From the NCBI GenBank assembly GCA_021199255.1, contig JAJQIK010000041.1, forward strand, positions 1-55,544: a stretch of 55,544 nt of DNA, in the 5' to 3' direction. This DNA comes from Clostridiales bacterium (GTDB lineage Bacteria > Bacillota > Clostridia > Lachnospirales > Lachnospiraceae). Of the stretch, positions 1 through 55,544 are shown piece by piece; the stretch's first letter is position 1; every line of letters begins with the position of its first letter. The position numbers and the translations under genes were made by a program. A model generated the notes under the pieces. That model was not told where the DNA came from and ran no database searches. It was given only the letters and a program-made list of their open reading frames with translations.

Positions 1-1484
1 GCCGAAGCCCCGAAAATAAAGAAACCGCCCAGAAACGGCGGTTTTACGGCACTTTTATTATCGTGTTTTTGTATCAATCTGATTATGGTTTTGTCTACCT
101 CATTCATAATCTTAACGGAGGCTTCGGAATCTACGGCAAGCTGGCGGATAATGTCTTCAATAGTCTTGGCGGACTGATTCGAATCCTCAGAAAGCTTGGA
201 AATCTGCGTTGCCACTACTGCAAAGCCTCTTCCGGCTTCGCCCGCCCTTGCCGCCTCTATACTCGCATTTAACGCAAGCAGGCTTGTCTCACTGGCAATA
301 GAAGCGATCAGATTAACAGCCTCCTGAATCCGGGTAACGGATTCGTTGGTAGTATGTACGGACACTTCAATCTTTTTGATTGCTTCCGTTGTTTTATCAT
401 TAGACTCGCTTAATTCCTGAATAATTTTAGCAGACTCTATATCCGCCGTATGCATATTCTCCGACAGGCGATCCAATTCCTGTACGCTGTCCACGATCTT
501 CTCGATCACAGTACCCATGTTATTAATCTGTACGGTAGCGGATTCGATGTCCTCAGCCATGGATACCGCGCCCTTGGAGATATCCTCCACCGCGCTGCTG
601 ATCTCATCTGCCGTGTTAGAGGTCTGGGACGCCGTATTTTCCAAAGAATCCCCCTGCTGCTTGAGGGTGTCCGAATCCTTCTTGATATTACCCATAATAT
701 GGTTCAACTGTTTTAGCAGCGTCTCCATGGCGTGCGCCATCAGACCGATTTCATCATTTCTCTTTAATACATCTTCGGTAACCTGAAGCTGCAGCTCTCC
801 TTCTGACAGGGAGATCAGTAATTCCTCCGTCTGGACAATCGCGCCCGCAACCTTTTTCACAAACATAAATACAAGCACAAAGGCGATGACAAAAACCAAT
901 ACAGCCAGACCGATCATAGCCGCCGTCGTACGCATGATCACCGCGGTGACCTCTGTGGAAGGCTCTCCCGCAAAGATCATACCCACTATGGAGCCGTCAG
1001 AATTATACAGGGGCTCATAAATTGCGTAATAATTTTCTCCATTGATGACCACATTGGAGGTTTCGTATGTATTTCCCTGATTTAAAACCTGTTCGATAAC
1101 TTCCGCTGAAGCCTGCGTACCCACAATCCGCTCTCCGGTTTCCGCATCCAGCAGGGAGGTGGCGCGCCTGGTATCTCCATAAAACAGCGTAACATCCGTA
1201 TCGGAGCCTTCTGTAAAGCTGTCCACTACCTCTGTATTCTCCGTAATACAGTAATCCCCCTTATATAGCAAATCCCCCTCCAGTCTATAATCGCCGGAAT
1301 CCATGGCGTCATAGGCGGCATGCACGCTGGTACATAAAAGCTCCAGACCGCTCATGGTCTGCTGCTGCACCATCGAGTTAAGCGTCCTGACTGCGTATAC
1401 TGTAATCACAACCCCCAGTATCAGTAACGGAGCCGCCAGCATCGCCAGCAATTCAGTTCTGATTCCAATTTTCCTTTTCTTCAT
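1..1484 (-). CDS. Methyl-accepting chemotaxis protein, 3' end missing or damaged
   Basis: This is a transmembrane chemoreceptor that would signal to CheA/CheW. Translation from the ATG at 1484 (AGGAGG-type site just upstream) gives a short basic start, a membrane segment at about residues 10-30, an extracellular Cache-like sensor ending near GMIFAGEP, a second membrane segment at about 203-225, a HAMP region and a signalling coiled coil. The diagnostic hairpin tip is present ([16 protein letters not shown] then GRGFAVVA). After the tip only about 55 residues remain before position 1, whereas this domain normally returns for about 100 more. The last codons run through a terminator-like hairpin at 22-44, so the reading frame near the edge is probably not the natural end. 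The adapting ligand cannot be told from the sequence. Confidence 0.9.
9..48 (-). terminator. Terminator-like hairpin at the end of the chemoreceptor
   Basis: Arms AAACCGCC (22-29) and GGCGGTTT (37-44) form 8 pairs around a 7-base loop. Read on the minus strand the stem is followed by the T-rich stretch TTTCTTTATTTT. It lies inside the open reading frame of the chemoreceptor, which is odd for an intact gene. Confidence 0.6.
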
Positions 1485-1640
1485 AGCGTCCTCCTGTTTT
1501 TTGTGATTTTTAATCTTAGAACTGTATTTATATAGTATACATCTATTCTTATCAAAAGTACACAATAAATCTGCTATTCTTTCCTAAAATTTGTGCACGA
1601 TAGGCAAAAAGTCCTATACCACGGCATCACGCGCTCCGCA

Positions 1641-2888
1641 TCATGGGCGAATCTGGCCGTTTCCTTTGATAATGTATTTATAGGTCGTCAGTTCCTTTAA
1701 GCCCATAGGCCCTCTGGCGTGGAGCTTCTGGGTGCTGATCCCGATTTCCGCGCCGAAGCCGAACTCAAAGCCATCGGTAAACCTGGTGGACGCATTGGCG
1801 TATACGCAGGCGGAATCCACGCCCTGAAAAAACTGTTCCATATGCGCTTCGTTTTCGGTCAGGATCGCATCGGAATGGCCAGTGTTATAGCGGTTGATAT
1901 GGGCAATGGCCTCCTCTACGGAGGAAACCGTCTTCATGGATACGATATAATCCAGGTATTCCGTTCCATAATCCTCCTCCGTGGCCTGCAAACTGCCCGG
2001 AATCTTATCCATCACCGTTTGATCGCCGCGGATTTCCACATGTCGTTCCTGCAGCGCCCTTCCCAGCTCCGGCAAGAAACGATCCGCTATTTTCTTATGG
2101 ATCAAAAGCGATTCACAGGCGTTGCATACGCCGATCCGCTGTGTTTTGGCGTTGATAATAACAGGAATCGCCTGCGACAGATCCGCGTCCTCGTCCACAT
2201 AAATATGGCAGTTGCCGGTGCCGGTTTCAATCACCGGGATGGTACTGTTGGCGACTACGGCGTTTATTAAGCCGGCTCCGCCTCTAGGAATCAGAAGATC
2301 CACATACTGCTTCATCTGCATGAACGCCGTAGTCACCGCGCGGTCATTCTGTTCAATAAGCTGAATGGCGTCCGCGCAAATGCCAAGCTCCCCAAGGGTC
2401 TCCCGAATAACCCTGACGATTGCCTGATTCGAGTAGAAGGCGTCTCTGCCGCCTTTTAAAATCACCGCGTTACCAGTCTTAAAACACAGGCCGAAAGCAT
2501 CCGCCGTAACATTAGGGCGCGCCTCATAAATAATACCGATTACGCCCATGGGTACTCTGATTTTCTGAATGTGAAGGCCATTAGGACGGTCAATGCTTTC
2601 CATCACTTCTCCCACAGGGTCAGGCAGCCCGGCGATCTGTCTCAGTCCCTCCGCCATGGCTTCTATCCGTTCCGGCGTCAGCTTCAGACGATCTAACAGT
2701 CCCCTTGCCATACCGCCTGTTTGCGCGATTTCATAATCCCGGCAGTTCGCCGTAAGAATCTGCTCCTGCCTGTCCACAAGCGCCCCCGCGATACGGATAA
2801 GCGCCTGGTTCTTCTGTTTTGTGGCAAGCCGCTGCAATTCCTGCTTAACTGCCGCCGCCTGCCCGCCCAGCTTCTCTAAATATTCCAT
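1641..2888 (-). CDS. proA: Glutamate-5-semialdehyde dehydrogenase (gamma-glutamyl phosphate reductase)
   Basis: This enzyme reduces gamma-glutamyl phosphate with NADPH to glutamate-5-semialdehyde, the second step of proline synthesis, in the cytoplasm. The 415-residue length is normal for ProA. The aldehyde dehydrogenase fold is clear: YEARPNVT near residue 121, the PRGG motif near 201, ETGTGNCH near 221, and the catalytic cysteine C255 in RIGVCNACES. It is the last gene of a run proB - DUF896 - fthC - proA, and its start overlaps the end of fthC by 13 bases, so translation is likely coupled. No convincing terminator was seen after it; only a 5-pair stem lies near 1609-1619. Confidence 0.96.
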   Translation of the reverse strand: MEYLEKLGGQAAAVKQELQRLATKQKNQALIRIAGALVDRQEQILTANCRDYEIAQTGGMARGLLDRLKLTPERIEAMAEGLRQIAGLPDPVGEVMESIDRPNGLHIQKIRVPMGVIGIIYEARPNVTADAFGLCFKTGNAVILKGGRDAFYSNQAIVRVIRETLGELGICADAIQLIEQNDRAVTTAFMQMKQYVDLLIPRGGAGLINAVVANSTIPVIETGTGNCHIYVDEDADLSQAIPVIINAKTQRIGVCNACESLLIHKKIADRFLPELGRALQERHVEIRGDQTVMDKIPGSLQATEEDYGTEYLDYIVSMKTVSSVEEAIAHINRYNTGHSDAILTENEAHMEQFFQGVDSACVYANASTRFTDGFEFGFGAEIGISTQKLHARGPMGLKELTTYKYIIKGNGQIRP

Positions 2889-3541
2889 TTTGATCCGTCT
2901 CTCCTTCCCGTCTTCTCTTCATTATGTCCTATCAGCCCATATTCCGTCAACACAAAATCCGGCCTGTAATCGCAGGGTTCCTCCGGAATCCGCTCCCATA
3001 GCTGGCAATCGTAGGCCAACGCAATGGCGGTCAGCGCTTTTGCCCCGCCGCTGCGGGCCGCGCCCTCATTCCGGGACAGGCGGGCTAAATATCGATCGTA
3101 ATAGCCCCCGCCGTAACCAATCCGGCGGCACGCTCTGTCAAAAGCCGCCCCGGGAATCCACATCAGGGCAGTCCCTTCTTTTCCCTGTCCGCTTTCGGCT
3201 GCCCGGTATGCCGGATAGGAAAGGGTTTGAGCCGGCTCCGGAATCCCCCGGTAGCCGCTGTGCAGCTCCTTCAGGCTGTCAATCCGCCAAAATTCCATTT
3301 CCTTCCCCTCTACCTTAGGGGCAAATACCTGCTTGCCGTCTGCAAGCGCCCGCTCCATCAGCCCGCGCGTATCCACCTCGCTGCGGTAGCTTACATAAGC
3401 CAGTATTGCAGAGGCTTCCTGATAGCAGGGAAGCCGCAGCACCTGTTCCTGAATCTTTTTGTCACAAGCCTTTCTCTCCTCCGGCGGGAGGGCGTCCCTG
3501 CGGGAAAGAGTGGTTCTGCGAATCTCTTTTTTAGCTTCCAT
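2876..3541 (-). CDS. fthC: 5-formyltetrahydrofolate cyclo-ligase
   Basis: This enzyme uses ATP to convert 5-formyl-THF to 5,10-methenyl-THF, returning a folate storage form to the one-carbon pool. The start is placed at 3541 (MEAKKEIRRTTLSRRD), which matches the family's usual N terminus and has a GGAG site 9 bases upstream. A longer reading from 3583 would add 14 unlikely residues. Family motifs are visible: SYRSEVDTRGL in the first third and the C-terminal stretch FDRACRRIGYGGGYYDRYL. Its start overlaps the DUF896 gene by 11 bases and its end overlaps proA by 13 bases, so it sits inside the proline operon. The last 15 residues or so are basic and look variable. Confidence 0.93.
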   Translation of the reverse strand: MEAKKEIRRTTLSRRDALPPEERKACDKKIQEQVLRLPCYQEASAILAYVSYRSEVDTRGLMERALADGKQVFAPKVEGKEMEFWRIDSLKELHSGYRGIPEPAQTLSYPAYRAAESGQGKEGTALMWIPGAAFDRACRRIGYGGGYYDRYLARLSRNEGAARSGGAKALTAIALAYDCQLWERIPEEPCDYRPDFVLTEYGLIGHNEEKTGRRDGSKWNI

Positions 3542-3743
3542 ACTTTGCTCCCAGATCAGTGATGGAACCATCCTTTTCCACAATAGATATCCGGTTTAAC
3601 TGTCCTCTCAAATTAGCCCGCACATTGGCCACATAGGCTTGCCGCAAGGTCTGCTGTTCTTCCTTTTCGGCGTCGGTAAGCCCTTCCGTCTGGGATTTGT
3701 GATACAGTTCGTTAATTCTCGCGGTCATCTGTTCTACCTTCAT
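3531..3743 (-). CDS. DUF896 / UPF0291 (YnzC-type) small protein
   Basis: This is a 70-residue protein of the YnzC/UPF0291 family, known in Firmicutes as a small helical protein whose biochemical role is unsettled (some Bacillus members belong to the SOS regulon). The family signature is plain: a start of the form MTARINELYHKS, then LTDAEKEEQQTLRQAYV, then a region VRANLRGQLNRISIVEKDG. The start at 3743 is chosen because upstream residues do not fit the family and an AAAGGGA element precedes it. It lies 25 bases after proB and overlaps fthC, so it is probably cotranscribed with proline genes. Nothing in the sequence links it functionally to proline synthesis. Confidence 0.88.
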   Translation of the reverse strand: MKVEQMTARINELYHKSQTEGLTDAEKEEQQTLRQAYVANVRANLRGQLNRISIVEKDGSITDLGAKYGS

Positions 3744-3768
3744 ATAAATTTCCCTTTCTATCCTCTCT

Positions 3769-4632
3769 TTAGGCTCTGTGCATCTGCTGTACATACAGGG
3801 GCAGATTAAAGCTGTCGTCCCGGTGCGCCAGAAACAGGGTGCCGATATTTTTCCCGTCCAGAATCCGGTGAATGACTTTAATATCCTTACTGTTTGCAAT
3901 CACCATATCGATTCCCATGCTGCTGGCTATTTTGGCCGCCTGCAGTTTCGTATTCATGCCGCCGGTTCCCGCCGTGCTTCCGGTAGACGCCTTGCCCATA
4001 TCCATCAGCTCGTCGCTCAGCTCCCTGACCACTTCTATATATCTGGCGTCCGGGTTCTGTCTCGGATCGTCTGTGTAGAGCCCGTCAATGTCTGACAGCA
4101 GCAGCAAAGCGTCCGCTTCCACCAGGGACGCCACAATGGCCGACAGGGTATCGTTGTCGCCGATTTCAATTTCATAGGTGGCTATGGTATCGTTCTCGTT
4201 CACAATGGGGATCACCCCCAGTTTAAACAGCTCCGCAAAGGTGTTTTGGGCGTTATAACGATTGAGGTTGTCCACAATGGTATTCTTCGTCATCAGAATC
4301 TGGGCTGCCACCTGGTTGTATTCGGCGAATATCTTCTGATAGGTCATCATCAGCCTCGCCTGTCCTACGGCGGCGCAGGCCTGCTTAACCGCGATTGGAT
4401 TGTCCTCCTTCAAATCGCCCATCATGACGGCTTTCTTCCCCACCGCAATCGCGCCGGATGTCACTAACACCACATCCTTGCCCCGGTTCCTCAGATCGCA
4501 CAATTCCCTCACCAGAACGTCCAGCTTCGTATAGTCCAAATCGCCGGTTTCCTCATGCTGCAAGGAAGAAGAGCCGATCTTGACGACAATCCTTTTCTTA
4601 TTTTTCATTAATTCTCTTATCTGTTCACTCAT
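3769..4632 (-). CDS. proB: Glutamate 5-kinase, short form without PUA domain
   Basis: This cytoplasmic enzyme phosphorylates glutamate to gamma-glutamyl phosphate, the first committed step to proline. The 287 residues contain an amino acid kinase domain only: VKIGSSS at 17-23, VTSGAIAVG near 57, IVNENDTIA near 143 and DIDGLYTDDPR near 181. The GSTAGTGGMNTKLQAA motif follows. The C-terminal PUA domain found in longer ProB proteins is absent, as is common in Clostridia. It heads the proB - DUF896 - fthC - proA run, and its start lies 25 bases after the upstream flavoprotein gene. Feedback by proline is normal for this enzyme, but no regulatory site was seen in the DNA. Confidence 0.95.
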   Translation of the reverse strand: MSEQIRELMKNKKRIVVKIGSSSLQHEETGDLDYTKLDVLVRELCDLRNRGKDVVLVTSGAIAVGKKAVMMGDLKEDNPIAVKQACAAVGQARLMMTYQKIFAEYNQVAAQILMTKNTIVDNLNRYNAQNTFAELFKLGVIPIVNENDTIATYEIEIGDNDTLSAIVASLVEADALLLLSDIDGLYTDDPRQNPDARYIEVVRELSDELMDMGKASTGSTAGTGGMNTKLQAAKIASSMGIDMVIANSKDIKVIHRILDGKNIGTLFLAHRDDSFNLPLYVQQMHRA

Positions 4633-4657
4633 GTTCTCTATCCTCCGTTTGAAAAAA

Positions 4658-6271
4658 TCATTCCTGATAGGCAGAAGCGATTTTCTCCGCGGTCAGTATA
4701 CCGTCCATGGCTGCGGAGGTAATGCCGCCCGCGTATCCCGCGCCTTCCCCGCAGGGATACAGTCCCCGCACCGCGGACTGCCCCGTATCGTCCCTGTGAA
4801 TCCTGACCGGGGAGGATGTCCTGCTCTCCACGCCTGATAAGAATGTACCGCTGTCATTAAAGCCTTTTACAGTTTGACCAATCAAGTCAATCCCCTCCAC
4901 AAGCGCCCTGTTTAGAGCGGAGGGAAGAATCTCATGGACGGGAGCCATGCGGTAAGCGCCCTTAATCGAGGGTTTAAAATCCGGATAGCGTTCCCGTATC
5001 TGAGAGGCCGGGGAGGGACAGCCCGTGACCGCCTCCCGGTAATCCCCATAGCTTTCCACCGGCACGGCGCCCTGTCCAATCCGGCAGGCACGTTCTTCCA
5101 GCCGCCGCTGAAACGCCACGCCCGCAAGGGGGCCTGTCCCCGGATAATCCTCCGGGGAAACGGTTACGATCATGGCGCTGTTGCTGCCAGCGCCGTCGCG
5201 GCCGCTATAGCTCATGCCGTTGACTGCCGTCCGCCCCTCCTCCGAAGAAGCGTTGACCACATATCCGCCCGGACACATACAGAAGGAATACACCCCTCTC
5301 CCATCGGAAGCCTTGGCCGTCACCTTATAGCTTGCCGCCGGAAGCAGCGGTCCACTGTCCGTTCCGTATTGGATACGGTCGATCATTTGACGGGGGTGCT
5401 CTATGCGCAGTCCTACCGCGAAGGATTTTGCCTCCATGGGGACCTGGCGGTCAGACAGCATCTGAAAGGTATCCCTTGCGCTGTGGCCGATGGCAAGAAC
5501 CGCTACGCTGCCCGCAAGCGTCTCCCGTCCGTTGATCACCACGCCCTCCAGGCGGTTTTGCCTGATCACAAGGTCTGTCACCTGCGCGCCGAATCTGACT
5601 TCTCCGCCCCAGGATAAGATCTGACTGCGCAGGCGGCTGACTACGGACAGTAAAATATCGGTACCGATATGAGGCCTGGCGTCATATAAAATATTCTCCG
5701 GCGCGCCCGCCTCCACAAAAATACGCAGCACTTCCCGATTCCTGCCGCAGGGATCCTTAACCAGCGTATTTAATTTGCCATCGGAAAAGGTTCCTGCTCC
5801 CCCTTCCCCAAACTGCACGTTAGAAGCGGGGTCAAGAATCCCTTCCCGCCAGAACCGTTCCACATCTTCCCTGCGCTGCTCCACACATCTGCCGCGCTCT
5901 AGGAGAATCGGCCGATATCCATGCCTGGCCAGCATATAGCCGCAGAAGAGCCCTGCCGGGCCGGTTCCAATGATGATCGGCCTGCCGTTCATCGTTCTTT
6001 GGCCGGACGCCGGAAATTGATAGGGACGCTCCGTTACCGCCTGTACCTGACGGCTCCTGCAGCCCGCAAGCACCTTCTCCTGCGCCCCCACTGTCACATC
6101 TACCGTATAGATTACCGCAATGTCCGGCTTCTTTCTGGCGTCGATGGATTTCTTCACGATCTGTAACGCTTCGATCCTGTCCGGTTTGATTCTTAATATT
6201 TTTGCTGTTTTATGTAGCAGATCCTCTGTGCTGTGTTCCAAAGGCATCCTGATCTGATTGACACGAATCAT
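4658..6271 (-). CDS. FAD-dependent dehydrogenase of the COG2509 type
   Basis: This 537-residue predicted soluble flavoprotein has an N-terminal domain of about 90 residues (MIRVNQIRMPLEHSTEDLL...), then a Rossmann motif IIGTGPAGLFCGYMLARHG at about 99-118. Typical later motifs are FGEGGAGTFSDGKL, VLAIGHSARDTF and a C-terminal FAD-binding segment LYPCGEGAGYAGGITSAAMD. This layout is that of the widespread uncharacterised COG2509 dehydrogenases; the substrate is not known for the family. It lies 25 bases upstream of proB and 41 bases downstream of another flavoprotein gene. No link to proline metabolism should be assumed from this alone. Confidence 0.88.
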   Translation of the reverse strand: MIRVNQIRMPLEHSTEDLLHKTAKILRIKPDRIEALQIVKKSIDARKKPDIAVIYTVDVTVGAQEKVLAGCRSRQVQAVTERPYQFPASGQRTMNGRPIIIGTGPAGLFCGYMLARHGYRPILLERGRCVEQRREDVERFWREGILDPASNVQFGEGGAGTFSDGKLNTLVKDPCGRNREVLRIFVEAGAPENILYDARPHIGTDILLSVVSRLRSQILSWGGEVRFGAQVTDLVIRQNRLEGVVINGRETLAGSVAVLAIGHSARDTFQMLSDRQVPMEAKSFAVGLRIEHPRQMIDRIQYGTDSGPLLPAASYKVTAKASDGRGVYSFCMCPGGYVVNASSEEGRTAVNGMSYSGRDGAGSNSAMIVTVSPEDYPGTGPLAGVAFQRRLEERACRIGQGAVPVESYGDYREAVTGCPSPASQIRERYPDFKPSIKGAYRMAPVHEILPSALNRALVEGIDLIGQTVKGFNDSGTFLSGVESRTSSPVRIHRDDTGQSAVRGLYPCGEGAGYAGGITSAAMDGILTAEKIASAYQE

Positions 6272-6312
6272 TTACTTTTCTTCCTTTATCCTGACAGCAG
6301 GCAGTTTTTCAT

Positions 6313-7542
6313 CTACGTCCGCCGCGCCGCTTCCATGCCCGCCACGGCGCCGCTGCTCCATGCCCACTGTAAATTATATCCCCCGCAGACGCCGTCTATA
6401 TCTAATATTTCACCGGCGAAATACAGACCGCTCAGGAGCTTAGACTCCATATGACAGGTCACCTCCCGGCAGTCTATTCCGCCCGCGCACACCTGGGCCT
6501 GTTCATAAGAATTGGTACCCTGAACCCTTACCGGAAAGCTTCGATAAAGTCTGCTCAGGGTCTTCCTTTTTTCCGGGGACAGATTCCCCGCTTTTTGGGT
6601 TTGCGGAATCTCCGCCAGCTTCAGCAGCAGCAAACCGATCTTTTTATTGACTATACCGGTCACAAATTGTTCCATGGTCTGCTCCGCCTGCCTGTTCCAT
6701 CTTTCCTCCCAAAAGGACTGATATGCCTGATCGCTCTCATCGGGCATAAAATTGACGGTGACCGTGATTTCTTTATGTTCCCGCAGCCCATATGCAGCCT
6801 GCCTGCTCATCTGAAAAACGGGAATCCCGGAAATCCCGTAATCCGTCAGTTGTAATTCGCCCCGCTGCGTGCAGGCTCTTTCCCGCGCAATCCACAAAGT
6901 CAGCTCCGCTTCGCAGCGCACTCCCGCGATCTGTTTATAGAACGCTTCCCGGCAGCGCAGGGCGGTCAGCGCCGGTACCGTAGGGACGATTCTGTGGCCA
7001 AGCTGCCCGGCAAGCCCTAATCCCTGTCCGTCAGACCCGGTTTTGGGCGCCGCTTTCCCGCCGCTGGAAAGAATCACAGCGTCAAAGGAACGCTTTTCTC
7101 CCGCTGCGTTTCCTATCAGAAAATCCTTTTGCCGCTTTTGTATTGCGACAATCTGCTGACCCGTATGTATCTCGATGGAAAGCCGTTCCATTTCATAGCG
7201 CAGCACGTCCAGCACAGTGGATGCCTGCTCGCTGGCAGGATAAAGATAGCCGTCCCGGCTCTTAATCCTCATTCCCAGCCCCCTGAAAAAATCCTTGGTC
7301 TCCTGAAGGCCGAAAGCGGCATATAGTTCGTCTACCAATGCCCTGCCGCTTCCATAATACCATGGACTTCCCATGTTTTCATTGGAAAAGTTGCATTTTC
7401 CGTTCCCGGTAGACAGAATTTTCTTACCGACTCTGTCGTTTCTCTCATAAACCGTCACCAGCGCCCCCGCCCTGGCCGCATGGATCGCAGCCGTCATACC
7501 GGCGGCTCCCGCGCCGATCACCGCGATTGTCTGTCTCCTCAT
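6313..7542 (-). CDS. HI0933/BaiN-type NAD(P)/FAD-dependent oxidoreductase
   Basis: This 409-residue flavoprotein has an N-terminal FAD motif VIGAGAAGMTAAIHAARAG at 8-26. It then shows the family pattern VYERNDRVGKKILSTGNGKCNFSN, and a C-terminal FAD-closing segment GLYFAGEILDIDGVCGGYNLQWAWSSG. This is the YhiN/HI0933 group. In gut Clostridia this family includes BaiN, reported as a flavoprotein acting on oxidised bile acid intermediates, but most members are of unknown substrate. No other bile acid genes are present here, so a bile acid role is not supported. Neighbours are a second, unrelated flavoprotein and a small membrane protein. Confidence 0.87.
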   Translation of the reverse strand: MRRQTIAVIGAGAAGMTAAIHAARAGALVTVYERNDRVGKKILSTGNGKCNFSNENMGSPWYYGSGRALVDELYAAFGLQETKDFFRGLGMRIKSRDGYLYPASEQASTVLDVLRYEMERLSIEIHTGQQIVAIQKRQKDFLIGNAAGEKRSFDAVILSSGGKAAPKTGSDGQGLGLAGQLGHRIVPTVPALTALRCREAFYKQIAGVRCEAELTLWIARERACTQRGELQLTDYGISGIPVFQMSRQAAYGLREHKEITVTVNFMPDESDQAYQSFWEERWNRQAEQTMEQFVTGIVNKKIGLLLLKLAEIPQTQKAGNLSPEKRKTLSRLYRSFPVRVQGTNSYEQAQVCAGGIDCREVTCHMESKLLSGLYFAGEILDIDGVCGGYNLQWAWSSGAVAGMEAARRT

Positions 7543-7640
7543 TCCCTGTATCTGTTTTGATATCCCTGCGGATACCTTTTCCTTTTCCTTTCCCTTTGAT
7601 TTGAGCGCCGCCCCAAGCCGTCTCTGATTGCCGTAAAGGC

Positions 7641-8297
7641 CTAACTGGAATAGGATTCCAGAAAATGGTAGAGGGCGTCCTCGTTTTCGATATATTTCCC
7701 CTGTATAATCTCTGCCTGCAAGGCTTCCTCCAAACTGTCCAGCATAATATCCGTATTCATATACAGGGTCTGCTTATCCTCCCGGTACACCACCAGAAAA
7801 TGATCCGCCGCCATCAGATAGAAGCCCTGCTCCTTTTTTTCCTGATAGTATTTACAGATTACAACCCGGTTCCTGGAAAAAGCGGTCAGTTCTATGGTCT
7901 GGAAGCCTCTCTCCAGCTCCGTTAAGGGAGGATTGTCATCATAGGACGCTATTTCCTCCAGCATACTTTCCCGATCCAGGCCGATATATTTTACCGGCAC
8001 GCTCTCCTCTGTCTCGCTGACAGTACCGTCCGTAAGATTTACTTCTTCAATGAAATACCGGGTATCCGCCGTCACCACCGGAATTTCCTCCACAGCGGCT
8101 TCTATGACCTGCTCTTCCTCCGTCTCCGGCTGCCTGTTCTCCAGGACGGCGGACTCGTTTTGCGCATAGCGGTTCGGATAAAAGAACTGCTCCGCCTTCA
8201 ATGTCAGGTATCCTCCTGCGGCAAGCAGAACCGCAGCAGTTACCAGAAAAAGACTGACGCGTCTTACAAGCTTCATTCCCATTGTTCCTTTCTTCAT
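7641..8297 (-). CDS. Membrane-anchored protein of unknown function
   Basis: I do not recognise the family. The protein of about 218 residues begins with a short basic stretch and one membrane helix (VSLFLVTAAVLLAAGGYLTL), then a long extracellular acidic region rich in Glu and Asp with no cysteine pair or catalytic motif that I can name. The region with HFLVVYREDKQTLYMNTDIMLDSLEEALQ looks like a compact alpha/beta domain. The start could also be at residue 8 (MKLVRRV...), which has its own AAGGA site. It lies between a flippase gene and a flavoprotein gene, with 98 and 73 bases of spacing, so it may be transcribed with the flippase. Confidence 0.65.
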   Translation of the reverse strand: MKKGTMGMKLVRRVSLFLVTAAVLLAAGGYLTLKAEQFFYPNRYAQNESAVLENRQPETEEEQVIEAAVEEIPVVTADTRYFIEEVNLTDGTVSETEESVPVKYIGLDRESMLEEIASYDDNPPLTELERGFQTIELTAFSRNRVVICKYYQEKKEQGFYLMAADHFLVVYREDKQTLYMNTDIMLDSLEEALQAEIIQGKYIENEDALYHFLESYSS

Positions 8298-8370
8298 AGG
8301 ATTCCCTGTAATCAGTATCAGTCAATTTTGGATTTTTATGCAGACAAACTGCCTTTTTCCCTGTCCTTAG

Positions 8371-10008
8371 TCATAGTACGCCGATATTTTGACCCAGCAT
8401 CAGGAAGAAAAAGCCGAAAGGCATTTTTGCCAGCTCCGCTTCGCCAATGACCCTGAGCACCATCAATAAGGTCACATAGAGGAACCCTCCTGCCAAACAG
8501 GATACAATAAGCGTAACAGCCGCTCCGGCTGGTTCATACAGCAGTCTGTTTAAAAGCAGAACCACAAGCCCCGACACACAGGCCGCCGCCGCAGGGAAAG
8601 CCACATCTGTAATCCACGCCTGACGGTATTTCAGGCGCCTGCACAGCAGTCCAAAACTGAGGACTGTGTGAACCGCCCAAAACAGGATCAAGGAGTAAAT
8701 CACACCGTCCGCGCCCAGAAGAGCCTTCTGCACCAGCAGATAAGCGGCAGCCACATGAATCAGCAAGGAAAACGCCGAGACAGCCAACAGTTCCCTCACC
8801 ATATGAATCTTATAGAAAAGCTGTCCGAACAGGAAGCTAAAGCTGCACAATACAATAAGGACGGCACCCTTCTGCGCCCAGGCCACCGGCTCATCTGTCA
8901 ATCCTTTATAAAGACATTTTACCGCGGCTTCCGCCAGAACCGCCAGTCCAATCGCCGCCGGAAAGGAAAGGAGACATACCTTGCGTATGGCCTTACCCAA
9001 CCGTTCCCGCATGACACGATAGTCCTCCTTCTCATAGGCGCTGCTAATCCTTCCCACATAAGAGGAAACGCCCAGACAGACCAAAGCCGCGGCAATGCCC
9101 ACCAGTACGGCGGGCTTGCTGTAATAGCAGCCCCATAAGGCAGTGCGCGTTTCCCCCATTTCCTTCTTATTCATACAATAATTAAACATTCTTTGGTCGA
9201 TCAGCATAAACCCATTGAAGCAAAAGGCGGCCAGCGCCATGGGGATACTACTGCCCAGAAGCAGCTTCCGCAGGGAGACCTGGGTTTCCGGCCTCTTGCC
9301 GCTATCCTGCCCCAGCTTCCTTTTCAAAGTACCAGAATACACGATATAAATCACCAGTAAATATAAAATGGTAATGAACTGGGACAACAGCACGCCCACC
9401 ATGGCGCCCAGCGCGCCATAGGCGTAGGTATAGGCGTCCGCCTTCAGCAAGACCGCAACCTTCTCACCATAGGCATTAAAAAGATTGCCGCAGGCCAGCG
9501 TGCAGACTATCATGGCTATTCCTTCAAGATACTGGGAATGGGCTGCCAATACGCCCAGGCCATATCCCTGGAAGAACCCGCGGAACATACCGATTAAGGC
9601 GGCAAATACAATAACCGGGGCAGCGGCAAGAATTGCCATGCGGCTTAAGGGCTCCAGAAAAAGAAGCTCCGCCAGCAGGCGGGCCAGCAGGACAAGCGCC
9701 GCCGCCAGCAAAACGCTGACCGTAATATTGATGAAAAACGCCGCGTTCAATACCTTACCGGCGTTTTTGTACTGTTCCCTTTTGACCCGGTAACGGATCA
9801 CGCCCGACATGGACTTTGACATACTGTAGGAGGTAAACAGGGAAATAACCCAAAACAATTCAAAAGCCGGGGCAAACAGCCCCATTCCCGCGTCTCCGAT
9901 CACTCTCGACAGAGGGATACGCATCAATAACAAAAGGATATAGAACCAGATTCCCACATTCAGGACCGTTTGATTCTTCCAGTTTTTATTCCTGACATTT
10001 AATTTCAT
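8371..10008 (-). CDS. SpoVB-like polysaccharide/lipid flippase (MOP superfamily)
   Basis: This integral membrane transporter of 545 residues has 13-14 predicted membrane segments. It is of the oligosaccharide flippase group that includes stage V sporulation protein B. The strongest sign is the loop GMFRGFFQGYG at about 138-148, matching the RGxFQG motif of SpoVB-type proteins, and the early SRVIGDAGMGLF. Such proteins move lipid-linked cell wall or polysaccharide precursors across the membrane. The start is supported by an AGGGGAA site. It lies 9 bases after ybeY, so it is probably transcribed with the ybeY-phoH block. Which lipid it moves cannot be told. Confidence 0.83.
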   Translation of the reverse strand: MKLNVRNKNWKNQTVLNVGIWFYILLLLMRIPLSRVIGDAGMGLFAPAFELFWVISLFTSYSMSKSMSGVIRYRVKREQYKNAGKVLNAAFFINITVSVLLAAALVLLARLLAELLFLEPLSRMAILAAAPVIVFAALIGMFRGFFQGYGLGVLAAHSQYLEGIAMIVCTLACGNLFNAYGEKVAVLLKADAYTYAYGALGAMVGVLLSQFITILYLLVIYIVYSGTLKRKLGQDSGKRPETQVSLRKLLLGSSIPMALAAFCFNGFMLIDQRMFNYCMNKKEMGETRTALWGCYYSKPAVLVGIAAALVCLGVSSYVGRISSAYEKEDYRVMRERLGKAIRKVCLLSFPAAIGLAVLAEAAVKCLYKGLTDEPVAWAQKGAVLIVLCSFSFLFGQLFYKIHMVRELLAVSAFSLLIHVAAAYLLVQKALLGADGVIYSLILFWAVHTVLSFGLLCRRLKYRQAWITDVAFPAAAACVSGLVVLLLNRLLYEPAGAAVTLIVSCLAGGFLYVTLLMVLRVIGEAELAKMPFGFFFLMLGQNIGVL

Positions 10009-10017
10009 ATTGTTCCC

Positions 10018-10518
10018 CTATTCTCTTGTAATGCCAAGCCGGTTCAGCACGGCCTCCTGCCTGTGTTCCATGGCAGCCGCTTCCTCCGGCGTCATATGGT
10101 CGTATCCGCACAGATGGAACATACTATGAGCCGTCAAAAAGGCAAATTCCCTGAGAACGCTGTGTCCGTATTCATGAGCCTGCGCTTCCACCCGATCCGC
10201 CGATATCACAATATCGCCAAGCAGCAATTCACCGCTGTCAGGGTCAAAATAATCCGCCTCGTTTTGTTCCGCCAGAGAAAAATCTCCCGCCCGCTCAAAG
10301 GGAATGTTCGGAAAGGAAAGCACGTCCGTCTCCCGGTCTATATTCCGATAATCCCGGTTGTATGCACGAATCCCCTCGTTGTCCGTCACAAGCAGGTTTA
10401 CCGTGGTTTCGTAGGGACATTGCTCCATCTGCGTCACCGCGTCCATAATCCTGTCCAAAAGCTCCCGGATATCAAAGGGAAAAACCTGATCCGTTTCATT
10501 CTCAACGTAAGAAGTCAT
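10018..10518 (-). CDS. ybeY: Endoribonuclease YbeY (rRNA maturation factor)
   Basis: This is a metal-dependent endoribonuclease involved in 16S rRNA 3' end maturation and ribosome quality control. The H3xH5xH zinc motif is intact in HSMFHLCGYDH (H131, H135, H141), followed by the usual MTPEE. LSFP and GDIVIS are also in place. The 166-residue length is normal. A GAGGAG site lies 10 bases before the ATG, within the end of the upstream gene; the two genes overlap by 17 bases. The order phoH - HD membrane protein - ybeY is the conserved Firmicutes arrangement. Confidence 0.96.
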   Translation of the reverse strand: MTSYVENETDQVFPFDIRELLDRIMDAVTQMEQCPYETTVNLLVTDNEGIRAYNRDYRNIDRETDVLSFPNIPFERAGDFSLAEQNEADYFDPDSGELLLGDIVISADRVEAQAHEYGHSVLREFAFLTAHSMFHLCGYDHMTPEEAAAMEHRQEAVLNRLGITRE

Positions 10519-11701
10519 AGTACAGTTTCTCCTCTATAAAAATCTTTTTCATCTCCCGAAGCTGTCCCAACGATATCTCGCTTCCCCATAACTCGTCTGT
10601 TTCCAGCTTCTTATGAAATACGGCGTCGATCAACTGCCCATAATCCAGCTCCGCTTTAGGGTCTTTGGCAAAGAGGTACAGGATGGAAGAGACGATACAA
10701 TCTGCGAACAGCACCACAATCGTTTCTTTGGATACCATTTTTTCCTCCGGGTCTACATATTCCTTTAAAATTTGTCTGGTATGGGGCGGAAAATGATATT
10801 CCTGACAAACCGCGGATACATTTTCCCAGTTATTTTCTCCCCGCAGAGTACCGATTTTGTGATAATAACCGCAGGCCTTAACGGCAGCGTCGTCCAAATA
10901 CAGCCGTTTGGCAATCTTATCCCCCAGATACGCCGTATGTACCGCATGATAATATTCCTCTTTGGACATATCCTTAAGCTGCACCAGAAGCGGACATTCC
11001 GGATCGTTAATTTCCATATATTTCTCCCGGTAACGGTGGATCACCGTGGAACTGAACATTTTAAGGCTGATCAGCAGCAAAATACAACAGGTCATCAGAT
11101 TCACCGCCGGAATCATAAACTGCGCTGCGGACAGGCGTTCCTGGGAAAACAATACCACGTTGGCCGTCAGGCACAGCATCAGGATCAGCAGGGAAATCAG
11201 AATGGGAAATCCCACATGAAAATCATCGTCCAGCGTACTGAATACCAGAATCCCGGTCAGGCCGCTGATAAAATACAATAAAAAGACGGCATAATCGCCC
11301 CCTGTATAATTGACCGCCACAAACAGGCAGACGCTTCCCGCCGCAAGCCCGGTCATTCCGTTGCTGAAAACGCCCAGCAGCACGAAAATCACCAGAAACG
11401 GCCAGCCCGCTACCGGCAGATAAGGAAGCAGCACCGAAGCCAGAAGGCTTATGATATACATCATGGCGAATCTGCCATACCGGGTTTCGTTGTGATAGAT
11501 AAAAAACCCGTTTATTTCACTTAAGGTAAAGGAAAAGATCACCGCGCCGGTGCCTGCAAGCGCCATCACGACGTCCCGGATCAGCTCGTCCGTCCCGTCC
11601 CGGTACAACAGGCCGCCCCCCAATACAATGCCGCCTGCCAGAAGAAACATCCCTGTAAAAATCAATATTCTTTTCCAAAAGTTCTTTTTACTTTCTTCCA
11701 C
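10502..11701 (-). CDS. Degenerate PgpH-like 7TM protein with a pseudo-HD domain
   Basis: It occupies the place between phoH and ybeY where PgpH, the c-di-AMP phosphodiesterase, is normally found. Starting at the GTG at 11701 (AGGAAG site upstream, 14-base overlap with phoH), the 399 residues give seven membrane helices within about 10-217, then a C-terminal domain that aligns with the PgpH HD domain (YYHAVHTAYLGDKIA at 250, ACGYYHKIGT at 276, VLFADCIVSSI at 330). The large extracellular HDED domain of PgpH is missing. The metal-binding HD pair reads H281-K282, and the later HH pair appears replaced (ILKEYVDP at 311). Cleavage of c-di-AMP is therefore unlikely. A sensory or scaffolding role is inference. 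Confidence 0.8.
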   Translation of the reverse strand: MEESKKNFWKRILIFTGMFLLAGGIVLGGGLLYRDGTDELIRDVVMALAGTGAVIFSFTLSEINGFFIYHNETRYGRFAMMYIISLLASVLLPYLPVAGWPFLVIFVLLGVFSNGMTGLAAGSVCLFVAVNYTGGDYAVFLLYFISGLTGILVFSTLDDDFHVGFPILISLLILMLCLTANVVLFSQERLSAAQFMIPAVNLMTCCILLLISLKMFSSTVIHRYREKYMEINDPECPLLVQLKDMSKEEYYHAVHTAYLGDKIAKRLYLDDAAVKACGYYHKIGTLRGENNWENVSAVCQEYHFPPHTRQILKEYVDPEEKMVSKETIVVLFADCIVSSILYLFAKDPKAELDYGQLIDAVFHKKLETDELWGSEISLGQLREMKKIFIEEKLYYDFLR

Positions 11702-12698
11702 GGTTATACTTCCTGTTTTTCTGTTTTGATTCGTTGTATTTCTCTTTGGCTTCGTAATCGTCGTATGCCTTGACAATCTTCTGCACCAGAGGATGGCGCA
11801 CCACATCTCTGCTTCCAAGCCTGCAAAAAGCAATCCCTTCTATTCTGGATAATACCTTCGCCGCCATATCCAGTCCTGACTTGGCGTCGGGAGGCAAATC
11901 CTTCTGGGACGCGTCTCCGGTGACGATAACCTTGGAGCCGAAGCCGATACGCGTCAGAAACATTTTCATCTGTGCAGGCGTCGTATTCTGCGCTTCATCA
12001 AGAATAATATACGCATTGTCCAGCGTCCTTCCTCTCATATAAGCAAGAGGCGCCACCTCGATTAACCCTTTCTCCATGTTTTTATTGAAGTTTTCCGCGC
12101 CCATAATCTGATACAGGGCGTCATAGAGCGGCCTTAAATAAGGATCGACCTTGCTCTGCAGGTCTCCGGGCAAAAATCCCAGCTTCTCTCCCGCCTCAAT
12201 AGCGGGCCTGGTCAAAATAATCCGGCTCACTTCATTATTCTGAAAGGCCATAATCGCCATTGCCATCGCAAGATAGGTTTTGCCGGTTCCCGCAGGCCCG
12301 ATGCCAAACACAATCATGTGGTTCCTGATGGCGTCTACATATTGTTTCTGCCCTAAAGTCTTAGGTTTGATCGGTTTACCGTTTATTGTATGGCAGATAC
12401 AGTCCTCGTCTATCTGCACCAGCACATCACCCTGATTCTCCGGCTCGATCTCAAGGGCGTAATCCACATTCTGTTCTTCCAGCACATTTCCCCGCTCTGA
12501 TAGGGTGAGCAGCTCCTGTACGATATGCGCCGCATGCTGCACCGCTTTCTGCTCCCCGCTGATTCTGACGGCGCCGTCCCGGTCTACGATCATCACATGA
12601 AGCTGATCTTCGATTTTCCTGATATAAGAATCACATTCTCCAAACAGATTCTGCATATGCGCTACAGGCACATCCATACTGACTGTATATTCTTCCAT
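11688..12698 (-). CDS. phoH: PhoH family ATPase
   Basis: This 336-residue cytoplasmic P-loop ATPase is of the PhoH/PhoL type, thought to act in RNA metabolism. An N-terminal KH-like segment (residues about 7-80) precedes the Walker A motif GPAGTGKT at 134-141. Walker B is in AYIILDEAQNTTPAQMKMFLTRIG, and the conserved VTGDASQKDLP and SGLDMA follow. The C terminus is basic (KEKYNESKQKNRKYNRGRK). It follows yqfD by 15 bases and overlaps the 7TM pseudo-HD gene by 14 bases, placing it in one operon with yqfC, yqfD and ybeY. Confidence 0.96.
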   Translation of the reverse strand: MEEYTVSMDVPVAHMQNLFGECDSYIRKIEDQLHVMIVDRDGAVRISGEQKAVQHAAHIVQELLTLSERGNVLEEQNVDYALEIEPENQGDVLVQIDEDCICHTINGKPIKPKTLGQKQYVDAIRNHMIVFGIGPAGTGKTYLAMAMAIMAFQNNEVSRIILTRPAIEAGEKLGFLPGDLQSKVDPYLRPLYDALYQIMGAENFNKNMEKGLIEVAPLAYMRGRTLDNAYIILDEAQNTTPAQMKMFLTRIGFGSKVIVTGDASQKDLPPDAKSGLDMAAKVLSRIEGIAFCRLGSRDVVRHPLVQKIVKAYDDYEAKEKYNESKQKNRKYNRGRK

Positions 12699-12713
12699 TC
12701 CCCTGTTGCCTTT

Positions 12714-13961
12714 CTATTCCCCGGCCGGCGTTTCCGATGCTTCGGTTTCCTGAATCTGCTCTGTCCGGGTGGTGACAGACCAGACAGCCGCTTCTTCGAG
12801 CTGCATACGGACATTCAATACCCAGCTATCATCATTCTTTTTTATTGTAACATTTTTTTCTATAATTTGTACCCCTTTTTCCTCTAAAGTCGATATTATT
12901 TTGTCCCATTCCTCTCGCATGATATCATTCATTTCAGCCTCCGTATATTTTCGCTGCACGATTTCGTACTCCTGTATGGTTCTGCGGCCGTAGAAAATGG
13001 GCAGATATAAATGATCCAACAACTGAAGCTGGCTCTTTTCCTCGCTGACATCATAGGTATCGTAAGGGATTTTCCCCAATCCAAGGTTCCACTCCTTATC
13101 CCGAAAGCCCACAAGCGGCATACTTTTCTGCCTGCCGGTATACTGCTTCTCTTCATATAGGATTTCCCGTTCGACGGACACAGATTCACTGTAACGAAGC
13201 GTAATGTCCGCGTCCGCCTGTACAAACTGATATCTCCTGACCGTGGCGTCCTCGTTATAAACCGGCACCGCGCCGCTTACCAGCACCTCACCCTTCTCCA
13301 CCTGATCTCCGGGCGCTACCTGCGGGACGCCGCTTCGGGTGATGATATAGGAGACGGTTCCTGATTTTACCGCCACCAGATCTGTTCCTGTCCCGTCCCC
13401 TTGTTGACCAGATTGGTCATATTCCGGCATTTCGTTTTCTTTGATGTAGATCAGCAGCGTAGTCCCTTCCACCTGTACGGAAGTCCAGGTAATCTGCCCA
13501 TACTCTTCCCGCAGCCCCTCTTCCAGCTCTTCAATCTGAAGACTGCTTTTCTTCATCGCGGCGTGTACGCCCTGTTCCTCCAGATAATCCATCAAAACGT
13601 CCTCTGTCAGAGCATAATTTCCCTCAATTTTAATATTCCAGATATATCCTGAGGTAACGATCCAGAACAGTATGCAGCCCACAAGTCCAATGACAAAGAT
13701 TTTACGTCTTTGCATTTTGGACACAAAAAAAGGCAGTCCATATTTTTTCAAAACGGCTGCCTTTGTACCAGTCTTTTTTAATAACGGCTTTAATGCAAAA
13801 AACCCCTCCACGCTGATATTCATGGTATCGTAATCGCCATGGTTGACGATATCCCATACCAAAATATCGTGATTGCCGCATAGATTTAAGAATCTTTCCG
13901 TAGAATATCCCCACACCTTAATGGTCACGTAGCCTTTGATATATTGAATCCAATGAAGCAT
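12714..13961 (-). CDS. yqfD: Sporulation protein YqfD
   Basis: This 415-residue membrane protein of the YqfD/SpoIV-related family is needed for late sporulation stages in bacilli. The N terminus (residues 1-80) is a soluble domain with GYSTERFLNLC and NHGDYDTMNISVEGFFALKPLLKKTGTKA segments, then a basic patch and a single membrane helix (IFVIGLVGCILFWIVTSGYIW). A large extracytoplasmic domain follows, with IKIEGNYALTEDVLMDYL and APGDQVEKGEVLVSG. These are the usual YqfD landmarks. It lies directly after yqfC (29 bases), as in other endospore formers, and before phoH. Expression in the mother cell is known for the Bacillus pair. Confidence 0.93.
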   Translation of the reverse strand: MLHWIQYIKGYVTIKVWGYSTERFLNLCGNHDILVWDIVNHGDYDTMNISVEGFFALKPLLKKTGTKAAVLKKYGLPFFVSKMQRRKIFVIGLVGCILFWIVTSGYIWNIKIEGNYALTEDVLMDYLEEQGVHAAMKKSSLQIEELEEGLREEYGQITWTSVQVEGTTLLIYIKENEMPEYDQSGQQGDGTGTDLVAVKSGTVSYIITRSGVPQVAPGDQVEKGEVLVSGAVPVYNEDATVRRYQFVQADADITLRYSESVSVEREILYEEKQYTGRQKSMPLVGFRDKEWNLGLGKIPYDTYDVSEEKSQLQLLDHLYLPIFYGRRTIQEYEIVQRKYTEAEMNDIMREEWDKIISTLEEKGVQIIEKNVTIKKNDDSWVLNVRMQLEEAAVWSVTTRTEQIQETEASETPAGE

Positions 13962-13990
13962 TCCGATCCCCCATTCCTGCCCGGCTCACT

Positions 13991-14290
13991 CTATAGATAC
14001 CGGACGGCGTCAATATTGCCGCTTATTTTCATGTCTTCATTGGTATAATAATCGATGGACAGCCGCTTCCCTTCAAAGCAGATTTTGCAATTCTTTCCCT
14101 GTAATACAATCGTCTGGGTGTTGTACTCCAGAATCCCCTTGTAATTCTGAATAAAGGCTTCCCTGTTGCCGGTTACCGTGACAATAGCCGCCCCTAACAT
14201 GGTATCCTTCGGAAGCTTCAGGGACTCTACGATCAGTTCTCTGGAGCCTGATAAAGTTGGTAACGGTGATTTTCTGCTATTTCTTCTCAT
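13991..14290 (-). CDS. yqfC: Sporulation protein YqfC
   Basis: This 99-residue small protein is the usual partner of YqfD. Family landmarks are ELIVESLKLPKDTMLGAAIVTVTGNREAFIQNYKGILEY and a closing segment DMKISGNIDAVRYL. The ATG at 14290 is the first possible start, because in-frame TGA and TAG codons lie just upstream. No ribosome binding site precedes it. A CATATAGT element resembling a sporulation sigma factor -10 box lies 5 bases upstream, so the transcript may begin at the start codon itself (see the regulatory entry). Confidence 0.9.
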   Translation of the reverse strand: MRRNSRKSPLPTLSGSRELIVESLKLPKDTMLGAAIVTVTGNREAFIQNYKGILEYNTQTIVLQGKNCKICFEGKRLSIDYYTNEDMKISGNIDAVRYL

Positions 14291-14295
14291 AGTTC

Positions 14296-14324
14296 ACTAT
14301 ATGATTTTCAAAAGCATTTCATAC
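14296..14324 (-). promoter_or_regulatory. Possible sporulation-sigma promoter for yqfC
   Basis: On the minus strand the sequence reads GTATGAA, 14 bases, CATATAGT, then GAACT and the ATG of yqfC. CATATAGT is one base from the sigma-E -10 form CATACAnT, and the -35 is a weaker match. In Bacillus yqfC-yqfD are sigma-E dependent, which fits. The distance puts transcription start at about the A of the ATG, implying a leaderless message. Confidence 0.4.
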
Positions 14325-14351
14325 CCGCCAATCACAAATCCCGTTCCGCGC

Positions 14352-15665
14352 TCAGAAGGAATCCCCCACGGTTCCTTTGATCAAAGGAGCCTGCGCAGGC
14401 TGCCTTTTCCCGAAATGATACGCCCTTCTGAATCTTTGTTCCGCAGCCCCTAATCGCTCCCTGTCATTGGCGTACAGGGTCGCTAAGGATTCTCCCGCCT
14501 GAACAAAGTCCCCTCTTTTCTTGTGCAGTACCAGCCCCACCGACAAATCGATGACGCTTTCCTTGGTTTCCCGTCCGCCGCCAAGAAGCAGGGAACAGAC
14601 GCCGATTTCATCACAGTCGATTTTCTCCACATATCCCTCCTGCAAGGCGGGAATCTCCTGAATCATAGACGCCTTAGGCAGAAGCGAGGGATCGTACACG
14701 GCTGCGGGATCACCGCCCTGTGCCCGCACCATCTCCGCCAGCTTTTCCAGCGCGCTGCCGTTTCGTATCGCCTCTGAAAGCCTCTTTTCGGCTTCTTCCC
14801 GGCTCTGTGCCGCCCCTGCGGCAATCAGCATATAGCTTCCCAGCGTCATACAAAGCCGGGTGAAATCCTGCGGCCCGGCTCCCCGGAGGGTGGCGATTGC
14901 CTCCTCAACCTCCAGCGCGTTTCCTACCGCATAACCCAGGGGCTGATCCATGTCGGATACCACCGCGATGGTTTTTTTTCCGGCTCCGTTGCCAAGAGCC
15001 GTCATTTCCCGCGCCAGGGCAAAGGCGTCCTCCTCCCGCTTCATAAAAGCTCCGCTTCCTGTCTTTACGTCCAGCACAATGGCGTCTGCGCCGGAAGCCA
15101 GCTTTTTACTCATAATGGAACTGGCGATCAGGGACATCTGATCCACCGTAGCGGTCACGTCCCGCAAAGCGTACAGCTTCTTATCCGCAGGGGCGATATC
15201 CAGCGTCTGTCCCATAATCGCCACGCCGATTTCATTCACCTGCCTTACAAAATGCTCCTCCGTAATACCGGTGGTAAAGCCCGGAAAGCTTTCCAGCTTA
15301 TCGATGGTGCCGCCCGTATGCCCCAGTCCTCTGCCGCTCATTTTGGCAATTTTAACGCCGCAGGCCGCAACCATGGGCGTCAGGGCGATCGACGTCTTGT
15401 CTCCCACCCCGCCGGTGGAATGTTTGTCTACCTTGACGCCGGAAATAGAGGACAAATCTACCATGTCGCCGCTGCGCGCCATTGCCATGGTCAGGGCGGC
15501 GGTCTCGTCCGCACTCATACCCTGAAAATAAACGGCCATCATCATGGCGGACATTTGATAATCCGGGATATGGCCTGCCGTATATTCCTGAATCATTTCC
15601 TGAATTTCTTCCGCGGTCAGCGCCCGGCCGTTTCTCTTTTTCATAATCAGATCATACATTCTCAT
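14352..15665 (-). CDS. pdp: Pyrimidine-nucleoside phosphorylase
   Basis: This enzyme splits uridine, thymidine or deoxyuridine with phosphate, giving the base and (deoxy)ribose-1-phosphate for salvage or catabolism. The 437 residues start with the family's typical MRMYDLI and contain the phosphate-binding signature [12 protein letters not shown] and the pyrimidine-binding [44 protein letters not shown] is also present. The C-terminal alpha/beta domain is present ([22 protein letters not shown]). It lies 18 bases after rlmH, so the two are probably cotranscribed, and it is separated by 61 bases from yqfC. Confidence 0.96.
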
Positions 15666-15683
15666 TCCGGAATACCAGCCCTT

Positions 15684-16166
15684 TCATTTATGATATGGTT
15701 CCCCGTTTATCATACGATATCCCCGATAAATCTGTTCCAGCAGAATCACTCTCATCAACTGATGGGGAAAGGTCATTCTGGAAAAGCTGACTGCCGCATC
15801 AGCCCTTGCGCATACCTCCTCGTGGAGTCCCAGCGATCCCCCGATAATAAACTGAATATGGCTGACACCCTGCACCGCCAGCTGATTCAATCTGCCCGCA
15901 AAGGCTTCGGAGTCATACATCGTTCCTTCTATTTCCAGCGCAACCACGTAAGCGTCTTCCCTGATATGCTTCAGAATCCGCTCCGCCTCTTTCTTCTTAA
16001 TAAGCTGCTCCTGCGCTTCGCCCGCCTTATCCGGCGTTTTCTCATCCGCCTCCTGTATGATCTCCAGCCGACAATACCGGCTCAGTCTCTTCTCATACTC
16101 CGCGACCGCGTCGCGATAAAATTTCTCTTTGATCTTACCAACGGCGATAATCGTTATTTTCATCAT
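15684..16166 (-). CDS. rlmH: 23S rRNA (pseudouridine-1915 N3)-methyltransferase RlmH
   Basis: This SPOUT-class methyltransferase methylates pseudouridine 1915 in helix 69 of 23S rRNA. The 160 residues match the family throughout: KITIIAVGKIKEKFYRDAVAEYEKRLSRYC at the start, and the SAM-binding knot IGGSLGLHEEVCARAD. The closing LLEQIYRGYRMINGEPYHK is also intact. The start could be the first or second of two adjacent ATG codons. It sits 29 bases after the zinc ribbon membrane protein gene. Confidence 0.97.
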   Translation of the reverse strand: MMKITIIAVGKIKEKFYRDAVAEYEKRLSRYCRLEIIQEADEKTPDKAGEAQEQLIKKKEAERILKHIREDAYVVALEIEGTMYDSEAFAGRLNQLAVQGVSHIQFIIGGSLGLHEEVCARADAAVSFSRMTFPHQLMRVILLEQIYRGYRMINGEPYHK

Positions 16167-16195
16167 GATATCTTCATTTCCGGGGAGTCTGCCCC

Positions 16196-16843
16196 TTATT
16201 GGGGCTCTTCAAACAAGGTCTGATAATATTCGTCTATAAAATGGTCCAGAAAGGCTTCGTCCAGATTCAGGAACTTATCGCTGATCAGATTTTTCATTTT
16301 CTCGGCGCGCATAAAATATTTCTGTTCCTCCGCCAGTTCCTCTCCCTCAAACAATCCTTCGTCCACCTGGGCGGCGCTTAAATTTTCCTGACACCATTTG
16401 GTCATTTCCGTTATCAGGGAATTCTCTGTTTGAGCCTTGCCAAACAGAACTTTAGAACTGCGCATGGACACAACGCCAAACACAATAAACAGAATAAACA
16501 TGGCGCCCATCACGCCGCTTACCAGATATTTGGTCATACCGGCATTTTGATAAATCGGGAGTACCCCAAAAAAGATCAGCAGTACGAAGAGGAAGCCGAT
16601 TCCCCCTACTACCAGCAGCGTATAGGCGGAGGAACGGTTGTCTTCCGCCTTGGCCGCGCTGTTTTGATACAAAACCGCCCGCTCCACTGGAACTGGTATG
16701 ACGGGGGGTATCGGCGCTTCAGAAGCCGTCCCCTCATCTTCTTCCCGCTTCTCTTCCAAGCTGTCTACCAGCTCTACGCCACATTCCGCGCATAAGGTAA
16801 TACCTTCTCTGTACTCATTCCTGCATTTCGGGCACCAGGGCAT
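16196..16843 (-). CDS. Zinc ribbon membrane protein of unknown function
   Basis: From the ATG at 16843, which has a strong AAGGAG site, the 215 residues open with a zinc ribbon (CPKC at 4-7 and CAEC at 18-21). An acidic linker and two membrane helices follow (LLVVGGIGFLFVLLIFFGVLPIY and LVSGVMGAMFILFIVFGVV). The C-terminal cytoplasmic part is helical and acidic, with FMRAEKMKNLISDKFLNLDEAFLDHFIDEYYQTLFEE. The plan resembles many small Firmicutes proteins annotated only as zinc ribbon domain proteins. It has its own promoter within the end of the preceding gene and is followed by rlmH. Confidence 0.78.
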   Translation of the reverse strand: MPWCPKCRNEYREGITLCAECGVELVDSLEEKREEDEGTASEAPIPPVIPVPVERAVLYQNSAAKAEDNRSSAYTLLVVGGIGFLFVLLIFFGVLPIYQNAGMTKYLVSGVMGAMFILFIVFGVVSMRSSKVLFGKAQTENSLITEMTKWCQENLSAAQVDEGLFEGEELAEEQKYFMRAEKMKNLISDKFLNLDEAFLDHFIDEYYQTLFEEPQ

Positions 16844-16902
16844 ATCCGTCACTCTCCTTATCCTGCCTTTTGGAAATCCTTTCAAAATTCCTGTATGGTA
16901 TT

Positions 16903-16931
16903 ATTGTATAATTATTTTGCGCGGATTGCAA
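16903..16931 (-). promoter_or_regulatory. Promoter of the zinc ribbon membrane protein gene
   Basis: On the minus strand TTGCAA (16931-16926), a 17-base spacer and TACAAT (16908-16903) form a good sigma-A promoter, placed just after the stop codon of the upstream MORN gene and 60 bases before the ATG at 16843. Confidence 0.7.
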
Positions 16932-16933
16932 CG

Positions 16934-18121
16934 CTATTTCAGTAACTCGCGGATTCCCTGATTCTTATTCTCCGACTTATCAATATCCATGCAGACGGAG
17001 CTGTCGTCCTTCTTCTGCCATACGGAACATTCCCCGATGGCGCTCATATCCCTCCAGAGGTTGAACACGCCCTTGACCGCCACGCCGTTCCATTCCTCCA
17101 CATTGCCGGTATAATCAACGGTGTTGGCATACATTTCCCCATCGTAGAGGCCGTCCGTAAAATTGCCCACCACATTCTGCAAAATCCGGTCATGGGCAGG
17201 CAGCTTGGAGATATCCACCTCATAGTGCTCTGCGCCCTGGCCGTTTGGCAGGTTATCCTCCCAGGTACCGGAGTAGCTGTGGGCCATATATTTGCCCATG
17301 GCGTTTTGTTTATTTTTCTGGTTGATATAAAAACGGTACCAGGCACCCTGGCCGCTTCTTACGCCGTGGGACCACTCCCCGTAATAATAACTGTTCTGCT
17401 CGTAGATAGCCAGCCCCTCGCCGTCGGGATTGCCCTCGCTGTCAACCTCTCCCTGATAATAGTAACTGTCCGTGTCTTCCAGCTCTTCAGACAGCTTCAC
17501 ATATCGTTTCAGATGTACCAGATCCCAGATCGCGTCCTGATTATTGTCCGCAAAATACGGAAGCGCTTCATTCAAAATATATTCCTTCGTGTAGGACACG
17601 TCGCTTTCATCTTCCACATCCACCACAATCGCCGTTTTATCGTCGTCTTCCGCCAGGATCTCCTCTTCCACATCCTCCGTGTCCTCCTCGCCGGAGGCTT
17701 CCTCATCCCCGGAGAACGTCGCCACAACCGCGTCGGACGCCGTATCCGTCATATCCTGCTGCTTCTGCTCCTGTGCATATTCCGTAATGCTCTGGTTTAA
17801 TTCGGCGACGGAATCCTTCTGGCTGGTTTCGCTTTGAGAATTCATCAGAAACAGCATCACAATAATGCAAAACAGCAATAGTACAATCACGCCCAAAAGT
17901 ACCGCCGTCATATAGGGCTTCTGCAAAAGCGCCGAAACGCCGTGCTCCCTGCCGTCCGTTTCCTGTTCCGGCTCTTCCTCCTGCCCGGAATCCGCAGAGC
18001 CATATTCTTCCCCCAGCCCTTGTTCTGAAGAGGTATCGCTCTCCAGTTCTTCTTGTCCGTCCCGGATATCGTCGCGCCAGTCCTGTTCCTCCAAGCCGCT
18101 GTTTCTCTCTAATAAATTCAT
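16934..18121 (-). CDS. MORN-repeat membrane protein of unknown function
   Basis: This 395-residue protein has three parts. An acidic cytoplasmic N terminus (residues 1-68) carries no known domain. A single membrane helix follows (AVLLGVIVLLLFCIIVMLFLM). The extracytoplasmic region begins with a very acidic linker. Its C-terminal half carries MORN-type repeats: YYQGEVDSEGNPDGEGLAIY, YYYGEWSHGVRSGQGAWY, YSGTWEDNLPNGQGAEHY and FTDGLYDGEMY. MORN repeats usually form beta-hairpin stacks that bind lipids or proteins; the role here is unknown. The start has an AAAGGA site. Upstream TG-A-TAGAAT could be an extended -10 box. It follows the nfnB terminator, so it is a separate unit. Confidence 0.78.
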   Translation of the reverse strand: MNLLERNSGLEEQDWRDDIRDGQEELESDTSSEQGLGEEYGSADSGQEEEPEQETDGREHGVSALLQKPYMTAVLLGVIVLLLFCIIVMLFLMNSQSETSQKDSVAELNQSITEYAQEQKQQDMTDTASDAVVATFSGDEEASGEEDTEDVEEEILAEDDDKTAIVVDVEDESDVSYTKEYILNEALPYFADNNQDAIWDLVHLKRYVKLSEELEDTDSYYYQGEVDSEGNPDGEGLAIYEQNSYYYGEWSHGVRSGQGAWYRFYINQKNKQNAMGKYMAHSYSGTWEDNLPNGQGAEHYEVDISKLPAHDRILQNVVGNFTDGLYDGEMYANTVDYTGNVEEWNGVAVKGVFNLWRDMSAIGECSVWQKKDDSSVCMDIDKSENKNQGIRELLK

Positions 18122-18270
18122 ATCCGTATATTCCTTTCATTTGCTATGCCTGTTAGAAAGCCCTTCGGCTCATCGTCCCCATGTGTCGATTCTATCATAA
18201 CCGCTAATCTTTAAAAACAGACATAGAATTTATTAAGAATTTCTTACTTTCAGGCGGGGCACAAAAACGC

Positions 18271-18305
18271 CAAAAAGCCTGTCGTCCATTCAAGGGACGA
18301 CAGAC
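18271..18305 (-). terminator. Terminator after nfnB
   Basis: Arms CTGTCGTCC (18279-18287) and GGACGACAG (18295-18303) form 9 perfect pairs around a 7-base loop. On the minus strand the stem is followed by GC and a run of five T, then more T-rich sequence. Confidence 0.88.
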
Positions 18306-18323
18306 TTTTGAATAATTCCCGCC

Positions 18324-19712
18324 TTATTGGGACAAATACTGGTCAATTCCTTTCGCGGCGGCTTTGCCGGCGCCCATGGCAAGGATTACGGTTGCCGCGC
18401 CTGTTACCGCGTCTCCGCCGGCGTAAACGCCTTCCTTGGTCGTCTTGCCAAATTCTTCCTCCGCCACAATACATTTATGGCTGTTAATCTCCAACCCTCT
18501 GGTCGTAGAAGAAATCAGCGGATTCGGAGAAGTGCCCAGGGACATGATGACCGTGTCCACCTCCATCACAAACTCAGAGCCTTCCACCGCCATCGGACGG
18601 CGTCTGCCGGAAGCGTCGGGCTCACCCAGCTCCATTTTAATACACTTGATGCCGCATACCCAGCCGTTCTCGTCGGCGAGAATTTCTGTAGGATTGGTCA
18701 GCAAATCAAAGATAATGCCTTCCTCCCTGGCATGATGCACCTCCTCCACACGGGCAGGAAGTTCTTCCTCGCTTCTGCGGTACACGATATGCACCGTTGC
18801 GCCGAGACGAAGGGCTGTTCTGGCAGCGTCCATAGCCACGTTACCGCCACCCACGACGGCAACCTTCTTCCCTTTCATAATCGGCGTATTGGAATGTTCG
18901 TCAAAGGCTTTCATCAGATTACTTCTGGTCAGGTATTCGTTGGCGGAGAACACACCGTTGGACTGTTCTCCGGGAATCCCCATAAACTTCGGAAGACCTG
19001 CGCCGGAACCAATAAATACGGCGTCAAAGCCTTCTTCCTCTAATAACTCGTCTATCGTCACGGATTTTCCTACGACTACGTTCGTCTCAATCTTAACGCC
19101 GAGAGCCTGCACATTCTCAATTTCTTTCGCTACCACGGCCTGCTTGGGAAGACGAAATTCAGGAATACCATATACCAATACGCCGCCTGCCTCATGCAGC
19201 GCCTCAAAAATGGTAACGTCGTAGCCCATCTTGGCCAAATCCCCCGCGCAGGTAAGCCCGGACGGGCCGGAACCGATGACGGCCACCTTCTTGCCTTTCT
19301 TCTCTTTAGCTCCCTCCGGCTTAATATTGTTTTCCCTCGCCCAGTCGGCTACGAAACGCTCCAGCTTGCCGATGGAAATCGGCTCTCCCTTGATTCCGCG
19401 GATACATTTGCCCTCGCACTGGCTTTCCTGGGGGCATACGCGGCCGCAGACCGCAGGAAGGGCTGAGGACTCGCTGATAATCTGATAGGCGGCGGCGATG
19501 TCGCCCTCCTTTACCTTCTCAATAAATCCCGGAATATTAATCGCTACGGGACAGCCCTTGACGCACTGTGCGTTCTTACAGTTGATACAGCGGGTCGCCT
19601 CGCACATCGCTTCTTCCTGATTATAACCCAGACACACTTCTTCAAAATTTGCTGCACGTACTTTCGCATCCTGTTCACGGACAGGTACTTTCTTTAATAC
19701 ATCTACTTCCAT
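18324..19712 (-). CDS. nfnB: NfnB: NADPH-binding subunit of the bifurcating transhydrogenase
   Basis: This is the large subunit of NADH-dependent ferredoxin:NADP oxidoreductase, which couples NADH and reduced ferredoxin to NADP reduction by flavin bifurcation. It is often annotated as glutamate synthase small subunit (GltA). The 462 residues carry two N-terminal four-cysteine sets for [4Fe-4S] clusters (C42, C45, C50, C54 and C89, C93, C99, C103). An FAD motif VIGSGPSGLTCAGDLAKMGYD follows near 145, then an NADP-binding VVGGGNVAMDAARTALRLG near 289 and a closing FAD motif. The gene begins exactly where nfnA ends. No glutamate synthase large subunit is nearby, which favours Nfn over GOGAT. Confidence 0.88.
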   Translation of the reverse strand: MEVDVLKKVPVREQDAKVRAANFEEVCLGYNQEEAMCEATRCINCKNAQCVKGCPVAINIPGFIEKVKEGDIAAAYQIISESSALPAVCGRVCPQESQCEGKCIRGIKGEPISIGKLERFVADWARENNIKPEGAKEKKGKKVAVIGSGPSGLTCAGDLAKMGYDVTIFEALHEAGGVLVYGIPEFRLPKQAVVAKEIENVQALGVKIETNVVVGKSVTIDELLEEEGFDAVFIGSGAGLPKFMGIPGEQSNGVFSANEYLTRSNLMKAFDEHSNTPIMKGKKVAVVGGGNVAMDAARTALRLGATVHIVYRRSEEELPARVEEVHHAREEGIIFDLLTNPTEILADENGWVCGIKCIKMELGEPDASGRRRPMAVEGSEFVMEVDTVIMSLGTSPNPLISSTTRGLEINSHKCIVAEEEFGKTTKEGVYAGGDAVTGAATVILAMGAGKAAAKGIDQYLSQ

Positions 19713-20602
19713 TAGTCATTCCCTCCGCAATTTCCGCATCCGCCGTGATGAGTATCTCCCTCTTTGGCCTTTAAAAATGCTCTGCCTTCCTTGGTTTTAT
19801 ATATCTGCTGGCGCTTCATCGCCTGATCGAAATCTACCTTATGTCCATCAAATTCCGGTCCGTCCACACAGGCGAATTTCACTTCGCCGTCCACCGTCAG
19901 ACGGCATGCCCCGCACATGCCGGTGCCGTCTACCATAATGGGATTCATGCTGACAATCGTGTGAAGATCATACTTCTTCGTAGTCAGGCACGTGAACTTC
20001 ATCATAATCATCGGCCCGATGGCTACGCAGACGTCATATTGATGGCCTTCCGTTTCAATCAGGTCTTCGATTACCTTAGTAACCATGCCGTGTCTGCCAT
20101 AGGAGCCGTCGTCTGTAGTAATATAAAGATTGCCCGCTACGGCTTTCATCTCCTCCTCCATAATCAACAGATCCTTGGTTTTAGCGCCAACGATGACATC
20201 TGCATCAATACCGTTTTCATGAAGCCACTTTACCTGCGGATAGACCGGCGCAGTACCCAGTCCTCCCGCTACGAAAAGAATTTTTTTCTGTTTCAGGCTG
20301 TCTGCCTCTTCCCCGATCAATTCAGAAGGGCAGCCAAGCGGCCCCACAAAATCGTGAAAGCTGTCGCCCGCCTTTAAATTCCTCATCATTTCCGTCGCTG
20401 CGCCGACTACCTGAAAAACAATGGTAATCGTTCCCTTCGCTCTGTCATAATCGCAAATAGTCAGCGGAATCCGTTCTCCCTGCTCGTCCATTCTGACAAT
20501 CACAAACTGTCCCGGCTGACAGGACTTGGCGACACGAGGCGCCTCTACATCCATAAGATAGATGTTTGCCGCAAGTTCTTCAGCTTTTAAAATCTTGTAC
20601 AT
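19712..20602 (-). CDS. nfnA: NfnA: NADH-binding subunit of the bifurcating transhydrogenase
   Basis: This 296-residue FAD/NAD-binding protein is of the dihydroorotate dehydrogenase PyrK/sulfide dehydrogenase type. It has an FAD-binding front half (GERIPLTICDYD) and an NAD motif FVAGGLGTAPVYPQVKWL near 110. A [2Fe-2S] site lies in MVDGTGMCGACRLTVDG with C230, C233 and C245. It pairs with NfnB, and the start has AGGAGG upstream. An unusual C-terminal tail, HHGGCGNCGGND, adds two more cysteines (C289, C292). PyrK is less likely because no pyrimidine genes are next to it. Confidence 0.88.
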   Translation of the reverse strand: MYKILKAEELAANIYLMDVEAPRVAKSCQPGQFVIVRMDEQGERIPLTICDYDRAKGTITIVFQVVGAATEMMRNLKAGDSFHDFVGPLGCPSELIGEEADSLKQKKILFVAGGLGTAPVYPQVKWLHENGIDADVIVGAKTKDLLIMEEEMKAVAGNLYITTDDGSYGRHGMVTKVIEDLIETEGHQYDVCVAIGPMIMMKFTCLTTKKYDLHTIVSMNPIMVDGTGMCGACRLTVDGEVKFACVDGPEFDGHKVDFDQAMKRQQIYKTKEGRAFLKAKEGDTHHGGCGNCGGND

Positions 20603-20663
20603 CCTGCTTATCCTCCTAAATTAAGTTCCCCTGACCGGGCGCATACGCGCCTGCATCTTTATA

Positions 20664-20692
20664 ATGATATAAGAACCCGGCTGATTTTGCAA
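20664..20692 (-). promoter_or_regulatory. Promoter of nfnAB
   Basis: On the minus strand TTGCAA (20692-20687), a 17-base spacer and TATCAT (20669-20664) make a good sigma-A promoter between the upstream stop codon and nfnA. The leader carries a short GGCGC-ATAC-GCGCC stem. Confidence 0.72.
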
Positions 20693-20697
20693 TAGCT

Positions 20698-22152
20698 TTA
20701 TAGCGAAACCGCCATAAAATTCCCCTCTTCGTCATATCCCAGACGAGCCGCCTGGCCGGTATAAATCTGTACCAGGAACACCTTATCGGTGCGGCTTAAG
20801 ATACCCGTGCCGTCATCATAATACTCATAAATAGTAAAATAATCCTCTTCCCCGCCAATCCGGAGCACAGAGCTGAACTGATAGCTCAGGGTACCGCTTA
20901 AGCGCTTATTATGTCCGGCGGCGTCCTCCAGATACCCGCTTTCTACCAGTTGATCCACCAGATTGGATACCGCCTGCTGTGTGGAGATAGCGCCTTTTAA
21001 GGTAAGCGTATAGGTACGCATGGTTACTTCACTGGAAACGCCTTCTTCGCTGATATTGACAAACTTAAACAACGTTTTCCCAAGAGGCATGGGAATCGGC
21101 CCGGTATAAGGAACGCTGTCGGCCGTAGGCTCCGACTCATCCGTAGTATAATAGATCTGGCAGCCCGGCGTGCTTTCCACGGAAATCATGGTAGGCTCTG
21201 TATATTCGCCGCTGTATAATTCCACCTCCGGCGCATTCGGAGCCGCCAGGTTAATAATATATTGTTTGCTGACAATCTCGCTCTCAATCCCGTAGTCATT
21301 GACAAAAAAGGCTCTGATGGTATACTCGCCCGTCTCCAGGAAAAGCGGCGCGGTATAAATCAGGCTGTTGGTATCCGGCGTGGAACCGTCCATCGTATAG
21401 TAAATTGTCCCCGATGTATTGGAGCTGAGCTTGAGCGGAATCACTTCCGCGTAAGTACCCTCCACATAGCTAAATTCCGGCTCCATGGCAAGATAGCTCT
21501 GGAACATATTCACAATCTGTTCGTCCGTGCAGCTTCGCAGCAGTTCATTGATCTGGGCGTACTGCCCTTGATTGGCATATATCGTGATCACCTTGTCATA
21601 GGCTTCCTCCACATCTTCCCTGGAAAAACCGCCGTCCTCTATAATCTTCATCAGTTGCGTTAAGGCGGACTCGTTGTCCTGCAGCAGATAATAATAATCC
21701 GCTTCCAGAAAAAGCAGCTCCGCCACATCAGAATGGCTGGCATAGGCGGCTTCCAGACAGGCGATTGCCTCCGCATAGGACTCCTCCGCCGCATATTCCT
21801 TCGCCTTATCAATCTGGTATTCCACCGTCTGCACATGATAGGCATATAGGACATAAGAGAAAAGCGTTACGGCAAAAATGGCAACAAGTCCCATGACCAC
21901 CCAAGGTCGGCGGGCGCCTTCGGCAAGCTCATCGTTTTTTGCCTCCTCTTCTATGTACGCCCCGTCCGCATCTTCATCTGCCGCCGTATCAACGTCTTCT
22001 CCCTCCTGCATGGCCACCAGCGTGGATAAGGTTTCTGTTATGCTGTTTTCTATTTCCGGTTCAAAATCCGGGACCATCTGAATCTCTTCTCCGCACAGTT
22101 CACAGATCAGATACCCGTCCTTCAACTCGTTTCCGCAATTCGGACACTTCAT
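20698..22152 (-). CDS. Zinc ribbon, TPR-like and chitobiase C-terminal-domain membrane protein
   Basis: The 484 residues form an unusual chain. A zinc ribbon (CPNC at 3-6, CELC at 17-20) and an acidic linker come first. A single membrane helix (VVMGLVAIFAVTLFSYVLYAY) leads to a TPR-like helical repeat region (AKEYAAEESYAEAIACLEAAY, AELLFLEADYYYLLQDNESALTQLMKI). Two tandem domains of the chitobiase/beta-hexosaminidase C-terminal type follow (SNTSGTIYYTMDGSTPDTNS and STPGCQIYYTTDESEPTADS), then a C-terminal domain of unknown type. Function is unknown. The ATG at 22152 is chosen over a TTG two codons upstream because AAAGGA lies 8 bases before it. It follows folD by 15 bases. Confidence 0.8.
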   Translation of the reverse strand: MKCPNCGNELKDGYLICELCGEEIQMVPDFEPEIENSITETLSTLVAMQEGEDVDTAADEDADGAYIEEEAKNDELAEGARRPWVVMGLVAIFAVTLFSYVLYAYHVQTVEYQIDKAKEYAAEESYAEAIACLEAAYASHSDVAELLFLEADYYYLLQDNESALTQLMKIIEDGGFSREDVEEAYDKVITIYANQGQYAQINELLRSCTDEQIVNMFQSYLAMEPEFSYVEGTYAEVIPLKLSSNTSGTIYYTMDGSTPDTNSLIYTAPLFLETGEYTIRAFFVNDYGIESEIVSKQYIINLAAPNAPEVELYSGEYTEPTMISVESTPGCQIYYTTDESEPTADSVPYTGPIPMPLGKTLFKFVNISEEGVSSEVTMRTYTLTLKGAISTQQAVSNLVDQLVESGYLEDAAGHNKRLSGTLSYQFSSVLRIGGEEDYFTIYEYYDDGTGILSRTDKVFLVQIYTGQAARLGYDEEGNFMAVSL

Positions 22153-22167
22153 AAGCAAATTCCTTTA

Positions 22168-23028
22168 CTACTGTCTGCCAGCCTGCCTCTGTAACGTTAC
22201 AGATTCCACGCAGTTATGCATCAGCATGGCAATCGTCATAGGGCCGACGCCTCCCGGCACCGGGGTAATAGCGCTGCAAACGGGCGCTACCTCCTCATAA
22301 TCCACATCTCCGCATAATTTATGATTCTCATTGCGATGAATCCCCACGTCGATGACCACCGCTCCTTCTTTCACATATTCCTTCGTAATCATTTTGGGCT
22401 TCCCCACGGCAACCACCAGAATATCAGCCTGCTTTGTCACGGCTTGCAGATCCCTGGTTTTGGAATGAGCCACCGTTACCGTTCCGTTCTCCCGCAATAG
22501 AAGCAGCGCCATAGGCTTGCCTACAATATTGCTTCTGCCGACCACCACGCAGTTTTTGCCGGCAATTTCTATGCCGGAGCGCTTCAACAGTTGAATAACG
22601 CCTGCGGGCGTACAGGATACAAAGCCCGGCTGTCCGATACACAACGCTCCCACGCTCTGCGGGTGGAAGCCATCTACATCTTTGGTCGGATCGATGGCAC
22701 GGATTACCGCGTTCTCATCAATCTGCGCGGGAAGGGGGAGCTGCACCAGAATACCGTTTACCTCTTTTCTGGCATTTAATTCCCCGATCAATTGGAGCAG
22801 TTCTTCCTGCGTAGTCTCCACAGGCAGCTCATAGGACAGGGAATCAATGCCGATATAGGCGCAGGCTTTCTTTTTGTTTCCCACATATACGCTGGACGCC
22901 GGGTCGTCGCCCACCTGGATCACCGCCAGGCATACCTGTATCCCCTGGGCTTTTAACGCTTCCACCTTCTTTTTTAATTCCTCTTTGATCTCTGTCGAGA
23001 TTGCTTTTCCGTCTATGATCTGCGGCAT
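22168..23028 (-). CDS. folD: Methylenetetrahydrofolate dehydrogenase/cyclohydrolase
   Basis: This bifunctional enzyme interconverts 5,10-methylene-, 5,10-methenyl- and 10-formyl-THF. The start at 23028 (MPQIIDGKAIS) follows a GGAGGAG site; the open frame extends further upstream but those residues do not fit the family. The 286 residues contain the catalytic YVGNKKKAC region, VQLPLP near 125, the NADP-binding GRSNIVGKPMALLL and the closing VPGGVGPMTIAML. It follows formate-tetrahydrofolate ligase, forming the usual pair for making one-carbon folates from formate. Confidence 0.97.
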   Translation of the reverse strand: MPQIIDGKAISTEIKEELKKKVEALKAQGIQVCLAVIQVGDDPASSVYVGNKKKACAYIGIDSLSYELPVETTQEELLQLIGELNARKEVNGILVQLPLPAQIDENAVIRAIDPTKDVDGFHPQSVGALCIGQPGFVSCTPAGVIQLLKRSGIEIAGKNCVVVGRSNIVGKPMALLLLRENGTVTVAHSKTRDLQAVTKQADILVVAVGKPKMITKEYVKEGAVVIDVGIHRNENHKLCGDVDYEEVAPVCSAITPVPGGVGPMTIAMLMHNCVESVTLQRQAGRQ

Positions 23029-23080
23029 GATAATCTCCTCCATTCCACAGGGGTCTCCACTTGGGAAGCCCCGCTGATTT

Positions 23081-24751
23081 TTAAAATAAACCCGTAATAG
23101 TTCCCTCTTCATTGACGTCAATCTGGTATGCCGCCGGAGCTTTCGGCAGGCCGGGCATGGTTGTGACCGAACCGGTCAACGCTACGACAAATCCTGCGCC
23201 GGCGGATACGTAGACCTCTCTGACATTCATTTCAAAGCCCACCGGCCTCCCCAGCAGCGCCGGATTATCCGACAGGGAATACTGCGTCTTGGCCATACAT
23301 ACCGGCATACTGCCAAAGCCTAAATCCTCCAGCTTCCGTAGCTGCTTCTGTGCGGCGGGCGAGTAGGACACGCCTCCTGCGCCGTAGATTTCACTCGCGA
23401 CCGTCTCAATTTTCTGCTTCAAAGACAGCGAATCCTCATACAAAAGCTTAAAGCGGCTTTCCTTATGCGCCAAGGTATCCAATACCTTATCCGCCAACGC
23501 AATACCGCCCTCGCCGCCTTTTTCCCATACCTCGGAAACGGCGAACTCACAGCTTTTGTCCTCACAGAATTGCTGTACGAAACGGATCTCCGCCTCTGTA
23601 TCGGTGGCAAAGGAATTTAAGGTGACCACAATCGGCACCCCGTACTTATGCAGGTTCTCAATATGTTTCTCAAGATTGACGATACCGGCCTGTAAAGCTT
23701 CCAGATTCTCCTCCACAAGATTTTCTTTCTTCACCCCGCCGTTATATTTCAATGCCCGCACAGTGGCCACCAGTACCACGGCGTCCGGTTTCAGCCCCGC
23801 CATGCGGCATTTAATATCGAAAAATTTCTCCGCGCCCAGATCTGCGCCGAAGCCCGCTTCGGTGATTACATAATCCGCCATTTTCAGCGCCGTTTTGGTG
23901 GCGCGGACAGAATTACATCCGTGGGCAATATTCGCAAACGGCCCTCCATGAATCAGCGCGGGCGTATGCTCCAGCGTCTGGATCAGATTCGGTTTCATGG
24001 CGTCCTTTAACAGTGCGGCCATGGCGCCCACCGCCTGCAGGTCGGAGGCTGTTACAGGTTCGCCCTGAAAGGTATAGGCGACGATAATTCTCCCTAATCG
24101 TTCCTTCAAATCCCTGATATCCGACGCCAGACACAGAATCGCCATAATCTCGCTTGCCACGGTAATCACAAAGTGATCCTCCCGTACCATGCCGTCCATT
24201 TTATTTCCCAGCCCTACCACCACATTGCGGAGAACTCTGTCGTTCATATCCAGACACCTTTTCCACACAATCTGGCGGGGGTCAATCCCCAGTTCATTCC
24301 CTTGCTGGATATGATTGTCCAGCAGGGCGGCCAACAGATTATTGGCGGAGGTAATCGCATGGAAATCCCCTGTAAAATGCAGGTTGAGATCCTCCATGGG
24401 AACCACCTGCGCGTACCCGCCTCCCGCAGCGCCGCCCTTAATGCCGAAGCAGGGACCTAAAGAGGGCTCCCGCAGCGCGATCACCGCCTTTTTGCCCAAT
24501 CTGCCAAAAGCCTGCCCTAACCCTACGCTGACGGTTGTCTTGCCTTCCCCCGCGGGAGTGGGATTGATGGCCGTTACCAGAATCAGCTTTCCCTCAGGAT
24601 TGTTTTGAATACTTTCTATGTACTGGTCGGAAAGTTTTGCCTTATATTTGCCATACAGCTCCAAATCATCCGCCTGCACGCCGACGCTTTCTGCAACGTC
24701 CACAATATTCTCCAATACCGCCTCCTGTGCGATCTCAATATCTGTTTTCAT
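23081..24751 (-). CDS. fhs: Formate-tetrahydrofolate ligase
   Basis: This enzyme makes 10-formyl-THF from formate, THF and ATP, the entry point of formate into one-carbon metabolism. The 556-residue length is normal. The P-loop region [19 protein letters not shown] lies near 65, with [26 protein letters not shown] near 93 and the conserved [23 protein letters not shown]-like and closing [10 protein letters not shown] motifs are also seen. The ATG at 24751 is preceded by AAGGAGAG. It sits between ftsK and folD; the pair with folD is the functional unit. No other Wood-Ljungdahl genes are in the window. Confidence 0.97.
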
Positions 24752-24805
24752 GCGCCTCTCCTTCCCACTCATTGATGATACTATACCGCTTCCTGTGCGC
24801 CCCGC

Positions 24806-27484
24806 TCAGATGGTTTCTTCGATAAACTGCTCAAATTCCTCCGCAGTCATCAGAACCTTACGGGGCTTCGTACCTTCTTCCTCGCCCACGACTCCGGCTT
24901 CGCTAAGCTGATCCATAATGCGGGCGGCTCTGTTGAATCCGATCTTAAAAACCCGCTGGAGCATTCCGATGGAAGCCTTGTCCTTTTCAATAATAAACCG
25001 ACCCGCGTCCGCGAAATACTGATCATATTCCAAGCCGCCCTCCGCAGCGGTTCCCCCGCCGCCTCCTGTTGCGGTGTCCATACTCTTGATCTTTTCCTCT
25101 ATATCCTCATTATACACATTGCCGATGGCTTGGTTTTTCAGGAAATCCACCACGTCCGACACTTCCTTATCCGACACGAAAGCGCCCTGGATACGCGCCG
25201 GCTTCGGATAGCCCTGGGGGTAAAACAGCATATCTCCCTTACCCAGAAGCTTCTCCGCCCCGACCATATCCAATATGGTGCGGGAATCCACGCCGGAGGA
25301 TACCGCAAAAGCCACACGGCTGGGCATATTGGCCTTAATCAATCCTGTAATAACGTCCACGGAAGGTCTTTGGGTAGCGATAATCAGATGAATCCCACAG
25401 GCTCTGGCAAGCTGTGCCAGACGGCAGATGGACTCTTCCACCTCGCCCGGCGATACCATCATCAGATCCGCCAATTCGTCTACAATAATCAAAATCTGCG
25501 GCAGCTTCCGGGGCGCTTCGGGATCTCCCGCCGCCTGCATACTCTCCGCCTTTTTATTATATCCCTTTAAGTCGCGCACGTTATAATCCGCAAATTTTTT
25601 ATAACGGTCCGTCATCTCCGCCACAGCCCAGTGAAGCGCGGAAGCGGCCTTTTTAGGGTCTGTTACCACTGGAATCAGCAGATGCGGGATTCCGTTATAA
25701 ACGCTGAGCTCCACTACTTTAGGGTCGATCAGGATCATTTTGACGTCGTCGGGGTGGGATTTATATAAAATTCCCATAATAATCGCATTGATACAGACCG
25801 ATTTACCGGAACCGGTGGCCCCGGCAATCAACATATGGGGCATCTTGGCAATATCCGCCACCACGATCTGTCCGCCGATATCCTTGCCTACCGCAAAGGC
25901 AAGCCTGGAGGGAAACTCTTTAAATTCCCTGGATTCCACCAGCTCTCGGAACGCCACCGCCATATTTTCCTTATTCGGCACCTCGATGCCCACCGCCGCT
26001 TTCCCTGGGATAGGCGCTTCTATACGGATATCCGTCGCCGCAAGGTTCAGCTTGATATCGTCGGAAAGCCCCACAATTTTACTGACCTTCACGCCCTGTT
26101 CAGGCTGTAATTCATAACGGGTCACGGAGGGACCCTGGCTGATATCGGTAATCGTGACCTTCACGCCGAAGGTCTGCAGCGTCTGCTGCAGCCGCGCGGC
26201 TGTCTCCCGCAGCTCTTTCCCGGAGTCTGCGCCTGTTTTCCCTTTCCCTTTGGCAAGCAGATTAACAGGCGGGAAGCGATAGGGTTTGGGAATGTTCCGT
26301 TCCGGCTCTATGGTATTGCCCGTTTGAACCGTATCGGAATCCTGCGGCTTTATCGGGGGATCGCCGGCTGCTTCCGCTGGGCTCTCAGCCGTCCGCCTTT
26401 CTCCTCCCATCGTCCTGCCATTCATATGAATCACAGGTTCCTCGGCAAGATGAATGGGAATCTCCTCTTCCCGCGTATTTCCGGTAATATGTATCTCATC
26501 CATGGCGTCGGATTCATTTTCGATATAATGACAGGAATGAGCTTCCCTTGCAGCTTCTCTTTCCGGCCTGTCATACGGGGGCTCATCCTCCGGGGAATTT
26601 AAGGTAATCTCATGGATATCGTCTCTGGTTTTTTCAAAGCTTTCCTGCTCCGCTCCCTTGTCCAGCGCCGTATCGATCATAACGCCGGTTACCTTCTTAT
26701 CCATACGGAGAATTTTTTCATTCTCTTTCTCCTCTTCCCTTTGGCGGCGGAGCTGCGCCTCTTTGGCTCGGCGCTCTTCTATTTCGCCGCGTCTTTGGGC
26801 TGCCCTCTCCCTGCGGTAAGCGGCGTCCTCCACAGAGCGTTCGTACACCTTACGCCCCTGTCTGGTCACTCCGCCGATAAAGGATTTCTCTGTGACAATG
26901 ACAAAGCAGATAATGCCGAACACAAGGATTGCCAGCACCGTACCTACCATTCCCAAAAGCTGATAGGACGCATAGGCAAGAGAACCGGCCAGGACTCCTC
27001 CGCCGTTATGGTTTGCGCTGCACCGGCTGTAGATTTCCCCGATCTGATAGCTTTCTGCCGTCTCCAATCTGGTCCCGAACAATTCGCAGACCATGCTGAC
27101 CAGGAGAAACAAAACGGCGCCTGCCACCAGCTTCCTGGCTGCGATCTGATTGCCCGCGTTAGATAGTCCGAAAGCGATTGCCAGAAAGATGATTATCGGC
27201 GCAACGTATGCCATCAGTCCAAAAACGCCAAACATAATATCGCTGACTGCGTTGCCGATCCTGCCTACCACACCAAAATTACATAAGAATAAAATAATTG
27301 CAAGGGCCAGGGAGCCTATCATCAAAATTTCGTTACGGATTGCCGCATCCATAGGCTCTGCCTGGGTTTTCCTGCGTGCAGCGCCGGTCTTTGCCTGTGT
27401 GCGGCTCTGACTTTTGCTTCCCTTTCCGGTATTCGTTGTTTTTTTCTTCGCGGAAGATTGATTTCTTCCCTGATTAGATGCCAT
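24806..27484 (-). CDS. ftsK: DNA translocase FtsK/SpoIIIE
   Basis: This membrane-anchored hexameric DNA pump moves chromosomal DNA through the division or sporulation septum. The start at 27484 (MASNQGRNQ) has GGGAGG upstream. The 892 residues show a basic N terminus, about four membrane helices within 50-200 and a long charged linker. The motor domain has Walker A GATGSGKS near 555 and the conserved [17 protein letters not shown]. The C-terminal gamma winged helix ([29 protein letters not shown]) reads orienting sequences in DNA. Whether it acts mainly in division or sporulation cannot be told. It has its own promoter at 27542-27570. Confidence 0.95.
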
Positions 27485-27541
27485 GATAATGCCTCCCAAG
27501 CATTAAAACGCTGCCGCGTAAATGAAAATATAACTCAATAT

Positions 27542-27570
27542 AGTATAGCATTTTCATTTTCGCTTGTCAT
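27542..27570 (-). promoter_or_regulatory. Promoter of ftsK
   Basis: On the minus strand ATGACA (27570-27565), a 17-base spacer and TATACT (27547-27542) form a good sigma-A promoter in the gap between tepA and ftsK. Confidence 0.65.
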
Positions 27571-27573
27571 CCT

Positions 27574-28368
27574 TTATTTTGTGCTCCCTTTTCTTTTATC
27601 CACTAGATCATGCAGAGTGCCGATGGCGTCCTTAATACCGCCCACCTGACAGATAATCCCTTCCTCCACCGCCTCCCTGCCGACCAGCACGGTGCCCACG
27701 TCCTTGGTCAACATTCCGGTTTCCATCATCAGCTCCTCCAGCCTGGGCTTGGATATTTTGCAGTGCTCGCATACAAAGCCGGTGATACGGTTCTGAATCT
27801 GTTTAAAATAGTCAAAGGTCTGCTGCACGCCGATCACCATACCGCTTAAGCGAACCGGATGAATGACCATGGTGCCGGTGGGTACAATATAGGAATAATC
27901 CGTGCTGACCGCAATAGGCACTCCGATGGAATGGCTGCCCCCCAGCACAAGGGAAACTGTAGGCTTGCTCAAAGACGCGATCATTTCCGCAATGGCAAGT
28001 CCCGCTTCCACATCGCCGCCCATGGTATTGAGCAGAATCAGTACGCCGTCGATATCCTGACTGTCCTCAATAGCCGCAAGCTGCGGCAATATATGCTCAT
28101 ATTTGGTGGTCTTGGAGGAGCTGCCCAGATTGTCATGTCCCTCTATTTCACCAATGATGGTGACTAAATGTATCTTATGGTGCTCCTTATTTTCATCTAA
28201 CGTAATCTGGCCGGTCTCCTCAATCCGCTCATCTGTATGCTTTTCCTTCTCCCGCTTTTCCTCTTCCTGTTCCTTTTCCCGCTCCTGGCCGGCGTTTGCC
28301 TGCGCCTGCTTTGACTTATTCTTTTCCTGGGCTTTGCCATCTTTTTCTTTATGATTATTATTTCCCAT
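27574..28368 (-). CDS. tepA: TepA-like ClpP-fold protease
   Basis: This 264-residue member of the ClpP/crotonase-type serine protease group is most like TepA (translocation-enhancing protein). The start at 28368 (MGNNNHKEKDG) has a GGAGGA site. The first 80 residues are a highly charged, low-complexity stretch of Lys, Glu and Gln. The protease domain follows, with VLILLNTMGGDVEAGLAIAEMI, the serine-containing LVLGGSHSIGVPIAV and the histidine in GTMVIHPVRLSG. The C terminus has VLVGREAVEEGIICQVGGI. TepA is linked to cleavage of signal peptides or sporulation proteins in bacilli; the substrate here is unknown. It lies just upstream of ftsK. Confidence 0.85.
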   Translation of the reverse strand: MGNNNHKEKDGKAQEKNKSKQAQANAGQEREKEQEEEKREKEKHTDERIEETGQITLDENKEHHKIHLVTIIGEIEGHDNLGSSSKTTKYEHILPQLAAIEDSQDIDGVLILLNTMGGDVEAGLAIAEMIASLSKPTVSLVLGGSHSIGVPIAVSTDYSYIVPTGTMVIHPVRLSGMVIGVQQTFDYFKQIQNRITGFVCEHCKISKPRLEELMMETGMLTKDVGTVLVGREAVEEGIICQVGGIKDAIGTLHDLVDKRKGSTK

Positions 28369-28406
28369 GATATGATGTCCTCCAATCCGTAATATCAACA
28401 GCGCGC

Positions 28407-28439
28407 AAAAAAAAGGAATCACCTGTTTCCTGTGATTCC
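28407..28439 (-). terminator. Terminator between the polytopic membrane protein gene and tepA
   Basis: Arms GGAATCAC (28415-28422) and GTGATTCC (28432-28439) form 8 perfect pairs around a 9-base loop. On the minus strand a run of eight T follows (28414-28407). It ends only 38 bases before the tepA ATG. Confidence 0.88.
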
Positions 28440-28479
28440 CTTCTAGTTTGCGTGATCCTTTGACGAATTATACATCAAA

Positions 28480-29976
28480 TTACGAAATATCAAAATCATC
28501 TCTTTCATCGACTTCGATATCATATTTCATATCCTCGTCCGCCACCGGATATTGATAATCCATTTCCTTTTTGACATGCTTCCTGGGAAGCGGCAGCGGA
28601 TTCTCTATGTAACGAGTGTTTTGCTCCGCAGAAGCGTTAATCTCTTCGATTTTGGCCTGCACGACCTTCGCCTGCCCGCCAAAGATGCAGTTTTGCAGCC
28701 CCAGTCCCGCCAGCGCGCTCCATTGAAACAGCGGAAGCATCGTATAGGGCAGGATTCCCCCTAACGCCATGGGCGTAGGCGCGGTAAGCACGGCTGCCAG
28801 AAGCCAAAGCGTATAGTTCTGCTCCTTATGGTTCCTGAAAAATTCAAAAACCAGAAAGGACGCCGCCGTTATCATCAGCGTTACAGCCACAAATTCCGGC
28901 ATAATCCGGTCTCTGTTGCCAAAAAGGCCAAAGCTGCTCTTCTGCCGATACAATTCCAGCCAGTCGGAAGCTGCGCGGGCAAAACCCGTTTCCCCATACA
29001 GCGCCGCAATACTGAACATAACGCACAGTCCTCCCGCGCCGGAAACCAGCGCCGCAAGAAAGGCTCCGGCACTGACCTTGCCCGTATGATTCACCGGTTC
29101 CCCGGCCAGGTGCGCTTTTTGGCCGGTAAACAGACCGATCAAAAACACGAATAGTACAATCAGCCGCAGATCCAGATATACCAGAATACCTGTCACAACG
29201 CCGATTAATACCGCGCCGCAGATTGTCATAGGCCTGCTAAAGCGATTGCCGCAATAATCCTTATTATATTGAAGAATCAGCAGCAGTCCCGCAAGATAGA
29301 GCATAAACACAAAATTGTCAGGCGCAATCCTGTACATTTCATTCAGATAAATCTGAGAAAAGGACAGATACGCCAGAACAATACACGCCGGCAGCTTTCC
29401 CGCCGCCTTCCTGACCGCCAGATAGCCTAAAATCATGGAAATAATCTGTATCACAGCCTCAAGCAGCACTGCGGACATCAGTTTATTTCCCAAAAAAGAA
29501 CAGACCGCGGACACACACAGAACATACAAATAGCCCGCGCCATGCGCAAGCGGCTCCAACTGCCCTCCCGTCCTGACCAGCGCCATATCATAGTAGGACG
29601 CATAGGGCGTCTGCACAATGTCCCGGATAGCGGCGGGCGCCGTATCCGTTAACGCATAATAGGTATCGGTATACAGCACGGCGAAAATCCGGCGCAGCAG
29701 TCCGAACACCATACAAAACGCAACCGCAAAGGCTTCCAGCATTTGCGCCGTGTGCCGGGACAGCGTATATTTTGTCCTGAGATACGAGGCTGTCTCCCGA
29801 ATCCCCCAGTAAACGCCCACCGCAACCGGAAAAATAAGAAAAACGCCGATTCCGGCCGCCGGTACGGCAATCGATTCCAAATACAGGTAATATCCCATAA
29901 ACGCAAGCAGCATCACGCAAAGCCCCGCATATACTGCCCACACTACATAGCTAAACCATGTTTTTCGATAAGTCAT
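28480..29976 (-). CDS. Polytopic membrane protein, possibly glycosyltransferase-like
   Basis: This protein of about 498 residues has 10-12 membrane helices. A large loop after the third helix holds a pattern common to ArnT/PMT-type glycosyltransferases and their relatives (RIFAVLYTDTYYALTDTAPAAIRDIVQTPYASYYDMALVR). The C-terminal 60 residues are cytoplasmic, charged and without a known domain (PLPRKHVKKEMDYQYPVADEDMKYDIEVDE). I do not recognise a precise family, and no catalytic Asp pair can be assigned with certainty. The start at 29976 is preferred to 29988 because GAGGAG precedes it. It is followed by a strong terminator, so it ends its unit. Confidence 0.7.
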   Translation of the reverse strand: MTYRKTWFSYVVWAVYAGLCVMLLAFMGYYLYLESIAVPAAGIGVFLIFPVAVGVYWGIRETASYLRTKYTLSRHTAQMLEAFAVAFCMVFGLLRRIFAVLYTDTYYALTDTAPAAIRDIVQTPYASYYDMALVRTGGQLEPLAHGAGYLYVLCVSAVCSFLGNKLMSAVLLEAVIQIISMILGYLAVRKAAGKLPACIVLAYLSFSQIYLNEMYRIAPDNFVFMLYLAGLLLILQYNKDYCGNRFSRPMTICGAVLIGVVTGILVYLDLRLIVLFVFLIGLFTGQKAHLAGEPVNHTGKVSAGAFLAALVSGAGGLCVMFSIAALYGETGFARAASDWLELYRQKSSFGLFGNRDRIMPEFVAVTLMITAASFLVFEFFRNHKEQNYTLWLLAAVLTAPTPMALGGILPYTMLPLFQWSALAGLGLQNCIFGGQAKVVQAKIEEINASAEQNTRYIENPLPLPRKHVKKEMDYQYPVADEDMKYDIEVDERDDFDIS

Positions 29977-30036
29977 GTCGCTCCTCATTCCTGCATACTG
30001 ACGCCTGCTTCCTCCGTCTGGCGGAAACCGGAGCCT

Positions 30037-31323
30037 TTAATCCACAGCGGATAATGCCTGCTGCAAATCCGCTATAATATCATCTACATGCTCGATGCCC
30101 ACGGAAAGCCTGATCAGATCCGGCGCTACCCCGGCTTCCTTAAGCTGTTCGTCGTTCATCTGCCTGTGGGTATGGCTGGCCGGATGGAGCACACTGGTTC
30201 TTGCGTCCGCCACATGGGTTACGATAGAGGTAAGCTCCAGGCCGTCCATCATTTTGGCAGCAGCCTGCCGTCCTCCCTTCAGGCCAAAGGAAATCACGCC
30301 GCAGGTACCGTTCGGCATATATTTCTGAGCCAGTTCATAATACCGATTGCCCTTAAGCCCCGGATAATTCACCCACGCCACTTTTTCATGGCCTTCCAAA
30401 AACTCCGCCACCCTGCCGGCATTGTAGCAGTGCCTTTCCATGCGCAGATGCAGCGTCTCCAGACCCACGTTCAGAAGAAATGCGTTCTGGGGCGACTGGA
30501 TAGAACCTAAGTCCCTCATTAGCTGGCTGGTGGCTTTCGTAATATAAGCCGCCTTGCCGAACTTCTCCGTATAGGTAATCCCATGGTAGGATTCGTCCGG
30601 CGTACACAGGCCGGGAAATTTATCCGGGTACGCGCTCCAGTCAAAATGACCGGAATCCACAATACATCCGCCCACAGCCATGGCATGGCCGTCCATATAC
30701 TTGGTGGTAGAATGGGTGACGATATCCGCCCCCCACCGGAAAGGATTGCAGTTAATCGGCGTAGCAAAGGTATTATCTACAATCAGCGGTACCTGATGCT
30801 CATGCGCCAGCTTCGCAAATTTTTCAATATCCAGTACAACCAGAGCCGGATTGGCAATGGTTTCCGCAAACACACACTTGGTATTAGGCTGAAAGGCTTT
30901 CCCAATCTCTTCCGCAGAAGCGTCTGGGTCCACTACCGTGCACTCAATCCCCATTTTCTTCATGGTGCAGGTCAGCAAATTAAAGGTGCCGCCATACACT
31001 GTGGCTGACATGACCACATGGTCGCCCGCCTCGCAGATATTAAATACAGCATAATAGGTAGCTGCCTGCCCGGAGGAGGTAAGCATTGCCGCCACGCCGC
31101 CCTCCAGCTCACAAATCTTGGCGGCCACATAGTCATTGGTGGGATTCTGTAACCTGGTATAGAAATAACCGCTCTCCTCCAGATCAAACAGCCTTCCCAT
31201 CTGCTCGGAAGACTCATATTTAAAGGTGGTGCTTTGATAAATCGGCAGCACGCGGGGTTCCCCGTTCTTCGGCTTCCAGCCTGACTGTATACATATGGTT
31301 TCTTTCTGATACTGCTTGCTCAT
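30037..31323 (-). CDS. metY: O-acetylhomoserine sulfhydrylase (aminocarboxypropyltransferase)
   Basis: This PLP enzyme joins O-acetylhomoserine with sulfide to make homocysteine (direct sulfhydrylation) for methionine synthesis. The start at 31323 has GGAGG 8 bases upstream. The 428 residues fit the MetY/CysD group: YFYTRLQNPTNDYVAAKICELEGG near 53, SSGQAATYYAVFNI near 83, the PLP region VDNTFATPI and the PLP lysine K208 in HSTTKYMDGHAMAVGG. The C terminus has SVGIEHVDDIIADLQQAL. The length favours MetY over MetB or MetC. No SAM riboswitch or T-box was seen upstream; the gene begins 17 bases after the CFI-box protein gene. Confidence 0.93.
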   Translation of the reverse strand: MSKQYQKETICIQSGWKPKNGEPRVLPIYQSTTFKYESSEQMGRLFDLEESGYFYTRLQNPTNDYVAAKICELEGGVAAMLTSSGQAATYYAVFNICEAGDHVVMSATVYGGTFNLLTCTMKKMGIECTVVDPDASAEEIGKAFQPNTKCVFAETIANPALVVLDIEKFAKLAHEHQVPLIVDNTFATPINCNPFRWGADIVTHSTTKYMDGHAMAVGGCIVDSGHFDWSAYPDKFPGLCTPDESYHGITYTEKFGKAAYITKATSQLMRDLGSIQSPQNAFLLNVGLETLHLRMERHCYNAGRVAEFLEGHEKVAWVNYPGLKGNRYYELAQKYMPNGTCGVISFGLKGGRQAAAKMMDGLELTSIVTHVADARTSVLHPASHTHRQMNDEQLKEAGVAPDLIRLSVGIEHVDDIIADLQQALSAVD

Positions 31324-31340
31324 CCCTTGATCCTCCGCCA

Positions 31341-32141
31341 TTAATTTTTATGCTGATTCGTAATCAGATATTCTTCTCTTAATTCTTCCATCATGGTTTC
31401 ATATACTTCCCTGCACTGTTCGTTCCGGCGTTGTTCCGCCAGCTCCACGCATTTCTTAAGATACCGCTCCCACAGATACAGATATTTGTCCTCCGGCGAC
31501 GCCTCCTTCGCAATCCTCTTTACAATCGTAGGCGCGATGTCATAATACGCATGAACCAATGCGGCTCCATCTTCCAGGCTTAACAGATATTGATCCCGAT
31601 ACTGCTTCATAATCATCACTTCCCTGCAATCCTGCGGTTTCTGTAAGCCCTGGCATACGGCTGTGGTCACAAAACACAGCTTCTGCTTAAAACCCTCCCT
31701 GATGGACTCGTAATCCGACGTCTGGATATGGTTCTTAAAGCTGACCGCCCATCTGCCGCAAATGGCATCTGTCAGCTTCCTCATATCCTCTTCCCTGCCG
31801 CCGCATCTTCTCTGATATGCCACGATTGCCGGAAGAAAATAGGATACCATATAAAGGTTCAGGGTAAGCTGCAGCTTCTCTCTTCCTGTTCTGTTCTTCG
31901 CCCCGGCAAGAAGCTCCTCCGCTTTCAGCGCTATGTAATCCGCCACACAGGCTCTTTCCCGTTCCATCTCTTCCGGGGAAAGCCCGCTGTCCCCAATCGC
32001 GTTCAACTGATTCCACACAGCCGCGTTGTCCTCTAAATGCTTCTGAAAGGATTCTTCATAGGTATCTCTCTTAAATTCGGCAATTCTGAGATCAGCCTGC
32101 TCTAACAAGGCCGATATCTGATCAAGTGCTGTCTTATCCAT
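31341..32141 (-). CDS. Cytoplasmic protein with a CFI-box-like C-terminal domain
   Basis: The 266 residues have no signal peptide or membrane helix. Residues about 1-150 are helical and unrecognised. Residues about 162-220 resemble the CFI-box domain: CFVTTAVCQGLQKPQDCREV, then KQYRDQYLLSLEDG and HAYYDIAPTIVKRI. In the classical box the start is CFIATAAYG and the later part is LREFRDRYL then FYYRYSPPIA. The domain is found in many bacterial proteins without an assigned activity. A GGGAGA site precedes the ATG. It lies between yebC (20 bases) and metY (17 bases), so it is likely cotranscribed with metY. Function unknown. Confidence 0.72.
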   Translation of the reverse strand: MDKTALDQISALLEQADLRIAEFKRDTYEESFQKHLEDNAAVWNQLNAIGDSGLSPEEMERERACVADYIALKAEELLAGAKNRTGREKLQLTLNLYMVSYFLPAIVAYQRRCGGREEDMRKLTDAICGRWAVSFKNHIQTSDYESIREGFKQKLCFVTTAVCQGLQKPQDCREVMIMKQYRDQYLLSLEDGAALVHAYYDIAPTIVKRIAKEASPEDKYLYLWERYLKKCVELAEQRRNEQCREVYETMMEELREEYLITNQHKN

Positions 32142-32161
32142 CGATATCTCCCGCTTTTTCT

Positions 32162-32893
32162 CTATTGCTCGTCCCAGTTGTGGTATACCGCCTGTACGTC
32201 ATCATCTTCCTCCAGAAGATCCAGCGTTCTCTGAAGATTTTTAACGGCAGTCTCGTCCGTAAGCGCCACCCAGTTCTGGGGAATCATCGTAACCTCAGAG
32301 GAAATCGGCATAATCCCCGCTTTCTTCAAAGCTTCGTCTACCGCGCTCCACTGGTCGGGAGCCGTATAGACCTCAAAGCTGTCCTCTTCCTCCTGAAAAT
32401 CTTCCGCGCCCGCGTCTAAGGCAGTCATCATCAGATCGTCCGCGTCCATCTCGCACTCTTCTTTATCCACTATGATAAGACCCTTTTCATCAAACATAAA
32501 GGATACGCAGCCCTGGGTGCCAATGCTTCCCTGTCCCTTGGTAAAGGCGCTTCTTACGTTAGCCGCAGTCCTGTTGATGTTGTCCGTCAGGGCGTTGACA
32601 ATGATGGCGATGCCGCCTGGGCCATAGCCCTCATAAGTGACGTATTTATAATTGACGCTGCCGCCCTCCCCGGCCGCTTTCTTAATTCCTCTTTCTATGG
32701 TATCGTTGGGCATATTATTGGCCTTTGCCTTCGCAATCACCTGCGCCAGCTTAAAGTTATTGGCAGGATCCGGGCCGCCGTCCTTAACCGCCACGGCAAT
32801 TTCTCTTCCGATAATCGTAAAAATCTTCCCCTTGGCCGCGTCGTTTTTCTCTTTCTTGTGCTTAATATTCGCGAATTTAGAATGTCCTGACAT
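32162..32893 (-). CDS. yebC: YebC/PmpR family regulator or translation factor
   Basis: This 243-residue protein is of the YebC family, known as transcriptional regulators in some bacteria and, more recently, as factors that relieve ribosome stalling. Family landmarks are the start MSGHSKFANIKHKKEKNDAAKG, the segment NNMPNDTIERGIKKA and YEGYGPGGIAIIVNALTDN. The end is VQAVYHNWDE. An AAAGGAG site precedes the ATG. It has a plausible promoter at 32931-32959 and is followed by the CFI-box protein gene. Confidence 0.95.
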   Translation of the reverse strand: MSGHSKFANIKHKKEKNDAAKGKIFTIIGREIAVAVKDGGPDPANNFKLAQVIAKAKANNMPNDTIERGIKKAAGEGGSVNYKYVTYEGYGPGGIAIIVNALTDNINRTAANVRSAFTKGQGSIGTQGCVSFMFDEKGLIIVDKEECEMDADDLMMTALDAGAEDFQEEEDSFEVYTAPDQWSAVDEALKKAGIMPISSEVTMIPQNWVALTDETAVKNLQRTLDLLEEDDDVQAVYHNWDEQ

Positions 32894-32930
32894 GATTTTT
32901 GTCTCCTTTGTTCCTTTTATCTAAATATAT

Positions 32931-32959
32931 ATATTATCATTTTTGAAGTTCTTCTTCAA
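32931..32959 (-). promoter_or_regulatory. Possible promoter of yebC
   Basis: On the minus strand TTGAAG (32959-32954), a 17-base spacer and TAATAT (32936-32931), with a TG two bases ahead of the -10, lie across the end of the upstream gene. Confidence 0.5.
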
Positions 32960-34361
32960 CTGCATTTCCATTCTTTTGCGTATCCTGCCTCTGTTCCGGA
33001 ATTTTGGTGGCCGCCACGCTCTGAATCATTCTGTCCCGGACCTCCAGAATCCGGAACTGATACCCCTGGTACTCAAATTCAAATTCCTCGCCTTCCTCCG
33101 GGATATGCTCCAGTCTGGAAATCACGAAGCCGTTAACCGTATCGAAGGGTTCCTCCTCAAAATGAACCGCAAGCTTTTTCTCCAGTTCCTCAAGGGGCAT
33201 CATTCCCTGAATCACATACTGATCCAAACCGCTTTCCCTGATATAAGTGGATTCCTCATCATATTCATCCTGAATATTCCCCACGATCTCCTCCAGAATA
33301 TCCTCCAGCGCCACCAGCCCCGCCGTCTGCCCATACTCGTCGATCACGATAACCATTTGGAGCTTCTCCGCCTGCATGACCTTGAGCAGATCGTCAATCT
33401 TACGTTTTTCCGTAATAAATACGGGTTCTCTCAGGAGTCCCTTGATCTTGCCAATGGGTCTGTTCTTCATTCTCTCGTTCATCTGCATACGCATAACGTC
33501 CTTCAGATGCAGAATCCCCACAATATGATCGATGGTCGTATCATAAACCGGGAACCTGCTGTTATGCGCGTCCACAATAAAAGCCGCCGCTTCCTGAAGG
33601 GTCATGGTGCAGTCGATGGCCACCAGATTATTGCGGTTGATCATAATATCCTTGGCTTCCTTGTCGCCATACTCAAAAATATTGCTGATCATCTCCGCTT
33701 CGCTGGCCTCCAGAATACCCTGTTCATGTCCCACATTGACCATGGAAAGGATTTCCTCTTCCGTCACGTCCTCCTGATCCTCCGCGCTGCGGATACCAAG
33801 CAGATACAAAACAGCCTTGGCCGTAAAGTAGATCAGTCCCGTAAAAGGAGAAACCAGCCGCACATAAACATAAACGGGGCTGACCAGACAGGCAATCCAT
33901 TGATCCGGATATTTGGCCGCGGCCTTTTTGGGAACCAGCACGCCGAAGGTCATCACTATGTATAACAAAAACATTGTTACGATCACAGCCGTCGCCGCCA
34001 CAATCAGCCTGATATGCCAGTTGCGCAGCGCCGCAATGTAATTTACCGCCAGCCGGTACGTCACATAGCCGAAATAGCTGTTAACGCGGTATAGGATCAG
34101 CGCGCCTAATATGAGATTGATGGTAATCACGCCAAGCTGTATGGCATTGGCATACCGGGCATGATGTTCCAGCATATAATTCAGCCGTTCCCGCTTTCTT
34201 TTCTGCTTTCCGGTCTCTTCCTTTTCCTCCCAGTCGCTCTCCTCTGCTTCCGTGATTTTCCGGTTCTGCATGGCGGAACTAAAGCCATAGAAAACCATCT
34301 CCAGAATCAGCAACACAATAAATCCGGCTATACTGCCGCTATTCGCACCGCCGTCGTCCAT
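32937..34361 (-). CDS. CNNM/CorC family membrane protein (hemolysin-type, CBS domains)
   Basis: This 474-residue membrane protein is of the CNNM/HlyC-CorC family, linked to magnesium or other divalent cation efflux. The start at 34361 (MDDGGANSG) has AAGGAAG upstream. It has an N-terminal helix and a charged loop (DWEEKEETGKQKRKRE). A DUF21 membrane region follows, then two CBS domains (KDIMINRNNLVAID near 235, and INREPV-type VFITEKRKIDDLLKVMQ later). The C-terminal CorC_HlyC domain (DQYVIQGMMPLEELEKKL, FDTVNGFVISRLEHIPEEGEEFEF) closes it. It has its own strong promoter and is not cotranscribed with mazF by necessity. Confidence 0.9.
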   Translation of the reverse strand: MDDGGANSGSIAGFIVLLILEMVFYGFSSAMQNRKITEAEESDWEEKEETGKQKRKRERLNYMLEHHARYANAIQLGVITINLILGALILYRVNSYFGYVTYRLAVNYIAALRNWHIRLIVAATAVIVTMFLLYIVMTFGVLVPKKAAAKYPDQWIACLVSPVYVYVRLVSPFTGLIYFTAKAVLYLLGIRSAEDQEDVTEEEILSMVNVGHEQGILEASEAEMISNIFEYGDKEAKDIMINRNNLVAIDCTMTLQEAAAFIVDAHNSRFPVYDTTIDHIVGILHLKDVMRMQMNERMKNRPIGKIKGLLREPVFITEKRKIDDLLKVMQAEKLQMVIVIDEYGQTAGLVALEDILEEIVGNIQDEYDEESTYIRESGLDQYVIQGMMPLEELEKKLAVHFEEEPFDTVNGFVISRLEHIPEEGEEFEFEYQGYQFRILEVRDRMIQSVAATKIPEQRQDTQKNGNAVEEELQK

Positions 34362-34413
34362 ATCGATTGTTCTTCCTTTCCTCTTGTAGTTAAATGAATC
34401 GTAAATTAAAGCC

Positions 34414-34442
34414 ATCATATCAAGGAATAGAATACGTGTCAA
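34414..34442 (-). promoter_or_regulatory. Promoter of the CNNM/CorC gene
   Basis: On the minus strand TTGACA (34442-34437), a 17-base spacer and TATGAT (34419-34414) form a strong sigma-A promoter 53 bases before the ATG at 34361. Confidence 0.78.
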
Positions 34443-34454
34443 ATCCCGCCCGCT

Positions 34455-34796
34455 TTATGTATGAAGTTCCAGGCTGACCATTAATCCTTCGTTTACCGCT
34501 TGCATAATATCCTGATCCAAATGGCAGATTCTATCCTTTAATCTTTTCTTGTCGATCGTCCGAAGCTGCTCCAGCAAAATGACTGAGTCCTTGACCATGT
34601 CATATTTTCCCGCGTTTAATTCGATATGGGTAGGCAGCTTCGCCTTGTTCATTTTAGAAGTAATTGCCGCGCAGATCACCGTAGGGCTGTGTTTATTGCC
34701 TACGTCGTTCTGTATAATCAATACCGGTCTGACGCCGCCCTGTTCTGAACCGACCACCGGCCTTAAATCAGCATAATAGATATCTCCTCTTCTCAT
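34455..34796 (-). CDS. mazF: MazF/EndoA-type mRNA interferase, no antitoxin gene adjacent
   Basis: This 113-residue endoribonuclease of the MazF/PemK/NdoA family cleaves mRNA at short specific sequences. Family motifs are intact: [40 protein letters not shown] and AAITSKM. The closing [17 protein letters not shown] is also present. The ATG at 34796 is chosen because GAAGGAAG lies about 9 bases before it; a GTG two codons earlier is possible. In Bacillus the order is alr - ndoAI - ndoA; here alr is upstream but the 168-base gap has no reading frame that could be the antitoxin. Its leader folds into a strong hairpin at 34831-34858. Confidence 0.92.
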
Positions 34797-34830
34797 TACC
34801 ACACACTTCCTTCAATCATTCTAGCAAGCT

Positions 34831-34858
34831 GACAGGTTCGCGGCCAGACCGCCCTGTC
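34831..34858 (-). promoter_or_regulatory. Stem-loop in the mazF leader
   Basis: GACAGG (34831-34836) pairs with CCTGTC (34853-34858), and inside it GCGG (34840-34843) pairs with CCGC (34849-34852) around a 5-base loop. No T run follows, so it is not a plain terminator. It lies 35 bases before the mazF ATG. Confidence 0.5.
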
Positions 34859-34964
34859 GGCTTCCAGCAATAGTATTGCCATTTTCTCCAAGGGTATACA
34901 TGATAATTGATTCCATCAAACAATCTATTGTGAGGGATACGGCAGACGGCTCGGCGTAAACACA

Positions 34965-36146
34965 TCAGCGGTAGTCCTGGTAATAATCCTTTACGGACAC
35001 GATCTTTCCCTGTCTGGTAAAGACCCGCGGGATTCTTTTCCCCAGATCGCAGGCCAGCTCATAATTGAATCTGCCGGACAGTTCCCCCAGCGCTTCCATG
35101 GTGATTGCTTCCGCACCGTCCCCGCCGATCAGCGTTACCTCGTCGCCCTGCCTGGCGTCCGGAATATTTTCCAGGCTGACCATAAACTGATCCATGCAGA
35201 CTCTGCCTATAATGGGGGCCTTTCTTCCCCGGAGCAGGACATAGCCCTTATTAGAAAGCCCTCTGGGGTATCCGTCCCCATATCCCACCGGGATCGTTGC
35301 CACACGCAGCTTTTGGGAGGTCACATAAGTACCGCCGTAGCTGACGGCCACATTCGCTTCCACATCCTTGATATAAACAATATGGCTTTTCAGAGACAAT
35401 ACGGGGCGGAGCAGGATCCGCTCCCTGGATACCTCCGCGGAGGGCCACAGGCCATAGAGGGTAATACCGGCTCTGACCAAATCCATATTCGCCTCCGGCA
35501 GTTCTATAATCCCCGCGCTGTTGGAACAATGCTTCACCGGTATCCGGACTTTCAAGCGTTCCTCCGCCTGCCTGATAAAATCCTGCATCCGCGCAAGCTG
35601 CTCTCTGGCGGAGGTTTTATCCGCCTCATCCGCCCTCGCGAAATGAGTAAATATTCCTTCTACTTCAATCCCTTGCGTGCCAAACGCTTTCTGCACAAAC
35701 GCAAGCCCGCTCTCATCGGGTCTGATTCCCACTCTGGTCATGCCGGTATCTACCTTGATATGCACCCTGGCGCTTTTATGGAGCTTTTCCGCGCAGGCGG
35801 CAAGCTCATCGAGGGTATCCTCTCTGAACACGGCGGGTCTGATATCCTGTAAAATCAAATCCTCATAACAATAAGGGAAGGTATACCCCAAGACCAGAAT
35901 CGGCTTGCGCAGCCCGGCATGGCGCAGAATAAGCGCTTCCTCCGCGGTAGCTACCGCATAGCCAAACACATAGGGAAGCTGCTCCAGCTCCCGCCCGATG
36001 GGAACCGCCCCATGCCCGTATCCATCGGTCTTAATAACGCCCATCATCTGGGTTCCCGGCCTCAGATGAGCATGCATCTGTTCCATATTATAATGGACGG
36101 CGTCCAAATCAATCCTCGCGTAAACCCTCTGGTAGTTCTCTAACAT
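34965..36146 (-). CDS. alr: Alanine racemase
   Basis: This PLP enzyme interconverts L- and D-alanine for peptidoglycan. The 393 residues contain the PLP lysine K39 in GVIKTDGYGHGAV, the conserved KVDTGMTRVGIRPDE near 132 and the second catalytic region SYGGTYVTSQKLRVATIPVGYGDGYPRG. The substrate-binding GRVCMDQFMVSL follows. The ATG has an AGGAG site inside the end of nnr, and the genes overlap by 7 bases, so translation is coupled. mazF follows, as in many Firmicutes. Confidence 0.97.
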   Translation of the reverse strand: MLENYQRVYARIDLDAVHYNMEQMHAHLRPGTQMMGVIKTDGYGHGAVPIGRELEQLPYVFGYAVATAEEALILRHAGLRKPILVLGYTFPYCYEDLILQDIRPAVFREDTLDELAACAEKLHKSARVHIKVDTGMTRVGIRPDESGLAFVQKAFGTQGIEVEGIFTHFARADEADKTSAREQLARMQDFIRQAEERLKVRIPVKHCSNSAGIIELPEANMDLVRAGITLYGLWPSAEVSRERILLRPVLSLKSHIVYIKDVEANVAVSYGGTYVTSQKLRVATIPVGYGDGYPRGLSNKGYVLLRGRKAPIIGRVCMDQFMVSLENIPDARQGDEVTLIGGDGAEAITMEALGELSGRFNYELACDLGKRIPRVFTRQGKIVSVKDYYQDYR

Positions 36147-37699
36147 TTCTGCTCCTGTACCCCCTTCTTTTCCATCACATAGCTGATCTGTTCTATCATA
36201 TCGGTCGCCATCATGGAACGGCGGGATTTCCTGCGCGCCGCCAGATCGCCCGCCGCCCCATGCAGATACACCCCGCAGACCGCGGCTTCTAAGCCGTTCC
36301 TGTTCTGGGCTAACAGTCCCGCGATCATTCCGGCAAGCACATCGCCGCTTCCCGCCGTTGCCATTCCGTCGTTGCCTGAGGTGTTGAGATAATGCTCCTT
36401 TGCGCCGGGCGCCGTGACCACTGTCCTGGCATCCTTACATACGACAACAGCCTGCAGCCGTTTAGCCAGCTCCAGCGGATACCGCAGCAAATGCTCCTTT
36501 GCCTGAGCCACGCTGCAGCCGTACAACCGGGCAAATTCTCCCAGATGAGGCGTAAGAATCACCGTTCTTCCGCTCCTGCCCGCAAGCTCTGCCTGTTGCC
36601 GCAGATCCTGCCTGCGCGCAAGCAGATTAATCCCATCGGCATCGATCAAAATCGGCAGGTCACAGCAGGTCAGACACTTTTCCAAAAGCTCCCCCGCCAG
36701 ATTTCCAACGCCCAGCCCAGGACCAATCAGAATCACATCCGCCCAGTCCAGGGCTTCCAGAAACGCCTCCCAAAAGCTTGCTCCCGGCTTCTCTTCCCCG
36801 TCCTCCTGATAGGTCAGCAGCATGCCCTCCGGCACCGTCTGCAAAAGAACGTCCCGGTTCTCTGCGGCGGTCACCGTCTTCACCATGCCGGCTCCGGCAC
36901 GAAAGGCGCTCTGGGCAGCCAGCACTGCCGCGCCGCAGGTTTGGCTGCTTCCTGCGACCACCAGAACCTTGCCGAAGGAGCCTTTATGGCCGTCCGCCTT
37001 CCTGACAGGCAGCAGGGTTTCTCCGCTTTCCCCACATAAGGTATACCACCGGGGCGCGGCTCCCAAAAAGCTGCGCTCATTGATTCCCATTTCCCGGCAG
37101 ACCACCTGACCGCAATACTCTGCGGCCGGGTACAGCATCTGTCCCAATTTATAGAATCCATAGGTAACCGTCATATCCGCTTTCACGGCGCAGCCCCGGA
37201 TACTGCCGTCGTCAGCGCAGATACCGGAAGGGATATCCACGCTGCACACAAAGCCTTTCATCTGATTGATCTGCGCAATCGCCCGGGCATGACTGCCTGT
37301 TACCTCCCGCGATAAACCGATTCCGAATAAAGCATCAATTACTATATCATATTCAGCTTCCTCTATCGCGCTATCCACAGACAGCCCATATTGTGACAGA
37401 ATTGCCATCTGCGCAGCCGTTTCCCGGCTGCACCCCGCAGGATCTCCAATCAGGACAAATTTCACGCGGCAGCCCGCAAGCGCCAGCAGCCTGCCTATGG
37501 CCAGCCCATCGCCGCCATTATTGCCGCAGCCCGCCGCCACCAGCGCGCTCCGGGGGATTCCCGCACAGCTTTTCTCCAGCTCCTCCACTGTCACAAGGGC
37601 GGCTCTCTCCATCAGTACAAGAGATGGAATCCCGATCTGTTCTATGGTATTTGTGTCATAACGCTTCATCTCGGAAGCCGTCGTCAGATATCGCTTCAT
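36140..37699 (-). CDS. nnr: Bifunctional NAD(P)H-hydrate epimerase / ADP-dependent dehydratase
   Basis: This enzyme repairs damaged NADH and NADPH hydrates: the N-terminal domain epimerises, the C-terminal domain dehydrates with ADP or ATP. The start at 37699 (MKRYLTTASEMKRYDTNTIEQIG) is the family's usual beginning. Epimerase motifs include AAGCGNNGGDGLAIGRLL near 55 and a nearby DALFGIGLSREV. Dehydratase motifs include HKGSFGKVLVVAGS, LIGPGLGVG and SGNDGMATAGSGDVLAGMIAGLL. The 519-residue length fits the fused form. It overlaps alr by 7 bases. A terminator ends only 28 bases before its start, with no room for a promoter in between. Confidence 0.95.
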   Translation of the reverse strand: MKRYLTTASEMKRYDTNTIEQIGIPSLVLMERAALVTVEELEKSCAGIPRSALVAAGCGNNGGDGLAIGRLLALAGCRVKFVLIGDPAGCSRETAAQMAILSQYGLSVDSAIEEAEYDIVIDALFGIGLSREVTGSHARAIAQINQMKGFVCSVDIPSGICADDGSIRGCAVKADMTVTYGFYKLGQMLYPAAEYCGQVVCREMGINERSFLGAAPRWYTLCGESGETLLPVRKADGHKGSFGKVLVVAGSSQTCGAAVLAAQSAFRAGAGMVKTVTAAENRDVLLQTVPEGMLLTYQEDGEEKPGASFWEAFLEALDWADVILIGPGLGVGNLAGELLEKCLTCCDLPILIDADGINLLARRQDLRQQAELAGRSGRTVILTPHLGEFARLYGCSVAQAKEHLLRYPLELAKRLQAVVVCKDARTVVTAPGAKEHYLNTSGNDGMATAGSGDVLAGMIAGLLAQNRNGLEAAVCGVYLHGAAGDLAARRKSRRSMMATDMIEQISYVMEKKGVQEQKC

Positions 37700-37727
37700 G
37701 CAAACCCCTTTCTCTCCCGCGCAAGCC

Positions 37728-37758
37728 AAAAAAAGCGCCAAAATCTCATGATTTCGGC
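37728..37758 (-). terminator. Terminator between the coiled-coil protein gene and nnr
   Basis: Read on the minus strand GCCGAAATC, a 4-base loop and GATTTTGGC form 9 pairs (one G-U) at 37758-37737, followed by GC and seven T (37734-37728). The stem includes the stop codon of the preceding gene. Confidence 0.82.
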
Positions 37759-38438
37759 GTGCTTTCATTATTTTCTTTCTTCTGGGCGTTCTCCGCCGCT
37801 TCCCCCGCGGAAACTGCCGGCTTCTTATATTTCTCTTCCGGATTATATTTCATATCGAATAATTCTATCACATCTGCGCCGAAAATATCATGCATATAGG
37901 AATAGAGCTGACGGTTCATCGCCTCTTTTTCCTGCTTGCGAATCACCTTTTTCTTCAATTCGCGGCGGATATTACCAATCCATTCTTCAATCTCCTCCAG
38001 CTCCGCCGTATTCTGCTGCAGCTTTTTATAACATACTTCCATTGTAATGAGCATCAACTGATTATTTAACTGGTTAATCCGCCTTGGCAGATCCACAGCC
38101 TCTTCCTCATATGCCGCTATCTTCTCATTACATTCATTGATCAGGCGCTTATGGTCAGCCATATCCTTTTCCTGCTTTTTGCTGGGCTGATCGCCCATCT
38201 CATCGGCCAGAATCACAATCTCGTCCATCAGCTTTTTTTTCAGCTTTTTAATCTCCTTGCCCTCTGTATTGACTTTGCCCTGACGCTTCAACAGTTGATT
38301 CAATTCCTTTTCCATGCCTTTGATCTCAGGGGAATACTCCGCCTGCGTAAAAAGCCGGTGCCATTTGTGATCCAGTGTTAAAACAGGAATCTTTTTGCCG
38401 ATCAACGCCGGCCGAAAGACTTCCTCCATTCTTGACAT
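37746..38438 (-). CDS. Coiled-coil cytoplasmic protein of unknown function
   Basis: The 230 residues have no membrane helix or signal peptide. A front part (VFRPALIGKKIPVLTLDHKWHRLF) may be a small folded segment; it is followed by long charged helices with heptad patterns (MEKELNQLLKRQGKVNTEGKEIKKLKKKL, INQLNNQLMLITMEVCYKKLQ). The part EEIEEWIGNIRRELKKKVIRKQEKEAMNRQLYSYMHDIFGADVIELFD looks well conserved in character, and the tail is low complexity. I do not recognise the family, though the pattern fits hypothetical proteins of Lachnospiraceae. It lies between rex and nnr and ends in its own terminator. Confidence 0.7.
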   Translation of the reverse strand: MSRMEEVFRPALIGKKIPVLTLDHKWHRLFTQAEYSPEIKGMEKELNQLLKRQGKVNTEGKEIKKLKKKLMDEIVILADEMGDQPSKKQEKDMADHKRLINECNEKIAAYEEEAVDLPRRINQLNNQLMLITMEVCYKKLQQNTAELEEIEEWIGNIRRELKKKVIRKQEKEAMNRQLYSYMHDIFGADVIELFDMKYNPEEKYKKPAVSAGEAAENAQKKENNESTPKS

Positions 38439-38483
38439 AGCGTTCCATACCTTCCTTCTGTATAGACTGCCCTGTACCGCCGA

Positions 38484-39122
38484 TTATTTCTCGGTTTGGT
38501 GAGAAGACAGATTATAGGATAACTTCATCAGGCTGTCCGACAAGTGCACGTTCTCCACCTGTATCCCCTTGGGCACATGCAAATCCACATGGGCAAAATT
38601 CCAAATTCCCTTGATGCCGTAGCTGACAAGCTGCTCCGCCACTTCCACGGCGCTGGCCTTAGGAATCGTCAGGACGGCAATATCAATATCGTTCTCCTGG
38701 ACGAAACGCGCCATTTCCTGCATGGGGCGCACGGTAATCCCGCGAATCTGTCTGCCGCAAACATCCGGGTTATTGTCAAAAATCCCGCGGAACAGAAAGC
38801 CTCTGCGCTCAAAATTCATATAATTGACCAGTGCCTGTCCCAAATGCCCCGCGCCGATAATAATCAGGTTGTGCTCCTTGTCCAATCCCAGAATCTTACC
38901 GATCTCTTCATATAAATATCCCACGTTATAGCCGTAGCCCTGTTGTCCGAAGCCGCCGAAATTATTCAGATCCTGCCTGATCTGGGACGCGGTTACCCGC
39001 ATAATATCGCTTAATTCCTGTGAAGAAACTCTCTCTATCCCCTCGTCCTTAAGTTCCCCAAGATATCTGAAATATCTGGGTAAGCGGCCAATAACAGCCT
39101 GCGAAATTTCTTTTTCTTCCAC
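38484..39122 (-). CDS. rex: Redox-sensing transcriptional repressor Rex
   Basis: This dimeric repressor senses the NADH/NAD ratio and controls fermentation genes. The 212 residues contain an N-terminal winged helix (ISQAVIGRLPRYFRYLGELKDEG, QDLNNFGGFGQQGYGYNV) and a Rossmann domain with NLIIIGAGHLGQALVNYMNF. IRGITVRPMQEM and the dimer-swapping C terminus IWNFAHVDLHVP follow. The start is a GTG at 39122 with a GGGAGG site. A strong promoter lies upstream, divergent from that of the ABC-F gene. Rex often regulates itself, but no full TTGTTAA-N4-TTAACAA site is seen. Confidence 0.95.
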   Translation of the reverse strand: MEEKEISQAVIGRLPRYFRYLGELKDEGIERVSSQELSDIMRVTASQIRQDLNNFGGFGQQGYGYNVGYLYEEIGKILGLDKEHNLIIIGAGHLGQALVNYMNFERRGFLFRGIFDNNPDVCGRQIRGITVRPMQEMARFVQENDIDIAVLTIPKASAVEVAEQLVSYGIKGIWNFAHVDLHVPKGIQVENVHLSDSLMKLSYNLSSHQTEK

Positions 39123-39162
39123 GCCGCTCCCTCCCCGAACTTATTTTATTGTACTCGATCTT

Positions 39163-39191
39163 AGTATACCGCTCTGTTAAAAATATGTCAA
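39163..39191 (-). promoter_or_regulatory. Promoter of rex
   Basis: On the minus strand TTGACA (39191-39186), a 17-base spacer and TATACT (39168-39163) give a near-consensus sigma-A promoter. Its -35 box is back to back with that of the ABC-F promoter. Confidence 0.85.
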
Positions 39192-39195
39192 TGAA

Positions 39196-39224
39196 TTGAC
39201 AGCCGTCCTTTCGACTTGTAAACT
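39196..39224 (+). promoter_or_regulatory. Promoter of the ABC-F gene
   Basis: TTGACA (39196-39201), a 17-base spacer and TAAACT (39219-39224) precede the gene at 39281. The two divergent -35 boxes together form the inverted repeat TGTCAAT-GA-ATTGACA (39186-39201). Confidence 0.75.
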
Positions 39225-39280
39225 AATAATTGCTGCATGGACCGACCGCAGCGATCATACGAAAGGCGTGGTAACTAACA

Positions 39281-41188
39281 ATGATTCTTTCCGTCAGTAA
39301 TATTGAGAAATCCTTTAACGAAACACCTATTCTCAGCAATATATCCTTCCATATTGAAGATTACGATAAAGCGGCCATCGTAGGCGCAAACGGCGCCGGT
39401 AAGACCACTCTGCTGCGCATTATTATGGGGGAGCTTAACGCCGACGAGGGCGCCGTGACTCTTTCCAAAGACAAGACGGTGGGCTATCTGCCCCAGCATG
39501 CGGCGGTATCCGGTGAAAATACCATCTATGAGGAGCTGCTCTCTGTCAAACAGGAGATTCTGGATATGCAGCAGCAAATCCATTCGATTGAATTGCAGAT
39601 GAAAAACGCTTCTGATGAAAGGCTGGAAAAGCTGATGAATACCTACGCCGCCCTGACCCATGCCTTTGAGCAGGCCAACGGCTACGCCTGTCAAAGCGAG
39701 CTGACTGGCGTGTTAAAGGGTCTTGGCTTTGGGGAAGAAGAATTTTCCCACTCCATCGCCACCCTCTCCGGCGGCCAGAAAACCCGCGTGGCGCTGGGAA
39801 AGCTGCTTTTGCTGAAGCCAAACCTGATTATTCTGGACGAACCCACCAACCATCTGGATCTGGCTTCCATCACATGGCTGGAAACTTATCTGCTGAACTA
39901 TAAAGGCGCGGTCATCATCGTCTCCCACGACCGTTACTTCTTAGATCGAATCGCCAATAAGGTGATTGAAATCGATCATACCAGGGCAACCGTCTTTACC
40001 GGCAATTACTCCGCCTATGCCGCCAAAAAAGAAATTCTGCGCACGGCACAATACAACGCCTATATCAAACAGCAGGCTGAAATCAGACATCAGGAGGAAG
40101 TCATTGAGAAATTAAAATCCTTTAACAGGGAGAAATCCATCAAACGCGCCGAGAGCCGGGAGAAGAAGCTGCAAAAAATCGAGCTTGTGGATAAGCCTGC
40201 AGAGACGCGCGCCGATATGCGCCTGCGGCTGGAGCCCAAATATATCAGCGGCAACGATGTGCTCCATGCGGAGGGCCTGTCCAAATCCTTCGGCGGCCTT
40301 AACCTGTTTACCAACCTTCATTTCGATATCAGACGGGGCGAACACGCAGCCCTCATCGGCGACAACGGCACCGGCAAGACTACGATACTCAAGATCATCA
40401 ACGAACTGACCGCCGCAGACAGCGGCACTATCCGTCTGGGCGCAAACGTACAGATTGGTTACTACGACCAGGAGCACCATGTATTACACATGGACAAAAC
40501 CATCTTTGAAGAAATCGCCGACGATTACCCCACCCTGACCAACACCGAAATCCGCAACACACTGGCGGCATTTCTCTTCACGGGGGAGGACGTCTTTAAA
40601 AAGGTCAAAACCCTAAGCGGCGGCGAACGGGGAAGAGTCTCCCTTGCCAAGCTGATGCTGTCGGAGGCTAATTTCCTGATCCTGGACGAACCCACCAACC
40701 ATCTGGATATCATTTCCAGGGAAATTCTGGAAAACGCCCTGAACGCCTATACCGGCACCGTGCTGTATGTATCCCACGACCGCTATTTTATCAACAAAAC
40801 CGCCAGCCGGATTCTGGAGCTGAACCAAAAGGAGCTTGCGGATTATCCGGGCAATTATGAATATTATCTGGAAAAGAAAATGGAAAAAGCGGATGTTCAG
40901 GCTCCCGACGCGTCCTGCGCCAGGGAACCGGCTTCCGAGAGCAAGCTGGACTGGAAGGCCCGTAAAGAATTACAGGCCTCCCAGCGCAAGAAAGAAAACG
41001 ACCTGCGTAAATGCGAAGAACGCATTGAACAACTGGAGACGCGCAATGCCCAGATTGAACAGCAGATGGCCTCTCCGGAGATATGTACCAACGTGGCGAA
41101 GCTACAGGAGCTTAACCTGGAAAAGGAGCAAAACGATAGGTTGCTAAACGATCTGTATGAACAGTGGGAAATCCTTTCCGAGCCCTGA
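39281..41188 (+). CDS. ABC-F family ATPase
   Basis: This soluble protein has two ABC ATPase domains and no membrane part; ABC-F proteins act on the ribosome, either as translation factors or in antibiotic resistance. The 635 residues show Walker A GANGAGKTTL near 36, signature LSGGQKTRVALGK and DEPTNHLDLASI in the first half. A linker of charged helices follows (EVIEKLKSFNREKSIKRAESREKKLQ). The second set is GDNGTGKTTIL near 360, LSGGERGRVSLAK and DEPTNHLDIIS. The C terminus has a coiled-coil extension (KENDLRKCEERIEQLETRNAQIEQQM). It is the only clear plus-strand gene. Which subgroup it belongs to cannot be told without a tree. Confidence 0.93.
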   Translation: MILSVSNIEKSFNETPILSNISFHIEDYDKAAIVGANGAGKTTLLRIIMGELNADEGAVTLSKDKTVGYLPQHAAVSGENTIYEELLSVKQEILDMQQQIHSIELQMKNASDERLEKLMNTYAALTHAFEQANGYACQSELTGVLKGLGFGEEEFSHSIATLSGGQKTRVALGKLLLLKPNLIILDEPTNHLDLASITWLETYLLNYKGAVIIVSHDRYFLDRIANKVIEIDHTRATVFTGNYSAYAAKKEILRTAQYNAYIKQQAEIRHQEEVIEKLKSFNREKSIKRAESREKKLQKIELVDKPAETRADMRLRLEPKYISGNDVLHAEGLSKSFGGLNLFTNLHFDIRRGEHAALIGDNGTGKTTILKIINELTAADSGTIRLGANVQIGYYDQEHHVLHMDKTIFEEIADDYPTLTNTEIRNTLAAFLFTGEDVFKKVKTLSGGERGRVSLAKLMLSEANFLILDEPTNHLDIISREILENALNAYTGTVLYVSHDRYFINKTASRILELNQKELADYPGNYEYYLEKKMEKADVQAPDASCAREPASESKLDWKARKELQASQRKKENDLRKCEERIEQLETRNAQIEQQMASPEICTNVAKLQELNLEKEQNDRLLNDLYEQWEILSEP

Positions 41189-41223
41189 TTCCCGTCAGCC
41201 CGGGCCGCTACCGCCCTTCGCCC

Positions 41224-42429
41224 TTACATCGTCTCAAGGGTTTCCCTGACCGCCTTGATAAAGCCTTCGCTGTTTAAGACCGTCACGTCCTTCAGGGAAG
41301 TAATCAGTGCCAGATCCTTCGTCATCTTGCCGTCCTCAATGGTTTGAATGGTAGCCCTCTCCAACCGATCCGCAAACGCCATCAGTTCCGGGCTGCCGTC
41401 TAACTCGCCGCGCTTTTTCAGCGCCCCGGTCCACGCGAAAATCGTGGCCACAGAGTTGGTGGACGTCTCCTCTCCCTTCAGATGCTTATAGTAATGTCTC
41501 TGTACAGTGCCGTGCGCCGCTTCGTACTCATACACGCCGTCCGGGGATACCAGCACGGAGGTCATCATGGCAAGAGAACCGAAGGCGGAGGAAACCATAT
41601 CGCTCATCACATCGCCGTCATAGTTCTTGCAGGCCCAGATAAAGCCGCCCTTCGCTTTCATCACACGGGCTACCGCGTCGTCGATCAGCGTATAGAAATA
41701 CTCAATACCGGCCTGTTCAAACTGCTGCTGATACTCGGCGTCATAAATCTCCTGAAAAATATCCTTAAAGTTATGGTCATATTTCTTGGAAATCGTGTCC
41801 TTCGTGGCGAACCAGAGATCCTGCTTCGTATCCAGCGCATAGTTAAAGCACGCCCGTGCAAAGCTCGCAATGGATTTGTCCGTATTGTGGATTCCCTGAA
41901 TAATGCCCGCTCCGGTAAAATCATGAATCGTCTCGCGGATTTGGGCGCCGTCCTGGGCGGTAAATACCAGCTCCGCCTTACCGGGGCCTGGCACCTTGAT
42001 CTCCGTGTTTTTATACACATCTCCATAAGCATGACGCGCCAGCGTAATCGGCTTTTCCCAGTTTTTCACACAGGGCTCGATTCCCTTGACAATAATCGGC
42101 GCGCGGAACACGGTCCCGTCCAGAGCCGCACGGATCGTCCCATTGGGGCTTTTCCACATCTCCTTCAAATGATATTCTGTCATTCTGGCGGCATTGGGCG
42201 TAATCGTCGCGCATTTCACGGCCACGCCGTATTTCTTCGTCGCCTCCGCAGAATCGATGGTAACCTGGTCGTCAGTCTCATTGCGGTGCTCCAGACCCAG
42301 ATCGTAATACTCGGTTTTTAAGTCGATATAAGGAAGCAGCAATTCCTCCTTAATCATTTTCCAGAGGATTCTGGTCATCTCGTCTCCGTCCATCTCCACG
42401 AGAGGTGTTTTCATTGTAAGCTTTTCCAT
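41224..42429 (-). CDS. icd: NADP-dependent isocitrate dehydrogenase
   Basis: This enzyme converts isocitrate to 2-oxoglutarate with NADP, feeding glutamate synthesis and giving NADPH. The 401 residues are of the monofunctional dimeric type related to eukaryotic [26 protein letters not shown] near 12, the substrate region ITPNAARM and [42 protein letters not shown] and [34 protein letters not shown] also match. It is the last gene of the operon Re-citrate synthase - gntR - icd. It converges with the ABC-F gene; no clear terminator was seen in the 35 bases between them. Confidence 0.96.
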
Positions 42430-42490
42430 AGTCGTACCTGCCTTTCGCTTTTTATTGTAGAACCTATCCGGCTTCCTTCCCGACGGTTCG

Positions 42491-43195
42491 TTACATTTTG
42501 TCTACATTCTCTTCCCCGTAGATTTCCTTCAGTCCGTTCTTAAGCATATTATCGTATGCGTTGATCATGTGCTGGTTGGCAAGCTGCTCCGCTTTGTCCG
42601 CGTCCCCCGCTTTGATGGCCTCCATAATCTGCCGGTGCTCATTATTGGAGGCTCTGCCCCTGGTATTATTGGAAAGGGTCTTCTGACGCACCCGGAGCAC
42701 ATACTGATGGTAATCCTTCAGGGCATGCTCCAGCATCTTGGAATCGCAGGCTTCATAGAGGATATCATGAAATCGGTTATCCAGCTCCGCCATCTGATCC
42801 ATGTGCCCCTTCTGCGCATGAAATTCAGCCAGATAGATATTTTCCTCCATCTCCTCCATCTGCTCTTTCGTGATTTTTTCGGTGGCAAGCCGCGCGCAAA
42901 GCCCTTCCAGCAGGGAACGGATCATATAAATATCCTTGACGTCTTTGGCCGTAATACTGGTGACATAGGCTCCCTTGTTGGGAACGATTTGAATCAGTCC
43001 CTCCAGCTCCAACTGGCGGAACGCCTCCCTGACCGGGGTACGGCTGACGCCCAGCTCCTCGCCGATGGCCACCTCCTTCAATTCCTCATGCTCCTTATAT
43101 CTGCCGCTTAAGATATCCTCCCGCAGCTTCTGAAATACACGCCCGCGCAGGGAATACTTATCATTTACATCGTGCTTGATATCATAATTAGCCAT
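42491..43195 (-). CDS. GntR family regulator (FadR subfamily)
   Basis: This transcriptional regulator of 234 residues has an N-terminal winged helix ([65 protein letters not shown] in pieces) and a C-terminal all-helical ligand domain of the FCD type. Likely metal-binding positions are [14 protein letters not shown] and [15 protein letters not shown]. It lies between the citrate synthase and icd genes, 5 bases after the former. A perfect palindrome of the FadR-subfamily type covers the operon promoter, so it probably controls its own operon. The ligand is unknown; a di- or tricarboxylate such as citrate is an inference from context. Confidence 0.92.
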
Positions 43196-43200
43196 TTATT

Positions 43201-44652
43201 TTATACAATTCTCCTTTTCTCTTCTCCATAACCAGGCAAAGGCAGCTTCAATTCCCCGCAGGTTTTTGCGATCTGCGATACCAGCTCCTCATCGGTCAGC
43301 ACCGTCACCCGCCCGGAAGCGTACTCCTCGTCCACCCATACCTTTATCGCCCTGACTAACTCGCAGTTCTTATCTAACTGCTCGTCCTCCTTCAGCCGGT
43401 AATAGGTGTTGATCCAATGGGCAATCCCGGCGAGCCCGGAGGTATTGGATACGGCGCAGAGCACAGGTCTGTTCAGGAACTTCTCCGTATCGAAAATATT
43501 ATAGATTTCTTCATTCTTGAGCAGGCCGTCCGCGTGGATACCCGCCCTGGTCACATTGAAATTCTTCCCCACGAAGGGCGTTCTCGGCGGAATCTCATAA
43601 CCGATCTCCTTTTCATAATATTCGGCAAGCTCCGTAATCACCGTAGTATCCATGCCGTTTAAGTCTCCCTTAAGCTGGGCGTATTCGAATACCATGGCCT
43701 CCAGCGGCGTATTGCCGGTTCTCTCCCCAATCCCGAAAAGCGAGGTATTGATACCGGAACAGCCGTATATCCATGCCGTCGTGGAATTAGATACCGCCTT
43801 ATAGAAATCATTATGTCCATGCCATTCAATCAGGCTGTGGGGAACCCCCGCGTGCGTATGCAGCGCATATATGATTCCCTGTACGCTTCTGGGAATAACC
43901 GCGCCGGGATAATTGACGCCGTATCCCATCGTATCGCAGGCGCGTACCTTAATGGGAATCTGATACTGCTCCATTAATTTCATCAGCTCCATACAGAAGG
44001 GCACCACATAACCGTAAATATCCGCCCTTGTAATATCCTCCAGATGGCATCTGGGACTGATGCCTTCCTCCAGGCAGTCGCGAATCACGCTCAGATAATG
44101 CTCCATAGCCTGTCTTCTGGTCATTTTCAGCTTGAGGAAGATATGATAATCGGAACAGCTTACCAGAATACCTGTCTCCTTCATGCCGATTTCCTTAACC
44201 AGCTTAAAGTCGTCCTTGCTGGCGCGAATCCAACTGGTGACCTCCGGGAACTGATATCCCCGCTCCATGCACTTATAAACCGCGTCCCGATCCTTCTTAC
44301 TGTAGAGGAAAAATTCACTGGCGCGTATCATGCCGTTAGGGCCTCCCAGCTTATGTAAATAATCGTAGATTGTGACAATCTGCTCTGTGGTATAGGGCGC
44401 CCTTGACTGCTGTCCGTCGCGGAAGGTCGTATCGGTAATCCAGATATCCTTCGGCATATTATGAGGTACGGTCCTATCGTTAAACGGTATCTTCGGTATC
44501 TCGGAATAGGGAAACATATTTCTGAAAACATTGGGTTTCTCCACATCGTCCAAAATATACATATGCTCTTCTATTTCCAGAAGATTATTATGCTCGTTCA
44601 TGGTAACGGGACGATTCAAAAAAGTTCGGTCATTCTCATACATCTTAGCCAC
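43201..44652 (-). CDS. Probable Re-citrate synthase (DRE-TIM metallolyase)
   Basis: This enzyme is predicted to condense oxaloacetate and acetyl-CoA to citrate with Re stereochemistry, as shown for the Clostridium kluyveri homologue; relatives are isopropylmalate and homocitrate synthases. The 483 residues contain the DRE-type motif DTTFRDGQQS at about 74-83, an IRASEFFLYSKKD segment and CHLEDITRADIYG. The metal-binding pair sits in EWHGHNDFYKAVSNS near 275, then FGIGERTGNTPLEAMV. The start is a GTG at 44652 with AGGA 8 bases upstream. The grouping with icd and no leucine genes supports citrate rather than isopropylmalate synthesis. Aconitase is not in the window. Confidence 0.85.
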   Translation of the reverse strand: MAKMYENDRTFLNRPVTMNEHNNLLEIEEHMYILDDVEKPNVFRNMFPYSEIPKIPFNDRTVPHNMPKDIWITDTTFRDGQQSRAPYTTEQIVTIYDYLHKLGGPNGMIRASEFFLYSKKDRDAVYKCMERGYQFPEVTSWIRASKDDFKLVKEIGMKETGILVSCSDYHIFLKLKMTRRQAMEHYLSVIRDCLEEGISPRCHLEDITRADIYGYVVPFCMELMKLMEQYQIPIKVRACDTMGYGVNYPGAVIPRSVQGIIYALHTHAGVPHSLIEWHGHNDFYKAVSNSTTAWIYGCSGINTSLFGIGERTGNTPLEAMVFEYAQLKGDLNGMDTTVITELAEYYEKEIGYEIPPRTPFVGKNFNVTRAGIHADGLLKNEEIYNIFDTEKFLNRPVLCAVSNTSGLAGIAHWINTYYRLKEDEQLDKNCELVRAIKVWVDEEYASGRVTVLTDEELVSQIAKTCGELKLPLPGYGEEKRRIV

Positions 44653-44740
44653 ACACCCTTTCCTGTTCGGATTCTAAATTTTAACCTGCTCCTCAAGGCG
44701 AACCCTCTGTCATATCAAATACAGATGTCCACCTCGTATA

Positions 44741-44769
44741 ATTGTATACAATCATACCGTTTATGTCAA
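44741..44769 (-). promoter_or_regulatory. Promoter and palindromic operator of the Re-citrate synthase operon
   Basis: On the minus strand TTGACA (44769-44764), a 17-base spacer and TACAAT (44746-44741) form a near-consensus promoter. The perfect 12-base palindrome ATTGTATACAAT (44741-44752) covers the -10 box and the end of the spacer. It has the TnGTnnACnA form typical of FadR-subfamily GntR operators. The -35 box overlaps the stop codon of the upstream protease gene. Confidence 0.75.
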
Positions 44770-45686
44770 CATGAACCGCACATTTTTTCTACATTGATCA
44801 TTCCCCACCCCTGCTTGTTCCAGGAATCTCCCATATCCCTCGCGCTGTAAATCATCTTCCTTTTGACCTGTTCCGGGCTGGCATAAGGATTCTTCTGCAA
44901 ATATAACGCCGCCGCGCCGGATACAATCGGAGTCGCCATGGAAGTGCCGCTCTTAGCCGTATAGGCGTCTCGATATTCCCCTCTGTTTCCTTTCCGGCAC
45001 TTTATACTGCAGGATACCACGTCTGTCCCCGGCGCTACCACATCCGGCTTCCGGTATAACATTCTCCGGCTTCCCCTGCCGGAATAATTTTCACACAAAT
45101 CCTGGCGGGCGCCAAAATACCCGCCCTCATGGCAGCCCACCGTAATCACTCTTGGGCTGCTCCCCAGAGGCGATATGGTTCCCTCTCCCGGTCCGTTATT
45201 CCCCGCCGCGCATACCACCACAATTCCCTGTTCCCATACGGCGTCCAGCAGGGCAATCAGCTCCTCCATGGATTCCCGCAGGCCATCCTGGCCGATTCCC
45301 ACCGAGATATTTAATACCCGTATCCGATAGCGGGTACGGTTCTGCAATACCCACAGCAATCCCCGATACATGCTCTCTAAGCTTCCCTCGCCGTTGTAAT
45401 CCAGCACCTTGCCCACACACAGCCTGCAGGCCGGCGCGATCCCTTTATATAAGCCATGGGAGGCGCGCCCGCAGCCGCCTATGCAGCCCGCCACATGGGT
45501 GCCGTGCCCGCTGTCGTCATAGCTGCCCGTCCTCCCATTGACAAAATCGGCAAACCCAACGACTCTGTCCTCAAAATCCGGATGGCCGCCAATTCCCGTA
45601 TCCAGCACCGCCACCGTGATTTCCCCTGTGCTGATCCGATTCTGTATCCAGTCGCTGCACCCAATCTGTTTTCTGACACGATTCAC
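44766..45686 (-). CDS. Subtilisin-like S8 serine protease without signal peptide
   Basis: This 306-residue serine protease of the subtilase family has an intact triad: D29 in AVLDTGIGGHPDFEDRV, H61 in SGHGTHVAG and S249 in SGTSMATPIVSGAAALYLQ. The oxyanion Asn is N163 in AAGNNGPGEG. There is no signal peptide or long propeptide, so it is likely intracellular or released by another route. The protein is rich in Cys for a subtilase. The start is GTG at 45686 with GGAG 8 bases ahead. It lies directly after a terminator, only 14 bases away, so its expression may depend on read-through from the surface protein genes. Confidence 0.9.
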   Translation of the reverse strand: MNRVRKQIGCSDWIQNRISTGEITVAVLDTGIGGHPDFEDRVVGFADFVNGRTGSYDDSGHGTHVAGCIGGCGRASHGLYKGIAPACRLCVGKVLDYNGEGSLESMYRGLLWVLQNRTRYRIRVLNISVGIGQDGLRESMEELIALLDAVWEQGIVVVCAAGNNGPGEGTISPLGSSPRVITVGCHEGGYFGARQDLCENYSGRGSRRMLYRKPDVVAPGTDVVSCSIKCRKGNRGEYRDAYTAKSGTSMATPIVSGAAALYLQKNPYASPEQVKRKMIYSARDMGDSWNKQGWGMINVEKMCGSC

Positions 45687-45700
45687 GGAATTTCTCCATA

Positions 45701-45738
45701 AAAAACTCTCGGCTTCGATTTATTCTATGCCGAGAGTT
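45701..45738 (-). terminator. Terminator after the surface protein genes
   Basis: Arms AACTCTCGGC (45704-45713) and GCCGAGAGTT (45729-45738) form 10 perfect pairs around a 15-base loop. On the minus strand the stem runs into six T in all. The next start codon (45686) is 14 bases away. Confidence 0.85.
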
Positions 45739-45773
45739 CCTATATGTTCTGTCTGATAACCTGATTCTGCTTT

Positions 45774-48635
45774 CTATTCCGCGCCGCCTTTTCTGCGCCG
45801 TTTGCCGCCGCCCCGGTAAAAAAATACCGCCATCGAGGCAAAGAAAAGACCTGCCGCCAAAAACCATTTGGGGTGAATACTGTCGTCCCCGGTATCGGGC
45901 GAATCATCCTGATTGCCAAGGGAGGCAAACACGGCCTGCCCTTCCTCCACATCTGCTACCGTCGTATTGCCGGCGCTAAAATTATAGATTCCATAAGAGG
46001 AAAAATGCTTCGCCGTAAAGCATATCCCATCCATTCCGTCCACAGATACGACCTGACTGTCCACCTCTTCCAACTGCCCGTCCGCGTCCAGACAGACCAC
46101 ATGAAGATTATCGCTTCCAACGCCGTCCGGCATCGGGATCGTCACCTCCACGCTCCGCTTTCCAAGGCTCGTTATGGGAATCCCCGTATTCTGCTCTGCC
46201 ATAGTGATCTCATAAGCGCACAGATTATGAGGCAGGGCATTGCCATAAAGGGTCTTATATACCTGGCTGATGTCCGCCTTGGCGTCCTCGCTATCCTCGA
46301 TATAAATCCCATAGCTGCCGTCATTGTCTTCCATCACGGCAGCAGCCATGCCGCCCTGGGAAATGGAATAACTATTGACCTCTACAGTCAACGATACTTC
46401 CTCAGATACCTCCCGGCTCTCCGTATTGGCAAGCTGCTCCTCTCCCTCTTCCAGAAGATAGGTCATGCCATCGATCTGACAGGTATCTCCCGCCGCCGGG
46501 AGCGTCCCCGTTCCCTGACGGGCGACAATCTCCAGAATACCGTTTTCTTCCGCCGTAGCTTCTGCGGCAATCTTGCATATCACACCGTTAAAACCGGCCA
46601 CATCAGCCGCCAGCACCGTCCCCGATAAGTCCGTGACCGCCTCCGGCACCACCGCCACCAGACTGCCCTTCAAAGCCAGGTCGCGATAGGCGTCCCGATA
46701 TAATTTGGTCGCCGTTTCCTCATAAGAAAGCTGCGGAAGCGTCTCCCCTTCAAATACAATCACGCCTTCAGAGTCCTCTTTGCCGGAATCCGTACTGTCA
46801 AAAGCGCGCAGTCCGATCTCTTCTACAGACGCCGGAACCATAACCGTGGTAAGGGGACAGCCTGCGAAGGCTCTGTCCCTGATCTCCTTTACCTGCCCGC
46901 CGCCCTCTATCTGAGTCAGGTTACTACAGCCCAAAAAAGCCGCTTCCCCTATCACCTCAACGCTGTCGGGAATCTGCACCTGAACGATACTCTGGCAGTC
47001 CCGAAAGGCTTCCGCGCCGATTCTTTTCACCTCGTCCGGAATCTCCACTACGCTGTCATCGCCGCGATAATCCAGCAAAATACCGTCGCCTACGATCAGA
47101 AAATCTTCCCCGCCGTTTTCCTCCCAGTCGCTAAGCCATGGCGTTTTCGCGAAAGCGGCTACCGCAATCTCCTGCACGCTTTCCGGAATGACTACATCAG
47201 TCAAACTGTCGCAATGATAAAATGCCGCATAACCGATTTCTTCCACCCCGTCAGGAATCGTAATAGACTCTAAACCGGATCTGGCAAAGGCAAATTCGCC
47301 GATTCTTACGATACCGTCCGCAATCTCATAATCCGTCATCTCATCACGGTAATAGGCCTGTGCTGCAATCACAGTACCGTCTACCACGGTATATTTGGGA
47401 AAGGAGCCGCCCTTCGCATCATCGGAGCCCTCCAGCCCCGGCACGGTATCCTGCTCCTCGTCGTCTGCTGTGCTTCCGCCCAGAGTCGTCCCTGTACTTC
47501 CCACATTGACGGTGGCCTCCGCGTTATCCACGATTACATAAGCCTCCTGGCCGATAATTCTGCTCTTGCCCTTTACGGAAGCGTCCTCTTCCTCCTCCAT
47601 GGCATTGATATGGGAGACTTCGTGATAATAATCTACCGGCGCCTGAAGCTGCTCCTGCTCCCCGCTGTCATTCTCCGATACGCTGCTCTCCCCCTCGTCC
47701 TCAGAAGCGGGCACCGGCGCGTCCTCATGCTCAGACACCTCAAAATCCTCCAATACCAGACTGTCCGCGTAAGCTTCCGCGGCGGAGCCTTCCTCCGCCT
47801 CGATCTCCAATCGGGTGCAGCCGTCAAAGGCAGTGGCATGAATCGAGCTGACCGAGGGCGGAATGGTAATCTCCCGCAGCCTGACGCAATTTTCAAAGGC
47901 CTTCATATCAATGGAATTAACCGAATAAGGAATCTCCACTTCCTTCAGGTTCTTACAGTTAGAGAAGGCATACCCCGGAATCTCCTTGACGTTACTGCTG
48001 ATCGACACGCTCTCCAGATTATAGTCTCCCCAGAAAGCGTAAGGCTTGATCTGGGTAATGGTGGAGGGCATGGTATAAGTATCCCCTTCCCTGCCCGCCA
48101 GAACCTGATATAGGATCGTCCTGCCGTTGGAGCCCTTATTGTAAATGGCGCCGTCATCACAGGTAAACTTTGCATTACTGCTGTCCACATCGATGTTGGC
48201 TAAGCTGTAGCAGCCTGCAAAAGCGCCGTTGCCAAGCTCCGTAAGCCCTGTGCCGACAGTCACCTCCTCAAGCAGCGGACACCCGCTGAATGCGGCATTG
48301 CCGATACTCTCTACCGAATCGGGAATGGTGACGCTCAAGAGATTACTGCACCCGGAAAAAGCGCTGGAGCCAATGGATTCTACCGAACTGCCGATGGTAA
48401 CGTGCTGTATCGTTTCGTTACCCGCAAAGGCATTGGACTCTATTTTTTTTACATAATTGGAAATAGACACGTCCTCTGCCGTGCCATTGTACTTCACTAA
48501 TGTGGTTCCATTCATCTGAAAATCAGATGCGGAAGAGGTCTCTACCGCTTCCACATCTGAGACAGGAATCTGTGTCGCTGCCAGGGCTGTCGCCAACAGC
48601 AGCGCACCAATCAGATTTCTTATGTTTTTCCTCAT
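45774..48635 (-). CDS. BspA-type leucine-rich-repeat surface protein with PxTGD tail
   Basis: This 953-residue secreted wall protein starts at 48635 (MRKNIRNLIG, GGAG upstream), with a signal peptide to about residue 30. Two blocks of BspA-type leucine-rich repeats follow, of the form VTIPDSVESIGNAAFSGC, at about 60-280 and 440-620. An acidic Ser/Glu-rich linker divides them. A C-terminal domain is shared with the neighbouring giant protein (VEVTIPMPDGVGSDNLHV ... CFTAKHFSSYGIYNF). The tail SPDTGDDSIHPKWFL, membrane helix and basic end look like a variant sortase signal. BspA repeats in other bacteria bind host proteins or cells; the target here is unknown. Its gene overlaps the end of the larger one upstream if the first ATG is used. 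Confidence 0.85.
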   Translation of the reverse strand: MRKNIRNLIGALLLATALAATQIPVSDVEAVETSSASDFQMNGTTLVKYNGTAEDVSISNYVKKIESNAFAGNETIQHVTIGSSVESIGSSAFSGCSNLLSVTIPDSVESIGNAAFSGCPLLEEVTVGTGLTELGNGAFAGCYSLANIDVDSSNAKFTCDDGAIYNKGSNGRTILYQVLAGREGDTYTMPSTITQIKPYAFWGDYNLESVSISSNVKEIPGYAFSNCKNLKEVEIPYSVNSIDMKAFENCVRLREITIPPSVSSIHATAFDGCTRLEIEAEEGSAAEAYADSLVLEDFEVSEHEDAPVPASEDEGESSVSENDSGEQEQLQAPVDYYHEVSHINAMEEEEDASVKGKSRIIGQEAYVIVDNAEATVNVGSTGTTLGGSTADDEEQDTVPGLEGSDDAKGGSFPKYTVVDGTVIAAQAYYRDEMTDYEIADGIVRIGEFAFARSGLESITIPDGVEEIGYAAFYHCDSLTDVVIPESVQEIAVAAFAKTPWLSDWEENGGEDFLIVGDGILLDYRGDDSVVEIPDEVKRIGAEAFRDCQSIVQVQIPDSVEVIGEAAFLGCSNLTQIEGGGQVKEIRDRAFAGCPLTTVMVPASVEEIGLRAFDSTDSGKEDSEGVIVFEGETLPQLSYEETATKLYRDAYRDLALKGSLVAVVPEAVTDLSGTVLAADVAGFNGVICKIAAEATAEENGILEIVARQGTGTLPAAGDTCQIDGMTYLLEEGEEQLANTESREVSEEVSLTVEVNSYSISQGGMAAAVMEDNDGSYGIYIEDSEDAKADISQVYKTLYGNALPHNLCAYEITMAEQNTGIPITSLGKRSVEVTIPMPDGVGSDNLHVVCLDADGQLEEVDSQVVSVDGMDGICFTAKHFSSYGIYNFSAGNTTVADVEEGQAVFASLGNQDDSPDTGDDSIHPKWFLAAGLFFASMAVFFYRGGGKRRRKGGAE

Positions 48636-48646
48636 AGGCTTCTCCA

Positions 48647-51600
48647 TTATGCCGTTTTGGGCGTTACATTCTTATCCTTCTTCATAAATAAGATGATAGA
48701 CAAACATGCCAGCCCGATGGATAAGAACCATTTCGGATGAATCGGATCGCCGGTCTGCGGCGTCACATCCAGCATACCCTCCGTCAGATTGCCTGTATCT
48801 ACATAAATCGTATAGGGCGAGAAGTGGGTTGCCGTGAAACGGATACACGGAACGCCGTTGATCGTGGTAAAGTTTTCGTTCAGATTCTCCAACTGGTTAT
48901 CATTAATCACCGCTCCCGCCATATTGTTGCCGCCATAAGCCACCAACGCGTCCGGAATCGGAATGGTAATATCCACGGTGAGCCCCTCCGTCTGCGCTTC
49001 TGTGAGCTGATAGGTACCCGTAGAATCCCACAGCGTAATGTCCATCGCATAATACAGGATATTCTCAAGGCTTTCATACTTATTGGTAAGAGCCGCCGCT
49101 ACCGCCTGCGTAGCTTCGTCCGTCTCCGAAATCTTAATCACAAAATTGTCCGTAGAGCCGTTCACATTGGCAGTCGCCAAATCCTTGTTGGAAATGCCGG
49201 GCTTGGTAATATCCACCCTGGTATTTCCACTGTCGGTACCCGTACCCGTTGAGGTAGTGGCCGTACCGGTAGACGTCGTACCTGCAGCGGTGCTGGAAGC
49301 CGTGGAATCCGTGAACTCCGCCGTAATCGTCACATTGTTGGAGGGCATCGTAAAGGTCGTGGGCGACAGGCTGACGCTTGCTAAAGTCACGCCGGTGGAA
49401 TCGGTCGTCCATTTACTGAATACCTGCCCGGAGGCCGGCGTATTCGCCGTAATAATCACAGTGGTGCCCGCCGCGTAGCTGCCGCTGCCGCTGCCGTTTA
49501 TGACAGTGACCACATACTGCTCTGTGGACGAGGTCTCGGAGGACGTCGAAGAAGTCGAGCTGCTGGTGGAACTACTGGTCGTGCTGCTGGTGGCAGAGCT
49601 GCTGCTGCTGGTGGTAGTCGTCGTGGTGCTGCTGCTCCCCGATGTGGCGGTATAAAGCGCCATAATTGTCTTATTGGACTGAATATTCGTATAGGTGTCG
49701 CTCCATTTGGAGAAGGTATAGCCGGTATGGGTCGCCGCCTGCGGCGCTATGGCGTCCTCGCCCGGTTCGATATACTGCGTGGAACCAATCTGGGAGCCGT
49801 CGATACCGTCGTAAAATTCCACCACATATTTGCCATTCACCATACCGCTGGTCGAATATCCCTGCGCGATAAAAATAGTATTCTCGTAAATTTTATCAGT
49901 AATCAGGGTATTGTTGGTGCCAAGCCAGCCCGTGAAGGTCCAGGTATCCGTATCCAAATCCACGTCCGGATCGTCCGCGTACGCGCCGTCCTCCACATAC
50001 TGGGTATCCGCCGCCTGCTGGCCCTCCGCATCCAGGAACATAACCGTCCATACGCCGCTTAAGGCCGAATACTGCAGCTTATACACCGTCCCGTTATCAT
50101 CTACATACCGCTCCGCCGAAGAATCCTCATAGGCATAGACTGTCGTCGTAACCTTGTCGGTATCCTCTTCAAACGCGTCCCCGGCAATATAAACCTCCGT
50201 GCCGTAAATCGTCAGGCTGGACAGCTTGTCAGCGCCCGCAAAGGCTCCTGATTCAATATAGTTCACCGTCCTGGGCAGAACCACCGTCTGCAGGCTGTCG
50301 CAATCCTTAAAGCAGTCCTCCGGAATCGTGGCCAGTCCTGCCGTGGTGCTTAAATCCACTGTGGTAATGTAATCACAGTCTTCAAAGGCACTGGCCTTGA
50401 TCTCGCTGACATTCTCCAGATTAGGGTCGTTGGTCAGGCTGACAATCGCCGCGCCCACCAGCTTGCCCCTGGACGCCAGACATTCCTCAATGGTATAGGA
50501 GCCGTCTGTATTCACTGAATATACAATCCCGTTCTCCGTTGTGTAATAATCATTATTGCTGACCGTCTGCAGGGCATAACACCCTCTGAACGGGGAAGTC
50601 CCAATATCCGCACAGTCGTCGCCCAGTATGACATATTGCAGCCGTTCGCAGCTGTCAAAAGCATAATCCGGCAGATATTCCACACTGTTTAAGGTCACAG
50701 AGGTAATCCAGTCATTCCCCCGCGTCGCCGTCTCATACTCGGAACTCGTGTCATCATAATCCACATAATAACCGCTGAACAATCCGGGCACAGTCTCGGT
50801 GTCGTCGCTGCCCGCTGTGGAGCTGATATACATTTTATAAGTATCCGTATCCCAAATCTTTCCGGAAAGGTAAGTGGTGATATTCAATCCATTGCTGTAG
50901 GAACCTGCGGAGCCATCCGCCGTATAATTCTTATAATAACCATATACGTCGATGGAACCCACCCCGGCAGGCACCACAATATTCTGGGTGGCATAGATCA
51001 GATTACTCTCATCCTCCGTAGGCGCCCGGTACTGGTCTCCCGCCGCATACAGCACCTGATTTTCAATCACATCATAAGGATCTTTGTCATAGTAAGCCTG
51101 GGGGCTATTGCTCTTGGCATAGACGGTAATCGGCTCAAACAGCCAGTCCAGCAGGGTATTCACTGTATGGGAGGCCAACTGGCCTGCCGTCCCTGCGCTG
51201 GCCAATGTACCGGACGATGCGCCGCCGGAAGTTCTGGCCGACGGAGCGCCGGATACCCAATTATCCCAATCATCGCAGAAGTCCTCATTAATCCACGGGC
51301 CGTAATAGTCGGAAGCGTAAGCAGACGCCTCGGCGTCCGTATCACCGTTTGTATCATTCCATAGGGCGGCGAAAGCCACCCGATAGGTATCATAATAGGA
51401 GTCCGCGTAAGCCGTATAATAACGCGACTCCATCATGGTCTCATAGGTACCGTAGCCGCCCGCCTTAATCTGTGCGGCGTAGGCCTCGTTCAAAAGGTCG
51501 CTGATCTGGTCATACTTAGGATAATCCAGCAGTGTGACCAGTTCCGTATTGGGGTTATACATGACGGTCAGGCAGGTGGGGAACAGGCTCCTGTAGCAGA

Positions 51601-54010
51601 CCCGGATACTCTCGCCCGACTTGATCATATTGTCAGGATCCATCGCCCATTCAAAGGGCGCGTAGCCCTCTACAATATCCCCATGGAAGGTCAGCTCACT
51701 GCTTCCGGTGGCAAAAGCGTCCTCCCCGATAGTCAGGGCGCCGTCGCCGGTATAAACCCCGCTGGCGGGGCTGGCAAAGGTGACGTCGATTAAGCTGGTG
51801 CAGCCTTCAAAAGCCTCGTCGCCGATGGACGTCACGGAATCCCCGATATATACTGTGGTCAGCTTCAGCCAGCCCTGAAATGCCCCGTCCTCAATACTGG
51901 AAAGCTTACCGCCGTCCTCGATAGTCAAAGTACGAACCGCCTGATTAAACTCATCATCAGAGAAGCAATCCGACGCAATCCCGGTGACCGTGGTATTTCC
52001 TACCGTCGAGGGAATCACCAGGTCGATGCTGCTGGTACTCGTCGCGTTGGGGCTGAAGGTACAGGAGGTTAAAACGCCGTCCTCGTCGATACAAAGCAGA
52101 TAATCCCCATCGCTGACTTCATAATATTCTACCCCGTTTTCCACATACAGATAGGGCACCACATCCGATACCGCCGTCACTGCTGTCCAGGTACTCGTGC
52201 GCGGATAAGCGTACGCTCCGCCGGAGGTGGTCTTAGGACCCTTGACATAGAAATTGGAGTTCGTCACATCAGAAAACAGGCCCGCGGTCGTCACCACACC
52301 CTTGTTGTTGTCGCGGGCACCGCCCTCATACTTGGCCAGACTGCCCCCATAGAGATTGTTGGTCTCATCGGCAGGGAACTCCACATACTGCAGGTTCACA
52401 CAGCCGTGGAACATGGCTACCGGTACGGTGACCATGGTACTGGTACCATAATTTCTGGGGAATACCACGCTGCCTAAGCTGGTCCTGCCGGCAAACATAT
52501 AGTTCCCAATGCTGTCACTGGAAGACATACAGTTTGTCGACGTCCCCTGGGGAAAGGTAATATCCAGCGCCGCCCCGCCTGAGGCCACGGCAAAAGCGCC
52601 CGCGCCAATGGAAGTGATTACGGCGTCGGACATTTCCACGGAGGTCAGCGCCGAGCAATTATAAAACGCATAATCCCCTATGACGCAGCCCTGGGTAAGA
52701 GAGTCCAAATCAACGGTAGTTAACTTCGTACAATCAGCAAACGCCCCATAACCGATCTCGGTTAACGCCGTGGGCAGGGTGATGCTGGTGATGGCGGTAT
52801 TATAAAAACATTCGTTCCCTATGGTTGCGACGGCCTGGCTCATCTCCACAGAGGCCAGCCTGGTACAGCCCTTAAACGCCCTGTTGCCAATATTGGTAAC
52901 GCTCTTCAGATTCACTGAGGTCAGCATGGTAGCACCGGAAAAGGCGTCGTCCCCGATATACAAAATGTTGGGAATCGTCATACTCTCTACCTGGCTGACC
53001 CCCTCAAAGGTGCTATCGCCAATGCCGACCATGACTACATCGCTGGTGGTTTTCACCAGAAAGCCGTAATCGTCCTCGGTAGAACCGGTAGTAAGCGTTG
53101 CGCTGCCGTCGTCATACGCCACATAAATCGTGCCGCTGCTGCCTGGCGTACTGTTCTGTACACTGACCAGCGTAAAACCGCTTCCGAACTTCGACAAGGC
53201 AGTATCATTATCGCAATAAAACCGCAGCTTCTGCGCTTCTGTCAAATCGCTGGCAGGAATGGAAGTTAACGCGTTAGGCGCACTATCGCCGCCATTCTTT
53301 TTATATGTTTCAAATTCTGTTATTTTCGCATTCCAAACTGAAGAATTATTTACCGAATAATAGTTTTCAAAATAATTATTGATGACAGTGTTGGTGCCAT
53401 AAGCATTATTCCAATCATTATATGTATATTCCAAGCTTTGGGTAGGGTCAAAGCTGTTCGTCATACCGCTCAGCGCGCTGCTATGGGCGTCGCTATCACT
53501 TGTACTGTAATAGTTGGTGTACTTCGTAGTTGTTACCGTATAATACTCCTCATTCATAATTTCCGGGAAGGTCAGTTCAGAGGTCAGGTACAGATTATTA
53601 TATTTGCAGACGATCCCCCTAGTTACACTGCTGATCGTGACCGTATAATACATAAACTGCCAGCTCATTTCATAGCCGCCGCTGTCCATCTGGCGCATCG
53701 ATAAGGACATTTTAACATCATTATAACTACCGCCCACATTTGCTATCAAATCATCAGCGGAAACATTGGCGTATTTGTCAAGCTTTACACTTGAACCCAG
53801 CAAATCACTTGCGTCACTGGCATCATATCCAAAATCCTCCATGTCATGCAGATCCGTTGATTCGGTAGTTTCCTCACCGTCTGCATAGTTTTCCGGCACA
53901 GGCACAGCGGCAATCACGATTGCCGTAATCATTAAAACGGCCGCAAGGCTCCGCCTTACGCTTCTCTTTAATCTTCTCTTCGTTTTCCTGATTGGTGTTT
54001 TCCTGGACAT
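48647..54010 (-). CDS. Giant BspA-type leucine-rich-repeat surface protein with InlB-type repeats
   Basis: This 1787-residue secreted protein has an N-terminal basic signal peptide (RRSLAAVLMITAIVIAAVPV). Leucine-rich repeats of BspA type lie at about 330-500 and 680-780, with a further block at 1100-1290 (DVTFASPASGVY, LTSVEMSDAVITSIGAGAF). Three InlB/Listeria-Bacteroides-type repeats follow (WTVMFLDAEGQQ, YVVEFYDGIDGSQIGSTQY, YVVTVINGSGSG). A Ser/Thr-rich linker at 49536-49640 lies between the last two. The C terminus carries the same domain as its neighbour, then TPQTGDPIHPKWFL, a membrane helix and Lys residues. The ATG at 54010 has AAGGAGAG. Likely role: adhesion to host or other cells (inference). 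No cohesin, dockerin or enzyme domain was seen. Confidence 0.87.
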   Translation of the reverse strand: MSRKTPIRKTKRRLKRSVRRSLAAVLMITAIVIAAVPVPENYADGEETTESTDLHDMEDFGYDASDASDLLGSSVKLDKYANVSADDLIANVGGSYNDVKMSLSMRQMDSGGYEMSWQFMYYTVTISSVTRGIVCKYNNLYLTSELTFPEIMNEEYYTVTTTKYTNYYSTSDSDAHSSALSGMTNSFDPTQSLEYTYNDWNNAYGTNTVINNYFENYYSVNNSSVWNAKITEFETYKKNGGDSAPNALTSIPASDLTEAQKLRFYCDNDTALSKFGSGFTLVSVQNSTPGSSGTIYVAYDDGSATLTTGSTEDDYGFLVKTTSDVVMVGIGDSTFEGVSQVESMTIPNILYIGDDAFSGATMLTSVNLKSVTNIGNRAFKGCTRLASVEMSQAVATIGNECFYNTAITSITLPTALTEIGYGAFADCTKLTTVDLDSLTQGCVIGDYAFYNCSALTSVEMSDAVITSIGAGAFAVASGGAALDITFPQGTSTNCMSSSDSIGNYMFAGRTSLGSVVFPRNYGTSTMVTVPVAMFHGCVNLQYVEFPADETNNLYGGSLAKYEGGARDNNKGVVTTAGLFSDVTNSNFYVKGPKTTSGGAYAYPRTSTWTAVTAVSDVVPYLYVENGVEYYEVSDGDYLLCIDEDGVLTSCTFSPNATSTSSIDLVIPSTVGNTTVTGIASDCFSDDEFNQAVRTLTIEDGGKLSSIEDGAFQGWLKLTTVYIGDSVTSIGDEAFEGCTSLIDVTFASPASGVYTGDGALTIGEDAFATGSSELTFHGDIVEGYAPFEWAMDPDNMIKSGESIRVCYRSLFPTCLTVMYNPNTELVTLLDYPKYDQISDLLNEAYAAQIKAGGYGTYETMMESRYYTAYADSYYDTYRVAFAALWNDTNGDTDAEASAYASDYYGPWINEDFCDDWDNWVSGAPSARTSGGASSGTLASAGTAGQLASHTVNTLLDWLFEPITVYAKSNSPQAYYDKDPYDVIENQVLYAAGDQYRAPTEDESNLIYATQNIVVPAGVGSIDVYGYYKNYTADGSAGSYSNGLNITTYLSGKIWDTDTYKMYISSTAGSDDTETVPGLFSGYYVDYDDTSSEYETATRGNDWITSVTLNSVEYLPDYAFDSCERLQYVILGDDCADIGTSPFRGCYALQTVSNNDYYTTENGIVYSVNTDGSYTIEECLASRGKLVGAAIVSLTNDPNLENVSEIKASAFEDCDYITTVDLSTTAGLATIPEDCFKDCDSLQTVVLPRTVNYIESGAFAGADKLSSLTIYGTEVYIAGDAFEEDTDKVTTTVYAYEDSSAERYVDDNGTVYKLQYSALSGVWTVMFLDAEGQQAADTQYVEDGAYADDPDVDLDTDTWTFTGWLGTNNTLITDKIYENTIFIAQGYSTSGMVNGKYVVEFYDGIDGSQIGSTQYIEPGEDAIAPQAATHTGYTFSKWSDTYTNIQSNKTIMALYTATSGSSSTTTTTTSSSSSATSSTTSSSTSSSTSSTSSETSSTEQYVVTVINGSGSGSYAAGTTVIITANTPASGQVFSKWTTDSTGVTLASVSLSPTTFTMPSNNVTITAEFTDSTASSTAAGTTSTGTATTSTGTGTDSGNTRVDITKPGISNKDLATANVNGSTDNFVIKISETDEATQAVAAALTNKYESLENILYYAMDITLWDSTGTYQLTEAQTEGLTVDITIPIPDALVAYGGNNMAGAVINDNQLENLNENFTTINGVPCIRFTATHFSPYTIYVDTGNLTEGMLDVTPQTGDPIHPKWFLSIGLACLSIILFMKKDKNVTPKTA

Positions 54011-54845
54011 GGTATCTCTCCTTACTCCCCTTGGTTATGATTCGGTCATTGAAAAACTCATTTATAATGCTGTCTTCATTGTGCAAATTGCATCAGCATA
54101 AGCAGACCCTTTGGAAACGTCGCGCAAGCGCGCCTGTGTTGATGATACAATTGTACAATTCACAAGCAAGTATACGTTTCGCAATCACTTTCCTGGTTAT
54201 GATGATTATGGTCAGTAATCGAGGAACTTTTCATCATACTCAAAGCGCTTATGAAATTGCTCCTATGTAAGCACGCTTATAAATCGTGCGGGATAAATCT
54301 TGTAACCTTATAAAACGATATTGACAATATCAGAATCATGGAATCCTGCGCTATCAATCATTTGCCAGATGGATCGCGTCAAACAACTCCTGTAAAATAA
54401 TTTATGCGAACGCATCGGCTCCCTGGGAACGCCAAACCACCGCCCTCCACAGTTTTTCATGCCGAAGAAACAGTGAACCAGTCCCTTCTTTTCGGTTCTT
54501 ACAGTCTGATATGCTTCCCAATAAAATATCCTCATATATATATCGGCAAATATCCTAAACCGGCTTAGTTTTTTCGCCACAATAAGCCTATGGTATTTTG
54601 TTCACATACATTTTTATTTTATCATATGCCAAGATTAATGCAAGCATTTAGTTTTGAAAGCATCTCTGGAAAATGTCTCTATACGTCGCCAGAACCTCTA
54701 AAGCATCTTAGAAAACATTTTAGAAAATTGTTTTGAGCGCTTTTCAGAAAGCTCTTTTATGGTAAATGTATTTTTTTTGAGGAAAACGTTTTCTGCAATA
54801 CTGCTTAAAGCTTTCGCAAAATTTAACCCATACTAATCCTTCATT
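54011..54845. other. Gene-free leader region before the giant surface protein gene
   Basis: No believable gene was found on either strand here. Seen are palindromes AATTGTACAATT (54149-54160), TGCAA-A-TTGCA just after 54080 and GATATTG-A-CAATATC (54317-54331). A possible promoter lies at 54299-54327 (next entry). The stretch 54590-54840 is AT-rich with runs of T and a GAAAACGTTTTC palindrome at 54782-54793. Confidence 0.5.
54299..54327 (-). promoter_or_regulatory. Possible promoter of the giant surface protein gene
   Basis: On the minus strand TTGTCA (54327-54322), a 17-base spacer and TACAAG (54304-54299) could act as a promoter, giving a leader of about 280 bases. The -35 box lies inside the 15-base palindrome GATATTG-A-CAATATC, which could be an operator. 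Confidence 0.35.
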
Positions 54846-54928
54846 CCGGAGCGTATGCGACGGGGCGACGCAAATGTCAGATTTGCGTCTGCCATCAATC
54901 AAATTTGTGACACTCCGGCACAATATTT
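54846..54928. repeat. Pseudoknot-forming element, copy 1
   Basis: Plus-strand order: arm A CCGGAG (54846-54851), joint with GCGACGGGGC, hairpin C GACGCAAAT/ATTTGCGTC (54867-54889, 5-base loop), the box CGTCTGCCATCA (54886-54897), arm B AAATTTGTG (54901-54909), arm A' CTCCGG (54913-54918), arm B' CACAATATTT (54919-54928). A pairs with A' and B with B', which cross, so the whole forms a pseudoknot. The active strand is unknown. On the minus strand the box reads TGATGGCAGACG. Confidence 0.65.
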
Positions 54929-54931
54929 GTA

Positions 54932-54950
54932 AATCCTCTTTCAGAGGATT
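54932..54950. repeat. Perfect hairpin between the two pseudoknot elements
   Basis: AATCCTCT (54932-54939) and AGAGGATT (54943-54950) form 8 perfect pairs around TTC. It abuts the next hairpin directly. Confidence 0.75.
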
Positions 54951-54984
54951 GTGAAAAATCAGTGCATCAGCATGATTTTTTCAC
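54951..54984. repeat. Second hairpin between the pseudoknot elements
   Basis: GTGAAAAATCA (54951-54961) and TGATTTTTTCAC (54973-54984) form 11 pairs with one bulged T around an 11-base loop. Confidence 0.72.
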
Positions 54985-54995
54985 ACTAATCTCCA

Positions 54996-55094
54996 TTTCT
55001 GAGCAACTTGTTGCGAAGCGGCGGCGAGAAATCCGCGAAGGCGGTTTCTCGTCTGCCATCAGGGCTATTTGCTTTCGCTCAGAAACAAATAGCC
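54996..55094. repeat. Pseudoknot-forming element, copy 2
   Basis: Same order as copy 1: arm A TTTCTGAGC (54996-55004), joint with GCGAAGCGGCGG, hairpin C CGAGAAA-T-CCGC/GCGG-TTTCTCG (55025-55051, 4-base loop), the box CGTCTGCCATCA (55050-55061), arm B GGCTATTTG (55063-55071), arm A' GCTCAGAAA (55077-55085), arm B' CAAATAGCC (55086-55094). All arms differ in sequence from copy 1, yet the crossing pairs A-A' and B-B' are each perfect over 9 bases. Confidence 0.68.
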
Positions 55095-55107
55095 AAATCC
55101 ACTTCTT

Positions 55108-55177
55108 CCATATTATATTATTATATATATGCCCATGAATCATGCTTACATGAATCAACGGGCATATAATGATATGG
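55108..55177. repeat. Long imperfect hairpin next to copy 2
   Basis: CCATAT...TATGCCC-ATGA-A-TCATG, a 4-base loop, and CATGA-A-TCAAC-GGGCATA...ATATGG pair imperfectly over about 70 bases. It may act as a factor-independent stop for the gene to the right, though no T run follows. Confidence 0.55.
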
Positions 55178-55266
55178 GCTGAAGCCTGTACCTTGTGGGT
55201 ATCTTCCTTATGGCCATATCTTTCATTGAAACTCTTAACCAAGTCAGCGCGCCGGCCTACGCCTCA

Positions 55267-55544
55267 CTAATTCTGCTGCCTTACGTCATGCAGTTCCTCA
55301 CAGATCCGGCGGATATTCTCCAAGGGCTCTTCCAGTTCTTCCGCAATAGCCGCCACGTCCTTACCCTTCTCAAGCTTCCTGCGCACCTGTTCTTGCAGCT
55401 TCTGCTGCTGTCCGGCGGCTATACCTTCCTGTTTTCCGATTTCTATGCCCTCCTGTTTTCCGGCCTCTATTCCTTCCCTTCTTCCCGCTTCTATCCCTTC
55501 CTGTCTCCCGATTTCCCTTTCGTCCTGGCGGATCACCTTCATTA
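55267..55544 (-). CDS. C-terminal end of an Rpn-family nuclease/transposase-like protein (partial)
   Basis: Only the last 91 or so codons are in the window; the frame is open to the right edge. The visible part is the tail usual for Rpn/PD-(D/E)XK recombination-promoting proteins: 8-residue repeats of the form G(R/K)(Q/R)EGIEA (GRQEGIEA, GRREGIEA, GKQEGIEI, GKQEGIAA). A helical end follows (QEQVRRKLEKGKDVAAIAEELEEPLENIRRICEEL). The nuclease domain would lie beyond 55544, so the family call rests on the tail alone. Such genes are frequent and repeated in Lachnospiraceae. Confidence 0.6.
   Translation of the reverse strand, partial: MKVIRQDEREIGRQEGIEAGRREGIEAGKQEGIEIGKQEGIAAGQQQKLQEQVRRKLEKGKDVAAIAEELEEPLENIRRICEELHDVRQQN

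Follow-up and report, generated by a model that had tools for sequence, protein, structure and literature searches.

Dispersed pseudoknotted repeats of gut bacteria, probably mobile, in the spacer between Shine-Dalgarno sequence and start codon

Introduction

Among the closest described systems, the BOX, RUP and SPRITE repeats of Streptococcus pneumoniae are short, dispersed, structured, intergenic and non-autonomous. According to the passages of that study drawn on here, BOX elements are modular, some pneumococcal repeats are co-transcribed with neighbouring genes, and positions downstream of genes are more tolerant of insertion than upstream positions or the gaps between co-transcribed genes, SPRITE being the most enriched downstream (PMC3049150). 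The repeats bcr1 to bcr18 of the Bacillus cereus group are likewise intergenic Firmicute repeats, some with conserved RNA structure; in the portions of the report considered, 84 of 165 and 62 of 155 copies in two strains lie in mRNAs, either as UTRs or between operon genes (PMC3446304). REPs are hairpins of 20-40 bp with an unpaired GTAG or CGTC tag (excerpts of PMC3116915 and PMC3733652), and those of the CGTC type are described, in the excerpted text, as having no known dedicated transposase (PMC3733652).

Here, a computational analysis was made of a 55,544-nt stretch of contig JAJQIK010000041.1 from a Clostridiales bacterium (assembly GCA_021199255.1), referred to as the window; the genome to which it belongs is called the source genome. 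An earlier note had described two elements with a common order of arms, at 54846-54928 and 54996-55094, and re-reading of the sequence confirmed the two elements, the order of their arms and these coordinates. Sequence comparison places both elements in an extensive family of short repeats, dispersed in the genomes of gut bacteria.

Results

The earlier note had implied that the plus strand is the sense strand. Read in the opposite direction, most copies of the family finish with a Shine-Dalgarno-like sequence, immediately after which comes a start codon, and the minus strand of the window is therefore taken as the likely functional direction. Read on that strand, the unit is non-coding, is about 150-170 nt long, and comprises hairpin T, an optional small hairpin, hairpin B with strand A′ in its loop, a conserved box with hairpin C, a joint, strand A and the terminal sequence AATGGAGATTA, also written GGAGATTA. 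Strand A′ pairs with the distant strand A, forming a pseudoknot that encloses hairpin C. A well-preserved hairpin T reads GTGTGAAAAATCACAC-TGAT-GTG-C-TGATTTTTCACAC or a variant of it, and is followed by the small extra hairpin in many copies of the source genome. The box, TGATGGCAGACG on the minus strand, adjoins hairpin C, and the joint leading from C to A contains TCGC. The earlier note had described a joint containing GCGA-G-GGC; this stretch comprises the 3′ side of hairpin C together with the joint from C to A. The unit also includes two hairpins that lie between the window copies, namely hairpin T, 36 nt long (54951-54986), and a small one.

Covariance model R1 matched both elements on the minus strand of the window, at 54990-55100 (94.3 bits) and 54838-54936 (89.1 bits), both window copies being among the 24 aligned rows from which R1 was built; a third match (12.7 bits, E 0.25) is noise. 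The upstream unit, first in the minus-strand reading, spans 54986-55100 and consists of hairpin B (55063-55094; arms 55086-55094 and 55063-55071, loop strand A′ 55077-55085), the box TGATGGCAGACG (55050-55061), hairpin C (55020-55057), strand A (54996-55004), which forms the crossing helix with A′, and the Shine-Dalgarno-like 3′ end AATGGAGATTAG (54986-54997), which doubles as the 5′ flank of the next unit. No hairpin T was recognised in the 200 nt before it. The downstream unit (54833-54986) abuts this 3′ end, completing a tandem pair, and does begin with hairpin T (54951-54986), which was found by pattern search with two mismatches and is supported by stem covariation. There follow the small optional hairpin AATCCTCTGAAAGAGGATT (about 54932-54950), similar to an insert in several copies of the source genome, hairpin B (54900-54929; imperfect arms 54919-54929 and 54900-54909, loop strand A′ 54913-54918), the box TGATGGCAGACG (54886-54897), hairpin C (54862-54893), strand A (54846-54851), whose partner is A′ at 54913-54918, and the Shine-Dalgarno-like 3′ end AATGAAGGATTAG (54833-54845). 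These minus-strand features were assigned from pairing statistics (upstream B, both hairpins C and both strands A), from box pattern searches, or by reading of the sequence (downstream B, the small hairpin and both 3′ ends). By the same reading, an ATG at 54829-54831 follows the downstream unit and runs directly into GGT TAA, so that this unit serves no gene at present; in the start-codon test given below, neither window copy has a directly following gene.

Of the neighbouring genes, the one named a giant adhesin in the earlier note encodes a BspA-type leucine-rich-repeat protein (PF13306), and Rpn identity was not confirmed for the other, a 91-aa ORF at 55267-55542 that scored below the family cut-off in Pfam. 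A second, unrelated repeat, with the motifs CATAAGCAG...TTTGGAAACGTCG, ...GATACAATT... and ...TTTCGCAAT, was seen by eye at about 54075-54185 of the window, in the stretch downstream of locus L022 and in L275 (the galK-galT locus of genome G006); it occurs both near elements and elsewhere in the source genome and related genomes.

Several copies of the source genome depart from the common architecture. Arm types are mixed between some of them, as judged by eye. In the copy at L024:1463-1572, hairpin B carries its loop as the reverse complement, which makes A′ equal to A and leaves the two unpaired, and in five copies (L007, L022, L035, L367 and L372) a longer joint hairpin of the AAGCGTCGTACCGACGCTTTT type precedes strand A as a third A-module. 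The joint before A (columns 90-101 of alignment A1) could also form a small hairpin overlapping A (GCGUAAACGC, GCAACAAGUUGC, GCGACAAGUCGC), in competition with the crossing helix; some of its changes, uncounted, are compensatory.

The box CGTCTGCCATCA is present in 40 exact copies in the 3.08-Mb source genome, as opposed to none for the reversed pattern, which, together with the pairing statistics, places the family beyond chance; in the window alone, the nine box matches at up to two mismatches, set against 5.1 expected, are not unusual. Near-identical copies lie at many unrelated sites of this genome. In a first sample of relatives, the box was found in 24 of 61 genomes, where many single matches look by eye like coding coincidences. 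A covariance-model search built from the copies, as the earlier note had proposed, recovered many copies from relatives in this Lachnospiraceae genus: R1 detected the family in 48 of 77 genomes (E <= 0.001), with up to at least 53 matches per genome, up to 53 candidates being scored in each. Across the order, where up to 13 candidates were scored per genome, 13 of 295 sampled genomes were positive, two from the same genus, six from four other genera of the family and five from two genera of a second family. Among the matches listed for the core pattern (80 of 110 stretches), record titles include Lachnospiraceae, Acetatifactor, Roseburia and others, as well as a few MAG titles of distant groups; the record titled Chloroflexia (L139) had no R1 match and is probably a chance match to the core pattern. 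Bacterium C-53 and Lachnospiraceae bacterium 10-1, both listed there, were matched by R1 as well. Searches for carriage by phages returned no match to the exact core pattern in viral contigs, and plasmids gave only one 25-base match (E 0.8).

Covariation supports all three helices of the core. In 181 unique copies (198 unique rows less 17 with at least 12 gaps), the crossing helix A-A′ was paired in 93% of cells, as against at most 38.5% in eight other registers, and helices B and C were paired in 95.9% and 97.4-99.4% of cells, respectively. All eight core A-A′ pairs were intact in 120 of the 181, compared with 37.9% when partners were shuffled. Copies without the crossing pairs, which the earlier note had named as evidence against its fold, do exist, but as a minority: in 13 of 181 the helix is largely lost (four or fewer of eight core pairs). 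With 103 distinct rows, pairing in the three helices reached 94.0% of cells, and both sides had changed in 21 of 31 pairs. None of 500 shuffles equalled the observed value for any of five measures, and pairing fell to 44.2% or less once the partner strands were slid; with the 24-row alignment, four of the five measures lay beyond all 500 shuffles, and further pair types were reached by 87 of 500. Hairpin T was assessed in 144 of 151 copies, those in which 10 or more of its 13 pairs form; they show 64 distinct stems, 94.5% paired versus 81.8% when shuffled, and the first of these figures is raised by this selection. These covariation tests ignore kinship, and two arm types dominate A and A′, namely CCGGAGCG with CGCTCCGG and TTTCTGAGC with GCTCAGAAA; further compensated variants include GGAGCAT with ATGCTCC and CTGGAGCG with CGCTCCAG. 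The pseudoknotted fold that the earlier note had drawn from two copies is thus upheld by compensatory changes in many more.

Counted on the minus strand, G-U versus A-C cells numbered 98/35 in A, 42/20 in B, 10/38 in C and 19/29 in T, favouring this strand in A and B and not in C or T; since the wobble evidence is mixed, the choice of strand rests on the position of start codons. Strand A contains CUCC or CUC, which is able to pair with the GGAG of the element, and a local A/GGAG hairpin was computed at -4.9 kcal/mol in L056, L067, L161 and L063 and at -1.2 kcal/mol in L006 and L037. A folding switch acting on the Shine-Dalgarno sequence was considered and set aside: nested folds of ten copies (with A′ misassigned for L063) were inconsistent and revealed no uniform effect on exposure.

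The earlier note had been unable to match the fold to a known RNA and had counted an Rfam hit as evidence against it. Rfam 15 likewise gave no match in the window at the gathering threshold, none at E <= 5 in 52001-55544 and none at E <= 1 in five loci with other copies. HDV-like ribozymes are nested double pseudoknots with a helix P3; in the present element only a few nucleotides separate A′ from the 3′ strand of B, leaving no P3, and this topology was therefore dropped, Rfam again giving no match.

Among 194 of 206 copies (the other 12 having less than 200 nt downstream), an ATG, GTG or TTG opening at least 50 codons lay within 14 nt of the model end in 151, compared with 24.6% of random positions at the loci on the same strand and 14.1% on the other, and in 114 of these 151 the start codon was at offset 5; in 43 of 194, both window copies among them, no such start codon follows the element directly. 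On the 5′ side, 137 copies were considered after 14 tandem ones had been left out of 151. A Shine-Dalgarno-like 4-mer stands at -14 to -4 in 107 of them, versus 15 at -25 to -15, and the flank at -3 to -1 reads TAG (T 85%, A 88%, G 93%). In 106 of 144 hairpin T stems, the G that closes this flank is paired with the terminal C of the hairpin, so that the unit probably begins at this G. Of 145 copies (out of the 151 bearing T), 102 have the end of a same-strand ORF no more than 80 nt upstream, as against 28% at random positions, and in 24 copies the last three bases of the flank are themselves the upstream stop codon (23 TAG, 1 TAA). With start codons after it and a Shine-Dalgarno-like flank and an ORF stop before it, the unit thus tends to lie in operons, between Shine-Dalgarno sequence and start. 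At the dnaN-yaaA site of the source genome a start codon follows the unit, but the start conserved with relatives lies some 30 nt beyond, as judged by eye.

Of the 151 copies with hairpin T, 136 have an NTG where that hairpin begins. The original Shine-Dalgarno-like flank now faces this codon, so that translation from it may yield short peptides, and in 43 of the 136 the frame closes near the point where the unit ends downstream. A peptide beginning in hairpin T was nevertheless rejected as the purpose of the unit: ORF lengths fall into several classes and the frame differs, by eye, between types, so that any such product is probably a by-product.

From the 133 copies that have an ORF of 80 codons or more, 20 were selected for identification of the downstream genes, which include those for GatB, D-Tyr-tRNA deacylase, GalT, a carbamoyltransferase, isocitrate/isopropylmalate dehydrogenase and Hsp33; two of the 20 are ketopantoate-reductase-like, and there is otherwise no common theme. 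This diversity argues against a regulon, which is considered unlikely.

To follow the presence of the element between relatives, 30 loci were compared, out of all matched genomes, at each of two sites (dnaN, yaaA, galK and trpG were named by eye from sequence, and GalT was confirmed by Pfam). At dnaN-yaaA, the copy of the source genome was absent from 28 of 29 other loci, and the one exception (G098) holds a deletion derivative. At galK-galT, it was absent from 26 of 29, the remaining three being a full unit in G095, a divergent short relative in G036 and one ambiguous case. The short relatives at these two sites (L251 in G098 and L255 in G036) lack hairpin C and consist of hairpin T plus B or A and the Shine-Dalgarno end. 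A third hairpin repeat, of the GAAGTTCTAA ... AAGAACTTCTA type, was seen by eye in the same intergenes of several relatives (L238, L241, L242 and L252 at dnaN-yaaA; L266 at galK-galT).

Base-by-base alignment covered one close empty site. In G095, tandem units precede a gene with an AIR-carboxylase domain, and the corresponding region of G012, 86-88% identical, is without them: the filled site reads TTTGGGGATTAG, two units, then GGGGGTTAAAATGCAAAG (also given as GGGGGTTAAAATG), and the empty one TTTGGAGGGAGCCAAAATGCAAAG (also given as TTTGGAGGGAGCCAAAATG). The same flanks lie close together in G010, G097 and G098, as judged by coordinates only. The empty site in G012 may instead reflect loss by precise excision. 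A search from L132 for another such site gave no close match for the genes that adjoin the element. In tandem units, as in the window, the 3′ end of one is the 5′ flank of the next, an arrangement that would follow if new units can also land at the Shine-Dalgarno-like 3′ end of an existing one. The alternative already raised in the earlier note, that of a self-folding mobile repeat, is strengthened by the dispersal of the family (40 boxes; 48 of 77 genomes) and by the orthologous sites that lack it.

In the source genome, the 18-nt motif of the 3′ end (up to two mismatches) had 83 matches, and none when reversed, compared with 42 for the longer T pattern and at least 53 for the core. In the 31 stretches fetched for a script test (L384-L414; L354-L383 were printed only, and some places are common to both sets), 24 of 37 motif matches lacked both core box and T, and an open start followed 13 of those 24. 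Matched lengths from the 3′ end ranged from about 18 nt upwards, the shortest (L390, L398, L402, L403 and L404) being possibly chance, and four loci (L388, the second match of L393, L397 and L410) appear by eye to be internal deletions that keep parts of T. BLAST pieces in eight genomes, not counted by script, include shortened ones in which the 3′ end is kept.

Two kinds of enzyme were considered as movers and rejected. The Y1 transposase (PF01797) had no match in the source genome, nor was it associated with presence of the element (Fisher p 0.63); of the 17 genomes that carry at least 18 copies, 11 had no match. RVT_1 had three matches in the source genome and was not associated either (Fisher p 0.24; 10 of 17 such genomes without a match). 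Neither was found in 7 of the 17, some of these genomes being incomplete. An autonomous copy with a gene between T and B was not found in the 200 nt before 55 copies without recognised T, nor was one recognised among the copies read. The 5′ flank and the 3′ junction were compared at 14 positions in 97 non-tandem copies of the 107 at offset 5, drawn from the 151 bearing T: they were identical at -4 in 45 of 97 (30.1 when shuffled; 0 of 2000 shuffles), at -5 in 57 of 97 (6 of 2000) and at -3 in 82 of 97 (17 of 2000). This excess could be a short target duplication or leftover homology. Terminal inverted repeats were not seen by eye between the 5′ end GTGTGAAAAATC and the 3′ end CTCCGGAATGGAGATTA.

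Discussion

The family is probably one of mobile, structured elements that occupy the spacer between Shine-Dalgarno sequence and start codon and carry a replacement Shine-Dalgarno sequence. The grounds for this reading all lie in sequence: the fold, the dispersal, the place relative to start codons, the orthologous sites without the element and the sharing of ends by tandem units. A full unit typically occupies the gap that separates a gene's start codon from its Shine-Dalgarno sequence, often within an operon, and the 3′ end of the unit would supply another such sequence with normal spacing to the start codon. If ribosomes use the added sequence, the downstream gene would stay expressed, and the element, most likely a genomic parasite whose end mimics its own landing sequence, could spread in operons at low cost. 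The intact 3′ ends may, at the same time, reflect selection rather than the mode of insertion. The pseudoknot may act as RNA by keeping strand A off the Shine-Dalgarno sequence, since the CUCC or CUC of strand A could pair with GGAG and A-A′ pairing would block this, or it may act in single-stranded DNA during movement.

How the element moves is a separate matter. The likeliest route, compatible with insertion into the spacer and preferred over an RNA-mediated one, though given somewhat less than an even chance, is DNA-based: the repeat would be a MITE- or PATE-like element whose movement depends on an enzyme, transposase or site-specific recombinase, that acts in trans or has since been lost; hairpin T and the GGAGATTA end would then be its ends, a Shine-Dalgarno sequence followed by NTA its target, and the pseudoknot a fold of single-stranded DNA. 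The conserved end hairpin and the conserved 5′ flank TAG fit such an element, as would the excess of flank/junction identity at -3, -4 and -5 if it is a short target duplication; however, fewer than half of the copies match at -4, too few for plain recent duplication, and terminal inverted repeats, a Y1 match in the source genome and an autonomous copy were all not found. SINEs of eukaryotes are short non-coding repeats, often 5′-truncated and with a constant 3′ end, and a SINE-like process, in which the 3′-terminal GGAGAUUA of the transcript base-pairs with a Shine-Dalgarno site and a reverse transcriptase then makes a target-primed copy, predicts just such variable 5′ truncation and constant 3′ ends. 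The surplus of 3′-end matches (83) over hairpins T (42) and cores (at least 53), lengths from about 18 nt, the 24 of 37 motif matches without core box and T and the BLAST pieces that keep the 3′ end all agree with this prediction; yet decay under selection on the Shine-Dalgarno end would look alike and could mimic truncation, an open start follows only 13 of the 24 short matches, several of the shortest may be chance, four loci resemble internal deletions, and the family could be tied to no reverse transcriptase, RVT_1 giving no match in 10 of 17 copy-rich genomes. RNA-mediated movement is accordingly judged unlikely, and it is more doubtful still that the family is a full bacterial counterpart of SINEs, whose pseudoknotted RNA would find Shine-Dalgarno sites by its own 3′ end, be copied into the spacer and replace the ribosome-binding site.

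Copies that are truncated or internally deleted but retain the 3′ end, together with the mosaic arm types, could also be what is left of a former mobile repeat, now immobile, that is spread by gene conversion and recombination and is kept mainly as the ribosome-binding site of the gene. Near-identical copies at unrelated sites of the source genome, and a site filled in G095 and empty in G012, suggest instead movement after the split of those species, and a repeat of this immobile kind is judged unlikely. Least probable of the readings weighed here is a cis-regulatory RNA, riboswitch- or leader-like, which would control a regulon by hiding or exposing the Shine-Dalgarno sequence: a conserved pseudoknot does stand right before a Shine-Dalgarno-like sequence, with a CUCC or CUC in A that can pair with GGAG, but the sites are lineage-specific, units occur in tandem, arm types are mixed, the 20 downstream genes share no theme and Rfam gave no match.

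Should the family indeed be mobile and insert in this spacer, a spare ribosome-binding site suggests how a parasitic element could spread in operons without great harm to its host. Copies lie before the GatB and GalT genes, and the ribosome-binding sites of many genes in one genome could derive from a single repeat. With dozens of copies in some genomes, effects on translation, operon coupling and RNA stability are directly testable, and the pseudoknot is a covariation-supported RNA target for probing.

Compared with known systems, the family falls within the broad class of bacterial small interspersed repeats, being short and non-coding, with near-identical copies at unrelated sites and sites that are empty in relatives. 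No description of it was found in the open-access literature. Of specific kinds considered, a MITE of a DDE transposon (RUP-like) was rejected in that terminal inverted repeats were not found, and a REP/REPIN with RAYT, or an IS200/IS605-derived MITE, in that Y1 (PF01797) has no match in the source genome and units are about 150-170 nt long. REP/REPIN systems with RAYT nevertheless resemble the family as short palindromic dispersed repeats, to go by the parts of the source used (PMC3116915). The CGTC-tagged REP was set aside as well: its tag, in the account available, is an unpaired terminal CGTC on an 8-9 bp hairpin (PMC3733652), whereas CGTC here lies in the paired stem of hairpin C. The bcr repeats are set apart by description, with sequences uncompared, in that the portions of the report considered give them no fixed place between Shine-Dalgarno sequence and start (PMC3446304). 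The modularity of BOX resembles the mixed arm types seen here, but BOX and RUP end in inverted repeats and duplicate their target sites, and inverted ends were not seen in this family; the passages of that paper drawn on contain no 'pseudoknot', and their one mention of 'Shine-Dalgarno' concerns BOX-encoded ORFs that lack one (PMC3049150). From the placement reported in the same passages, repeats would be expected to avoid sites just before the starts of co-transcribed genes, whereas copies of this family sit just before start codons (PMC3049150). It is the crossing pairs, together with the place between Shine-Dalgarno sequence and start codon, that distinguish this family from the known kinds.
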